DNA from: Paramecium tetraurelia
Taxonomy: Eukaryota > Ciliophora > Oligohymenophorea > Peniculida > Parameciidae
Length of the DNA: 64,000 nucleotides
Direction: 5' to 3'
Assembly: GCF_000165425.1 (NCBI RefSeq)
Contig: NW_001799111.1
Location: 71,779 to 135,778, forward strand
A program made the position numbers and the translations under genes. Position 1 is the first letter of the stretch. Each line of letters starts with the position of its first letter. The notes beneath the pieces were generated by a model. The model made no database searches. It was not told the DNA's origin and saw nothing but the letters and a program-made list of their open reading frames with translations. Positions 1 to 64,000 of the stretch are shown piece by piece.

Positions 1-899
1 TTTAAATTCTAACTGAACTTATTCATTTTCAAAAATTAATAATCGAAATTATCACTTATTTTATGTATTTCCTTTATTCTTAACCATCCTGATAATCCAA
101 ATGAATCACAATTTCCATTTTCAGACGTAAAATATCGTTAATCAAGCCAAATAAGGATTTCATTTTCGATCTTATCATTTATATTTGATTCACAGTTACA
201 AATATAAAGTTCTCCAAAAGTATCAACTGCTATTGCTAATCCATTCCTGTCAAAACTCATAATTTAAGACAATAAGAAAACATAATACAATTTTCCTGGA
301 AAGAATGATAATTGCTTGCTACCTTGCATACTCTAAAGAATCTCATCATTTGAAAGTATCAATCCACCTCCAAAAGTCATTAGTTAATTTAAACTCCTGA
401 AAGGGCAAATAATTTATAAGATTTTTGTAAAGATTGTATCTGGGTGAAGTATAAATAGCAATTCACACCTTTTTTCTAATGGCCATTAGACAATCGAAAT
501 GAAATACCATCTATTTTCATATTCCCATTAATCTAATTTTATATCATAGCTGTGAAATATTCCATCATAATCAAAAAACTAAATGACTTTTGTTATTTTC
601 TTCTCATCAAAATCAAGACAGTCAAAGTAAATTAAATCTATCTTCACAGTTGAAGAATCAACTGAATTGTGTAAATGATAACAATTACTATCAAAAATAC
701 CTATTTTACCAATTTAACTTATCTGTCTTAAAGGCAAGTATTTACTCCACAACCCATATGAAAAATATTAATTGCTGGCCAAGTCCTCTAATTTAAAGGA
801 TAACTCTTAGGTTTGTATTTAATAATCTTAACTTAAGTCCATTATAAAGTCACAAGAAAAACAAAAGATTAATATCAAGTAAGGTATCAGATGAGTCAT
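1..899 (-). CDS. Secreted/surface protein, N-terminal part, runs off the left edge
   Basis: About 300 codons are open in the TGA-only code from an ATG at 897-899, with no intron needed. The protein begins with a clear signal peptide (MTHLIPYLILIFCFSC). Near residue 45 it carries YGLWSKYLPL, which matches YGVWIKYQPF and FGLWVKYQPF near the N-termini of the two giant surface proteins at 28.4-47.4 kb. The following aromatic-rich, beta-rich stretch suggests a concanavalin/LamG-like module; that is inference. The 3' end lies outside the window, so the cysteine-rich and membrane parts expected for this family cannot be checked. Probably a third member of the same family. Confidence 0.7.
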
Positions 900-1264
900 T
901 TATTAATGATTAATTTTATTTATGAAAAGCTCGTTTAATTAATTAGATTCAAAACTAAAAATAAATTTGTAATCTCTCTTTTGAAGTTTGATTTCAATAT
1001 TAAATTTTGAATATACTATGACAATAAATGACCCCTTTATTATATTTCAACATCATTTTCTAAAATTCAGAAATTTAGTACCAAATTACTGCCAACAATT
1101 ATTCTGTATCAAGATTATTTGAAAGAAGAGAGAAAAAATAGAGTAAATAAAAAAGTTTCATTGTAATTAATGATTTTTAATTATTAGTATTTATATATGT
1201 ATATATATATATGGAAACTAAGTTTAACTACGTGATATAAAAGAGAGAGCATATAGTAAATATC

Positions 1265-1384
1265 GTTGTCGGCCATACTAAGCCTAAAGCACCGGATCCC
1301 ATTCGAACTCCGAAGTTAAGCGGCTTAAGGCGAGGTTAGTACTAAGGTGGGGGACCGCTTGGGAAGTCCTCGTGTTGACAACCC
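1265..1384 (+). rRNA. 5S ribosomal RNA
   Basis: A 120-nt stretch with high GC for this window carries the conserved eukaryotic 5S blocks: GGATCCCATTCGAACTCCGA, the GAAGTTAAGC loop (internal control region) and GGTGGGGGACCGCTTGGGAA. The ends GTTGTCGGCC and GTGTTGACAACC pair to form helix I. It is a single copy between two protein genes, not a tandem array. It should be transcribed by RNA polymerase III from its internal promoter. Confidence 0.97.
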
Positions 1385-1385
1385 C

Positions 1386-1390
1386 TTTTT
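1386..1390 (+). terminator. RNA polymerase III terminator of the 5S gene
   Basis: A run of five T directly follows the 3' end of the 5S rRNA helix I strand, the usual Pol III stop signal, with more T-rich sequence behind it. Confidence 0.8.
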
Positions 1391-1487
1391 ATATTTTTAA
1401 TTAAATAAATTTTATTTAATTAAAATGCATAAACAACGATTAATTATTTTTTGTGTTCTTAAGATCATTATATATTAAAATTTGAGG

Positions 1488-3138
1488 ATGTTTCAACTTA
1501 ATCAAAGTCATATTAAGTACCACAATCAATTTGGTGCCACTTCTGCAGTGTATTTCTCATCGCAACAAACTCAGAGAGACAAAGTATAAAATTGCGAAAC
1601 ATCATCTAGCCTTCATAGACAAGAGACGGGTCTGAAATCAAATAGTTGATTTAATATCCAGCTTCTCAAATAGTTTATGGTCCATCAATGAAATTCAATT
1701 CGCCAGTGCATAGCAACATAGCCTTTCGCAAAACATCAAAAGAGTTAAATATTACAATAGAGGATTCTACGATGTGCCAATAATTACGCTAACCATCTCC
1801 AACTGTCAAAAAACAAAGAGAACAGATGGAAAAGGATTGGAATAAATTGATTGACAAATCTAAGAGTCTCTAAGATAATTTAGTATTGCTAAAAAATAAT
1901 ATCAGTATGAATCTTAACAAAAAGTAATCAGATCAACGTTAAACCAAAGAATCAACATCTACAGCTGCTGGTTTATCATCAAGGATGAAATTGCAGAAAG
2001 TAAATGTCTCCTGTAAATTAAACTCTCCATTTAAGGTTCAACCGAAAATAGCAGCATGTAAGAGTTTAAGTCACAATGCATTTGGCAATCTTAAATTTAC
2101 TGCAAGTGCTGGTAAAAACCCAACTGTGTTAAACACTACAAGTGCTATTAATTATGTCAATAAGAACAACAATTACGTTAAGAAGTTATTGGATGAGCAT
2201 CAAACTCAAAAAGTGATTACCTAAAATCTAATGCCAAAATAAACTAATCCCCTTTATATTTAAATAGAAAATAAGTTGAAATTAAAAATAGGGGCATTCT
2301 TGGGAAGGGGTAAATTTAGTGATGTTCATATGGCTATTGACAATAGGACTGGACTTGTTTTTGCATTAAAAATTATCAAAAAGTAAACTGTTATTGAGCA
2401 TTAAATGCAAGAATAATTAGCAAGAGAAATAGTGATATAATCCAAATTATCCCATCCAAACATAGTCAAAATGTTTGGGCATTGTTACGATCAATAATAT
2501 ATATACATGATGTTAGAGTTCTGCAATAATGGAGAGTTATTTCAGCATCAATATAAGTAGCCTAATAAAAGACTCAGTGAAAAGGAGGCTAGCAATTTAA
2601 TAATGCAAATTCTCTCTGCCATTCAATATATGCATAAGTAAGGATTTATGCATAGGGATTTAAAAACGGAAAACATTTTATTATCTCTTGTAAGAATTTA
2701 CAATAACCTAGAATTACATTAAATTATGCGATTTTGGTTGTGTTAGAGAAATACCTAAATTCGAAGACAGAAGGAATACCTTTTGTGGCACTGTAGACTA
2801 TATTGCACCAGAAGTAATCAAGGATGAAGGTTATGATGAAAGATGCGATGCTTGGCAAATTGCTATTTTGGCTTATGAGCTTGTGGCTGGAAATACTCCA
2901 TTTTCAGAATTTCCAAGAGATGATGAAGCCATTATGGAAAACATTTTAAAGGTATATTGTTTTTTTATTAATTTAGAATAAATTTGATCTTCCTAATTTC
3001 TTCTCATCTGCTTTGAAGGATTTTGTTAAGAGAGGGTTACAACAAAGTCCAGATTAGAGAATATCTATTGATTAAATGCTGTTACATAAGTGGATTATTG
3101 ATAATAACAAGGCTACAGATAGAGAATATGCATTTTGA
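1488..3138 (+). CDS. Aurora-like Ser/Thr protein kinase
   Basis: 525 aa after removal of three introns (26, 22 and 25 nt, near 1595, 2690 and 2950). The first 250 residues are a low-complexity, Ser/Asn/Gln-rich tail. The kinase domain fills the C-terminal half: glycine loop GRGKFSDVH, catalytic lysine in FALKIIKK, HRDLKTENILL, DFG in LCDFGCV, and activation-segment end FCGTVDYIAPEV. The F-C/W-GT-x-x-Y-x-x-PE pattern and overall spacing are closest to Aurora kinases, which act in mitosis and at cilia. Helix F reads CDAWQIAILAYEL instead of the usual D-x-W-S-x-G, so it is a divergent member. All catalytic residues are present, so an active kinase is likely. It could also be placed near the Polo or CAMK groups. 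Confidence 0.88.
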
Positions 3139-3331
3139 TCGTTGTGATCTTCTATTTTGTAATCTCATTTGTATATATATTACAAATAATTAAATTTTTC
3201 ATTTTCTTTAAACTTTAGAAATCCTCCTTTAAATTCTAATTTGAATCAAGTTATTACAAATAATTGTATAGAAACCATAGAAAAAATTTAGTAAAGTAAT
3301 TTGTTATATAAAGTCAAATCATTATCAATCC

Positions 3332-3574
3332 TCAGCTAATTTCACAACATTGAGATGGTTTTTTTCTAAAATCATTCAAATTGTGATGTTTCCAACAGTC
3401 TACAAGAATAGTCTTATGAACTGTTGTGCCAACAACCACATCATCGATAAATGTAACTGAATGCAACTTAAATCCTCTCAAAATTGGATGACCTTATCTA
3501 TCAATCCGAAATCTCTAACTTAACCTTTTTGAGCTTAATCTTGTCTATGACATACTAGGAATGTCCATTTACAT
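3332..3574 (-). CDS. Small conserved-looking protein, unknown
   Basis: An intronless 80-codon frame ending in TGA, with three internal TAG/TAA Gln codons. It is basic and Ser-rich at the N-terminus and then carries a compact, non-repetitive segment (RQGHPILRGFKLHSVTFIDD, then DCWKHHNLNDF). That composition looks like a folded small domain rather than chance sequence. It lies tail to tail with the kinase and is followed on the same strand by the coiled-coil gene. I do not recognise the family. A second ATG two codons in (3566-3568) could be the real start. Confidence 0.55.
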
Positions 3575-3679
3575 TATTTTATATTTTAATATATATAAAT
3601 TAATAAACAGGAACAACAAAACATAAATGCATATAATTACAATATGAATTTTGATGTAAATGGTATTCAAAAGTAGAGT

Positions 3680-5640
3680 TCATTCAAATTATTCTAATTC
3701 TTTCTGATGCTTATTGTCTAATTGTGCAAGCCTATCTTGAGTTAAAGCTCTTTCAAACTCTAATATTCTTTCCAGTCTCATTCTTTCAATCGGATCATCA
3801 ACCTATCTCAATAATTTCTGCCTGTCTAACTCTTTATTTTCCTCCTCTTACAATAGCTTTGATTAATTTAACATTTACATTAAGTAATTCTTGGTTTTAC
3901 TTTATTTTCAGTTCTTATATTTGATTCTCCTTAGTCTAAATATCAATGGCAACAGGCTTAATCTTTTGTTATTGTTATTTTTCCTAGAATCCTTTATTTT
4001 TTTAGGGGGCACTCTCAGGTCTCCTTTTCGGTTTTATCATTACTGGTTTAGGGTCTTATTATTGATGTTCTTTTAATAATTCTGCTATATCTTTTTAAAG
4101 TTATTCTTTTTCTATGATTTGGGCTTTCTTATACTCTTACTTCTTTTTCTCTGAAGCCATTTTCTCCTTAATTATTTAATCTCTTCTCTTAGATTTCTCT
4201 TCAAGTTCCTTCTACAATTTCTCCCTCTCATAATCTCTTATCCTGGTCATTCTTTCCTATGTTTCTTCTTATTCTTATTTTTTCAGCACATCCTTAAGGT
4301 GTTTCTCCTTAATCATATCATCTCGCTCCTTCAACACTTTGAGTGCTTATAATTCCTTTGCTTCTCTTTCCATATTGATCTTTTCACATTTTTTGTATAA
4401 TTCCTAATCATTTTTTAATAATAACTAAAAATATTCTAAATGTCTTTACTTATTATCTATAATGCTCTCTCTCCTATTAAAGTTATCTTTTTTGATGCAA
4501 TGTTAATTCTCTATCCATTTCATTAATTTTAAATCTATCCTCGATTTCCTTAAATTTGAAAATCAAATCATCTCTTCTCTTTTCTTATTACACTAAATTC
4601 TTTTGTTGAATCTGCTATCGTTTCTACCTTTATAAATCTCTTTTCATATCTTATTCCTTATTCATCATCTCAATTTCTTACTACTTGGCAATCAACTTCT
4701 ATTCAGCATTAAATTGTTTTTATTAAAAATTCAAATACACTTAATTTTATTGATGCTAAGCCCTTCTTTTATTCTCCTCCCTTCTATAATTTGCTTCATT
4801 TTATTTTTCCTAAATCAACTATTATCTAAGTTCTTTTTCTTCTTCCAATAATATCTTGCGCTTTTCTTCTCTTTATTCCATTTTTAACAGTTTTTCTTCA
4901 TATAATTATTCTAACATTTATTACCGATATCTCTCTTTCTCCTCTCTTTCATCCTGTGCTTTTTTTAATTATTTTTCTCTTTTTTTCTTTTACTTTTAAA
5001 GTTCCTTTTCCTATTCTATTCTCTATTACGGTGTAATCTTATGAGTGTTTTCGTATTTTAATCTGTCTTACTCTGCATATAGCTTTTATTTTCTTAAATG
5101 GTCTTGATATTCCATTTATTATTTTCTAAATTCTTCTTCTACTTTTTTCTCCTTCTTTCTTTATTCTAATTCTTGTCGTTACTCATTTTATTTCTATCTC
5201 ATTTCCATTTCCTTTTACCTTAATTGATTCTAGATTTCTTGTGTTTTTATTTCTTCATCTACCGCCTTTTGCATTTATTTTTGTCTTCTTTTTTAAATCA
5301 TCTCCATTCTCTTTCTCTCTTTTTCAAAATCAACCCTCTCAAGCTTTTTCTATGCATTATCATTCTTCCATTGCTAAATAATGTTCTCTCTCTCTCCCAC
5401 CAATAATTAAACTCTTGCTTATCTCTTATCTTCTTCGTGTTAAAGCAGGGTTTTCCAAGCCTCTTCATCTAGGTTTAAATTCCTGTTTTCTCTCTTCAAA
5501 TCGTATATACTCTTCATTATCAATTATTCAGGTCGAATTCCCTATCTTCTACAAGCTTCCAATGATCTTGGGGAATTGATTATAGGATCTCTGACTGAGG
5601 TTTAATCAAAATTTAAAAGAGAAACGGGTGTAATTCGCAT
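3680..5640 (-). CDS. Long charged coiled-coil protein, possible ciliary/cytoskeletal
   Basis: 635 aa after two introns (25 nt near 4430; 28 nt near 3800, which starts GTT). From about residue 60 to 560 the protein is almost wholly Glu/Lys/Arg/Gln in uninterrupted heptads (blocks such as EEKERYRQQMLEQLYEEK), like trichohyalin/plectin-type or TPH-domain ciliary proteins. A basic Pro-rich stretch (MIKPKRRPESAP) precedes a short non-coiled C-terminus ending RLAQLDNKHQKELEQFE. Such rods commonly build ciliary rootlets, doublet inner structures or cortex in ciliates. The family assignment is inference; what can be seen is the extended coiled coil. The 3' join is the least certain part of the model. 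Confidence 0.8.
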
Positions 5641-5965
5641 AAGTTAAAAATTATTTATTAAAACATTTAATTATTAACAAATTACTATTAGTGTCTATTC
5701 TATTGGGATGATCTAAACTTTGCCAGAGAATTATTTTCATACTTCAACAAAAGTAATCAATTATTAAATCTTAAATCATTAAATGTTATATTCTGGCAAA
5801 TTGCACTTATTTAACATGAAGACTGGGAGGTAAAACAATGTTTAGCTTATTCTTTTATAACATAACATATATATATATTTAAAATATATTATTATTTTCT
5901 CTAATTAGATTTGTTCAATAAATATATGATGAAGCACAATCTCAAATTTGATTTTTAAAAAATTA

Positions 5966-6535
5966 ATGAGAAAAAAATAAACACGCCCGTTATTTGTACC
6001 AAAACCAGAAAATGGGGATTTTCCTTTTGATATCAAAAACGCAAACACACAAGAAATAAAAGCCATAGACTTCAAAAGAATGTACAAAACTATGCAAATG
6101 TTTTTAGAAAAATTAATACCAGATCAGGTATAATAGATTGTTATCAAAAAGTCTCTCAATTAAAGAGTACAAACAAACATTGATGCCATTTTCAGAGTGT
6201 TCATTGAAAAAGACCTAAATCCTCCTCCTCCTCAAAAACTTGTTGGAAGAAGAAGTTCTCCTTATACATACTAGAAGCAAGAGTTTTGGGAATTGGTAGA
6301 ACACCTAAATTCTATGGGGTTTTCTTACCGCCAATTATCATAGAGATTATAAGTGCATTATGTTTAAATTTCAACTCATCATCGAGGCACTGTTGATTAC
6401 GATGACGAAGATTCTGAATATGAGTCGGAATCGGTAAAGAAGGTAAGCAAAGAAGAGGATCATTCATAATAAGTTATACAAAAATAATAACAACATGATG
6501 TTTTTTATTCTGATGATGAAAAAGGACAGAAATGA
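5966..6535 (+). CDS. Small protein with acidic tail, unknown family (copy A)
   Basis: An intronless frame of 189 aa. The N-terminal domain (MRKKQTRPLFVPKPENGDFP onward) has RPL...DFPFDIK and IDFKRMYK...LEKLI blocks, then TNIDAIFRVFIEKDLN, a helical LVEHLNSMGFSYRQLSQRLQ segment, and an acidic tail (DYDDEDSEYESES). All of these recur in order in the gene at 25565-26124, so the frame is real and belongs to a family. The ATG at 5966 was chosen because the paralogue starts at the equivalent residue; an ATG pair at 5926 is out of frame. Function unknown; no transmembrane segment or signal peptide is seen. Confidence 0.82.
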
Positions 6536-6697
6536 AAATCATAGATAATATCAATTCTTTCCCTTTATATTCAAAAGCTGTATTCTTTTTACATTCCTAT
6601 TTTCTATAACTATTACTTGGAAAATCTAATTTAGAGAGTAATAAAATAAAATATGAATTGTAAAATTATGGAATAATTAAATTCACAACATGGCCTG

Positions 6698-8356
6698 TCA
6701 CTTCTTCAACATTTTCCCTTTTATTTCTTCTCTTAATTGATTCATTAAATGATCTTCTTCTTAATCTTCTTATTCTTCATCTTTACTGGGCAATTCATTA
6801 AAGATTTCATCTTCATCTCGTAAAATAGAATAATCCTAAGAATTATTTGAATGGAGATGAGAGTTTTATTTTTTTGGTTTGATCCTGAAGTTCCTTTTTA
6901 AAAATTCCTAGTCATTCAACTCTAAAACAGAACTCTTCATAGATTTATTCAACAATTCTTATTGTTACTATAAAATAAGAATATGCAATTACCAATTAAG
7001 ACAGGTTAAGCAATTTTTCTCTAATGGCATCAATTATCCCTTAAAATCCTTTATCTTTAGATTATGACAATTTCTTCAGGTTTTTTGTAATCCAATTCTT
7101 CAATTTATTTTATAGTAAACCGGATATTGTTGCTTTCTCTTCTACTTCTATAACCATTTTATCTTAATCTGTTTGTTCATTTCTTTATTTATTATTTTCT
7201 ACCAAGAATTCCTTATCCATATCACTGTAATCTTATTTCAACTGATTAAAATGGTTTCTTAATTCTAGGTTTTCTTGCTTTAAGTTATTAATTTTCTTCT
7301 CATAATCCGAAATTGATATGAGTAAATGGGCATAAGTTTGCTCTCTACCAATAAACTTCTAAACTATTTCATTAGCATCTGAAATGCCTGTAGATGCTTT
7401 GATTTTTTAATAGGCAATTTCTAAATTTTGATATTGATTTATGCCCATTTGCATTTTGTTTTTTAAGAAAGAATTTAAGAATTTGTGAACTAATAATAGT
7501 TTTCTCCATTTTTTCAATGCCCCATCTCTAATGTCATTTGCAGCTACTTCTGCAATCTCTTATTGCCTTTTAATTCTGTCATCTCTTTTTTATTCAACAT
7601 CCTATTTCTATTTTAACTCATTTTTGAATCTATTAATATTAGTTTCCCTATTTTTATTTTATTGTTTGATTCCATCAGCCACCTCTTTCAAAGCCAACAT
7701 TGTTTTTTAATGCAAAACTTGAATTTACTAAGCCCTTATAATTATTAAGATATATTTTACTTTAAACTTGTTGATTAGCAGGTGGACAATGCCTATTTAA
7801 GGTGTCTTTCATATTGGTTTGCTCTTAGTTAATAAGTAACTTAATCTTTTTTCATTCTTGTTAACATGTGTTCGAAAATCTTTTTATCATAATTGCTTTG
7901 GCTTAATAATTTTTATTATTCTTATAATTTTTATGAGTATTCATTTTCCTGTTTTGTTAGATCCTTTTATTTCAGATTATATTATTCGATTTAATAGCTC
8001 ATTTGATCAATGTCCTTCCTCATCTTGTCAATATCCTTGTCTTTGGTGTTCCCAGACATTTTCATATTATCACAACTTTTCTTGAGTTCCGTCAAATTGG
8101 CATGAACTTCTTGAGCTTCATCGATTTTCTATGAAAATATATGTAGATGTATGTATACTTTTTGGTCTTCCAATTGTTTGGGGTAGTAATCATTATCTTA
8201 TCCCAGAACAGAAGACATACTATTATATTTGATCATTTTGTCAACAGATTTCTTGACGGCTAAACTACGATATTGATCGAGATTGCTTCTTTTAGATCTG
8301 GTACGAGATTTATGTGAATAGAGTCTAATCTTATTAATAATTGGGAGTAATTACAT
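6698..8356 (-). CDS. Coiled-coil protein of the outer dynein arm docking complex family (ODAD1/CCDC63/CCDC151-like)
   Basis: 525 aa after introns of 30, 26 and 25 nt. The protein is coiled coil through most of its length. Its middle holds a KASTGISDANEIVQKFIGRE block followed by a heptad stretch; a similar A-T-G-[VI]-[ST]-D...[VI]-x-x-K-F motif is typical of docking-complex proteins such as CCDC114/ODAD1 and CCDC151/ODAD3. An acidic tail (DEEQEDQEEDH) ends the protein. In other organisms these proteins sit on axonemal doublets and anchor outer dynein arms, which fits a ciliated cell. Which paralogue it is cannot be decided by eye. Confidence 0.72.
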
Positions 8357-8562
8357 CTGGAAGTTCCACTACGGACATTATTGATAATAATAAATAAAAT
8401 ATATTGTATTGTGTTATTTAAAAAGTTGTATAATTAATGGATGATAATTTATATATGTTGTAGAATAGTTAGGCAATTTGAGTAACATTCTCTTAAAATC
8501 GAATCAATAAATTCATGTATTGAAAGTATTGTTTTATAATTATATAGAATTATTTAATTACA

Positions 8563-9353
8563 TCAATCATGAAGTATAGGGTTGTCTTACAAATAGTTCA
8601 CATTTAGAACCTGCTCTTAGTAGATTTGAATGTGTTGTACAAATTAAGCAAGTTCTGAATCTATTTCAAAAGTCTTTAAGTAATTCAACATTTCATGTTA
8701 TATCTTTTTTATTATCAATATTGTACAGAATCCTCGATATGGTGATTACATCCATTGTACTCCTCCAATCCTCTATTTTCTCTAGGAATTAGTTTGTGTT
8801 CTTCAACGTCATCAATAATGGAAACCATTTCGATTTTTATCTAGAGTCACTACATTCAGTACCTTTCCATCGTAGGCCACGCATTCGTAACAGGATACGA
8901 TTCCATTCCCTTTGGTCAGATAAACACTGAAGGGGGCTTGAATTTGTGGAATACTTTTAAATGAGGTGAGGGGAGTTTGGGAGGTCTATTGAATTTGGAT
9001 TATTTGGCTATCTATAATTTCTTATTCTTTAGATTGGCCATTGTTATAGAAATCGATACAAATTAAAATTTAAACATTTTCTACGTTCTTACTTAATTCT
9101 ATTCTTTATTGATCTAGGAAATCTTGGATCTTGGAAACCATTGATTTTGGTTTAGTCTGAATTTTGTTGGTTGTTGTTCATTGGAATAACTTCAAACAAT
9201 ATTTCATTTTCTATCACTTAAAATAGCTGATCTTTATATTCACATCAACACTATACTTTTTTCAATTGGTTATTGTGGAATACTGATTTGAGATCCTGGA
9301 AAATTGACGGAGAATAAAGTTCTTGCTATTCTCAGAGGCATTTTTGTAATCAT
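8563..9353 (-). CDS. p32/MAM33-family mitochondrial matrix protein (C1QBP-like)
   Basis: 231 aa after four introns (25, 25, 22 and 23 nt), each needed to keep one frame. The N-terminus is a mitochondrial-targeting-like basic, Arg/Ser-rich segment (MPLRIARTLFSVNFPG). An early helix (QVIENEILFEVI) resembles the first p32 helix. The central beta sheet has the family pattern of alternating strands (ILICIDFYNN; FSVYLTKGNGIVSCYECVAY). The end follows the family: an acidic GLEEYNGC turn, then a helical LNYLKTFEIDSELAQFVQ segment and a short tail, like the C-terminal helix of MAM33. p32 proteins form acidic trimers in the mitochondrial matrix and support mitochondrial translation. The start could be 9341 instead of 9353. 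Confidence 0.68.
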
Positions 9354-9404
9354 TGAGGTTTTTGTGTATTTAATGAAAAATTATAATTAAAATTAAGATT
9401 AAAA

Positions 9405-10135
9405 ATGGGGGCAACTGTTTGTAAATAAAGGCAAGATAATTATGGTCAAGAGGTCATTTAGGATCAGAACGATGTTTAAATCAACAATATCACTTTTGCC
9501 AAAGAACAATCCTCCAAATTAGATCGTTCGAGTCTTAAACACCCCAGCTTAAAGAAGAAAACTATCACTCAGATTCTAGGGAAGCTTCCAGATGACCCTA
9601 TAAGTATGATCAGTCCCCTTCATTATAACTAGATCTAAGCAACAATTAATCGAGTATTTTCTAGGAAGAAAAATAGGAACCTACTACTCCTGCACTTCCA
9701 ACCTAGTAAAATAATGCTTTTAAACCTAGCGATGTCGTCAATTAGAATGGAGAAACACAACATTTCCAGAATATTTAGTTGATTATGAAAGAGGTTGTAC
9801 AATCAGTAAAGATGAACTCAACATAGAAACTAGTCTCCTCTCAACAAGAAGAAGTGCTTTAATGTATACATAAATTCCTAAATTTAGATTAGAGTTCAAA
9901 GAATAAACTTCACAATATTCGAAATCCTGTAAAGTTGACAAAAGATAAAAATTACTAAACATGATTTTAGTTGAAGATAATGTAATTGCTATTCTCCTAA
10001 TCAAAGTTCGATGATTATATTTACTACGATTGGAAGAATTCAAACTTGCAATTAATTAGTGTTAATGATTAAAATTTATTGAAGAAATTAAGTTCAGCCA
10101 AACCTATGTCTAAATAAGTCAAAAAAAATGCTTGA
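9405..10135 (+). CDS. Hypothetical protein, possible N-myristoylated membrane anchor
   Basis: About 221 aa in the favoured model. It starts MGATVCKQ: Gly at position 2 and a nearby Cys fit dual myristoylation/palmitoylation, a common ciliary-membrane signal. A 23-nt intron near 9655 is required. A second join near 9929-9970 needs a 42-nt intron to remove an in-frame TGA, longer than any other intron seen here. Past the join the frame stays good (DDYIYYDWKNSNLQL) and ends in a Lys-rich tail. The middle contains a helical EEVLQCIHKFLNL segment. No domain recognised. The start lies only 51 bp from the start of the p32-like gene, so the two may share a divergent promoter. Confidence 0.6.
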
Positions 10136-10748
10136 TCCTCATGGAATCCATTATAATATTAACTGAATCATAAAATAAAAATTTCAATTAAATCTTATAG
10201 TAATTTAAATCTGTCAAAACATTCCCTAATTATTTACATCAACTTAGCAATTCTTATCCATAATAATATAAGGTACTATTGTAGAAAAAGCACTCATATT
10301 TTCCTATTCATCAAATTGACATCCAATTAGAAATCTTAATATTGTTTACTCCTATAAATAACCTCAATAAAAGAGATGAAGAATTATATTATTAATTCAA
10401 GCATTGATAGAATTTCTTATTGATCCATCATCATAAAATATTAGAATATCCAAATCATTCTGAGTAATTTCGTTGTATCTCATTTATTTATTTTCCCTCA
10501 AAATTTTCATGTGAAATTATTTATATTATTCGTATTTAAATATTGCCACTCAATGTTGATCCAAAATATAGAACTGGTATCTGTTATAATATATTGTACA
10601 TTATCAATTTAAAAGATTATGTTACTATTTTTTAAAGTTAATTAGAAAAAGCGATTTATAGATAAATGACTCTGAAAAGGAGTAAAATAAACATTTAATT
10701 ATAATTATCTTATATTTAAGGATCACTTAGTTTAATATAATTATTCAG
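10136..10748. other. Intergenic region with one doubtful small frame
   Basis: About 610 bp of AT-rich sequence between two plus-strand genes. The only coding hint is the minus-strand frame described separately at 10214-10458. No RNA gene, repeat or clear promoter element was seen. Confidence 0.4.
10214..10458 (-). CDS. Doubtful small membrane-like protein
   Basis: The minus strand can be read as 75 codons if a 17-nt GT...TAG intron is removed. The first part is hydrophobic (MLELIIQFFISFIEVIY) and the second looks like soluble protein (AFSTIVPYIIMDKNCQVDV). Seventeen nt is shorter than every other intron here, so the join is weak. It could be a small gene, a fragment of one, or chance. Confidence 0.25.
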
Positions 10749-12286
10749 ATGAATAAATATTGCACACGATTTAAAGATCCAGTGATGGAAAAATAATATA
10801 TAAACCATAAAGTCAAGGTGATTTAGTTTCCAATTTTAACTTATTTGTCATATGGGGGTACCATTTTATTATTTGCTAATTCAATTGCCAACTTGATAAA
10901 CAGCGATTACAAAAATGCATTGATCAAAGGTGCAGTCATGATATATATATTGTTGCAGTATATAATTTTGAGAAGAAATGAATCATTTAGAATGAATTAT
11001 TGTAACTTGGCACTAATGATGACAAATTTTTCATCATTAGCCTTCGAGATTTCAATATACCCTCTTTACGATTATTATGATGGCTATTTACTTGGATCTA
11101 ATTAGATGCTCGTACATACAATTTGTATGTTTGCATGCAATCTGGAATTGGGCATCTTTAGTAATATTGCTTTAACAATAGTAAGAATAATATTAGTAAT
11201 TGAAAACTCAGACAATCTTACTGTATAATAATATTTTTATTCAATAATTATGTCATTGAGTTTCATGGTGATTTAATATTAATTAGAAAAACAGTATAGA
11301 CAATCCTTCTATTTGTAATTCAAGGACAATAGTTGGGGTATTAATAATATTTTTATATTAGAAATTTTGATTCCTTTGCTTTTGAAGAAACCCTTTTTCA
11401 TCTTCACCTTTAATAAAAATACTAACATGTACCAAACTATCATGAGTGCTTAAACGGAATTCTTCAACTCCGAAAAGCCCCTTACTACTTTCTTATTTAA
11501 ATCCAAAGTAAAATAACAGACGCTTGAAAAATATTTAATAAAAAAAACTCATATCAATGCAGGTAGGAAGCAATCGCCTTGTTTATTTAATCATTAATTG
11601 GTAATTGAATATCAGACGAAGAAACTATAAGCTTCACTTGTGTGTTGTAGATATGAGCAATTGATTTATGCAATTATTATCGATTCTGAAGATCCACTAT
11701 TAAATTAAAGCAATATCAAATTGCATTAATCTCTATAGCACTTTAGGAATATTCTAAATACTTAACTGATGCAAATCAATAAAGTGTTGGGTCTTTACTT
11801 ACAAGAAACCTTTAGTCCTTTATTGAGGGATCTTAGGATATCTTTATTTGAAGTATATTACAAATAATTATCGAATCAAAAGTTGTAGTTAGTGAAAATG
11901 AAAAAGTTGCTACTTAAATGCACCAAAATATTTGAAACTCCATATACGAAAATAAAAATTGATTGTGGGGAAGATATTCGATTTGCAACCATAAAATCTA
12001 CTTTAATTATTTTTATTTTTGAAATTTTGAAGCAAGTAGAAAAGAATCAATAAGTCTTCATCTTTGTTAATCAAAAAACCACAACTACATTGTTAATCTA
12101 TGGTTTAAAGTAATTGCCTTAAACTGGTTAATTTTAGAAATGCTTATAAACTCTAATTGATAAAAGCAACATTACAACTTAATGTAAATATTATTAAATA
12201 ATTTAGATTTTTCTTTTGAATTTTTAAAATCTCCCTCTTCTCATTTTCATTTTGAGACTCATAATAAGTATTAATAATTAATTTGA
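10749..12286 (+). CDS. Polytopic membrane protein with cytosolic C-terminal domain, unknown
   Basis: 504 aa with one 23-nt intron near 12184. Residues 25-185 hold about six hydrophobic segments (for example IYILLQYIILRR, LALMMTNFSSLAFEISIYPL, YFYSIIMSLSFMVI). The remaining 300 residues are soluble, with a helical stretch (LQHFRNILNTQLMQINKVLG) and a mixed alpha/beta part (IFIFEILKQVEKNQQVFIFV). The order helix pair then alpha/beta is faintly like a sensor histidine kinase, but no H-box or ATP-binding D-x-G-x-G motif is present, so that name is not justified. The 3' end was chosen because splicing changes a hydrophobic read-through into a normal hydrophilic tail. Confidence 0.7.
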
Positions 12287-12472
12287 TTATTTTAACTATG
12301 ATTTATACATATATATATATTTAGTAATTCTATTGTGATTGAATAAATGTATCATTCGAATCAGATGGTTAAATGAAAGAAAAGTGGTCAACGTTTATGA
12401 AAATTAAGCTACTTTTTGAATGAATAATCTTATTTATATTGATGAATAATAATTTTAAATAAAATATTAAAT

Positions 12473-12956
12473 ATGTAATATTCAAACACTTACGAGTCAG
12501 TTGTCAAGACTTAAGTAATCAGCGGATAAGACCAAAAACCTTTGAATTTGGGATTGACTGATGTGGAAGGAGCCAAGGTTAGTTTGTTAATTTGAAAATA
12601 GGCTGTGGCAAGAAGATTGTTTGATACATATGATAGAGATAGAAATGGATAAATTGATAATGTAGAAGTTGTTCCTATGATTGTGGATGTTTATAAATCA
12701 TTCAATCGTATTTTCTCACCTGCTAGAGGAGATATTGATTCATTTTACAAGTTGAACATAGTTGATATATTTATATAGAGTTTTGGATAGAAACCAAGAT
12801 GGCAAGATAACCTACTAAGATCTTGAAGATCTATGTATCAGATACTTAACTAACTAAACACCGACAAATTTAAGAGCTTCTGAAGCCCCTCGTTAGAGTG
12901 GTCTCCAATAGACATCGCAAACAGTCACTTCACAATACAGAAGATCCCAATTTTGA
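12473..12956 (+). CDS. EF-hand calcium-binding protein
   Basis: 143 aa after introns of 24 and 28 nt. Two EF-hand loops are complete: DRDRNGQIDNVE and DRNQDGKITYQD, with Asp/Asn at positions 1, 3 and 5, Gly at 6, Ile at 8 and Glu/Asp at 12. One short helix-linker-helix pair and a Ser/Gln-rich tail complete it. It is a small calmodulin-like sensor, perhaps acting in cilia or cortex. The second loop ends in Asp rather than Glu, which can lower affinity or favour Mg2+. The frame before the first loop is short and has no further EF-hand. Confidence 0.85.
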
Positions 12957-13003
12957 TTGTGATTGGTATATAAAACGAATTGCCAAAAAATTAATATTCA
13001 TTT

Positions 13004-14582
13004 TCAATACTATTTGCTTGTAATACTACCAAATACCAATTGAATATGAGGTTCATCTTGAACTTCAACTTTGTCTGTATTGTTTCTCATAAATAGTTGT
13101 GATGATTGGAAATTCTAACAGACCATTTCAAATTGATTGGAGTGAATTCTAGAGAACAACCTCTTAATATCATCATCCATAAATTTTAGAATGGCCTCAT
13201 CTGTAGGATTGAGATCCTATTTAGTAATTACTCTGGAGTAGGCTTCATAAGCATCATCTAATCTGAGCACATCTGGTTTTTCATTTTCCAAGATAAATTT
13301 ATATTCTTGCTTTTGCTCTAGTTCCTTAATTTTATTTTCAAAATTTTCATCGAACATATCATAGGGTATCATAGGTTTGGGTAAATAATTAAATAAAGCT
13401 AATTGATCTTTGTTGAGTAAGATATGTTTCAACTTATCTAATTCATTGAATTTCGTAATTAATTAACAAATATCTAACTTATTTATTATTTTATTCATAG
13501 CATATTTTAATTGCCTTTATTTATCCTTCTTACAACCAAATTAGAATTTGATATTATCAAGTAAAGTAAAATTTAAAGAACACTTTTTTTTCCTTAAGAA
13601 ATTCTTGATTTCTCTTTAAGTTTTAGAGAATTCGACAAAAGGATTCCTAATCAAGGTATTATCTGACCTCAAAACTTCATCTTGAAAATCCTTCCCATCG
13701 CTTTTATTCAGTTACCCTCCGACTGGAACTGATTTGGCGACTGACATAATATCAAAGTCAAGGGATTCCTTGCTTTCGAACCTAAAGATCTTATTGGCCA
13801 TAGCCAAATTCATGGAGGAGAACAATAAAGGATAAAATATACAATTTAGGAAGAGAATAGTAATCTACCATAAGCCTCCAACTTGTCCCAATACAGTATA
13901 CAGTTTTTGATAACTTCTCTCATATAGGTTTCTTCTTTATTCCAAGAAGATAGAGTTTTGAACCAAATACTGATGATTATACTGCGAACTATCTTCCTTT
14001 ATATTAGATTACTATAAGGCAGTGTCCAATACATAGTTTGTCTTAATTATGCCATAATCAGTGTTGGTTTCGGTTACTTTGATAGTTGAATGTATGGATT
14101 TAGAATTTGTTAATGAGAATTGAGTATACTACACAGAGATTGCATCCTGATAAGGTTTAGACGAAGACTGCATTTGGATCAAAGCGTCACTTAAGTACAA
14201 TACCTAGAAGTATTAAACAATGTTCATACATAAAACCCTGCCTGCATCTTACTATTGATTTCCTCTAAAGGTGCACAGCCTTAATAAGTAGTAGAATTTT
14301 TGCATATACTTAAGGTTACTGTCAAAAATTAAAATCGATCCTCTTGACTAAATCCCTACAGTTACTTTGAATGTATTATCATAAATATACCATTGCCATT
14401 TAATCCCACTATTTTATCTCAGGACAATACATGTATTCAAGTTTAAATTTTTGAAAATATTCTTGTTGGTATTACTCTCTGAAATGCTAATCCATTTTGC
14501 AAGGCTCCAGAGGAATAGTAGAACAACTAGATGATAATTTAGAATTATTACTTGTAATTTATTTAGGCTGTTCCTTCCTCAT
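13004..14582 (-). CDS. Two-span membrane protein of a ciliate-type family, unknown function
   Basis: 517 aa with one 25-nt intron ten codons into the gene. A short basic N-terminus (MRKEQPKQIT) leads into a first membrane segment (IVLLFLWSLAKW). About 220 residues of likely lumenal or extracellular sequence follow, then a second segment (LWQITILFLNCIFYPLLFSS) preceded by the Gly-rich turn VLGQVGG. A roughly 235-residue, charged cytosolic tail closes the protein (for example KIKELEQKQEYKF). Ciliate genomes hold many proteins with this layout, but none has a function I can name. The first exon overlaps the 5' end of the plus-strand model at 14531-15273. Confidence 0.72.
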
Positions 14583-15273
14583 TCAAAGAGCGATTCCTTA
14601 CACAATTTTAAACAGCTAAGTTAAAATATTTGTTTAAAGTTTGCAAAGAACTTAATTCTGGATTGGTGATTGTTAAGGCAAATGTAAAGTTATTCTTACT
14701 TAAATACAAAGGCTTTTATAACATCAGAATTCTTACTGAAGTATTGGAGGGTTGGAATTCAGAAAAAACTACCCTGGGACTGTATCTATTTGCCAAATTC
14801 AATATTTCATAAACAATGTAATATAAATAAGCACAGCACAAGATTATAGTAAGAATTTAACCTAATGGAGTCGAGAACTTTTATCTCTTTAAAATCCTGA
14901 ATTAAGGGAGCATTCCAAAAAAATCAGCCCTTTCAATTAATTATGAGATAAGTTGCTTGGAGCATGTTTATGGCTTTTGATATTTCAGCATTTATTAGAT
15001 AATATCTATATTATTGGGAAAATAAATTATTATTAATCTACATAAATTCATTTAGGAGGTATAAGCGAGAACTCAGAATTTAAGAAGAATAAATTAGTCT
15101 CTGAATTAGATAATTAACTTGGTAAAAATATATAGGTATAAAGAAATTACACAAAAAAAGGCAAGCATATTTTTAATGATTTTAACATTTTTATTAAATA
15201 GAACTTAGAACTATTGAGTTAACTTTTTCAATTTTATCATACTTCATAAAACGATTTGATTTTGAAGAGGTGA
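14531..15273 (+). CDS. Hypothetical protein
   Basis: 239 aa with one 23-nt intron near 14968. The protein is mixed alpha/beta (VKLFLLKYKGFYNIRILTEV; GLYLFAKFNIS) with a helical C-terminus (NLELLSQLFQFYHTSQ). The stretch SSFKERFLTQFQTAKLKYLF shows coding upstream of 14600, and the only in-frame ATG there is at 14531. That places the first 17 codons opposite exon 1 of the minus-strand membrane protein, which is unusual; the start of one of the two models may be wrong. No domain recognised. Confidence 0.55.
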
Positions 15274-15391
15274 GGATATGATTAAATAAATAAATTTGTA
15301 ATTACGAAATCATAAATTAGCACCTAATGTGGACATAAATTATTGAAATATAAAACAAGAATTCGTTTTTGGGAAAATAAATAATTAAATA

Positions 15392-16475
15392 ATGAAATCA
15401 ACATTGACTGTGCTCTTGGTTGTTTTAGTGTCTGTCTAGGGTTTCTAGATCGATATGTTCAGCAAACATCATATCCCCAACAGAAACATCATGGAAATTA
15501 TGATGTAAATCGAATCCAAACTTGCCTCAGGAGGTCCATTCGACACAATCAACACAATGTTGTAAGACTTCAGAACTTCAGTCACATCAGAATAAATTGC
15601 TCATGATGACTTGTATGCCAGATAAAAGAATGAATGCGATTCTGAATCAGCTTTCAGAAAGGGATAAATTCAAGATGCCAGCAAGATCTTGAGTGCTTCA
15701 ACCAACCAATTGAACTTGTGCTCATTCTAAAGATAAAAGGCAAAGGCTGAATTCGGTATGACAGAAGACCAACTCACCATGAACTAATAACACTTGTCAT
15801 TGATCCAAGAAGTCAGAAAGACTGAATAAGAGAACTTCAACAAGATGGCCGTCATCTTCTAAGATGCATTGAGAGTTATCGATGAATCAGTTTATTTGGC
15901 CAAGAAATTCAGCGTTGGTGATGCCAGTTTGATCGAATTAGCTGATGCCACAGGTCAAATGATGTAACACTCAGTCAGTTTGAAGAGAACTGGATCATAT
16001 GCTGCAGTTTTGGCTTCATTGGCCAGAATTTCTTTGGCTGAATAAGTTAGTTCAGCTGATGTTGAGAGATTGATCCAATTATTGTAAACCTTAAGGTAAT
16101 CTATCCATCAATATATTTAGAAACAACATCGAAGATGCATACAATCAATTCACAGCTGAAAACAATTAAGCTATTGTCTTATACAACAACTAAAAGGAAA
16201 GAATTGACAAGAACATCGTCAGATTAGAGAAATCCAAGACCAGACTTGAAGATTAAATCACCGATTTGAATGGATGTGTTGCCACCTAAACTGCCATCTC
16301 CTAAGCTGCTAGCAACAAGAAGTAAAGAAACCAAAAATTGTTGGATGATGCCACTGCTCTTTGCACCACCTTCAACAGTGAATACGATAATGCCTCAGCT
16401 GCTAGAAGATAAGAATTAGTCCTCTTATCTGAAGTCGAAAGATTAGTAGAAAAAAGATAAAATGAAATTAAATGA
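15392..16475 (+). CDS. Trichocyst matrix protein (TMP family)
   Basis: 352 aa with one 25-nt intron near 16096. It begins with a signal peptide (MKSTLTVLLVVLVSVQG). The rest is strongly helical, rich in Ala, Asp, Glu, Gln and Ser, with a few Cys and coiled-coil heptads (DKNIVRLEKSKTRLEDQI). This matches TMP precursors, which are cut in the secretory pathway and packed as the crystalline core of trichocysts, the dart-like secretory organelles of Paramecium. Codons end in C or G far more often than in neighbouring genes, as expected for very high expression. TMPs form a large multigene family; the exact subfamily cannot be named by eye. Confidence 0.9.
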
Positions 16476-16897
16476 TGAAAAATTTACATCAAATAATAAT
16501 CAATAATAATATCACATTATATTATACGAGGGAGGTTGACTCATCGATGGAGTGTTCTTTGCGATTATTCTTACTTTAATTATTCTCTGAATTATTATGC
16601 AAATTCTTTTGAAGAGTCCTTAGATTTGTCAGATTAATAAATTTTAGAAAAATCAAAAGATTAAAATACACAATTACTATTTTGTAAAAATTATTATAGA
16701 TATTTTCGATATAAAGTTAAGTTTGTTAATTGTTTTTCACATATTATTACACAAGGTTGATTTAATAATACTTATATTATTTATAAAATCCTGTAATTTT
16801 ACAATCTATAAAATAACTTAATTAAAAGTTTAAATCTTTTCCTCCTTTATAATTATAATTATCCATAAATGGATTGTATAATTATAATAAAATTAAT
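16476..16897. other. Intergenic, AT-rich
   Basis: About 420 bp of AT-rich sequence between the trichocyst and Rab-like genes. No gene, RNA or repeat was recognised. Confidence 0.6.
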
Positions 16898-17525
16898 ATG
16901 TAAGCTGACCAGGAAATTGTTTTGAAATTATTATTCGTTGGGAGCTCTGTTGGGAAGTCATCGTTAATACTCAGATATTGCAATGATGAATTTAAAGAAG
17001 ATTTTTTCCCAACAATTGGAGTCGATTTTAAGTTAAAGTAATTAGAATTTAATGGTAAAGCCATAAAGTTGTAGGTATATATGTTATCTAAAATTAGATT
17101 TGGGATACTGCAGGATAAGAGAGATTTATGACCATAGTCTCAAGTTATTACAAAGGAGCTCACGGATTTTTCATTGTTTATGATGTTACTAATAAGCAAA
17201 GCTTTGAAGAAGTAGCAAAGTGGGTTGATTGTAAATTAGATTATCCTATTATTATAGAACTTAAAATAGACACAAATCCAGATGTGCCTAAAATATTGAT
17301 TGGGAATAAATCTGATTTGAATGGGGCAAGAGAAGTCACTCCAGAAGAAGGTTAATAATTGGCAAACACTTTAGGTGTGCAATATATAGGTATCATTGTT
17401 AAATTTAAATAGAAACATCTGCAAAGGAAGGATTTAATGTTGAGCATGCATTTCAGACTTTGCTGGCTGAAGTTTATGCTCGTCATGAAAAAGAGGAAAA
17501 AGAGAAAGAATCCCAAAAACAATGA
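16898..17525 (+). CDS. Rab-like small GTPase (copy 1)
   Basis: 193 aa with two 23-nt introns. The guanine-nucleotide motifs are intact: P-loop GSSVGKSS, switch I threonine in FFPTIGVDFK, WDTAGQERF, GNKSDL and ETSAKEG. The TIGVDFK block is typical of Rab1/8/35-type Rabs, which control vesicle traffic. The C-terminus ends EKEEKEKESQKQ and has no cysteine, so ordinary geranylgeranylation is not possible; it may act unanchored or via a partner. The 3' neighbour sequence TGATATAATAAAACAA is shared with the second copy at 26754-27375, and both introns sit at matching positions. Confidence 0.9.
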
Positions 17526-18321
17526 TATAATAAAACAATCAATCGTAATATGATTTTTTAATTACTTTTTAAAATATCTGACTTTACAAAGAAAATTATG
17601 TTTATTATAAAATCTTTATAATTTAAATAATTAGGTTTTACAGCTATTTTTTTCAATTTAATTACTATTATTGAATTTATGATTACAAATTTACAAACAC
17701 TTAAGAAATTATGGCAATAAAATACTCTTTAATAGAGCTTCTATCCAAAAAAATATTATAGAATTGAGACAATATCAACTTATTTTTGATGACCTCTTAA
17801 ATTTATGAATTAACACAACTAGAAAGCTTGCATTAAATTAAGAGAAAGCAGATTAGGATGAATTTATTTGTAAATTTAGACATTGTATAATTTACAATTA
17901 CACATTTTATGCAAAATCAAATTACAATTAAAATTAAATTGAACTAAAGATTTCACTTTAGAATAAAACAGAAAGATTAAGACTATTGTTAACATAATTA
18001 AGGATATATTAATCAATATAATTCTGTTCTAATATTATTATTTTCATATCTGCATAAAAGTATTGATTTACAAAAGAATGAGGAGTAGTTATTAAAATAT
18101 AATCAATTATAATATCATTTAAACATCTCTTCTTTCCAAATATTTTCTCATTTTTAGACATGATCCAACCTATGATGTTAGCAACGATTGAATAATATTA
18201 TAATTTTTATTATTCATTACTGTTTAATAATATTACATTTTAAAATAACATATATACTCATAGATACACCAATATAGATTAATAATTTAACAATATTATT
18301 ACCCTGAGATTCAAGTAGAGT
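17526..18321. other. Intergenic, AT-rich
   Basis: About 800 bp with very low GC and many TGA triplets in all frames. No gene or RNA was recognised. Confidence 0.6.
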
Positions 18322-20167
18322 ATGAGATTGGAAATTATTTTTATGGATTGTTGATTTAGATCAAATTGAAGTTTTGAGCAATTCTGGATCGAAATTGGAG
18401 GTAGAAACTGTTGTTATTGGTACTCATTTAGAGATTCTAAAACCTATTGGTTTGTATGAATATGGGACAGAGTGTATTGATTAAATCCCAAAAAGTAGTA
18501 CTTGATGGGATTTAAGTGTTAGTCATAATAACTCAACACATTTGGAATACCTTGCTGGATAGGATGGGATTTAGAAATGGAATTCTTGGATTCGATACAT
18601 AGGATTTGTGTAAAGAATTCTCTGAAGAGATTCAATTTAATTAATGCAATTAAAACAATTAGGCAGGAGCAAAATGTGCTACTTGCAGGAGCATCAAGAA
18701 TTTGATATGTGCATAAAATATTTGTGTGTGGACAGCCAATGCACTCTGTAATTCAGAGCAATGTGTACAGATTGTTATAATAAGTTGCATTAAGGACATC
18801 GCGTAATTGATTTGATTGAAGCTGAACGATTGGCGTATCAGCAACACCAAGAGCATTTAGCATAATTCAAGTTGCATATCATCAAGCTTAATGAAATACT
18901 TTAACACAGCATCAAGACAATCAAATCTCATGTCAAGAAATTGCAAGCGCAATTCAAAATGCTTATTGAATAGGAATTGGAGAAATTGCATCAAGATCAT
19001 CTCAAGCCTCCTATAGATCTGAATGATTTTGCTTAGCAATTACTACAGCATCAGAATATCGTCTCCACAAAGCCTATACAAATTTTAACAAAAGGAGTGA
19101 AATAGCTGTTGTTGAAATCTTATTTTTTAACTTCGGATATTTCTGTTTTTACATTCAAGGATTATGTGAATCTTTCAGATGAATCATTAGTATAAATCAA
19201 AAGGTTTGATCTTGTACAAAAAGTACTATTTGATTAAATTACATTTAATACTAACTCCACTGAAGCACTTCAAATTTTCAACAATCATCCTCAGAAAATC
19301 AAATGTCCAGGACTAGTTCATATTTATTCTCTTGATATCAAACAAGATGGCACTCTAATCGCAGTTGGAGGCCATCCCGATACCCTCCTCTTAATAGATC
19401 CAATCTCAGAAATCATAGTGAAAACCTTCAAAACTAAATTCCTAGAAATCTTTGCTGTTAAATTCTCATCAGATGGACTTAGATTAGCAGCAGCTGGTTC
19501 ATGTCCATACGAAATCTATGTTTGGAATTGTAATGACTTCGAACAAAGTCCAATCATCTTAAAAGCCTAACATCTTAACTAAATCAATAGATTATAGTTC
19601 GTCTCAAAATGTCTGTACACTGCCAGTGACGATTACAAACTTAGAGTCTGGAAGTTGAAGAAGAATGGAGTCAAGAATTATAAAGAGTATATAGGACACT
19701 GGGATAGTGTGTATGGTTTAGCTATCAACAACAAACACGTTGCATCTACAGGTAAGGACAAGACTTTGATTGTGTGGTTCGAAGGCAAGATCTTAAAATA
19801 ATGGATGGCTCATGATGCTGAATATGGAGGATATTGTGTTGAATATTCCCTTGATGGGAAATTACTCATATCTACTGGCTATGATAAAATTATTAAATTC
19901 TGGAGCACAGAGCATAATTACAAGTTGATCAAACAATTTTAGTCTCATGAAGAACCAATATGGACACTAGGCCTCTTAAACAATACGGAATTACTCGCAA
20001 CGGCCAGTTGGGATAATACAATCAAAATTTGGGATATAAAAAGTGGAAAATGTCTATACACTCTTGAAAATCATTTTCATTCATCTCCATGTTTAAATAT
20101 CAAGCGTTATCCCTTGTAATTCTTAGCTACAAATGAGGGTGGTTTCATTTTGATATGGAATTTGTGA
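18322..20167 (+). CDS. B-box zinc finger / WD40 repeat protein with an apparent one-base frame break
   Basis: Roughly 600 codons. Two introns (22 and 25 nt) join the N-terminal exons; an uninterrupted frame from 18644 carries the rest. The C-terminal half holds about seven WD40 blades (IYVWN, LRVWKL, LIVWF, IKFWS, IKIWDI, ILIWNL). Upstream lie a helical region (IIKLNEILQHSIKTIKSHVK) and a B-box of pattern C-x2-H...C...C...C-x2-C...H-x2-H. Near 18680 the upstream frame gives AKCATC and the downstream frame gives EHQEFDMC. One more base would make a perfect B-box start, and total length minus introns is 3n+2. Either a recent one-base loss, an assembly error, or the gene starts at 18644. WD40/B-box proteins act as adaptors; a similar gene is at 57753. 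Confidence 0.78.
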
Positions 20168-20403
20168 TTACTCAAGAAATGATATTTATCATTGTAATTT
20201 ACATTCATCTACTTCTATCCTATATGTGTAATATTATATTAATATTTGTATTTATAACCAAGTTTAATACAATTTACAAGTATATATGACCAACATATTT
20301 AGATACTCATGCTTTCCTTGCAAAAATATCCAATATAACTATTATATTTTTAATAATATATTACAATCTTTTTTTTATGATTAATGAATAAACTATTTAA
20401 GAT

Positions 20404-21429
20404 ATGGTACCATATATATGGCCAGAAGACTATGATGAACGTCTCCAATTTAGTTTGGATCTGAAAATGGAATTCTAAAATTTCATAGTTTCATATCCTT
20501 AACTCAAGGATTACGTATTATGGACGATGTAGAAAATTTCTGAAGAGGCTCCCTATTTGGATTTATAAGACATATTCCAAATAGATCAAGAGAAAACTCA
20601 TAAATTATACAAAGTTCTCCACCCTCTTCACTCCAATAACACATTCATTGATTTCAAATAGCCCGTTTCAAACAAAGCCCTATAAAAACTCATATCTGAC
20701 TCGTATAGGTTGTTTAATCGAAGCATCCTAGACTACTAATCCAAACTAGTGACCTATGCAAAGTATTATAAAGCATCTGTCTCTATATTCAAGAAATCCA
20801 TCAATCAAATGTATATAGATTACAATACTTTAAATTTTGTTTGTTCTTGTGCTACCAAATAGTGCACTACTTTGAATAGATTATGGAAAGATTACGACGA
20901 TACCTCTGAGAAATACAAGAAATTACAGCTATCTCTTTAAAAATTGGAACAAATGTAAAAACCAGATGATCTTACTCATTATTTCAATAGATAATAACTC
21001 ATTCTTATATACACACTCTTTAGTCTAATGCAATGCGAGCAAACTATTGCCATCCAATTAGGGGAAGAGTATTTACCATTGTAACTCTCGCCTCTTGAAC
21101 CCCACTTTGAAGAATAGGCGGAAGATTTCTCTTGGAATATTAATGGATTTTCTTAAATTAGAGATTATTTCCCAAAATTGGCACATAAACTCAATAAAAG
21201 AATCAAAATCCTTAAGGACCTTCCTCTATTCACTATTCAAGACCGTATTAAAATCTATCAATATACCTAACATTAATTGGGATATAAAAAAATTGATGAT
21301 ATTCATGTAATCTAACAATAGAACATAAGTGACATCTTAAACTATAGGTAAGCAAACTGTGATCTAGAATTAATCCTTTTAGTTGCAAATGCTAGATGCT
21401 ATACACAAATACTCTATTCATTGATTTGA
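20404..21429 (+). CDS. Hypothetical helical protein
   Basis: 341 aa, intronless, start at the first ATG after the intergenic gap. It is mostly helical, with Tyr- and Lys-rich amphipathic stretches (YYKASVSIFKKSINQMYIDY; KYKKLQLSLQKLEQM). Such long helices flanking NTLNFVCSCATKQC would fit a BAR/sorting-nexin or similar helical bundle, but no PX domain or signature motif is present, so no name is given. It follows the WD40 gene by 236 bp on the same strand. Confidence 0.72.
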
Positions 21430-22572
21430 TTTTAATTTCTAATTAATTACTAATAATCATTCTTAGCCTTATATATAATCAAATTCTTATTTTATAATTA
21501 ATATCCAAAACATTACTTGTATATATATTAAATTCTAATCTTTTGTAATATAATGAAATTTAATCCTAAAAAAATTAATATTCAGTATATATAATTTCCA
21601 TAGAAATTTAGAATTATTTTCAAGACTAATGAAATACAATAAATTTATTCCTAGTTACTATTTCTACGGAAAAATATTCTTTAAATTCTTAAATTTGTAT
21701 AAATAAATGAATTTATATTTAAGAATTAAGTTTTAACATTACTTACTCTTAAGTCATCTTAAAATTTAGGAAGCTGATTTCTGTTATTTTTTATATTATA
21801 ATCAAGGTTATTAAGAAATTATTCATACTTAATAAAAGAAAATTGTCTATGATTAATTTGTAAATTAAGAGTACAATTCTTCTTGTCATAATCAAAGATA
21901 GATCTTGAATATTTGAGTTCTAAATAAAAGTTAAGGTCTTGAGATAATTATTTTTAATTAATTAGAACTTAAAATTACATTTAGTTAATTATTGATAATT
22001 TTGAATAAATATTCTTTTTACAATCCGAAAAACAACAAACTTTACACAAAAATCAAGTAAAATATTATTTAGAATTAATAACCAAATTAATCCTGAATAT
22101 TTAAAATATATATAAAATCAACCCACAAATTTGTCTTAATACTGCAATCTCGCATAAAAAATGAGCAACACTCAATCCTTCTTACAGATACTTGCAATAG
22201 ATCTAAATATACAGGAATTTTTTCATTAATAAATAATCCTTGTTAATAAGATTTGATTATATTATGAATGGATAGTCATCCTCGAATGACAAATTTAAGA
22301 ATGTCATTAATACAAATATATTATTCATAATCCTCTTCCTTTGAATTACAAATTAATCATAGAAATCCCTCTTCTAGCGATAAATTTACATTAAATATTA
22401 CAATTATTCCTTTGATATATTATCTTTAAGAATTTTCAATAAATTATGACTGTTTTAGTATGAAAATTAAAAAGCTTCAGCTATAAGCTTATGATAGTAT
22501 AGGTATCATTAATATATTGTATAATTTCTCTAACATTAAGTTTTATTTGATATAATAAAAATAAAAAATAAA
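21430..22572. other. Long AT-rich intergenic region
   Basis: About 1.1 kb, one of the longest gaps in the window, with very low GC. I see no open frame with protein-like composition, no RNA gene and no repeat unit. Confidence 0.55.
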
Positions 22573-23411
22573 ATGGACGATTCACAATTAGATTTGGGAG
22601 CTTTGGAGGACATTGATCCAAGTTTAGAAGGAGGTTTTAAAATCCAATTTGATAGAGAAATTCACATAGAAACAAGGTAGATGTGAATCAATAATAATAT
22701 AAATAGGGTTCAAGATGCAAATACAGGACCACAAGAAATTGGTACATTAGAATAGGTTAGAGTGAAAATTTTAGTTTAAGTTTACTTTATTGTTATTAAA
22801 TATAGGGGGAGTAATAAGCATTTGAGAATTTGAAAATTGAATTAACAAGCGAAACAGATTTGTTTTTCAATTACATTACAATGTATTATTTAAATTGAAA
22901 ATAGAATAAATAAAGAGACTTATAAAAGCATAAGAGAAGAATAAAAATTAACAATCGAATATCCTCAATTTTTATAAATGTTGATCAAGCTGTTAAATGC
23001 TTGTCATAAAGAACCTAATCAGTAAACATTTATTTTGATTCAGTTTCTTTTGCGTATTGTTCATGCAATAGGATGGTGCAGGAAGACTTGATTTTATTGA
23101 AAATTTAGAATACAAATTTATGGAAATGTTGTCCTTAGAATTCAGTTCTGCTTCTGAAGAGGCTATCAGATAGAATGTTTCATTTAGATATAATTTAATG
23201 AAGGCAAAGTTGCAATTCGTTTAAAATAGGTATGTAGAAATGTAAATGCTTTAGATTAAATGACATAGCATCTTTGATAAAATTGAAGAATCCTTCACTG
23301 TTAGTGTAAATCAATAAAGCATCAGCGGGTGTCAGTTAAAATTAAAGTACTTAAAATGCCAGCAAATACTTGGGATAATCAAAAAAGACCAATACATCAA
23401 AATTTGTTTGA
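22573..23411 (+). CDS. SAS6L: SAS-6-like protein (N-terminal head domain, no long coiled coil)
   Basis: 235 aa after five introns (30, 32, 22, 22 and 25 nt), an intron-rich gene. The middle matches the SAS-6 N-terminal head: IELTSETDLFFNYIT, then the helix/strand pattern of YKSIREEQKLTIEYPQFLQM, LLNACH, FFCVLFMQQDGAGRLDFIEN, and KFMEMLSLEFSSASEEAIRQ. In SAS-6 this XRCC4-like head dimerises to build the centriole cartwheel hub. Here it is followed by only a short helix and a Ser/Asn-rich tail, so the long SAS-6 coiled coil is absent. That is the layout of SAS6-like (SASL) proteins of protists, found at basal plates or the apical complex. Family recognition is by eye. Confidence 0.75.
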
Positions 23412-24080
23412 TTTAGCTAATATTCATATTAACATCACAAGATTAAACATTTTAACTTCACTTTATTATAACTAACTTATAAAATGCTTATTTTAGTTAG
23501 ATAATGTCTTTCTTATCAAACTCTTTAGGACTCATTATACCCTTATTTTTAAGGAAGGGAATACTTGGGTTGTAAAATCAAGTTTAAGTCTGCAAAATTG
23601 TCATATTATTATTATATAATTATAAGGTCTAATCTGATTTTCCATGATTTTCATTTAATTATTTTGGATACAATAATTAGGCTTAATTAGAATTAATTTG
23701 CTAATATTATTTTAATTTGATTTGCACTATCTTCTTTAAATTACAAGATAAACTGTTCTATTCATATTTTCTTCTGTTCCATCTTATTTATGCTATTTTT
23801 ACTCTGATTTGTATTTCTTCTCTCAGTGATGATGTGCAAATTATATTAATTTCTAATTTTTCACCTTTCTTACTATTAGAGATAATCGTTTAAATAGTCC
23901 ATTTCTAACAAAAAACACTTCCTTTTTCTTAATTAGAGTCTTTAATAAGCTCATAATTAATTAAAAATAAAGTTTGAATGTGCTTATGAACCAATACAAA
24001 ATAGATTTTTAATTATCTTGAGCTGTATTTATTTTTGCATATTGATATGATATTAAATTTTATATTATATGTTGTAATTT
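23412..24080. other. Intergenic, AT-rich
   Basis: About 670 bp between convergent genes. No frame longer than a few dozen codons has protein-like composition; no RNA gene or repeat was seen. Confidence 0.55.
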
Positions 24081-24853
24081 TCATACTTTATTGAATAAAT
24101 TTAATTTGAATTCTGGTGTTCTACTCAAATGACTAATCAAATCTCTTTGTCTTATAGCTTCTCTTTGTTCAGGTGTTAATCCATTGAATTCAAAATTGAT
24201 TCCCTGTTCGGCCTTATTTCCAATCTACAAATTGCCATGAGCTGTATTGTAATAAATCCAACCTACACTATTATGATATTCCTTACCAATTAGTCCTCCC
24301 AACAAAGCTCCTGGTCCATATCTTCTGATGCTGAAAAATGCTGCCAATGCTGCTCCATAAGCTGCATGACCAAAAACATATCTATTAAGTGTATGTTCAT
24401 GACCTCTTGAACAAACAAGTTAATAAAACCAGAAAAAGTAAGTAACTCCAAAGAAAGCACCAAGAGCTCCGTGTCTAGATGCTTATCGAAGGGCAATGAA
24501 AGCTGGACCTGTGAATCCATTTTTGCTTCCAAAGACCCTTCCTTTATTGATTGCCAATGCATTCACTGATAATTGCTTGAATTAGTATGTAGCTCCAAAT
24601 AATATGGCAGTAAGAGCCCCTTTATAAGCATACTTTGCACATGTGCTAACAATGTATAATATATAATTATATACAGAACTTCCCAATGATGCTCTTAAAA
24701 CATGTCACGAGTAGCCCACCATCTTCTCCACCAAGGTTAAGATCCTTTTACATAAATTGAATGAACATCATTCTATTAAGGTCTTCCAGTGATTGCATAT
24801 TGACTCTTATCTTCATGATTCTAATTCTAAAGTGGATTAGTGCCGAATCCCAT
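24081..24853 (-). CDS. Tim17/Tim22/NDUFA11-like mitochondrial membrane protein
   Basis: 247 aa with one 29-nt intron near 24670. The N-terminal 70 residues are polar with a Trp/Arg cluster (WWRRWWATRDMF). A series of small-residue membrane helices follows (YKGALTAILFGATY; GALGAFFGVTYFFWFY; YGAALAAFFSIRRYGPGALL) with Gly-x3-Gly-type spacing, as in the Tim17 superfamily. The order Arg/His-rich loop, then NRYVFGHAAYGAALA, then a Gly-rich last helix is closer to the complex I subunit NDUFA11 (B14.7) than to the protein-import channels. A soluble tail with GLTPEQREAIRQRDL ends it. It is likely in the inner mitochondrial membrane; which branch is uncertain. Confidence 0.6.
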
Positions 24854-25564
24854 TATTTTAATAAATAAATATATGTATTATACTAATTACTATATTCATA
24901 TATTCAGTACTAAATAGAAAATACTATCCTATAGCTGCAGAGAACATTGAATAATGAAGAAAATTAAATCTAGAAAAGGTTGGGTTAGAAATACACAAAA
25001 ATATCAATAATCAAGCATCCTAACTGTTTAACCAAATTAAATATGAGGGCTATTCGTCAAATATTATAATTCTCAAATAATAAGAGAGCTTCTATCTATT
25101 ATACAACTTTTTATCTTTATGTAATAAGCTTGCTAAAGAACTCCATTATCAGTTCTTCTCAATATCCAATTAATAATTAGTAATTTTAATAAAGCTAATG
25201 GAAAGTGACAAAGGTATTAATCTCTATTTTCTATTTTCTATTAATATAATTATTGCATTCATTTTAAATAAGATTCATTAATTTTAGTTCAGTTTGAATT
25301 AATTAGTCCATTACATTCTGAATACAACCTACTTATTATCATCTTTCTTTTATTTTAATTGATAATCTTAATATTTCTCTTCGAAACCTTCAAAATATAC
25401 CAAGACTATGCATTTCAAAGTATATAAGTAATTCTAAAGTCATTCAAAGATTAGCTACTTAAGCTCAGAAAATATATCGTTTTCTTATATAGGTTTAAAT
25501 ATAATATTATATATATGTCGACTATTAATATACGAGGAAAATTAAAAAAATATATTTCATTCCT
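24854..25564. other. Intergenic, AT-rich
   Basis: About 710 bp between the Tim17-like gene and the acidic-tailed protein copy B. No supported gene, RNA or repeat. Confidence 0.55.
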
Positions 25565-26124
25565 TCAGTTTTATTCAGGCTCATCATTAGAATGGAATTA
25601 TTGCTCGTAATATAGTTTCTGTTTGTCAATAACTTATCCTTGTTTTTACTTTTCTTTAGTTTATTTTTTTCCTGATTATTAATCACCCTCCTGAATTTCT
25701 GAATGCTAGCCGATACCATTAAATGTTTGCCCAGGATTCAATTACAGCCTTTCCTATATTTATTTATCAGAAAATCCCATTTAAGACAATATTTCTATTA
25801 GCTATTACATTTCTTTTTTTAAAAAAGGCTATGATTGATTTCTTTTTCCAGCTTTTTGTTATTAGGTTGATGTTTAATCCTTTTGCAAAAAGACTTGGAA
25901 TGCAAAATCTATATTGGTTTGTAATTTTTATTGTAATGGCTATATTAGTTTAATACTATTACTTGTTCTTCTATTAGCTTTTCCAGCACCATTTTTAAAG
26001 AGTTGTACATTCTAAAATAATCGATTTGTTTAATATTGTTTAAATTCACATCTTTGATGTCAAAAGGAAAATCGTCATTTTCAGATTTCAATATTAAAAG
26101 AGGACGAGTTTATTTCCTGCTCAT
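25565..26124 (-). CDS. Small protein with polar tail, unknown family (copy B)
   Basis: 178 aa after one 23-nt intron near 25970. It aligns in order with the gene at 5966-6535: MSRKQTRPLLIL, DFPFDIKDVN, IDYFRMYNSLKMVLEKLI, TNIDFAFQVFLQKD, LIEILSQMGFSDKQIQERLQ, and an end FHSNDEPEQN like the other copy's FYSDDEKGQK. The two proteins are clearly paralogues yet well diverged, and copy A has no intron here. The C-terminal tail is Gln/Lys-rich and less acidic than in copy A. No known domain. The plus-strand frame at 25723 over this region is a shadow. Confidence 0.75.
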
Positions 26125-26753
26125 TTTTATTTTAAATTAATATAAATTGATAATATTTATTTATTAACAAATCCAGAATAAATTATAAATATAAATATTT
26201 AATTTTAAAAAGACTAATAATGTATATCAACTGTAATCATAATTCAATATAATGAGAGTTATTGATTAATTTGTAAGTAATTGTAGAACTAATAAAAAAA
26301 ATTATTTTATTTACTGCTAATTATTTTCGTATAAAACATATCCTCTTTTCAAATATTCTTTATCATATATTTAGATACAATAAAACATAGAAAGTAATTA
26401 GACAAACCTGTTGGATTAATATATTCTTAATATTGAATTTTAATTAAATCCCATCTTGATGGAGATATTTTGATTTTACATAAATTTATATTTAAAATCA
26501 TTCTTATGAAAATATCATTATTTTATAGAATCTATTCTAATAATTGTTTAATGGCAAACCCTACTAAAGATTTTTTTTGATTATCATCTTGATTGATTTT
26601 AAATTTGTAAACATAATTTTCAATTAAAATTAACTCATTTTATAATATTATAATTCAAAATTTGAAGATTTAATAACAAATATGATTGTCTAAATAAAGT
26701 TAGGTATTTTAGAGTTATTATAAATTGTAATTGTTATTGTTTGTTTTATTATA
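26125..26753. other. Intergenic, AT-rich
   Basis: About 630 bp. Its right end carries the short 3' flank shared with Rab copy 1. Nothing else recognised. Confidence 0.55.
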
Positions 26754-27375
26754 TCATTGAATTTGTGTTTCTTCAGCTTTCTTCTATTTTTCAAGACGAG
26801 CTTAGGCTTCCTCTATTAAATTTAGAAAAGCATGCTCAACATTAAATCCTTCCTTTGCAGATGTTTCTATTTAAATTTAACAAATATACCTATAAATAGC
26901 ATACCTTAAGTGTTTGCCAATTATTAGCCTTCTTCTGAAGTTACTTCTCTTGCCCCATTCAAATCAGATTTGTTCCCAACTAAAATTTTAGCTACATTTG
27001 TGTTTGGATTTTTCGTCACTATCCTAATAGTATGAAGTAATATACATTCTATCCATTTAGATATTTCGGTAAAACTTTGCCTATTTGTAATATCATAAAC
27101 AATTAAAACTCCATGAGATCCTGTGAAATAATTTTTCAGGAGGCTCATATATTGCTCTTATCCTGAAGTATCCCAAATCTCATTTAAGATATAATGTTTA
27201 CCTGTAACTTGAAGGCTTTATTGTTGAATTCTAAAGACTTTGTTTTAAAATCTACTCCAATAGTTGAGTTATGTTTTTCTGGAAATTCGTTATCACAAAA
27301 TTTGAATAATAAAGCTGATTTTCCAACAGGTGAGTGTCCGATTAGTAGAAATTTGAACTTTGTTTCTGTTTCCAT
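26754..27375 (-). CDS. Divergent Rab-like small GTPase (copy 2)
   Basis: 191 aa with two 23-nt introns at the same positions as copy 1; one ends GAG instead of TAG. P-loop GHSPVGKSA, NSTIGVDFK, GNKSDLNGAREVT and ETSAKEGFNVEHAF are kept, and several stretches are nearly identical to copy 1. Switch II reads WDTSGQEQ instead of WDTAGQER: the Ala to Ser and Arg to Gln changes lie beside the catalytic Gln. P-loop residue 2 is His. The C-terminus (KKAEETQIQ) has no cysteine, as in copy 1. The start at 27375 matches the copy 1 start; an upstream in-frame ATG at 27399 would add eight residues. Confidence 0.87.
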
Positions 27376-28389
27376 ATTTATATAAATAAAATTATGCATT
27401 CCATTTTATATTTTTCAACTATAAAAAGATTTAAACTTATAATTAAATTAGGATATAGATTATAAATTACATGATTTAATAAATTATATAAGTATTATTA
27501 TGAAATCAACAGATTTAATTTGGATAATATTATGCTCGAGTAATTATCATACCTAAATTAATCAAAATATATAGTAATTTTTTCATTGAAATCAAAATTA
27601 ATAATAATAGCAGGATCTCCTGGTTAAGCAGTATTAAATTACTAGTATTTCACTTAGTATTTTAAAAAAGTTATAGAGGCTTACTCTTAATTTTATATAA
27701 GATTCTTTAACAATGCTAGGATATAACAATCAATTAATAATTAATTTAATATGTGTTCGAGCTGAATTTTGATTCATAATAAAACAATTAATCCTTGATA
27801 GAAATCTTAGCTTTTAACCCTAAAAAATTATATAAAAATGAATTAAATTATTTTTGGTCAATTTGAATGACAAATAAATATTCATCTACATTTGAAAATA
27901 ATCTAAATATTTCACTCCTAAGTCCAAATATAATATATTTAAAGGGTTTTTGAAATTAGAATTTATATTTATTCTAAGAAGTAGCCAATAAACAATTGCA
28001 TCAATAACTTGCCTATTATTTGTTTCTTGCTATCCTTTAATTTTTAAATTACTCTGCTTTTAGTATTATTCCTAATTAATTTTATTAAAGAGATGAATTT
28101 TAGAATGAAATCAGTTTTCTAATAACTCAATTATATAAAACTTCGTATGATATCAGAACTTGAAAAATAAAATCTCTCTTTTTTGTAATCAATTTATTCA
28201 GCAATGAACTCATCTCATTTTTGATATTTTATGATAAATGTAATTCCAAAGAAATTCATAAGTTGGGAAAATATTCAAACCGTTTTGTTTATCAATTAAT
28301 GCATTTCACATAAATTTAATCAGAAAGAAAATATTATGTCTTAGAAGTAATTTTATAATTAACTATATAAATAAATAAATTAGTTTAAA
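27376..28389. other. Long AT-rich intergenic region
   Basis: About 1 kb between two divergently transcribed genes, so it should hold both promoters. It is very AT-rich with scattered TGA in all frames. No RNA gene or repeat was recognised. Confidence 0.55.
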
Positions 28390-31300
28390 ATGAATCAAAA
28401 AGCTACTAATCTCTTTATGTTCATTATTTTTGGTTTGCTAAAGTAATATTCATTCTTATAACAGATAATGTTTATCTGATTGCGGATACATAAATTCAGG
28501 ATCTAGTTTATTGAGTTTAACTGATCCGCAATAATAAATAGATATAAGTTTAGATAATTTGGTGCTATAAGGTGCATCTAATATTGGATATGGTGTATGG
28601 ATAAAGTATTAGCCTTTTGTGCCTATTTCTTAGATTAGTATGATTTTTATTCGATTAATTAGCGACTTAAGGCTCAACATCAGGAGGTATGACATTCAAA
28701 GCAACTGGGGATTCAGGATCTTTTATATATCTGCAATAGCAGAAGGATACAAAATTCAATATGTTAACTGTTTATATTACAATTTCGGCGGCATCTAACA
28801 CAATAATGCATAATATATTTTATTCATTTCAATCAACAACAGGGACTGTTTCTTTCAGTTTTGAATTTGGAGAATATGAGGGAAGATGGATTTTGTTTTA
28901 TGTTTATTACGATCTTTTGTAAAAATAAACAACATTAGGTTTTTATCAAGCAGAATAAACAACCTCAACACTAACTAAATAATTATAAGATATCCCTTCT
29001 CTTGTAAAATAAGTTAGACATATAATTGGTGGTGTATAGGAAATAAAAAATTAATTGGGAGAGAACTTAAGCTTGTCTTAATTTAAAGGGAGAATATCAT
29101 CATTATTCAGCAAAGAGCAACTTAACATATTTTTGGATTTGAATTCATTTTTATCAACTTGTTAGATAATCCAATCTTGTGTGATAAAATAGTATAAGAT
29201 GTCAGGGTTTAACTAATTGTTCACTGGGAATGGATTTACAAATAATAGTACAAGTCAATTAGAATAACAAAAATATGTTATCTAGGGTTGGGTTAAAATG
29301 GATTTTTTGTTTGATGATAATTATCTTGAAACAGTTATTTTCAGAGTAACAATCAATAATAATTACAATGATGACATGACAATAGGAGATAAGGAACTCT
29401 ATTTGAAGTATTATTAAAGCATGACACCAGCTTTAAATGGGTTTTCATTAACAACGTACACATACACTTTTCCAGTGGAATCAAAATAATAGAGTTCGGG
29501 CACTGATATCTTAACAGTAACTGGAATATAATACTAAAATCTTTTAATTAGTTGGCATTACATCTAATATGAAATCGGGACAAATAATAATAATGGATAA
29601 CCTTTATTTTCTTTATTTTTTCCATCTTTAAATTATGTGTTGCAATATAAATGGACTGTAAAAATAAATCATTTTACTGGAACCATCCTATATTATTTTG
29701 TGGGGGGTGACAATTTTATCAAAACTTATCTGCTTGGATAATTAAGTGATTTGACTTTGACTACCTATTGTACAACACCATAAATAACTTTAAATCCTAA
29801 GTGCCATTATTCTTGTTAAACATGTGATGGTCCTGGAATATCTAATTGTTTATCATGTCCAACTGACAGTTTTAGAGTGCAGTCAATAACTTAGAAGACT
29901 TGTACATGCAAAAACAAATATGTTGATATTGAAAATGATCCAATATGCTAGCCAGTAGTTGTTAAATTCCCGTAACTGGAAGAAGATGAAGTGGAAGTTG
30001 TTTGTAACAAAAGAGGATTTGATAGTTGTGATGTTAACGCTCAAAAATGCCTTTTCGGTTACTTTTTTTATAAAGATAACTGCATCTAATGGTATTTATA
30101 ATTAATAGATAAGTCCTGGTTATTCCTTCTATAGTTCAAGATTTCAGATTTTATGTTCCAACTGTTTCTTTGATCCAACAAGTTTTTCTTAGAATTTATC
30201 ATGTTCAGAGGACACCAAAACTTATTCGTAAGATGATGAAAATGCGTATTTCACCACTGAAAGATAGAATAGGGAAATTGAATTTTACACTGCTAATCTA
30301 AATTTAGATGGTTACTATGAGTTGACTTTATAGTAAGGATTTTTATAAGCTGGCACATGTAAGAAGGGATTTTTTTTGGATTCGAAATAATAATGCAGTG
30401 CTTGTTTGGAAGGTTGTGAAACTTGTGTAAAGAAAGGGATTTGTTTGAATTGTTTTTCTAATTATGCTTTGACAGATGATTATCTATGTTAGTAATGTGT
30501 TGGCTGTTCTAGTTGTACATTCTCTAATCAAATTACTTAATGTACCTCTTGTAAAACTGGAACATATTTGACATCATTAGGATCATGTTAATCTTGTGGA
30601 TAGCATTGTGCTAGTTGTAATTCACAAGGTTATTGTAATTATTGTGATAATCCAACTTTATATTTCTTGTCATTTGATGGTAAGAACTGTGAAATATGCA
30701 CAATTACTAATTGTTAAATTTGTTATCATTATTTTATAAAATAGGGAGTAATATATACAAAACTTGATATTAGTGCATCTGTTGTTGACAGGGCTCAATC
30801 CTAATTATTCATTGGTTGTGCACTCTGTCAGAAAAACTTATACTTCAATTAGATTACTATATAATGTGAAGCAGTAACTTAAGATTCTGGAAATGGTTCC
30901 AATGGTTCTAATGAAATTGATCCTGTTCCCCCTGGTGATTAGAATGGTAAGGATACTTAGGTAGTCACTGATTCATGCACTTTTGGTCTAATTACAGATT
31001 CTCAAGGCACAAATCATTGTTTAATCAGTTCAACCAGCGCTACTTCAACCCAAACCACTTATTGCTCAACAATCTCAAATTGTTAGTAGTGTATCTCTAA
31101 TTATCTCTTGGCCAACACATTTTGTATTGTGTGTGCGGATGGATACTATTCAAGCATTTTAACTGGAAAATGCAATCAATGTGATTCCAGTTGTTAAACC
31201 TGTATTCAATAAAGTAAAGATTATCAAGATTATTGGAAATGGGGAATTAAAGCCTACTACAAATATGTTTTGAATTCAGACGACTCTCATCCTTTTGAAT

Positions 31301-34300
31301 AATATGCAACACAGACATCTGAGTCAGAATTCGAATTAATCTGTACATCATGTCCTAAAGGTTATGTTCTTAATGAATTCACTTGCATTAAGGATTGTAA
31401 TGAAGATTGCACTGATTGTAGCATAATCAATGGGGTTTCTACATGCACATAATGTTTAGAAACTCCTTATGGATTCTTAAAGAGCTAAAACTCTAAAGGC
31501 ATTTGTCTAACTTGCCCAAACAATTGTGCTGCTTGTTTAGAAAGGTCAACAGAAGAAATTCAAAGTATTAATCCCCATTTCGTTACAACGCAGACCAATA
31601 TTAAATATACAAGAATTTGTTATGAAAGATTTCAATAAGATTCAACTGAGGGGCAATTTTACAACGATTAAACTATCTAAACCATCTCATTTTGTGAAAA
31701 ATATGGTAAATGCTATCATAGAGCTATTCTCAAATAAAATGTTTATTGTCATTAAAGTTAATACGATTAAGATTTATAACAAAGTGCAGATTAATAGGTT
31801 TTTCTGTAAAACAATATATATATTGATGAACTTTTTAAAACTGGCTATTTGAAGGTTGTCGAAACCTCAAGTTTATATACTTATTTTAATGAAAAGGTAG
31901 TAAGAGTAGTAGAATACTAATTTAAATTCATCTAAGGTAATGCACCATCCTGTTTCATATAATCTGATTCTAAGTTATAAAATAAAATTCAAGAGAATGT
32001 GTTTTCCATTTAGTAAGTAAAATTAAAGCTTATTGGAGATTAATATCCTACCACTATCATAATAGATAAAACCCTATAAATAAGCAACTTTGCATCTGTC
32101 TCATTTGAAAATATTTAATTTCAAACTGCAATTCAAATTAATTATGATTCTAAATAATCTTTTATTATTTTGCAGAATATCCAATTGAAATTGAATCTAA
32201 TAATTAAAGATTGTGTATTTACTACAACTAATTCAACTGAATAATTGAAATAATTTTAATTTATTTCTGATTCAGCATATTCATTAACTATTGATAATCT
32301 TATCATGAGAGACTTTAAAGTTTAGGATTCATCCGTATTTTCATATTCAATTTCTTCAGGCTTTGAACAATAAGCGATAATATCAAAACTAGAAATTATA
32401 ACATCATATTTTAAAAACTCAAACATCCTTAATTTTTAAGCTAAATCCAACAATCTCTATGTAAATCTTTAACTGAATGATGTATCTATTTCCAATACTC
32501 GATTTGATAAATCTAATTTGACAAATACAGAGACCTAACTTTAATATGATATTGGAAAAATTACTGTTAATAATTTGACTCTAAGTTCTGTTATTTTAAA
32601 TGGTAAATCAACTATTTTTTCAGTCTAAGGTGCTGCATCTTTTACTACCAAAACAGTTACGATTTAAGATTTATTTATTAGGAATAATTCCTTTTTTTAT
32701 TATTCCAATATCATTTAGATCTCAGACCTTTCTGCCAATAACACTATAATTTAGGATAGTAAACTAATCACAAATGATGTAGATTTTGCAATATCAGATG
32801 ATTCATTACTTAACTCTGCTAAGATTTCAATTGCCAATTTCAAATTAGAAAACCTCCAATATAGCAATGCATAAGCAATTTTAAAGCTTGTTTTATATGA
32901 AAAAATTGATTCTCAGGCTGTCAGCATCGATTCGTTTACACTCAACAACAGTTTATCATTACTAAATTTGATACCAAATTATATCTCATATGAGCAATCA
33001 AATATTTATATAGAGTGTTAGTAATGCAAATTGAACTCGGTTTATATTTAAAGAGGGTATGGTCTTCCAGAAATCACTATTGTGCGCTCACAAAACCTAA
33101 CAATTAAGAATTTGTATCTTTCACAATCAGCTGCTTATTATTCTAAAACATTGCATCAATCTTTTGAGTGCGTTAATAATTTTGCCTATTCTCAGATGTT
33201 TCATTTTTTATATATTGGATTCTACAAAAATATCACAATTAAGAATTTACAACTGAGCAATAGTATCACATATAACAACCCTTTTATAATTATAAAAGGA
33301 TATGACTTAATGGAAAAAATAGAAAATGAATAGATTGATATTATAGATTCTATTTTTGATTCTAATATGCTTATCATTACAAAGGCCAATCGTGCCACTT
33401 CTATCATATCAATCCTCTCAGAATAATCAACTATTGTGACGTTTAACAATGTAAAGTTCTATTATAATCATCTTAATCAATATTTTCAGGATTTATCAAG
33501 ATAATCAGCTTCAACATTGCTTATTCAATTACAATAAGGTAACTTTTATCTTGAAAATTCTTATTTTAAACAAAATCTGGTTACAAATTCTACAGATTCT
33601 ATTTTGTACCTAAAAGCCATAAGTGTAGTAATATCTAATACTAAATTTCAAAAAAACAACATATTATAACTCTCTATAATCAGCTAGAATATCTTGTTAC
33701 CTAATGATGATTAAGATGAGATAAATGGAAAAACTTTAACGAATGCTTTTCCAATAAGTTCTAAAAGTGGAAATGGATTATTAATTGCAACTTATCTTAC
33801 TTTAGATAAAGTGAGAGTGGAATAATCTTTTTCAAACTATGGTGGTGGATTCTACATTAATACACAAGGAATTAGCAAGATTGTGATAAAAAATTCTAAA
33901 TTTTTAAATACGTAAACATTAATGTAGAGTTCTTCTTTTTCAGCTGGAGGTTGCATTTATATTGATGCACAATTATCAAAATTAGAATTAACTATATCAT
34001 CAACTACTTTTGACACATCTATTAGTAGAATAGAAGGAGGAGGCATATATATTATACCATCCTAATAGGAGAATAATATTTAAATGACGAATTTAAATGT
34101 AGTAAATTGTTACTCCATAAAAAGTTCCTTTCTATCGTTTTAACCCTCCAGTTTGGACAATATAAAATCTTAGATTTATATAAGTGGTGTAATTTTTTAG
34201 AATACTGAAAAGGGATTTAATAATTTTATTTCACTATTGCTATCCCCATCAACCGCAGATCTTGATTCCATTCGTAACAGTAATGCATTGATATCGATTA

Positions 34301-37300
34301 AATATGCAAGCGTAAGTATAAACAATTGTAGTTTTTAATCTCCCCAATTTTCATATTTCTTGGACATAGAGTCTGCTGCTAATATTTCTTTGCAGAATAT
34401 CGAGATCATTAATTCCACAGTTTTATATTCCCCACTTCTCAAAATGAGTCTCAGGCCATGTAAATATTACATTATTCAATTTAGACTACAATAGCAATCT
34501 GATGATCAAAAATTTAACAGTACAAAATGTGATTTAGAAAAGAATAATCGTTGATACTCCTTGTTTAGTAACAAGTCTAATTGCTTCTGGATCTTTTGTT
34601 TGTCCCTTAGTAGCCACTACTTAAAATAAAAAATTATCTGATTATGACACAACATCAATTTAGTAAATAACAATGGAATGCAATTAGTACCTCATATATT
34701 AAAATGTCTCCTACAAATTTAGTCTTATAGAAATAGATGACCTAAAGACAAGCCATAATTTCTAAGCAGAAGACATTTCATTTGATTCAATACAATGTTC
34801 TGATTGCTAATATGGAATTCTTAGATTTGAAGAGATAGAACAGTCAGATACTGAAAATATCCTATTTTCAAATATTAAGATAAGAGACAGTAATTGTGGG
34901 TAAACAGGATGCTTATCTTTACTTTAATATGAAAGCGATTCAATATTAAGGAAGGATTTATTATCCTCTTCTCTTAATTAAAGAGTACTCTAACAACACG
35001 ATTACTATAATTTAACTTACAATTTAATTTACCAAGCAAGAATATTAAATTCTTTATTTATTAATAATATTGCCATTTATGGTGGATCTATATTTATAGT
35101 AGAAATATCCTCAATATTGCATGGCTGTTACTTTAAAAATAATTCAGCCAGTATAGGAGGTGCTATTTATTATTTCTCAAAGCAGACTTAATTACACATT
35201 TTTGAAACTTAAATCCTTGAGAATAAAGCCAAAATAGCTGGGGGATTATACTTAAATTCTTAGTCATTACAAACTACAACCTAACTTGATGTTTACTTAT
35301 CCAATAATAATTCAACCCTTTTTGGTTCTGATGTTTTTGAGAATCCTAGATCCTTAACAATATCTTTAGATGCAGGAAAAACATTTCTAACCAAAAACCA
35401 GATATCAAAAACTGCGACGTCGGTAGTTGAATAAATTGTCATCATACCTTATAAGATTTTAGGCTAAGCTGAAAAATCCAAATTCATTATGTTTCCATCA
35501 GGAAGAGCCATAGGAACCTATAAATATTTTGATCAATACACATCTTCGTATATTCCCTACAATCTTACTTTTAGAATCATAGCCCTTAACAAATACAACA
35601 CTTAAGAAAAAGAATTGGAAGGATCTACTTGTACTATTTCTCCAAGCATTATGAATTCTACTACCAAAGAAACAATCTCAGGATTAACTGGAAGTTTATC
35701 ATACACAACTGTAAAATTTAACTAGACCTCTGGTGACTTTAATTTGGATGATCTTATTATATACTTTAATCCTACTTATGAACCAGAAATTATTATGTAA
35801 TTATCAATATTTTGTAATATCATTTCAATACCTTAATATTAATCCACTCCACCTTATTCTATTGATAATGCAATTACAAACTATAGATTATTGGTGGATA
35901 TAAGAACATTTAATTGTTAATTAGGTGAGTATTAGAATATGACAACAGGTGGTTGTACTTTATGTGATACAGTATAGAATTAATATTAAGTTTAATGGAG
36001 TGCTTAAAGTTGTAGTTATAAGGATGATTAGAAAATGAAATCAATAGAATCTTCAATGATTGAATTAAGATTTGGTTATTGGAGAGCCTATTATTATACT
36101 TAAACTGTTGAATATTGTTATCATTTGCCATCAAATTGTGAAGGTGGTTGGAAACCTGGAGATCAATCATGTATTGAAGGTCATATTGGAGCACTCTGTG
36201 AACAATGTGATCTCTATAACATCAGATCCTAAGGTTCCTACTCTGTTAGCTCTAAATACTCCTGTGGAAGCTGTGATCAAATAATAGGCAATGTTTTAAC
36301 TATCTTTTTTATCAGCGTATGGACTCTTATCTCCATACTGATGTCAGTTAACAGTACTGTTGAGATGATTGAAGAATTTATTGCAGGTTTAAGATTAAAA
36401 GCCTTTGGGTTTACAGTGCTAATTAAACCAGCTTCAACTGCTATTTTTATTAAAGCATTCACAAATTATTTACAAATCATTTCTACTATTGCAACATTTT
36501 AACTTGAAGTACCATCTGGTTTAGCCTCAGTTGTTAATAGTGTAGGAAATCCAATCGAATCAATGGCATATTCTTTAGACTGTTTCCTTATAAGAATCAC
36601 AGACATTGAAATAATTTACTTTAGAATTATTTGGAGTTTACTCTTGGCTACCTCATATATTATGGCATTTTTTATCATTCAGGGTGTCCAAATATTAGCA
36701 AAATCTATAAAATATAATACAGCTTTTGTTTCGACTGCCTTAATATACGTTTTTATATATTTACAACCGAATTTGATTGCAGGCTTGATATCCCTCGTTT
36801 CATATAGGATCATTTCTGATGAATATTGGATTCAGGGTAATGTTTCTTATAGATATGATACATATTCACATGCCAAATGGTTGATATCATTTTGTTTTCC
36901 TCTCTTACTCTTATTTAGTTTTGTTATACCAGTATTTTTTTTTTATGGAGTAAGGAATAATAGAGGCTAATTAAATAAGACAGTAGTTCGTTAAAAATGG
37001 GGGTACTTGTACAATGAATACAAAATACATGCCTACTATTGGGAAACCGTTAAAATATTGTAAAAGGAACTGATTATTATTGTACTGGCATATTATGATG
37101 ATCACATTGCTATCAAGGCTTCTCTTGTATTTTTAGTATTATTCGGATACAGCTTTGTAACAACCTCATAAAAACCATATATTAGTGGTGAATTGAACTA
37201 TTTAGACACGCAATCCACAATAGTTTGTGCAGTTTCAATCATATTAGGAAGTTCTATAAATACTGCCCAAAAATCTAACTTAGTTGAAATAGTATGGCCC

Positions 37301-37859
37301 TTTTACATTATCATTGCCATTTTAAATGCATATTTTATTTTTAAAATGTTAATAAAAATATTGTTTGCTTATTTTGATAAATTGCATGAACAAATTGATA
37401 AGGTTAAGGAGTTGATGGTAAGCAATTTCCCAAATTTAATTAAGAAGCATCCTTTTATATAAGATTTATTTGAAAGTAGAAAAAAACAAAAAGCAAGAGT
37501 TAAGGCTAGATTTACCAAAATTAAAAATCATTTGTTACCTTAGGCAAAATTAATTATTTAATTTAAAAAGTAAATAAATTTAATCATTCATTTTTAGGTA
37601 AAATAATTTAGATTTGCCTGGAAGAATAAATACACAATTATCTGATTATGATGAAGATATGTAAAAGAAAATGGAAAAAAATATTGACATTAATTTGTGT
37701 GCTATTAATCCCTTATCTCCGGAGTGTAATTCTGATAAAGATTCAAATGTGGATTCTTTATTTAAAAAGCCATAATCATCTAAAGTTTACCCGGAGCTAA
37801 TAATTAATTATATGAATTAAGATAGTTTAAAATCAAGCATCCATCATTCTCAAAGTTGA
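28390..37859 (+). CDS. Giant cysteine-rich surface receptor-like protein with about eight C-terminal membrane spans (copy +)
   Basis: 3,115 aa; introns at about 28443, 28638, 30092, 34460 and 37570 (22-28 nt). Order: signal peptide (MNQKATNLFMFIIFGLLK); a beta-rich N-terminal domain with YGVWIKYQPF, likely concanavalin/LamG-like; from about residue 460 a growth-factor-receptor/furin-like cysteine region with many C-x2-C motifs (SCTFSNQITQCTSCKTGTYL); about 1,500 residues of Asn/Ser/Ile-rich short strands resembling a right-handed beta helix; a second Cys-rich patch; then hydrophobic segments such as LTIFFISVWTLISILMSV and WLISFCFPLLLLFSFVIPVF, about eight in all; and a roughly 170-residue cytosolic tail. 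The layout resembles an adhesion receptor. Ligand and role unknown. It is tail to tail with its paralogue. Confidence 0.85.
35873..36282 (+). repeat. Near-identical tract shared with the neighbouring paralogue (arm 1)
   Basis: This 410-bp stretch, inside the Cys-rich segment just before the first membrane span, matches the reverse complement of 39614-40024 with one substitution (near 35908) and one single-base length difference. On both sides similarity drops sharply to ordinary paralogue level. Sharp edges around near-identity point to gene conversion or very recent exchange between the inverted copies. Confidence 0.9.
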
Positions 37860-38018
37860 TTTTTGAAGGAGATTTTAATACTTTAATGACTTATATAATT
37901 TATTTTCGTAGGTTATCAAATAATTATATATGTATCTGCGATGATTAATATAATAAATTATTAATTTGGAATATTCAATTTAAGTTTTGGTAAATTGTAT
38001 ATATCAATGAATATTTAA
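37860..38018. other. Short convergent intergenic spacer
   Basis: About 160 bp separate the stop codons of the two giant genes, so their 3' ends face each other with room only for short 3' UTRs. No feature seen. Confidence 0.6.
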
Positions 38019-41000
38019 TCAAATATCAGCACTTTATCTTGCACTCTCCACTTCCAAATCTATTTCTGGATGTATTCTAGTACCACTTGGTCTGGGAAAT
38101 GAAAAAACAGATGATCTCTCATTCAAGATGTTGGTTGGGTACTTTACTAAGGTTTTTAAGTTTTATCTTTCGGTAATTATTTCACTTTATTTTGGACTAT
38201 TCAAACTTTATATATCTCCATAATCAAACTCTTGGATTTCCTTCTCTCTTCCTGAAGATTTATATGTGTCTACTACGCAAGGCAATTCAAAGTTATTGAA
38301 CCTTTTTGAATAACATTATATATTACTTTTTAAACTCTAAAATCTTTTTAGCCTAGGGGAAAATATATTCTCTGATCTTTCCATATCTTCCTTTAATTCT
38401 TATCTATTATGTTTTGCGGCTTTCTAGGATCTACTTTATATATGGATGTTAATTGGCTAACTTGGGGAATCTCTTGGAAATAAAGTCTTTAATAATATCA
38501 ATTTTATCATGGAGTTTCTTAAAATATGCAAATAAAATTTGCAATAGCATTTTTAATATGTACAAGCCATTTAGAACACCAATTATAATGTAAAAAGGCC
38601 AAACAATCTCTTATAAATTTTATTATTAAGCAGTATATATGGAACTAGCCAAAATAATTGAAACAGCACAAACAACAATAGAATGGGTGTCTAGAAGATT
38701 TAATTATCCAGTCATATAAGGTTTATTCGAAATTGTCAAGTAGCTATATCCAAATAATACAAGAAAAACTAAAGATGCCTTGATTGCAATGTGATCATCA
38801 TAATAGGCAAGCACAATAATAATTACTTACTTTTATAATATTTTGATAGTTTCCCAATAGTAAGCGTGTAATTTGTATTCATTATACAAGTATCCCCATG
38901 TTCTTCTTACCTTAGTCATATCTAGTTGGTATTTATTTTTATGGACTCCAAACCACAAGAAAAAGGGAAGGACGCAGCAAAATATTATTAGAAGTGGAAA
39001 ACAAAAGCCAACCACCCATTTGGCATGGGATATAGTATCATATCTGTATGCAACATTGCCTTATATCCAATATTCATCAGAAATTTTTCTATAAGATAAT
39101 AGAGATATAAGCCCTCCTATAATGTTAGGTTGCAAATAGATGAATAAATAAATGAGGGAAGTAGAAACGTATGAAAAATCAATCTTAGCACGCTTAAATA
39201 GAACTGCAAGACCTCCTAAACCAAAAAATATCGTGATATACATGGTAGCCATAATTAATCCCCATATGATTCTGAAGTAAATGATTGATATCTCTGTAAT
39301 GGATACAAGGAAACAATCAAGAGAATATGCCATTGATTCTATTGGATTGCCAACGCTATTAACCACAGAGGCCAAACCAATTGGAACTTAAAGTTGAAAT
39401 GTGGAAATTGTAGATACAATTTACAAATAATTAGTAAACACCTTTATCAGTATAGCCGTTGAAGCTTCTTTAATTGCAACTGTTACTCCAAAAGCCTTCA
39501 ATCGAAGCCCAATAACAAATTCATCAATCATTTCCACAGTACTGCTGACTGACATCAAAGTCGAAATGAGAGTCCATAAACTTATTAAAATAATACTAAT
39601 GATATTGAATGCAATTTGATCACAGCTTCCACAGGAGTATTTAGAGCTAACAGAGTAGGAACCTTAGGATCTGATGTTATAGAGATCACATTGTTCACAG
39701 AGTGCTCCAATATGACCTTCAATACATGATTGATCTCCAGGTTTCCAACCACCTTCACAATTTGATGGCAAATGATAACAATATTCAACAGTTTAAGTAT
39801 AATAATAGGCTCTCCAATAAACCAAATCTTAATTCAATCATTGAAGATTCTATTGATTTCATTTTCTAATCATCCTTATAACTACAACTTTAAGCACTCC
39901 ATTAAACTTAATATTAATTCTATACTGTATCACATAAAGTACAACCACCTGTTGTCATATTCTAATACTCACCTAATTAACAATTAAATGTCCTTATATC
40001 CACCAATAATCTATAGTTTGTAATATTTTACTTGATTTCAAATGGAGGTTCATCATTATATTGAGGAATAATTATTGAACTACATTAGATAGATAATCGA
40101 AGAACAAGGTTATTAGTCAAGTTTGGCATAAAATAGATTACTAAATTATCTAAATTATAATCGCCAGAGGTTTGATTAAAAGTAACGTTAGAGAAAGAAA
40201 GATTGTAATTAACATTAGGTTCTTCAGTTTAAGAAGATATATTAAAGGCAAAAGGTTTTATTGTGCAATAAGAATTCTATAATCCTTTGTTTTATTTGTT
40301 AAACTTATCTAAAGCTATTATCCTAAGAGTTAAATTATATGGAATAATTGTGGACGTATATTGATCAAAGAAATCATATGTACCTATGGGCCTACCTGAT
40401 GGGAGAGTTAAATATGTCATTTTTTATGAATAGCCTAAAACTTTATAAGGCTTAATGATGATTTATTCTGTAATACTGCTTTCGGTTACTGAAACTAATG
40501 ATTTTTATAATAGAGTTTATCCTCCATCGATTGAAAGAGTCAAGGACCTCGGGTTTTCAATCACATCCTCTCCATACATAGTAGAATTATTGTTTAATAA
40601 TTGAATATCTAATTCTTTTGTCAATTAAAGGGATTATTAATTTAAGAACACTCCTCCTGCAACCTTAGCTGTATTTTAAATTATTTAAGTTTCAAGAAGG
40701 AAAATTTAACTTTCTGATGAAGAATAATAAATGGCTCCTCCAATTTATGCTGAATTGTTTTTGAAAGTACATTTCTTAATTAAGGTACCAAGTTCTACTA
40801 TTAATATTGATCCCCCATAAAATGCAGTGTTATTTAAAAAAGAACTGTCCACAATATTAATTTGTTGATTTAACTTAAAATGTAGGTTATCATAATCATG
40901 TTACTAAAGTATTCTTGTAGGTCCTATTAAATTCTATTTAAGAATGAATTCATCCAAACTTTTTACAATTGATAAGCAGCCTGTATTTCCGCATCTACAA

Positions 41001-44000
41001 TTTTTAATAGCAATTTAAGATAACTTCATAGTTTCTTTGTTTTGTTAGTAAATTTCAAGAATTCTAAATATACCAAATTAACAGTTTTCACATACAATAT
41101 TTGTTAACTCCATTTTTTCAACTTTTAATTGATGAGTTTAATTAAAGTTATCTATTTCAATCAAACTGTAATTAAATTGCTTATTTGAGTATATTAAAAG
41201 TTGATTACAAAGAAATTGTAGTTCTTTTTATTTTGTTTAATCTTTTTCATTCAAATTTAAAGCTACTTAAGATACATGAGTAGGACATTACAATTCAGAG
41301 TGAATAGCAGAGTTAGATTAAATGCAAGAATCGGTATAAATCTATTTTCTCTCAATGACATTAGTTAATTATAGATTAGATATTTATAACTAGCCGGAAA
41401 TTTCTAAATAATATTATAATTGATTAATTACATGTTCTTAAATTTAATTTGAATAATGGTGACTACAAAATGGTGCTATTAATAACTTTGACATTAGATA
41501 AAATAATATTTTCAGCCTATTCAATTTTAATTAAGAATTAAATAACAGTAGAAAGAAAGCTACAATTATATATGCTAAAATTTCCATATTATAAAAATAT
41601 CATAGGATTAGAATGAGCAACATTTGAAGCATCATCTTCAGACAAATCTTAGATTAAAGAAAAATATTTTTGAAAACCGTTTTCAGATGTTTAGAATTGT
41701 ATATTCTTAAAAATTACATTCGATTTAATTGTATCTATCTTAGAAAGAGTGTATGAGAAAAATGTATTTTACAGTGAAAAGCATTCTCTTACGATCAAAT
41801 TAAAAATTGTAATCAAATTATAACTGAGTGAGGGAGTAATATAAATAGCTCCTCCATCATGTCTACTATAAGATGTATCTATTATAGAATCATGCAATTA
41901 AAAATTGAGTTGTGAGGAAGATGCATCAATATATAAGCATCCACCTAATGCATAAACTGAATCATCTAGAGAAGACATCGTATTGTAAAAAAATGAATTA
42001 GCAATTCGTATTACACTTATTGCTTGAGTAGTAATAGAAAATCCTCCACCATAATATGAGTAGGATGAATTAATAGTAATGTTATCTATATTCAGAGTTT
42101 GGATTATAAATAATCCATTCCCTCCATTAGATTTTACTTAGAATATGGAAGCATAATCAATCTCATTTTAATCTTAAGATTATGAAAATAGTATATGGTT
42201 ACTAATTCTAGATAAATTCATTAACCCATTATTTTAGAAGTAAGAATTCTGTAATTACAAAACAGAAGATTTAATATGGAGGATTGCATCAGTAGAATTA
42301 GTGACAATATTTTAGATAAATTTGCATTCATTCATTAATACACTGCCTTGTTATAAGGATATCTAAATGGTTGTAGCTGAAACTATAGTTAAATCTTGAA
42401 CATATTCATTTAAATGATTGAATGCAAAATATGCGATAGACAATGTGACTTTTGATTTTTATTCTGACTCTATAGAAATCAAGGAGGTGTGCTAATTTGT
42501 ATCAGAAATAATAAGAATATTCTAAATAAGTTTGATATTTTAAATAACAATTGTTTCAGTCAGTATCTTTTACAGAGTATCATATCCTTTAAAAATGATG
42601 AATGGACTGTTGAAACTTAAACTATTTTACACATTCACTTAATCAATAAACACATCCTTATATTATCCGATATAGATGAAAAAGTGCATATTTAAAATTG
42701 CAAATTATTTCACACATTCAAATGAAGAATGAAGTGCTTTTGGCAGGAATTTTGAATTTTGTGAAATAATCAAATTTCTCATTTCCAATTTTTCCGAGTT
42801 GATTATTGTCATTTCTGGTAATCCATATCCTCTAATAATTTAAATATTTTCTAAGAGACAAATTTAGCAGTCAATGTAAATCATAGAATTTTCATAAGAA
42901 ATTTACTAACTTTAAGTTTTGGATACTGTTTAACAATTTTATAATTGGAATTCCATTAATATGAATTTTAAACCACCTATTTCATCATATTTGGTGATTA
43001 CTAAAATTTGCTATTACTATTCATATACAACATTAAGAATTTAAAAATTCTTTAGGAATACATCAGAGGATGCTAATAATGCTTATTCGGATTTAGTATA
43101 ATCCACTTTATTAGTAATTAAAATACTATTCATAATACTTGTATTGTTCACGATGATGTCGTGAGTATTTATGATATTTGAGGCATAAAAATTTGAACCA
43201 AGACTTAGTAATGAGTTATTTAAGATTATATTCGATATCACAGACTTCTCAGCACAAGAGAGTAATAGAAAGTTTGAATTCCATTAAAATTCAGTGTTCT
43301 CAACAGTGATAGAATTAATATCTAATTATCCAATTGTATAATTCAATAAACTACTACTATATATAAAGTTTGATTAAATAAATTTAGTATCTTTAATTTA
43401 AATTTAACTTATTACTGAATTTAAAGACAAATGGTTAAGTTGAGCTAAATATTTTATCAAAGTTGAATTGAAAAAATAAGAGTCTTTAATAATTACGTTA
43501 TCTATCTCAATTGCATTCTTTAAAATTTTTTATTGAGCTGTGAATTGGAAAATATCTGAATCGTAAATGTAAAAGTTAGATATCATTAAGTTTTTAATAT
43601 ATAAAGAATAAGGAATATTTGAATTGAACGTGAAAGAATAATTTTTATCTGTTTCATTCTAAGTAATAAATCCACAGTTTATCAATTTTAAGGTTAAGGT
43701 TAATTTCAAATTAAATAAAGATAGAATAGATTAAGTATTTTGGGAATCTTGCTTTTATGCACAGTTAAACCTGATATTTTGAAAAGTCACAGTAGTATAA
43801 TTACTAATTTTAAATTCTACTGGAACCTACAATTGTGTTGGATTAGTTTATCCAATTAGCATGAGATCAACTTATTAAATAGCAAATACATTTTATTATA
43901 AAGTTGAGTGAATTTGAAGTATATCTATAAATACACAGTTAGGTTGATTACCCTATATAAATGTAAATTAATATTCAACATTTCTAACAGAGATCTCATT

Positions 44001-47000
44001 TAAATATTAATAAAGTGAAGCTGTTTCTTTGGAGATCAAGTATGAATCATCAAAAAACTGTTGTATATAAATATTCTTTGATGCAAAAAATTCATCATTT
44101 GATTCATACTATTTGGTCATTAAATCATCAAAATCACAATAGATATTCTATTTAATTATTATTTTATTATAGCATTATAAGTTTTCTGTGCAAATGGATA
44201 TTGTCTAAGTGAAAGAATCATGAAAATAATTTTCTTATAAATTAATCTTATTTGATTTCTCGTAGCATTTTCTTGTAAGTTGTACATTTGAATTAGTTAC
44301 TATAAAATATGGATTTATATCAGCGATTTCATCTAAGGATCTATTTAAACAGGCCAAACAATTAGATGGACATGTTAAACATGTTCCTTAAGTATTTAAG
44401 CTTTTGAGAAACCCTGATGAAGTTTCATAGCACTTAATACAAGTAGATTTTCCATCTATAATTACACATTCCTTACAGTTTTCATCACAACCCTTTATGC
44501 ATTGATTTTGATGCAAGATATACCCTACTTAACATGATGTACATATCAATTCTAAATCAGCTTCAGCATTTGTTGAAGCATAGTTTTCAAAAGCATGATC
44601 ATTATTGGAGTTTAGAAAGTATCTATAAAAGGCTTTAATTTACCATTTCCAGAAATCTCGATATTACTTATTTTATTGAATACAAGTCTTACAAGTGTGT
44701 GTACATTACTAACATTAGCCTGTCAAAACACCAGAATAATAGCCATCTTCACATATAATGCAGAAGCTATCAGTTTCAATATAATTTTTTATGCATTACT
44801 TACAATTTAGGAGAGTAGGACAATCAATATTTTAAACAGAATCAATATTACTTGAACTGATTATACATTTTTGAGTTGCATCACTTAAAATTAATGCAAA
44901 ATCACAGTCATCATTCACTGGTTTCAATTCGCATTTCTAAGTACTTAAATTAAAGAAATAGTCTTATTTACATAAAGCACAGCCAAAAGATACTTACATA
45001 AAGTCAAAATTTATGATATTGAATTATAGATCCAAATTAGAAATGTAGATTCCACCATTCATCATATATTGAAAACAATAAATACAATTTTCTATATTGC
45101 ATTCTTCGCAACTTTTGCCATCAAAAGAGATATACCGTAAAGAGGGTGATCCATTACAGAAGTAACAATACCCATCTGAATTGCAACTCTGACAATTAAC
45201 CCCACATGATACACATTTGCCATACAATAATTCTTATGTTCCATAACAAGTATCACACCATTGTTTTCCATTATTTAATAAACAAGTTTTACAATTCGTG
45301 CACTTCTTACATAAATGTTCATCATCCTTGTAAAAACCTGGAAAACATTATTTACATCTATAATTAGTAATACAGGTTTAACAACCCTCCAAGCATTCCT
45401 AACATTCCTTATCTTTGTAAAAATATCCTTCCTTACAACTACCTTCACCTAAACATCCTTAACATAACTTAATTAAATAGTTATCGTTTCCATCTTTTGA
45501 AAGTTCAAAATAACTAACATCATTAGGTTTTCTCAAGGAAACGGAAAATGTATATTCAACTTGAGAATTGTAAGTCTCGGCATCTTGAGTACATTTGAGT
45601 GTTTTTGCAAATATCTTGGGGTCAATTATACAATCAAAACAAGTAAGTTGTGTTCTTGTAAAAATATCAAAATAATTTGGACTAAAATAGACAAATCTAT
45701 TACCATTAAACACAATTTTAATCTAATTAGAAATATCCAAAACTACATTCAATACTATCATTAGCACAATTAACATATCCTAATTTTGAGCATTTCAATT
45801 CAACTTCTTGTTTGGTAATTTGGGGAAATGCCTATAAAATTGATTTGCATTCATATAAACCATCCTAATCAACATATCTCTATTAACAAAAACAAGTCTT
45901 TTCAGTTTCTTAATGCTATCTAAAACTATCCTCAGGACAACTTAAACAATTATATTAAGTGGGACCATCACATGTTAAGCAAGTATAATGACATGATGGA
46001 ACTAGTAATGCTTCAACTGGTTGACAGAATGTTTCTAATAGGATATCACTTACATATCCTTTCATAAATCGTTGAGAATAGTCATCCCCTCCAACAGATA
46101 CATAATACACAACACCTGTAAAATGTTTAACAGGTTGAGACCATTTGTATTATTGAAGCTATTCGATTGTTGGAAAATATAAGGAGAGCATAGGTTTTCC
46201 ATCATTGTTTTAGGTTCCAAATTCATATTAGAAATAATGCCATTTTAAAAATAATTCTGAAAATTAATCTCCAAATTTTGAAATTTTATTATCTTCTTAT
46301 GTCTTATACCTTCCCCTTGATGGAAATGCATATGAATAAGTTGAAATTTGAAGTCCATTTTCAAGGGGTAAACTGCTCTAAAAATATTCAAGAAGAACTT
46401 CCCTGTCTCCAATGTACATATCATCACTATAATCTTTATTGATTGTTATTCTAAATATCACAGTTCTTTATTCTGCTTAGCTTAATTACTCCATGATAAT
46501 CCATCCTTTCAGTACATAAATTGGATCTCTGGTTTAAAATGTATTTGTTCGTATAATATCATCCCCATTCATTGCTTAATTTTTATTACTTACCATGTAT
46601 TAACTAGGATTACAACTATCGTATTCAAAAAAATTTTGGCAAGAAGCAAGGTTAGAGAAAATATTTTCATCGTGTGTTGTAAAGATGGTAGACATTAAAC
46701 CAGTGAATTGATTTAGAACTATAATTGCTCCATTTTAATTTGTATATTGAAAAAAACCACCGATTTTATGTTATATGCTCGCTACAAAAGGTGGCACATC
46801 ATCAACTGTTTATGAGGGGATGCTTTCTAAGGCGGTGTAATATCCAAATGTGGATTTTCCTAAAAGTTAATCATAATAGACATAGAACATCACCCATAAA
46901 CCTTCATAGATAGAACTGTCAAATGTAAATTAGAGAGTATTTAAGGATGATTTAAATGAGTAAAATACATTATGTTGTATTGTTTAAGCAGTTGAATCAA

Positions 47001-47389
47001 TTTTTATTGATACTACAAGCATTTTAAATTTATTGACACTTTATTCCATTGAATAAATAAACTAGCCGCCTTGAACAATAATTTATCCATTTGATGTGGT
47101 AACTATCTATGAAGTCCGGTCGGCTAATATTGTAAATTGTGAAATTTACTCAGATCTTTCATTTCAATAAATGGTTGATATTTCACCCAAAGTCCGAATC
47201 CTACATTCATTTGTCCTTGAACTACATCCGTCTCCAAGGTTTGGTCTTATACCGATTAAGGATCTGATGGATTAACAAGTGGCATAAATGTTAAAAATTA
47301 GCATTAACTTAGTACTTTTCTTAATATATTCAGATAGCTTACACCGCCAATAAGAAGATGAACAATATTTGAAAATATGTTATCATCAT
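38019..47389 (-). CDS. Giant cysteine-rich surface receptor-like protein (copy -), one frame break
   Basis: About 3,080 codons, with introns of 23, 26, 22, 28 and 25 nt at positions largely matching the plus-strand paralogue. Same order of parts: signal peptide (MMITYFQILFIFLLA), FGLWVKYQPF domain, furin-like cysteine region (CKKCTNCKTCLLNNGKQWC), a long beta-helix-like middle, Cys-rich patch, about eight membrane spans (FCFPLLIIFCCVLPFFLWFG) and a cytosolic tail. The whole gene is open except near 39820, where one extra T relative to the other copy shifts the frame; coordinates minus introns leave 3n+1. Everything downstream is well preserved, so the break is recent, an assembly error, or the gene is newly inactivated. 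Function unknown. Confidence 0.82.
39614..40024 (-). repeat. Near-identical tract shared with the neighbouring paralogue (arm 2)
   Basis: Reverse-complement partner of 35873-36282, one base longer. The extra base lies in a short T run (read on the minus strand) near 39820 and is the only disruption of this gene's frame. The two arms are about 3.3 kb apart and form a large inverted repeat. Confidence 0.9.
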
Positions 47390-47796
47390 GAACAAGATTA
47401 AATTTTTATTAAAAATGAAAAAATATTTTAAAGTTGGGATTTGAGATGGTATTTTAAATAAAAATGATAAAAAATCAAGATTATTTGATTAATATCATAA
47501 TTATTAAATTTTAGCTCTCTGAACAATATGATGATTAATGTACCATCTGATCAAGTAGTTTAATGTTAATATTTGATAATACTTAATTCCTAAAAAGATA
47601 TTTTCAGTAACAAATTTAAAATCATTGCTTTCATTCGAAAGATGGTGTTAATTTTTATCATCAACTTAATATTATTAATATTAATATCAGTAAAACAATT
47701 GAAATCATTAAGATCATGTGAAACACGGTTCTATTCATCACGATATTAATCCACAATATTACTTAATAATAAGTCATACTTATTTTAATTCATTTT
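47390..47796. other. Divergent intergenic region
   Basis: About 400 bp between two divergent genes, so it should hold both promoters. AT-rich; no specific element recognised. Confidence 0.55.
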
Positions 47797-48753
47797 ATGG
47801 GATTAAAAGCGAAGTATTTAATTTATCAAATAATGATGAATAGTAAAGTGAAATCTGAATTTTTGCAGAAACTGGCTTGCTGTTCAGAATACGCTTATAG
47901 AGAAGACACCAACTTTCCTATTCGAAATCAAATGGAAGATTGTATACAATACTCTAAATAAGATCAGCCCATTATTATAAAGATAATTGTTTTGAGGATG
48001 GCACTGCTTGTCTATTTGCTGTATTTGATGGTCATGGAGGGATTGATGTGGTTGAATACATCACTAAGATTCTGCCTGAAGTAGCTTAATTTAAATATAA
48101 ATAAAGACCTTTCTGAGGGATTTCAAGCAATTTAATACATTGAAACCGAACGAATATTTTGAACAGATATTCAAGAAGGTGGATGATTAGCTAAAATTAG
48201 TTGGTGCTGCAGAAATAGGAGCCACTTGCTGCTTAACTCTATTAAGGAAGGAAGATAATAAAAGGAAATGTTACATTGCAAATTTGGGTGATACCAGGGC
48301 AGTGATGAATATAGATGGTAAAGCAGTCAGAATGACAGTCGATCACAAAGGCATTGATCCCGAGGAATAAGCTAGAGTTAAGTAATATAAATGATGTAAT
48401 TATGCTTACTAAAGGCGGGAAGGAGGCACAATAGTGAGAGGTAGAGTGATGGGCCAATTAGCAGTCACTAGAGCATTCGGAGATCTTGATTTAAAAACAG
48501 TTGGTGTATCAGTTAAACCAGACCTAAAAGTGCAGGAAATTACACCTTAATGCAAATACATAATTATGGCTTCAGATGGACTTTGGGATGTCGTTGACGA
48601 TTAGGTAATTCTCTTTAAATTAAAAACTTATAGAAAGCAGTTGACATAACCAGAGGATTGAAGAACTCCGATGAAATGACAAAAGAGCTGTTGCAGTATG
48701 CTCTGAAAAATGGCTCAAGAGATAACATAAGTATCTTAATTGTAATGTTCTGA
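47797..48753 (+). CDS. PP2C-type protein phosphatase
   Basis: 280 aa after introns of 26, 26, 33 and 29 nt. All core PP2C (PPM) motifs are present in order: MEDSHYY, FAVFDGHGG with the metal-binding Asp and Gly, GATCCLTLL, ANLGDTRAVM, QLAVTRAFGD, IMASDGLWDVVDD and SRDNISILIV. These enzymes remove phosphate from Ser/Thr using two Mn2+/Mg2+ ions. The length is close to the bare catalytic domain, with no extra regulatory domain. The N-terminus begins MGLKAKY, so Gly2 might be myristoylated, but later ATG codons (MMNSKVK) are also possible starts. Confidence 0.92.
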
Positions 48754-48928
48754 TTTATTATATAAACAAGTATGTAACTATATCATTGTGCAAATGAGCT
48801 ATTTTAGGAATCATTAATTTAGCTCTCTTAAATAGTGTCATTTTATAACTATTGGAAAACCCTTGATGCTTGAGCCTATTGCTACAACTTCTGCTTTTAT
48901 TGCAACAACAGTAGTTAAGGTCTACATA

Positions 48929-50576
48929 TCAATCAGATTCTTACCCTTGACTCTCCTTCTACACATTCTACTGAATAATGGTTTTCATCAGTCTTTGATT
49001 CTTATCACTTACTTAATGTTTGCCAAAAATATTGGATCTAAATCTGGTTGTGCCAATGAGTGAGTTTCTAAAATTAATAAACTGACTTACTAATCAATAT
49101 AGTCTTATTCATCTTGTTATTCCTTGGTATCTTTAAATTAAACTGAATCGCTTACTACACTTAACTTGCCTTCTAGTCGCAAATCAGGTTCAACGATTGT
49201 TAATTATGGAACATTAGAAATATTGAGTATTTCATTCCTAAGTCCTATGTGTCTTGACCAAGCATTAAGATAATCAGCAGGTGTCAATACTTCTTGCTAG
49301 TACTTGAGAAATGATTCCAGCCATTATATTTGATCGTATTGTCTCTTCAATTCTAATTGATCACCAACCAAGTAACTCATTTTCTTTTAGGTTTCTTCCT
49401 GCAATTATAAGAGAGCCTCTTGTAACACTTGATAAATCCTGCCTTCAATGATTGAAGCATTTTTGTTAACTTCTTTGATGCTATAATCTATTTGTTATAG
49501 ATATTCTGCCAATTGATTCTTTCGTTTCTCTATCAATGGATCAATGTCTTTGGATTCAACTAAGGATTTCATATATGCATCTGAGATCTTGACCAGAGGA
49601 TGATTTGCACTCTCCCCTGAAGAATGAGATCCACCTATTTTACAATATAAACAAAGGGGAGTTCTATCAATTGTGCAAAATAACTCCAACTTCTGGTCAG
49701 GATGTTATTAACAATTGCCGAATGTTTTTGGTTTCTTAATACATATATAATAAAGTCTTACTTCATTTATAGGGATTCTCTGATGCTTTGATACCAATTT
49801 ACCCCCTTTTAGATGATGTTCTTCATCGCAGTCATAACATAAATTCATATCATCTGCTTTACAATATATGGTTGCTGTATTATCATTACAAATATCACAA
49901 AAAGGAGACTAATTCAACACCCAAACTTACATTCAAATTGTCTTCCTTTTTCTAATCAAACTCGAATTATACAACATAACATGGCAATACTCTCCCATTA
50001 TCGAACAATACATAGTCATGTTTAAATGTGCCTGTCATGGAATCCTCGTCTTCATTATATAAGTAGATGCTATCGAATCCTTAAATTAATTTATATTTAT
50101 CCTTCATCGAGGTTTTATCTGGAAGACAATAGGATTTACCAACTAAAATCATGGTATTTAGTAGTTACCTGCAATCTTTAATAGCAATAACTCATAAACT
50201 CTACCAGGTTGTATGTTATCCTATAATTTAATGTGTCCAGTTGGAAAACGAAGTCCAGTCTATGGGAATTCAAATCCTTTGGTACAAACTTTTTCCATCC
50301 TATTATTTTCGTCTAGCAAAGAAATCTCCAACCAAGAATCCAATGTTAGCAGTCCCTAATTAGTGTTATCCAGATACATACTTTGCTTGCTTTTTCAAAA
50401 GTTTATGTCATGTGAGGATTTGTAATAGTCCAAATATTTTTGACTGTTGCCGATGTGTAACCGGATGACAACTGCAATAAATATTCAATGCGAGCCCATT
50501 CTGTAGAATTAGGTGATAGACGTGAGTATTGTTTGTTCAAAAAGTTATGTTAAGGAACATTAGTATAATTTGACAT
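48929..50576 (-). CDS. PARP-like catalytic fold fused to two B-box zinc fingers and a coiled coil
   Basis: 507 aa after introns of 26, 26, 22, 27 and 23 nt. Residues 30-210 resemble a PARP/ART catalytic domain: TEWARIEYLLQL...NIWTITNP at the start, YELLLLKIAVGKSYC in the middle, and GFDSIYL...HDYVLFDNGRVLPCYVVQFE at the end. The usual H-G dipeptide of the active site is not evident, so activity is doubtful. Two B-boxes follow: CDICNDNTATIYC...CYDC...H and CQQHPDQKLELFC...CLYCK...H. Then comes a helical coiled coil (VLQEALLQLQEETQKKMSYL). B-box/coiled-coil order recalls TRIM proteins without a RING. The PARP-like call is by pattern only. The 3' end model is less certain. Confidence 0.68.
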
Positions 50577-50769
50577 TTAATAATTAATTTAATTCAGTTA
50601 TACATTAAAATTTATAATTCATTCATATGAAGTATAAATATTTTAAAAACCCTTAGTTGTAGAACTGATTTGAATAGTATTGTATTTAGGTTCCTTTTTT
50701 AAGATGTTAATTAAAATAAATAACGTATATATTACATAAAGTTTAATGTTAATTATTAAAGTTTTAGTT

Positions 50770-51733
50770 TCATTATCCTTTTTTTGTAGTTGTATTTTGA
50801 TTACACTACTATCTTATCGCTTTTAGTAATATTAGAGTATTGTCCAATTTTTTATCAGTGTTTTGTATTTTATTCAAGCTTATGTTATTCTGGGTGTGAT
50901 TGCTTCTTCCTGGATTAGGAGAAGTAGTGACACTGGACCAAAAATTGGATTGGGATCTATAATATTTTGATTTATCAGCGTTTTTGGGATCTCTACTTTG
51001 GTAGTCAACTCTTTAATTTAGGAAGGAGAGAGCTTCTTTGATTTTGTCACTCAAATTCTATTAGGAGTCTTCAGTGAGCATTTTAGTAAAGACAGCTTTG
51101 GATGAGGAGTAGGAGTGAGAATTATTCTGTGCTCTCTTTCCTCTGTTTTGAGAGATGGGTCTAACTGAAGGGCATTCCAAAGTGGATTATAAGGTTTCGG
51201 TTCTCAGATCTGAAATGCTTGTGGGGTTTTATAAGGAGCTAGAATAAGTGGAGTAATACTTGATAATAAATCTGAGTTCTTTGTTTGACTTAATGTATTA
51301 TCTTACCTTATCCTGCTCTTTGCTGATTTGGGTTTATAATTTTAGATTTAACTGAAGGGAGTCTTTTAGTTGGAAGTCTTTGGCCTGTAATTAGTCCTGC
51401 AATTCTTTAATTCTTATTTCTTATGCAGATAATTTATTTTCTAACAGCTTAATAATATATAAGGAGTACTTGATTTCTCTAGATTTCTGAGCTCAACCTC
51501 TCAGTGATGTGTATGATTTTAATATGAGTTGTATTGGAATTGTCTTCTGAAATTTTATCTAATTGCGAAACTCTAGACATTGTCATAGAAGGCTCATTGA
51601 TATTGGTGCTGTTTTTGAAGCGACTATAATAGTCGGAACAAAAGATGTCCGTCAAGTTGTTGGAGAGTAGTAGATTAGTTTATCGGTCTGATTCAGAGAC
51701 TTCCAATAATGAGTCTTAATCATCTTAGTCCAT
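50770..51733 (-). CDS. Coiled-coil protein with Ser/Asn-rich tail, unknown
   Basis: 313 aa with one 22-nt intron near 51450. An acidic N-terminus (MDQDDQDSLLEVSESD) is followed by one strong coiled coil (QEIRIKELQDQLQAKDFQLK) and a long, polar, probably disordered C-terminal half (SKYYRSQSNFWSSVTTSPNP). No known domain. It could be a cytoskeletal linker. The frame is convincing because the intron joins two heptad-bearing parts without breaking the register. Confidence 0.75.
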
Positions 51734-51918
51734 ATTAAATTATATTCTAATAAATGTGTTATGAAGAATAAGAAAGTGAGATTATAAATTTGTTATATTA
51801 AAGATATAGTTTATGCACACTCCTTATCCCTATCATTGGGACTCTTTGAGATTAGCCAAGAGATCTTCTCAAACTTTACTTTTATTTAATTCAATTTAAT
51901 TCATTATTATTTTTACAG

Positions 51919-52962
51919 ATGTTTCGAACAAACAAAAGTTCTACAGTTCCAACCAGAACCAAAGAAAAAAGCACTATTTTGGCTCCTTGCATTAATTGTG
52001 AAGAATTCATACCCTTCGATAAAATTGATTTGCATGCCTAAATTTGCACTCAAGTTTCTAACAAAGTACTCAAATATTCCCAGTCCACTGTATTCTTTGA
52101 GGAGAATGATTTCAAACTTAGCAAATTGAAGGCCAATTTATTGAATAAGAGTTACAAACACACTCAAAGATTATGTCGTATTTGCGAATTGGTTTCTTAA
52201 ATCACTACAATCGGGTGTGTCGAAGAAGCCTCTTTGAAGGAATTCGAAAAAGAATTACTTAACTTGAGTTAAGAACCAAGTCAATCCATTAATTAATCTT
52301 TATATATTGAAAGATTACATTCCCTCGTTCTATAAAGGATGAGTATCATTCAAAATCAATTAAACCTCAAGGCCATGAGGCCTACATCATCACAACAGAA
52401 CTTCTATCCTCAACAAAACACTACTTTCATCTCAAAAAATTCCAAAAATTCAACAGGCTCAACTCAAACGACTAGTAATAACAACTTATAAAATTTAATT
52501 CAAAATAAGTTAGAGTCATCTGATAAATTTAATCGCTTTAATAAACTCAATCAATGCCAATCCCCAGATCCCAGAATGACTTACATCACCAAATTTTCAT
52601 AAAATAGCCCAATCTCTCAATATGGATTAACGCAATAACAACAAAAAAGTGAGATCTTAACGCACATTAGTGAATAATATGCAGAAAGCATTGATGACCA
52701 GTCCAATCCAAAAACATTTGCTCAAAGATGCTTCTATTCCAAGGTTCTAAATCTTAAACTAAATTACCCACAATCCAATCCTGCTTAAAAAATACCAGTC
52801 TCAGTTTTATGGAAATAGGCTGAAAAACAGAAAATTAAACCAGAAAATTGGGAATTATTCATTAAAGATTGTCTAGACAAACCATTCCAATATTTGGATC
52901 CTGAAAAAGTGAATTCTTAATTTATTAATCCCTCTTAGATGAAATTCAAAAAATAATTATGA
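51919..52962 (+). CDS. Protein with N-terminal zinc-finger-like motif and disordered tail, unknown
   Basis: 347 aa, intronless. Near residue 27 it has CINCEEFIPFDKIDLHAQIC, a C-x2-C...H-x3-C pattern like the C2HC fingers of ciliary/cytosolic adaptor proteins. A second CxxC (RLCRICELV) lies near residue 90. A helical stretch (SLYIERLHSLVLQRMSII) is followed by about 150 Ser/Asn/Gln-rich residues with Pro, and a short basic end. The start lies 185 bp from the divergent coiled-coil gene, so they may share a promoter. Function not known. Confidence 0.72.
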
Positions 52963-53117
52963 ATTTACTTGAGATTTAAATATATAAATATATTTTATAA
53001 CATTCTTTAAACCAATTTATGTATACTATCATTTTAACAAAAAATAATTATCTTCAATAATCATAATTAATATAATAATTTAATGGGAAATAGACTTCCT
53101 AATTAAGAGAATTAAGC

Positions 53118-53441
53118 ATGTATAGACCATCATAATATTTCTTAGAATTAGGAGAATAGATGCCGTATTTAAAAAAAAATAAATATGAAATTGAAGTTAA
53201 ACCAAAAGAGTTTAAAGGTATTTTCATTAAATCATCGATTAGAATAGGAGGTTTAGGTAAATGATATACAAAAATTGTAAGAACAACAAGAAGATAAAGA
53301 AGTTTAGGAATTGATTGACTTAGCTAATAATGACTTTGATGATCTCTCTGACCAAATGAATAAAGTAATAAAAATAAAATATAAACCTAGTTAAATTGTC
53401 AGCTTGAAGATCTCTAGAATGACTTAGACAAGTATATTTGA
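53118..53441 (+). CDS. Small acidic helical protein
   Basis: 90 aa after introns of 25 and 26 nt. It begins MYRPSQYFLELGEQMPYLKK and continues as one long Glu/Gln/Asp-rich helix (KLQEQQEDKEVQELIDLANN) ending in a heptad stretch (LNCQLEDLQNDLDKYI). Another start, MGNRLPNQ at about 53090, is open in a different frame but would leave a canonical 25-nt intron unspliced, so it was set aside. No family recognised. Confidence 0.55.
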
Positions 53442-53484
53442 ATATTAAATCCGTATCCCATGCAAATCTTTTTATTTAGTATTC

Positions 53485-53673
53485 TCAAAACTCCCTTAAT
53501 TCTTCTAATAAAGTTGCAATTGTTTTACTAATATGATATCTTTGATTAAAAACAATGAATCTCCAGAAATAACAGAATAGAATATTTTTATTTCCATTAA
53601 CTTCTTGTTCTAAGTTTTCAAGTGTGAAATTATGAATTTCAGCACAATTGTTGAAATAAATTAGTATTATCAT
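53485..53673 (-). CDS. Possible small protein, unknown
   Basis: A 62-codon frame with protein-like composition (MIILIYFNNCAEIHNFTLEN; FIVFNQRYHISKTIATLLEE). In-frame coding character continues upstream, but no ATG can be found there, so a first exon may be missing. It is not clearly a gene. Confidence 0.35.
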   Translation of the reverse strand: MIILIYFNNCAEIHNFTLENLEQEVNGNKNILFCYFWRFIVFNQRYHISKTIATLLEELREF

Positions 53674-53811
53674 ATATTTCTGATTGGTAAAGGCATAGAA
53701 ATGAATCAATGTATAAAAAATGAAAGATGTTTAGATTTTTCATATTCGGTTCTATATAATAACTAAATTGGAGATGGTTAATAATCTGTGTAATTTAATA
53801 AATTGCAGAAG

Positions 53812-53970
53812 ATGAAAGGGAACATTTTTGTGGTATCTTTAACTGAAGCACCTATATAAGAGTGTATTTTATAATTCAATATTATTATTTAATTTTCTGA
53901 TCATTTCCTTTAAGAGTTCCTCAGATAGCAAAGGTAAATTAATTAATTATTATCATCCTTTCATACCTGA
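53812..53970 (+). CDS. Possible short protein, doubtful
   Basis: 52 codons (MKGNIFVVSLTEAPIQECIL...) in the small gap before the next gene, on the same strand. The first part looks coding, and it may be a 5' exon or a separate small gene. No splice join to the gene at 54003 could be found. Confidence 0.25.
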
Positions 53971-54002
53971 CCATATATTTATATTATGCAGCTTATTTTT
54001 AG

Positions 54003-55188
54003 ATGAGCAAACAAAATTAGACTTTCATAGTGACCAATCATTCCAGACAATTCCTCCATGGATATCATGTCGATGACAATATAGGCAAAAAGTTGGCTAT
54101 ATCTTAAAGTTCAGAGTTGGGCGGCGGTTTAATGAGTAGTGTTGAAGTAACGAATGAGAATTTAAATATAGGTGGAATAGAGGAAGCCCAAATAGGTGCT
54201 TCAAAAGGAATATGATTCCAGGAGTATACGATACGCAAATGAAGATTACTCATATTTGGCAAATTTGTTGTTGAGTAGATTTTCACAGCTAGATGCAGCA
54301 GCTGCTATTGCTACTCAATACCCATTATTTAAAATGTTGAGGGGTGTTACCAAAAAATTTATGTTTAATGAGTTAGAAATCATATTCTTTTTGCACACAA
54401 TCGAAGAATAGAAATGGAGATATGACGATTAATTGATATCAGATTTCTCAGCTTACTTTAAATAAGATTTTTTGAGCAACTAAGAAGTAATTAAATATTA
54501 AAGTAAATTAATTAGAATTAGAATGTGGAAGGATTCAAAAAATTGTTATTGTTTCTGATTTGTTGCGGCTATACAATCAAGTGTTTTTTCAATGATTCAA
54601 ATGATCAAGAGATAATCTTGATAACTGATCACATCCAACAATATTGCTAGAAGGAGTAAAATAATTTGAATTTATATTAGCTTTAAAAAATCCCTCATGG
54701 ATTTATGGAGACAGAAATACATGAACTGCTCATTGAAAATTGTTCCAAGAGTTTTGAATAAGTTGTACAACAAGTTGATGAGAATCCCTAAAGATGGGAA
54801 ACAAGAATTCCAATAAGATTACAATGCTTTGGTCGATCAAATCATCTAGATCTCTCCAGCTTACAATAGTCAAGAAGGCAAATAGATTAAGCAAGAAGCC
54901 AAACCAGTCCAACAACAACCTTAGCAACAACCACCCATCAACTTCAGCCAGCAGACTTAGCAATCCTATCAACCATAATTCATGAATAACTCGGGTTTAT
55001 TTATGCAATTTTCCCAATCGCAACATCCTCCATAGGGATAACAATATTACTAACCCTTCCCTCCTCCATAAGATTTTTGTGATCACAACGTCAGCGACAA
55101 TCTATTTGGAAATTCTAGGAACAACTAAGAAATTATACCACCTCCACCACCGTTATTGAGTTAATCTTCTAATTTTAAAATACAATGA
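54003..55188 (+). CDS. Protein with helical domain and Gln/Pro-rich C-terminus, unknown
   Basis: 368 aa after introns of 25, 29 and 25 nt. After a polar N-terminus comes a helical domain of about 230 residues (YSYLANLLLSRFSQLDAAAA; LKIVPRVLNKLYNKLMRI). The last 110 residues are Gln/Pro/Asn-rich (QPQQQPPINFSQQTQQSYQP) with a poly-Pro run, a prion-like or scaffold-type tail. The domain could be an alpha-solenoid, but no motif fixes it. The stop codon overlaps the start codon of the next gene by the string ATGA. Confidence 0.72.
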
Positions 55189-56339
55189 TAAATTAAATTA
55201 ATAACAACGAATTTAGTCTTGTCGACTCTATTCAAAGACTTGAAAATAAAATCAGACACTTTAAATCAGATCCAAGCAAGCAGAAAAAGATTGTATCGAA
55301 ATCCAATCCTCATCATAGGTCTACAAGTATTAACAACAACTTGGAATTATGCTAAATCAGAAGGCAGAGTCAGACCTCCAACAAAACAAATTGGAATCCT
55401 GTTACTATCACCTTCAGAAGGCACAACAATTATGTATTCATGTCCCCCACCTTAAAGTATGCATTTAAATCATCCTAGTTACAAACCATAAACAATCTTG
55501 CCTTATATCATCAAAAATTAAACTAGCCACAAAAGGCCTTAAATTATTTGAATCAAACTTTGAAAATGCAATACTAGTAAGCAATCTTATTATCTTAAGA
55601 TAACATCTTGATTCCTCCTTAGCAAACACTTATTTAAATATCAGTGCCATTTAGTCATCTTTAGAATGCCATGATGTTGCACTCCAAAACATCTATCTAT
55701 CCATAATACTATTATAACATGAATTATTAATTGAAGGTTTGAAATGCAATATCGAACTATAACACAAATTAAATCTTCAGAAAATGCAGAGTAATCTACT
55801 ATCTGAAGGGTATATTCAATATTTAAATTAAAAGAATCAATTTTCAATTTGATGAGTATCTGAAGATAGACAGAGCCTAAATTTTGATTGCTGCATATCA
55901 CAACTTAAGTCTGGAAATGGAGTTTTTCAAAAGGAATGAAGAAGCATAAAAAATCATTGATTCTGCAAAAACTCTATCAGAATTTATTCTACAACCTTCA
56001 CATGCCTTAAGAATAAAATTGAAGGAAATTGCAGACAAATAAGTAAGTACACGAATCTAAAAAGTTTAAAACTTTAATCACAGAAGCATTTCCTTCGATG
56101 ATAGAAATAGTAATAGTATCCATCACACTAAGTCCTCGAAATATCATTTTTAGAGACAGTATTCTAAAGATAATAATAATTCAATATAGTTAATTCAAAA
56201 CTCCAAAACAGTTCTTAAGAATACTCCATCTAAATTGATAAAACATTAAAAATTCATAACAGAAATCACTCAATCAAAATCAGCTTCAAAAATTAACAAA
56301 TTTATGAATCCATTAGAATTAAGTTATACATAGGATTGA
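55185..56339 (+). CDS. TPR-like repeat protein
   Basis: 368 aa after introns of 23 and 25 nt. Residues 110-260 show tetratricopeptide-like helix pairs (ALYHQKLNQPQKALNYLNQT; LANTYLNISAIQSSLECHDV; AQILIAAYHNLSLEMEFFKR) with the usual Ala/Tyr/Gly positions. The tail is Ser/Lys/Asn-rich. TPR proteins act as assembly scaffolds, often in ciliary or chaperone complexes. The ATG overlaps the TGA of the preceding gene in another frame; a later start is possible. It converges on the next gene with only 35 bp between stop codons. Confidence 0.72.
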
Positions 56340-56374
56340 TTTACAAAATAATTGAAAATACATCATTAAAATAC

Positions 56375-57036
56375 TCAAAAATCTGTTAATTCATTTGATT
56401 CATATTAATGACTTAATATTTTTCCTTGTTTTTACAATTCTTACTTATTGAGTTGCTACCTTAACCAATTTTCATCCACCTCTCTTGTCTTCGAATTACT
56501 AATCTCTAATCTTAACTATGAAACCTTTAATATGAAAATTTCCATTACTAATTTATTTAGTCGGCTGATTTCGCACTTAAAAGTTGAAATTATTCCCTCA
56601 GAATTATCCTTCTCAGGAGATGATTACGTTTGATCAAATCTTATGTCACTTACATATTTACTTAAATTTTAATTTTTCATATTCAATTTGGCTCTATTAT
56701 AACTATTCTTGCATTCTCAGATTTTAATCTTAAAGACTTATTATAAATTGTTTAGTTTCTACATCTTCCAAAGCATAGATCTCTAATTCTGTCTCCAATT
56801 TCAATCTCTGACCTGTCCTTTTTATTTGATTAGCTTGCTGTCGTATGAAGGTCATTTAATTGAGAAGTTTTCTTGCAAATGCTCTCATATTTGTCTAATA
56901 AGATCTGATATTTGCTTTATAAATCATAATGAGCTGTTTCAAATTCATAATACCTTTACAGTAATTCTTCGAGAGCCAAACATTTAGAAGCCAGTTTTGA
57001 TTGAGGCATTTTCATAAGTGTCTTGAAATTGGACAT
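56375..57036 (-). CDS. Coiled-coil protein with an apparent one-base frame break
   Basis: About 212 codons. From the ATG the frame reads as a good coiled coil (LALEELLQRYYEFETAHYDL, then KYQILLDKYESICKK). From about 56800 a different frame carries an equally good one (RLKLETELEIYALEDVETKQ), then after a 22-nt intron FDQTQSSPEKDNSEG and a helical end (RQQLNKQELQKQGKILSHQY). No intron of suitable length links the two; removing one base from the AAAAA run near 56816 would. An alternative with a 28-nt intron near 56970 keeps one frame but discards the better N-terminal coil. Unknown function. Confidence 0.6.
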
Positions 57037-57752
57037 ATATAAATAAAATAAATAAAAAACAATTATTATTGTTAAATTTGATAATATACAAATAATATTA
57101 TTTTTACATTTTATTATTATATTTTATTATTATAATATATATTTTTACATTTTATCATTATTTAGAATTTTCAGATTAAAAGAGAAGGTGACAAAAAATA
57201 AATATTTAAACTTTTACAATTTTTAGAGATTTCAAGGGCTGAAATGATAATTTATTTGCTTTTTCATTATTCTAGTCAATATTTATGATGATTATTAATA
57301 AGTATTATTTAATGTATGAATTATTAGCATTACAATATATATTTGAATTAATCAAATCGATATACATAAAGTTATTCATATAAGATTTTTTCACTTTTTA
57401 ATTATTAATCTCCAATGCTAAAATGATGTTCTTAATGCAGGAGAATTAATCAATTAAATTTATGAAGTTATTCAACTTAAATTGGTGTTAATTTAATACA
57501 GAGTAAAATTGTGATGATTTTGAATATTAATGTAATGAATTAATAATATATCATATAATCGATCATATTAAAAATAATAAATATCAAATCATATAAAGGC
57601 AACAAGAATTGATAATATGATATTTGTCTACATTACAATAATACTCTATAAAATTTATAATAATCTTTGAATATTCAAATATGTCATTGATGACATAAAC
57701 CAAACTCTAAAATTATTGTACAGAGAATAATTCTGAATTGATATTTTTTTTA
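57037..57752. other. Divergent intergenic region, very AT-rich
   Basis: About 715 bp with runs of ATT/TAT (57080-57170 is nearly pure A+T). It lies between two divergent genes and should hold their promoters. No gene or RNA seen. Confidence 0.6.
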
Positions 57753-59123
57753 ATGGAAATCGGGGAATAAAAGATACATTGCGATAAGCATAACAAGAAA
57801 TGCTATTTCATCTGCATATAGAAGGAATGTTAAGTAGGAAGAAGACTTTTGTGCACCAAATGCATTTCCAGCCAACTTCATAATTAACATAAACTAGTTG
57901 ACTTTGAAGATGCAAACAAATGGATAAAATAGAAAGAGAAGGAATGCATAGAGTAGTTAAGTGAGTAATCATCTGAAATTTGGAGGCAATTCTCATCATC
58001 AAAATAAAAAATCAATTGTCTACTTGAATCGATAGAATTAAATCTAATGGCAATACTTTCACCAACCCTACATAAACTTAAGGAAAATCTAAAAACCAAT
58101 AATATTTTCAATATTGCCTAGTCATTATCAGATTTTAATTTATAGACTCCTAAATAACAAGATCAAGTGATAGATTTGTAATTTTTGGAAGAAAGGATGA
58201 ATAATTCCCTGTTATTATTGGAAGAGTTAAATACTAAGGTGCATTAATTGGATCGTAGATTTCTTTGGAAATAAATCAAGAATTTCAATGGACATGATGA
58301 TGTGATTTACTCATTAGACATATCTCCGGATGGGAAGAGGGCAGTCACTGGAGGAGGTGATATGTAAATGAGATTGTGGGATTTGGTAAACTATACATAG
58401 ATTGGCAATCCAATTCAAGCACACGATGGGATAGTTTGGTGTGTAGCATATGGATAAAATTGTATTATTTCTGGTAGTGATGATAATACAATTAAGTATT
58501 GGGATGACAAAACTATGAAGGTGATAGATATCAAGTACACAAATGACCCAGTGTTTTCTCTTGAATTAAATTAAGATTTCACATATTTAGCATCGGGGAT
58601 AAATAACTTGATTGGTCTTTGGAGTCAAAGTGATAGGAAGCAAATTGGGATATTGAAAGGGCATACAGATTATGTGACTTCGCTATCTTTTTATACTCAT
58701 TTTCTAGTCTCTGGATCAAAAGATAAATCAGTCAGATTGTGGAACATTTAAACCAAGTAATTGATCAACATGTTTTCTGGGAATTAAAATACCATAAGAA
58801 GTGTGGCATTTTCCAAAGATGGCAAATACATTGCTTCAGGTGGGTATGATAAAATAGTTAGAGTTTGGAATCAAAGCACTAATAAAATGATATAGCATGA
58901 TCATGGCGATATTATTTGGAGTGTGAAATTTCTGGATGATGACACTGTAATAACTGGCGGGAAAAATGCAAAAATAAAGTTCTGGAATTTGAATGAAAGT
59001 CATCAAAATGATGTGTCTATTGAATGTGAAAGAGGAATAATGACAATGTCTATAACAACTTCTGGGAATACTATAATTGCGGCAACAAACAAGGACATTT
59101 GCATTTTTGAGAAACCTAATTGA
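57753..59123 (+). CDS. B-box zinc finger / WD40 repeat protein
   Basis: 456 aa in one exon. It begins MEIGEQKIHCDKHNKKC: the first zinc ligands fit a B-box (C-x2-H...C...C...C-x2-C...H-x2-H, with LLCTKCISSQLHNQHK). A helical region of about 110 residues follows, then seven WD40 blades with GH...W-D features (GHDDVIYSLDISPDGKRAVT; ASGGYDKIVRVWN; VSGSKDKSVRLWNI). Same layout as the gene at 18322-20167 but intact, and useful for judging that gene's broken B-box. Likely an adaptor or scaffold protein; partner unknown. Confidence 0.88.
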
Positions 59124-59364
59124 TTTTATTGAGTTTTCTAATTTTAAACTATATTATTATTTTATTGAGAATTATAAAAGTTTGAAATATTTGATCAATT
59201 TATTAGGGAAATTTAAGAATTCGTTTTCTATGATTTTTAAGAACAAAAAATTATTATAAATTAGAAATTGCAATCATGAATCACAGATTAAGGATTATTA
59301 TTATTAAAATATATGTTTATGTGTAAGTGTAAGATAATGATGATTTTAGAACAATTGGGTTTTA

Positions 59365-60196
59365 TCATTTTATTTTTTTGTAAAGACATTCCTTTGGTTT
59401 TGGGTATAATTTGTCTAATTAAGCTTCGTAGTTTTTTGTTGCTAAATTTTGATTAGTGTCAGTTAAGTATATCCAATATAAATAACCATACAGTTTTCCA
59501 TCTTTTTCTACAAAAATTTGTTCTTATTTTATTTTAACATAGAATCTTTTCCCATTAAAATTTTACACCTCCATTTCAAATATTTATGAGTCGTTTGAAA
59601 CAGCCTCAAATACTTGGTGCCAAACTTCCAAATAATTGTTGACTCTTATGGCACAAGGGAGTGTTTTTGTTTCTCTTAAATATTCTTCTATCATGTCTAT
59701 TGTAATCCCCATCAATTGTAGAAATTTTATATTATGGGTGTATTTTAGAATAACAGATTCGTTTCTTTCATGGCGAAATGTGTAACATTCATAGGGATAT
59801 TTGGAAGCAAGTTCTTCCACTTTCTATATTTCAAGCTCAGTTGAACAAGGGATCGATGATATTTAGTCATATCTTTATAAGTATTTACTTAAATTATTAT
59901 ATGCTTTATCCATGTTCAATATTCTCAGCATCTAAAATATGGTGGATATATCTGCTAAATCGAAGTCTCTGGCCTAAAAATGATATTCTATTTTCTGTTG
60001 TTGAATATCAGTTTAAGAAACTGAGTACCCAATACTGAATATGTTGATGCCCAATTCTCCAAGAGTGTTATCATTAAAGGTTGTAAGAGCAAACTATATG
60101 TTCTCCTTCGTTCTAAAGTACTAGTTCTGGTTAATATTTCTTGGAATAATGAATGAAGTCACAAACTCTTTTGCCTGGGGTATTGAAATTAGACAT
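59365..60196 (-). CDS. Protein with PAS-like C-terminal domain, unknown
   Basis: 267 aa with one 28-nt intron near 60110. The N-terminus is MSNFNTPGKRVCDFIHYSKK. The C-terminal 150 residues run helix, strand, strand with an ILKYTHNIKFLQLMGITIDM segment, then FEMEVQNFNGKRFYVKIKQE and KLYGYLYWIYLTD, resembling a PAS domain core followed by its last strands. No kinase or other output domain is attached. The PAS label is a pattern judgement; it may be a DNA-binding or ciliary regulator. Confidence 0.6.
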
Positions 60197-60576
60197 TATT
60201 CTTTGATTTTAGAATTTTATTTCTTTTTCTTAATGACTTTATTCATAGGAATTAGAGCAATCTTGGTGGATGGATTATTTATTTCCATTTTAATCGAGTT
60301 CATTTTATTTATATTTAAAATAAATGTATCTTTACAGCGCATTTAATATAATGCAGTGGGTATTATTTTAAATCTATTTTTAGAATAGAATGACTCTAAT
60401 TATATTTCAAGGTAAATCCAAAATATTTTAATTTACATGAATACTCTTTTCTTAACAGTCACTTACAAACTAAAATATAAATACTATTATTATTTATACT
60501 GAAAATATTCGATAAAAAAAACTAACCCTCAATCTATAACTATTATCATTGTTATGAATAAACTAACAAAAATATA
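60197..60576. other. Intergenic, AT-rich
   Basis: About 380 bp between two minus-strand genes. No gene, RNA or repeat recognised. Confidence 0.55.
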
Positions 60577-62037
60577 TCAATTCATTTTTTCTAAATGATA
60601 ACATACTGATTCAATCATGTTGTTTAATTGAGCATCTCCTGAAACCTTGAAAATTACTGAAGCATACTTTGGTGTCCCATCAATTAGTTTATTTAAATCA
60701 TCCCATCTTTTCAATCTAAAGTGAATATAATAAATCAATACCTGAGTTGCACAATTTCTCTTTTGTCATTCGGAGCAATTACCAATCTTGGTTTGACTTC
60801 TTTGTCTGCTTCATCACTAGATTTATAGATTCTACCAGAAATCGGATCAGTCCTACGCTAAGTTAATCTCTTCAGAACAACGTCATCCACAGCATCAATA
60901 ATGACAATCAAAGTCGGTTGAATGTTGAGTTCATTTAATGACTCCATTTATTGTTCTGTCTTCGGATATCCATCAAGAACATAACCCTATAATTGACAAT
61001 CCGTCTGATTGATTCTTTCCTTGATCAGAGCATTAATAATTCGGTCATCCACAAGTTCCCCCTTATTCACCTTTTCAAAGGCTTCCTTACCAGTAGTACC
61101 TTTTTTATTGACCAAATTCGAAATCAATTCCCTGGTTGAAATGTAAACAAATCCATATCTAGAACATAAGTGTTTAGCTAATGTAGATCTACCTGATCCT
61201 GGTGGTCCTATGACTAGAATTCTTCCAGCTCTGGTCGGTGCATTGTTGTATAGTTTGTATTTGAGTCGTTACTACAATATGAATATATAATAATACAGCC
61301 ATATCTTCTAATTCATAGTTTTTTTCTCCATCAACTGAGAAGTATTGATTCTTGTAAATTTCCTTAACTTGCTTAAGATTCAATTGATATTCTAATGAAT
61401 GATTTCTTGCCAATTCCTCTTTGTTGCTTAGTTTACTGAATGGTTCTGTGTCCAATTTTTTGAGACAACATTAATAGATTTTCTCCTCAGACATTTCCAG
61501 TATGAGAAACGCATCAGGAATGATCCCCTCCTTTTAGAATGCTAAGCCTTAGACTCTAGTTTTAGGGAATCCTTCAAAGATGTAACTTTTTTTCTCATTT
61601 TCAAAATGCTAAATTTGATTTAATGCAATATTAATCACAATGTCATCACTGACATATTAAAATTTATCCAAAGAATCTTAAATTTATTGACTCTACACTC
61701 ATATATCATATCAATACCAATTCTGATTTCTTGCTTAATTCTTTTTCGATCAAATCCCCTATAGAAACACAATGGAAATTCATATATTCAGCAAGTGTAA
61801 GGGAAAGCTCTAGTAATTTGGATCCAGGAGGTCCTATTACGAATATTTTTTTTGCTTGAATGAGAGTTGAAAAGTACTTTCGGGTTCTTATAATTTATTG
61901 ATCAGAAATTGTATTGGATCATCGGGCTTCTTAATAATCAGAGATTTTAGCAAATCCTCAAAAATGCTATACACCTTGTTTCTTTCTAGGTACTTCTCTA
62001 CTTGTTATTGGTATTGTAACTTATTTGCCTGATCCAT
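60577..62037 (-). CDS. AK8: Axonemal adenylate kinase 8 (AK8) homologue, two kinase-like domains
   Basis: 453 aa after introns of 23, 25, 25 and 26 nt. The N-terminus YSIFEDLLKSLIIKKPDDPI matches the AK8 entry (dimerisation/docking-like helix then PEDPI). Two adenylate kinase domains follow: KIFVIGPPGSKLLEL and GRILVIGPPGSGRSTLAKH, each with a lid/NMP part (for example GYVLDGYPKTEQQMESL; RRTDPISGRIY). AK8 is a ciliary enzyme that balances ATP/ADP/AMP along the axoneme. Both P-loops are altered: the first lacks the G-K pair and the second has Arg for the invariant Lys. The second domain's other residues are better kept. Start at the first ATG; the gene is 157 bp from the zinc-finger gene. Confidence 0.85.
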
Positions 62038-62193
62038 AAGTTATACTTTTTAATTCCAGAATATATTAATAATTTAATACTCAAAATAAACAAGCAATAA
62101 ATTGAATGGACTCTGGATGCAAATATTGCACTCGCACAATTTAAACATCATTAATATTATATAATTAAGATTGCCAATTCAATCAAATGCTCC

Positions 62194-62718
62194 TCATTCA
62201 ACCTCTGAACTTTAATCTGAATCTAATCCATTAATAAAAAATTCTTGATCCTACTTCTCAACCATAGATTGATTTCCATTTTCCCTCTTCTCTATAGCTT
62301 GAACATTCTTAAGCAGCTTTTGTCTCAACTCCTCATCCGCCTCATTGTAACTGTCTTCTCTCCTTGAATAATCTTGCTTCCTTTCATCATAATCATCATA
62401 AGGTGTACTTTATTTTGTTGAGAGTTCATTTTTTGAAGTATAATTTTCCTAAATATGATACTTCTTTATGTGATTCCTCAAAGGCATTTTGCTAGTATAT
62501 TGTTTACCGCAGTATTGACAATTCGTTTTTTCCTTGTTTGAATTATACAAGTAATCCTGGTTGTGCGACCTCTTCTTCAAATTTAATTGGGGACCACTGC
62601 TTTTGTTGAAACTGCTATCTCCAAGTTTGATCTGATTGAAAAGTCGAGTGTATTTCTCAGTTAATAGTTTCTATTCATTGAGGTAATTGCTAATGAAGTC
62701 TGCCAACTTATAGTTCAT
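62194..62718 (-). CDS. C2H2 zinc-finger protein
   Basis: 174 aa, intronless. A single classic finger CQYCGKQYTSKMPLRNHIKK YH near residue 75 (C-x2-C-x12-H-x4-H). Before it is a helical region (NYKLADFISNYLNEQKLL); after it a highly charged acidic/basic stretch (DDYDERKQDYSRREDSYNEA) and a tail rich in Glu and Gln. One finger is too little to name a family; it could bind nucleic acid or a partner protein. Confidence 0.82.
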
Positions 62719-64000
62719 AAAAATAATAACAAATTCTAAAAGGATTTCTGAAATAAGCTCAAGACCAATTATTTATATGATTATAAAAATAAAGGACTTA
62801 ATTAATAATCTCAACTCTTTTAAAGGTTTTCACCTTTCAAAAGGCGAACGATTATAACTACATTATTGGAAGGGATCTCATTCTATTAATACAATAATTG
62901 ATAAGCAATCCCTTTGAACCACTCATCAATTATTGGATTAATTAAGAGTAAATGTTAAACACTTTCTTGCTTAAATATTTTTTATTTAATCTTTCCGCAT
63001 GTGATTCAGAGGAATTTGAATTAGCATCTATTGTTCTAAATAGGAAGAATTAAGCAGACCCTATGAAATCTGAATTTTTCAATTTATATAATTTAATTTA
63101 AATATAAGGATTATTATAACAAATATCGATTCTTTTCAAGCCTTTTTGAAATTATAAAATTAATTAGCGTGATTATTTGAAGACCAAATTCTTTAACTCT
63201 TTTTAAATTATTAAATTTTTATCAAATGCTAATAAACATTTAAACTAGAATTGATTTATCATTAAATTTAAAGTTGATATTTGATTGATTATTAAGTCTA
63301 ATTTTATTGAAAACTTTATACATTATTAAAGTATATTAGGTAAAAGTTTATTTTCCAGTAAATAATTTAAGGATATACATTCAATAATTATTTGTAAATA
63401 GAAATAAGATTTTATTTATTGTGGTAAAATTACATTTTTTTCATCAAAATTATAAGATAATATAAATGGTTTATCACAAATTGTTAAAACACAAAATAAA
63501 TCAAACATTAGAAAGCTATCTAAGATGAAAAATTATTAATTTGAAGAAGACTAGTCAAATTATCATTATACTATCTAAGATATCTCCTTAGACACTATAA
63601 AATTGACCGTTTACATAAAATTAAATTTAGTGAACTTTATTGAATTAACTTATCAATTCTCTATACTTTCAACTTTATGTGCTAATATATAATTAGAATT
63701 AATTTAATTATTAAATAACTCTCCCAAGATGCAATAATTATTTAAAAACTCTAATAATCAAATTAAATTTGATACCAAATATATCCTACTTTGCTTTGCT
63801 TTTTATTTTATTATTTCGATTAAATAATTATTTAACAATATATTTTATTTTTAAAGTAAGATAATTTATTATAAAAAATTATTCAAGTCGATGATGATTT
63901 GAATTCAAAGATATATTTCATGTTTAAGACTTTTATAATTTCTGATTCAGAACTGAAAATTAATTAGTCAAATTTATTTTATTATTATTATGCAAAAACA
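62719..64000. other. AT-rich region without supported genes
   Basis: About 1.3 kb, very AT-rich. I looked at both strands and saw no frame with convincing protein-like composition, no tRNA or rRNA signature, and no telomeric GGGGTT/GGGTTT array. It may be promoter plus spacer for a gene beyond the window. Confidence 0.5.

Follow-up and report, generated by a model that had tools for sequence, protein, structure and literature searches.

Near-identical 410-bp tract within two old, tail-to-tail giant genes of Paramecium tetraurelia: a probable case of ectopic gene conversion

The analyzed window, a stretch of 64,000 nucleotides of Paramecium tetraurelia DNA, contains two giant paralogous genes arranged tail to tail. 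Gene L (28390..37859, + strand) comprises 3115 codons read in genetic code 6, and its inverted paralog, gene R (38019..47389, − strand), comprises 3081 codons if a break in its reading frame is passed over. The two stop codons are separated by a spacer of 159 nt (37860..38018), and the first-pass annotation, which gave roughly 3,100 codons per gene and about 160 bp between the stops, was correct on these points. Five introns were found in each gene, at 28443-28464, 28638-28662, 30092-30113, 34460-34484 and 37570-37597 in L (+ strand) and at 47342-47320, 47149-47124, 45703-45682, 41431-41404 and 38326-38302 in R (− strand), and their positions coincide in the alignment columns. Intron 3 of L was placed by homology with R and replaces an earlier position, 30004-30025. 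The codon-match, flank-identity and 5000-shuffle counts given below were computed with the corrected intron, while the dS, GC3, codon-usage, gene-model and first-round shuffle figures used, or were trained on, the earlier one. The predicted proteins share 48% amino acid identity over 3054 aligned codons.

The predicted order of segments in gene L is a hydrophobic start, an N-terminal domain, CxxC-rich repeats, a beta-helix-like stalk, a Cys-rich border, about 8-9 membrane spans and a short tail. The spans of L lie at 36284..37373 (+ strand), as judged from hydropathy averaged over L and R, in which nine peaks reach at least 1.0 (two of them weak, 1.40 and 1.28) and seven reach at least 1.5. 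A segment of L (32200..34455, + strand) was folded jointly with the matching segment of R (41436..43688, − strand), the sole other row of the model, yielding a repetitive, mostly beta structure with a pTM of 0.74. Ten of its top 11 Foldseek matches were PL6 alginate lyases, and most of the matches listed were right-handed beta-helix proteins, although matching was weak, with low TM-scores and none of 322 matches reaching E 0.001. Some of the 50 matches listed are presumably not beta-helices. The fold model of the membrane domain was unusable (mean pLDDT 35.9). None of the seven tandem-repeat rows of the window (default score) falls within 28390-47389. Paramecium surface antigens are repeat-bearing, GPI-anchored proteins. 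Assignment of L and R to them was rejected on account of the several predicted spans and the missing tandem repeats within 28390-47389. The likeness to surface-antigen families proposed in the first-pass annotation was not upheld for the same reasons; moreover, where a Paramecium surface-antigen paper speaks of gene conversion, it names it for Trypanosoma, not for Paramecium (PMC9788069).

Six pieces compared with Pfam (three of L and three of R, comprising neither the first exons nor R past the break) gave three matches, all under the curated cut-offs; one, in R, was to a Chlamydia PMP repeat. Three L pieces had no match in NCBIfam, and the nine chains matched in a PDB sequence search, all peptidyl-prolyl isomerase/MIP, had E values no better than 0.18. 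Among viral contigs one pattern match was obtained and among genome contigs 30, none of them confirmed, and exact patterns matched nothing in either set. Relatives may have been missed by these pattern searches, since Q occurred in some of the patterns and the second round used exact ones.

Within the Cys-rich, membrane-proximal part, the two genes carry a nearly identical tract, which ends about 10 nt ahead of the first predicted span. The copy in L (35873..36282, + strand) is 410 nt long with an intact frame, and that in R (39614..40024, − strand) has 411 nt. Alignment to the reverse complement confirmed these coordinates, first noted in the first-pass annotation, exactly: the copies differ by one substitution, which is silent, and by one base in length. 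All 136 aligned codons of the tract specify the same residue, against 1340/2918 outside it. Among codons for the same residue (M and W excluded), 129/130 are identical in the tract, 656/1317 outside and 141/279 in the membrane domain. The flanks had also been described as clearly diverged, and they are: nucleotide identity is 0.510 over the 100 codons before the tract and 0.740 over the 100 codons after it. Six successive bins of 30 aligned nt contain 17, 23, 14, 15, 18 and 10 matches before the tract and 17, 21, 26, 19, 21 and 21 after it. The edges are thus abrupt on both sides (10/30 immediately before, 17/30 immediately after), and the profile along the two genes, a check proposed with the original observation, revealed neither gradual edges nor half-decayed older margins; the tract is uniform. 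The reading frame continues across both edges in L and R. Outside the tract, comparison of the two genes found no exact match longer than 20 bp.

With one mismatch allowed, the longest run common to L and R spans 410 aligned nt. This length was reached in none of 5000 codon-column shuffles (maximum 42), and a harsher control, in which 5000 shuffles were confined to the tract and membrane domain, gave a longest run of 83. Earlier rounds of 2000 shuffles each had maxima of 39 (all columns) and 60 (tract and membrane domain). Silent divergence (Nei-Gojobori method with Jukes-Cantor correction) was 0.01 for the tract itself, against 1.8 upstream of it, 1.91 for the membrane domain and 1.16 for the short tail. 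By this measure of their sequences, L and R are a very old paralog pair with silent sites saturated around the tract.

GC content is not clearly raised in the tract, where it is 0.310, while four flanks of 400 bp have 0.268-0.328; GC3 is 0.197 against 0.229 and 0.221. A codon-usage log-ratio for the donor of the tract was 2.6 towards L, which lies inside the scatter of control windows; codon usage therefore had no power as a pointer to the donor and indicates neither gene.

The one-base length difference lies where R has a TTT run (39819..39821, − strand) and L has TT. It shifts the frame of R, which after 2501 residues reaches an in-frame TGA (39785..39787, − strand), ahead of all membrane spans. 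The first-pass annotation had recorded the length change but not the frameshift, which, as read from the assembled sequence, is a new point. It is the sole frameshift in the final round of our gene model (27 genes), which was crude and self-trained; a predecessor trained on L and R had recovered only these two genes. A scan of R for a rescuing intron (starts 39900-39740, GT..AG, 12-60 nt, length 1 mod 3) found six GT..AG stretches, five of them frame-compatible (58, 55, 13, 37 and 55 nt). None of these candidates has a GTA start with a TAG end and none falls within 20-34 nt, the length of >95% of Paramecium introns (PMC11334263), so an intron restoring the frame was judged unlikely. Past the break, the frame of R has no stop over 510 codons (base composition alone gives P about 5e-5), and dN between L and R in the membrane domain is 0.23 against a dS of 1.91. 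If the break is real, these two observations suggest that R was constrained until recently. At present R may be a very young pseudogene, a gene with a truncated product or the site of a consensus error.

Ectopic gene conversion between the inverted copies, single or repeated, is the best explanation of the tract and a likely one, as the first-pass annotation had proposed, because identity extends to silent sites, the edges are abrupt and the flanks are saturated. An old inverted local duplication would have given rise to L and R, which then diverged to silent-site saturation. More recently, one of the genes probably received about 410 bp at the border of the ectodomain and membrane domain from its partner, the pattern being observed and the process inferred. 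R would have acquired one base in the tract during or after the copying, breaking its frame before all spans. The in-frame passage through both edges in both genes fits homologous replacement. A reading without conversion, in which the encoded domain is under strong purifying selection, might be considered for a Cys-rich, membrane-adjoining part with identical protein sequence, but such selection would hardly produce silent identity in the tract so far above that in the conserved membrane domain, and we regard it as scarcely credible. Some points speak against conversion. The flank identities of 0.510 and 0.740 do not explain how it started, as conversion is reported to take place chiefly above an identity of about 80% (PMC3924818), and the tract does not clearly show the rise in GC that a P. 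tetraurelia study links to conversion (PMC5485702). Given the low flank identity, we propose two routes by which conversion might have started: within a stretch whose similarity earlier conversions had maintained, or by a low-homology template switch during repair synthesis. The first corresponds to a special case, repeated conversion of one core since the duplication with the flanks escaping. Such concerted evolution would solve the homology problem, and selection could hold a common form of the Cys-rich, membrane-proximal part, but the sharp edges and uniform tract without older margins make it a tentative possibility.

An assembly artefact, in which the real sequence of R differs and the assembler put that of L in its place, is in our estimation unlikely. 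The R copy does bear the only frameshift required in the final gene model, an inverted repeat of 410 bp is difficult for short reads, and gap filling with mispaired reads could have had this effect. However, as the longest exact match of the genes outside the tract does not exceed 20 bp, an assembly graph of longer words offers the tract of L no path into R at precisely these in-frame edges, which argues against a chimera. The tract might also serve as a crossover site at which the segment of about 3.3 kb enclosed by the two copies flips, so that the receptors swap their membrane parts. The position of its end just short of the first predicted span agrees with such a flip, which would join ectodomain to membrane part in frame, the frameshift aside, and in Tetrahymena the joining of mating-type genes takes place by recombination within terminal TM exons (PMC3608545). 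Those genes, however, have a head-to-head layout, and their joining deletes DNA and does not invert it (PMC3608545), and the window shows one orientation, so this seems improbable. Of very low probability, too, is a reading in which the tract is preserved for recombination at the border of ectodomain and membrane domain. Conversion or inversion there would swap membrane parts between diverged ectodomains, a ciliate mechanism parallel to but unlike the Tetrahymena TM-exon joining, and the break would mark R as the gene silent in the sequenced state. The broader suggestion of the first-pass annotation, shuffling or homogenising of the ectodomain border, goes further than one tract in one species allows, the frame break in R being the sole visible consequence of that tract.

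Another pair in the window, of Rab-like genes (16898-17525 and 27375-26754), gave 1 to 12 of 5000 in a nucleotide-run test with shuffled column triplets, a result that resembled another converted patch. A codon-level scan did not bear this out (1086/10000; Fisher P 0.16), so a second patch is not claimed.

If conversion is the correct reading, the 410-bp tract amid saturated silent sites is a clean test of the homology that conversion needs in Paramecium, and the frameshift, if real, would add an example of a giant receptor-like gene being inactivated by conversion or by what followed it. Conversion has also been described for the adjacent, diverged C. elegans paralogs fog-2/ftr-1, with 77% identity in the converted part, 82% overall and about 70 bp of full identity at its side (PMC3966223), as compared with flanks of 51% and 74% and no exact word >20 bp in L/R. 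Tetrahymena LRR genes similarly contain short, nearly identical coding stretches in otherwise different genes, and gene conversion is named among the possible causes; the shuffled units of that family are uniform 90-bp exons of many genes on different chromosomes (PMC6564038), whereas in L/R a within-exon stretch of two neighbours is involved.

Tetrahymena MTA and MTB resemble L and R as large surface proteins with a furin-like, Cys-rich segment adjoining the TM region and recombination at this border (PMC3608545, PMC10901506). According to these accounts they are arranged head to head, have five TM helices and derive from a germline array by programmed joining, while L and R have a tail-to-tail layout, more predicted spans (seven hydropathy peaks of at least 1.5 or nine of at least 1.0) and no known programmed joining. 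By analogy, the layout of L and R recalls MRC2. This protein belongs to the mating-type recognition complex of Tetrahymena and is reported to have eight TM helices and a pectin-lyase fold, to be set beside the nine peaks (two weak) and beta-helix-like model of L/R; the proteins of this complex are 92-212 kDa, against about 3,100 residues in L and R (PMC10901506).

Within the genus, conversion is not observed throughout: a test on P. caudatum Hsp70 genes gave just two very short regions, possibly due to misalignment (PMC3606833). It is described as common between paralogs from whole-genome duplication (WGD) (PMC10195154), and an IES gain pointed to one conversion among older paralogs, those of the intermediate WGD (PMC3464196). 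The WGD paralogs of the Paramecium aurelia group share with L/R near-identical DNA where divergence would be expected (PMC10195154, PMC3464196), but L and R are an adjacent inverted duplicate, saturated around the tract and affected over only about 410 bp. Conversion between Paramecium paralogs is already known; the L/R case is odd for the divergence that surrounds it.

Two giant receptor-like paralogs, L (28390-37859, plus strand; 3115 codons) and R (47389-38019, minus strand; 3081 codons when a break in its reading frame is passed over), lie tail to tail, with 159 nt between their stops. Each contains five introns, and all five pairs share alignment columns. These introns (n = 10) are 22-28 nt long, none with a length divisible by three, and their lengths agree with the account of Paramecium introns in a review (PMC11334263). 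G+C content per 2 kb across the window is 0.22 to 0.34 and TGA is the sole stop in its long frames; by these features and the short introns, the window reads as Paramecium-type ciliate macronuclear DNA. Self-comparison of the window also revealed a near-perfect (96.8%) 31-nt self-complementary stretch at 1395-1425.

The L and R proteins share 48.3% identity (1476 of 3054 aligned codons). The exception is a near-identical inverted tract (35873-36282 in L, 40024-39614 in R), whose copies are distinguished by one silent substitution (AGA/AGG) and one base within a short T run. Residues match at 136/136 aligned codons inside the tract and at 1340/2918 outside it; the codons themselves agree at 129/130 positions inside, the codon spanning the downstream edge being scored as outside, and at 656/1317 same-residue codons elsewhere. 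At silent sites the two genes diverge by 1.8 in the upstream part, by 1.91 across the membrane domain and by 1.16 within the short tail (figures that predate the corrected placement of intron 3), and values near 1.8 represent saturation. With the extra base of R omitted from the alignment, the longest run with at most one mismatch spans 410 aligned nt. In 5000 codon-column shuffles such a run never exceeded 42, and the maximum was 83 in 5000 shuffles confined to the tract and membrane domain. Both edges are abrupt, the adjoining 30-nt bins holding 10/30 matches upstream and 17/30 downstream.

Gene conversion accounts jointly for the silent-site identity, the abrupt in-frame edges and the saturated flanks. 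Its weak point is initiation: conversion is reported chiefly for sequences more than 80% identical and as rare at lower identity (PMC3924818); between nearby paralogs, moderate divergence can still permit it (PMC3966223). Identity of the tract flanks is 0.510 and 0.740, and the longest exact words common to L and R outside the tract are 20, 20, 18, 17 and 15 bp. Conversion might have started in a core preserved alike by previous conversions, or through a template switch needing little homology. One change in 81 silent sites, at a rate of 1.94-2.44e-11 changes per site per division (PMC11334263) and counted over both copies, gives an age of ~2.8e8 divisions, an estimate whose range is very wide because it derives from a single change.

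The extra T in R shifts the frame into a TGA at 39787-39785, 2501 residues in and ahead of all predicted membrane spans. Beyond the break, the frame stays open for 510 codons (chance ~5e-5 from base composition alone, a rough figure given only 7 and 18 stops in the neighbouring frames). A self-trained gene model ended with 27 genes, a gene span of 47,756 bp and one frameshift, that of R, after calling 3, 2 and 2 frameshifts in its first three rounds. This model is crude: L and R, with the break passed over, were always in the training set, overlapping or low-scoring calls were discarded, the R start was placed at 47285, one L intron was misplaced, and further frameshifts might be masked by short introns. 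The extra T may stem from a recent mutation, an error in repair synthesis or a consensus error. Elsewhere, the model yielded a predicted secreted, coiled-coil-like protein (15392-16475, plus strand), which appears to resemble trichocyst matrix proteins and, as such, would be consistent with Paramecium as the source.

Both receptor-like proteins open with a hydrophobic segment, followed by repeats rich in CxxC (at most 13 such motifs in any 200 residues of L and 14 in R) and by a long stalk rich in beta structure. A second patch rich in Cys, which is the tract, precedes nine peaks of hydropathy, of which two are weak. The stalk was modelled from 752 residues of L, with R as the sole additional row (pTM 0.74, mean pLDDT 69.0; other four models, 52.6 to 66.1). 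None of its 322 PDB matches with E up to 10 reached E 0.001, and TM-scores were low. Among the best 50, PL6 alginate lyases occupy 10 of the top 11 places, the remaining one being a hemopexin-binding protein, and phage tailspikes come next; a few listed matches, e.g. the TOL-1 and LGR5 ectodomains, are not known to be beta-helices. The model thus favours, without proving, a right-handed beta-helix. By layout alone, L and R may be likened to Tetrahymena MRC2.

A second inverted pair, 16898-17525 (plus strand) and 27375-26754 (minus strand), is 76% identical in DNA and, judging from motifs, presumably encodes Rab-like small GTPases. Its 3′ half is more alike, including the second intron (21/23 versus 17/23 in the first). 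A converted patch suggested here by the run test was unsupported by the codon-level scan.

Listings and partial texts, a weak basis for such statements, contained no report of the L/R pair and no Paramecium tract at comparable divergence. Conversion between Paramecium paralogs has already been published (PMC10195154, PMC3464196, PMC5485702).
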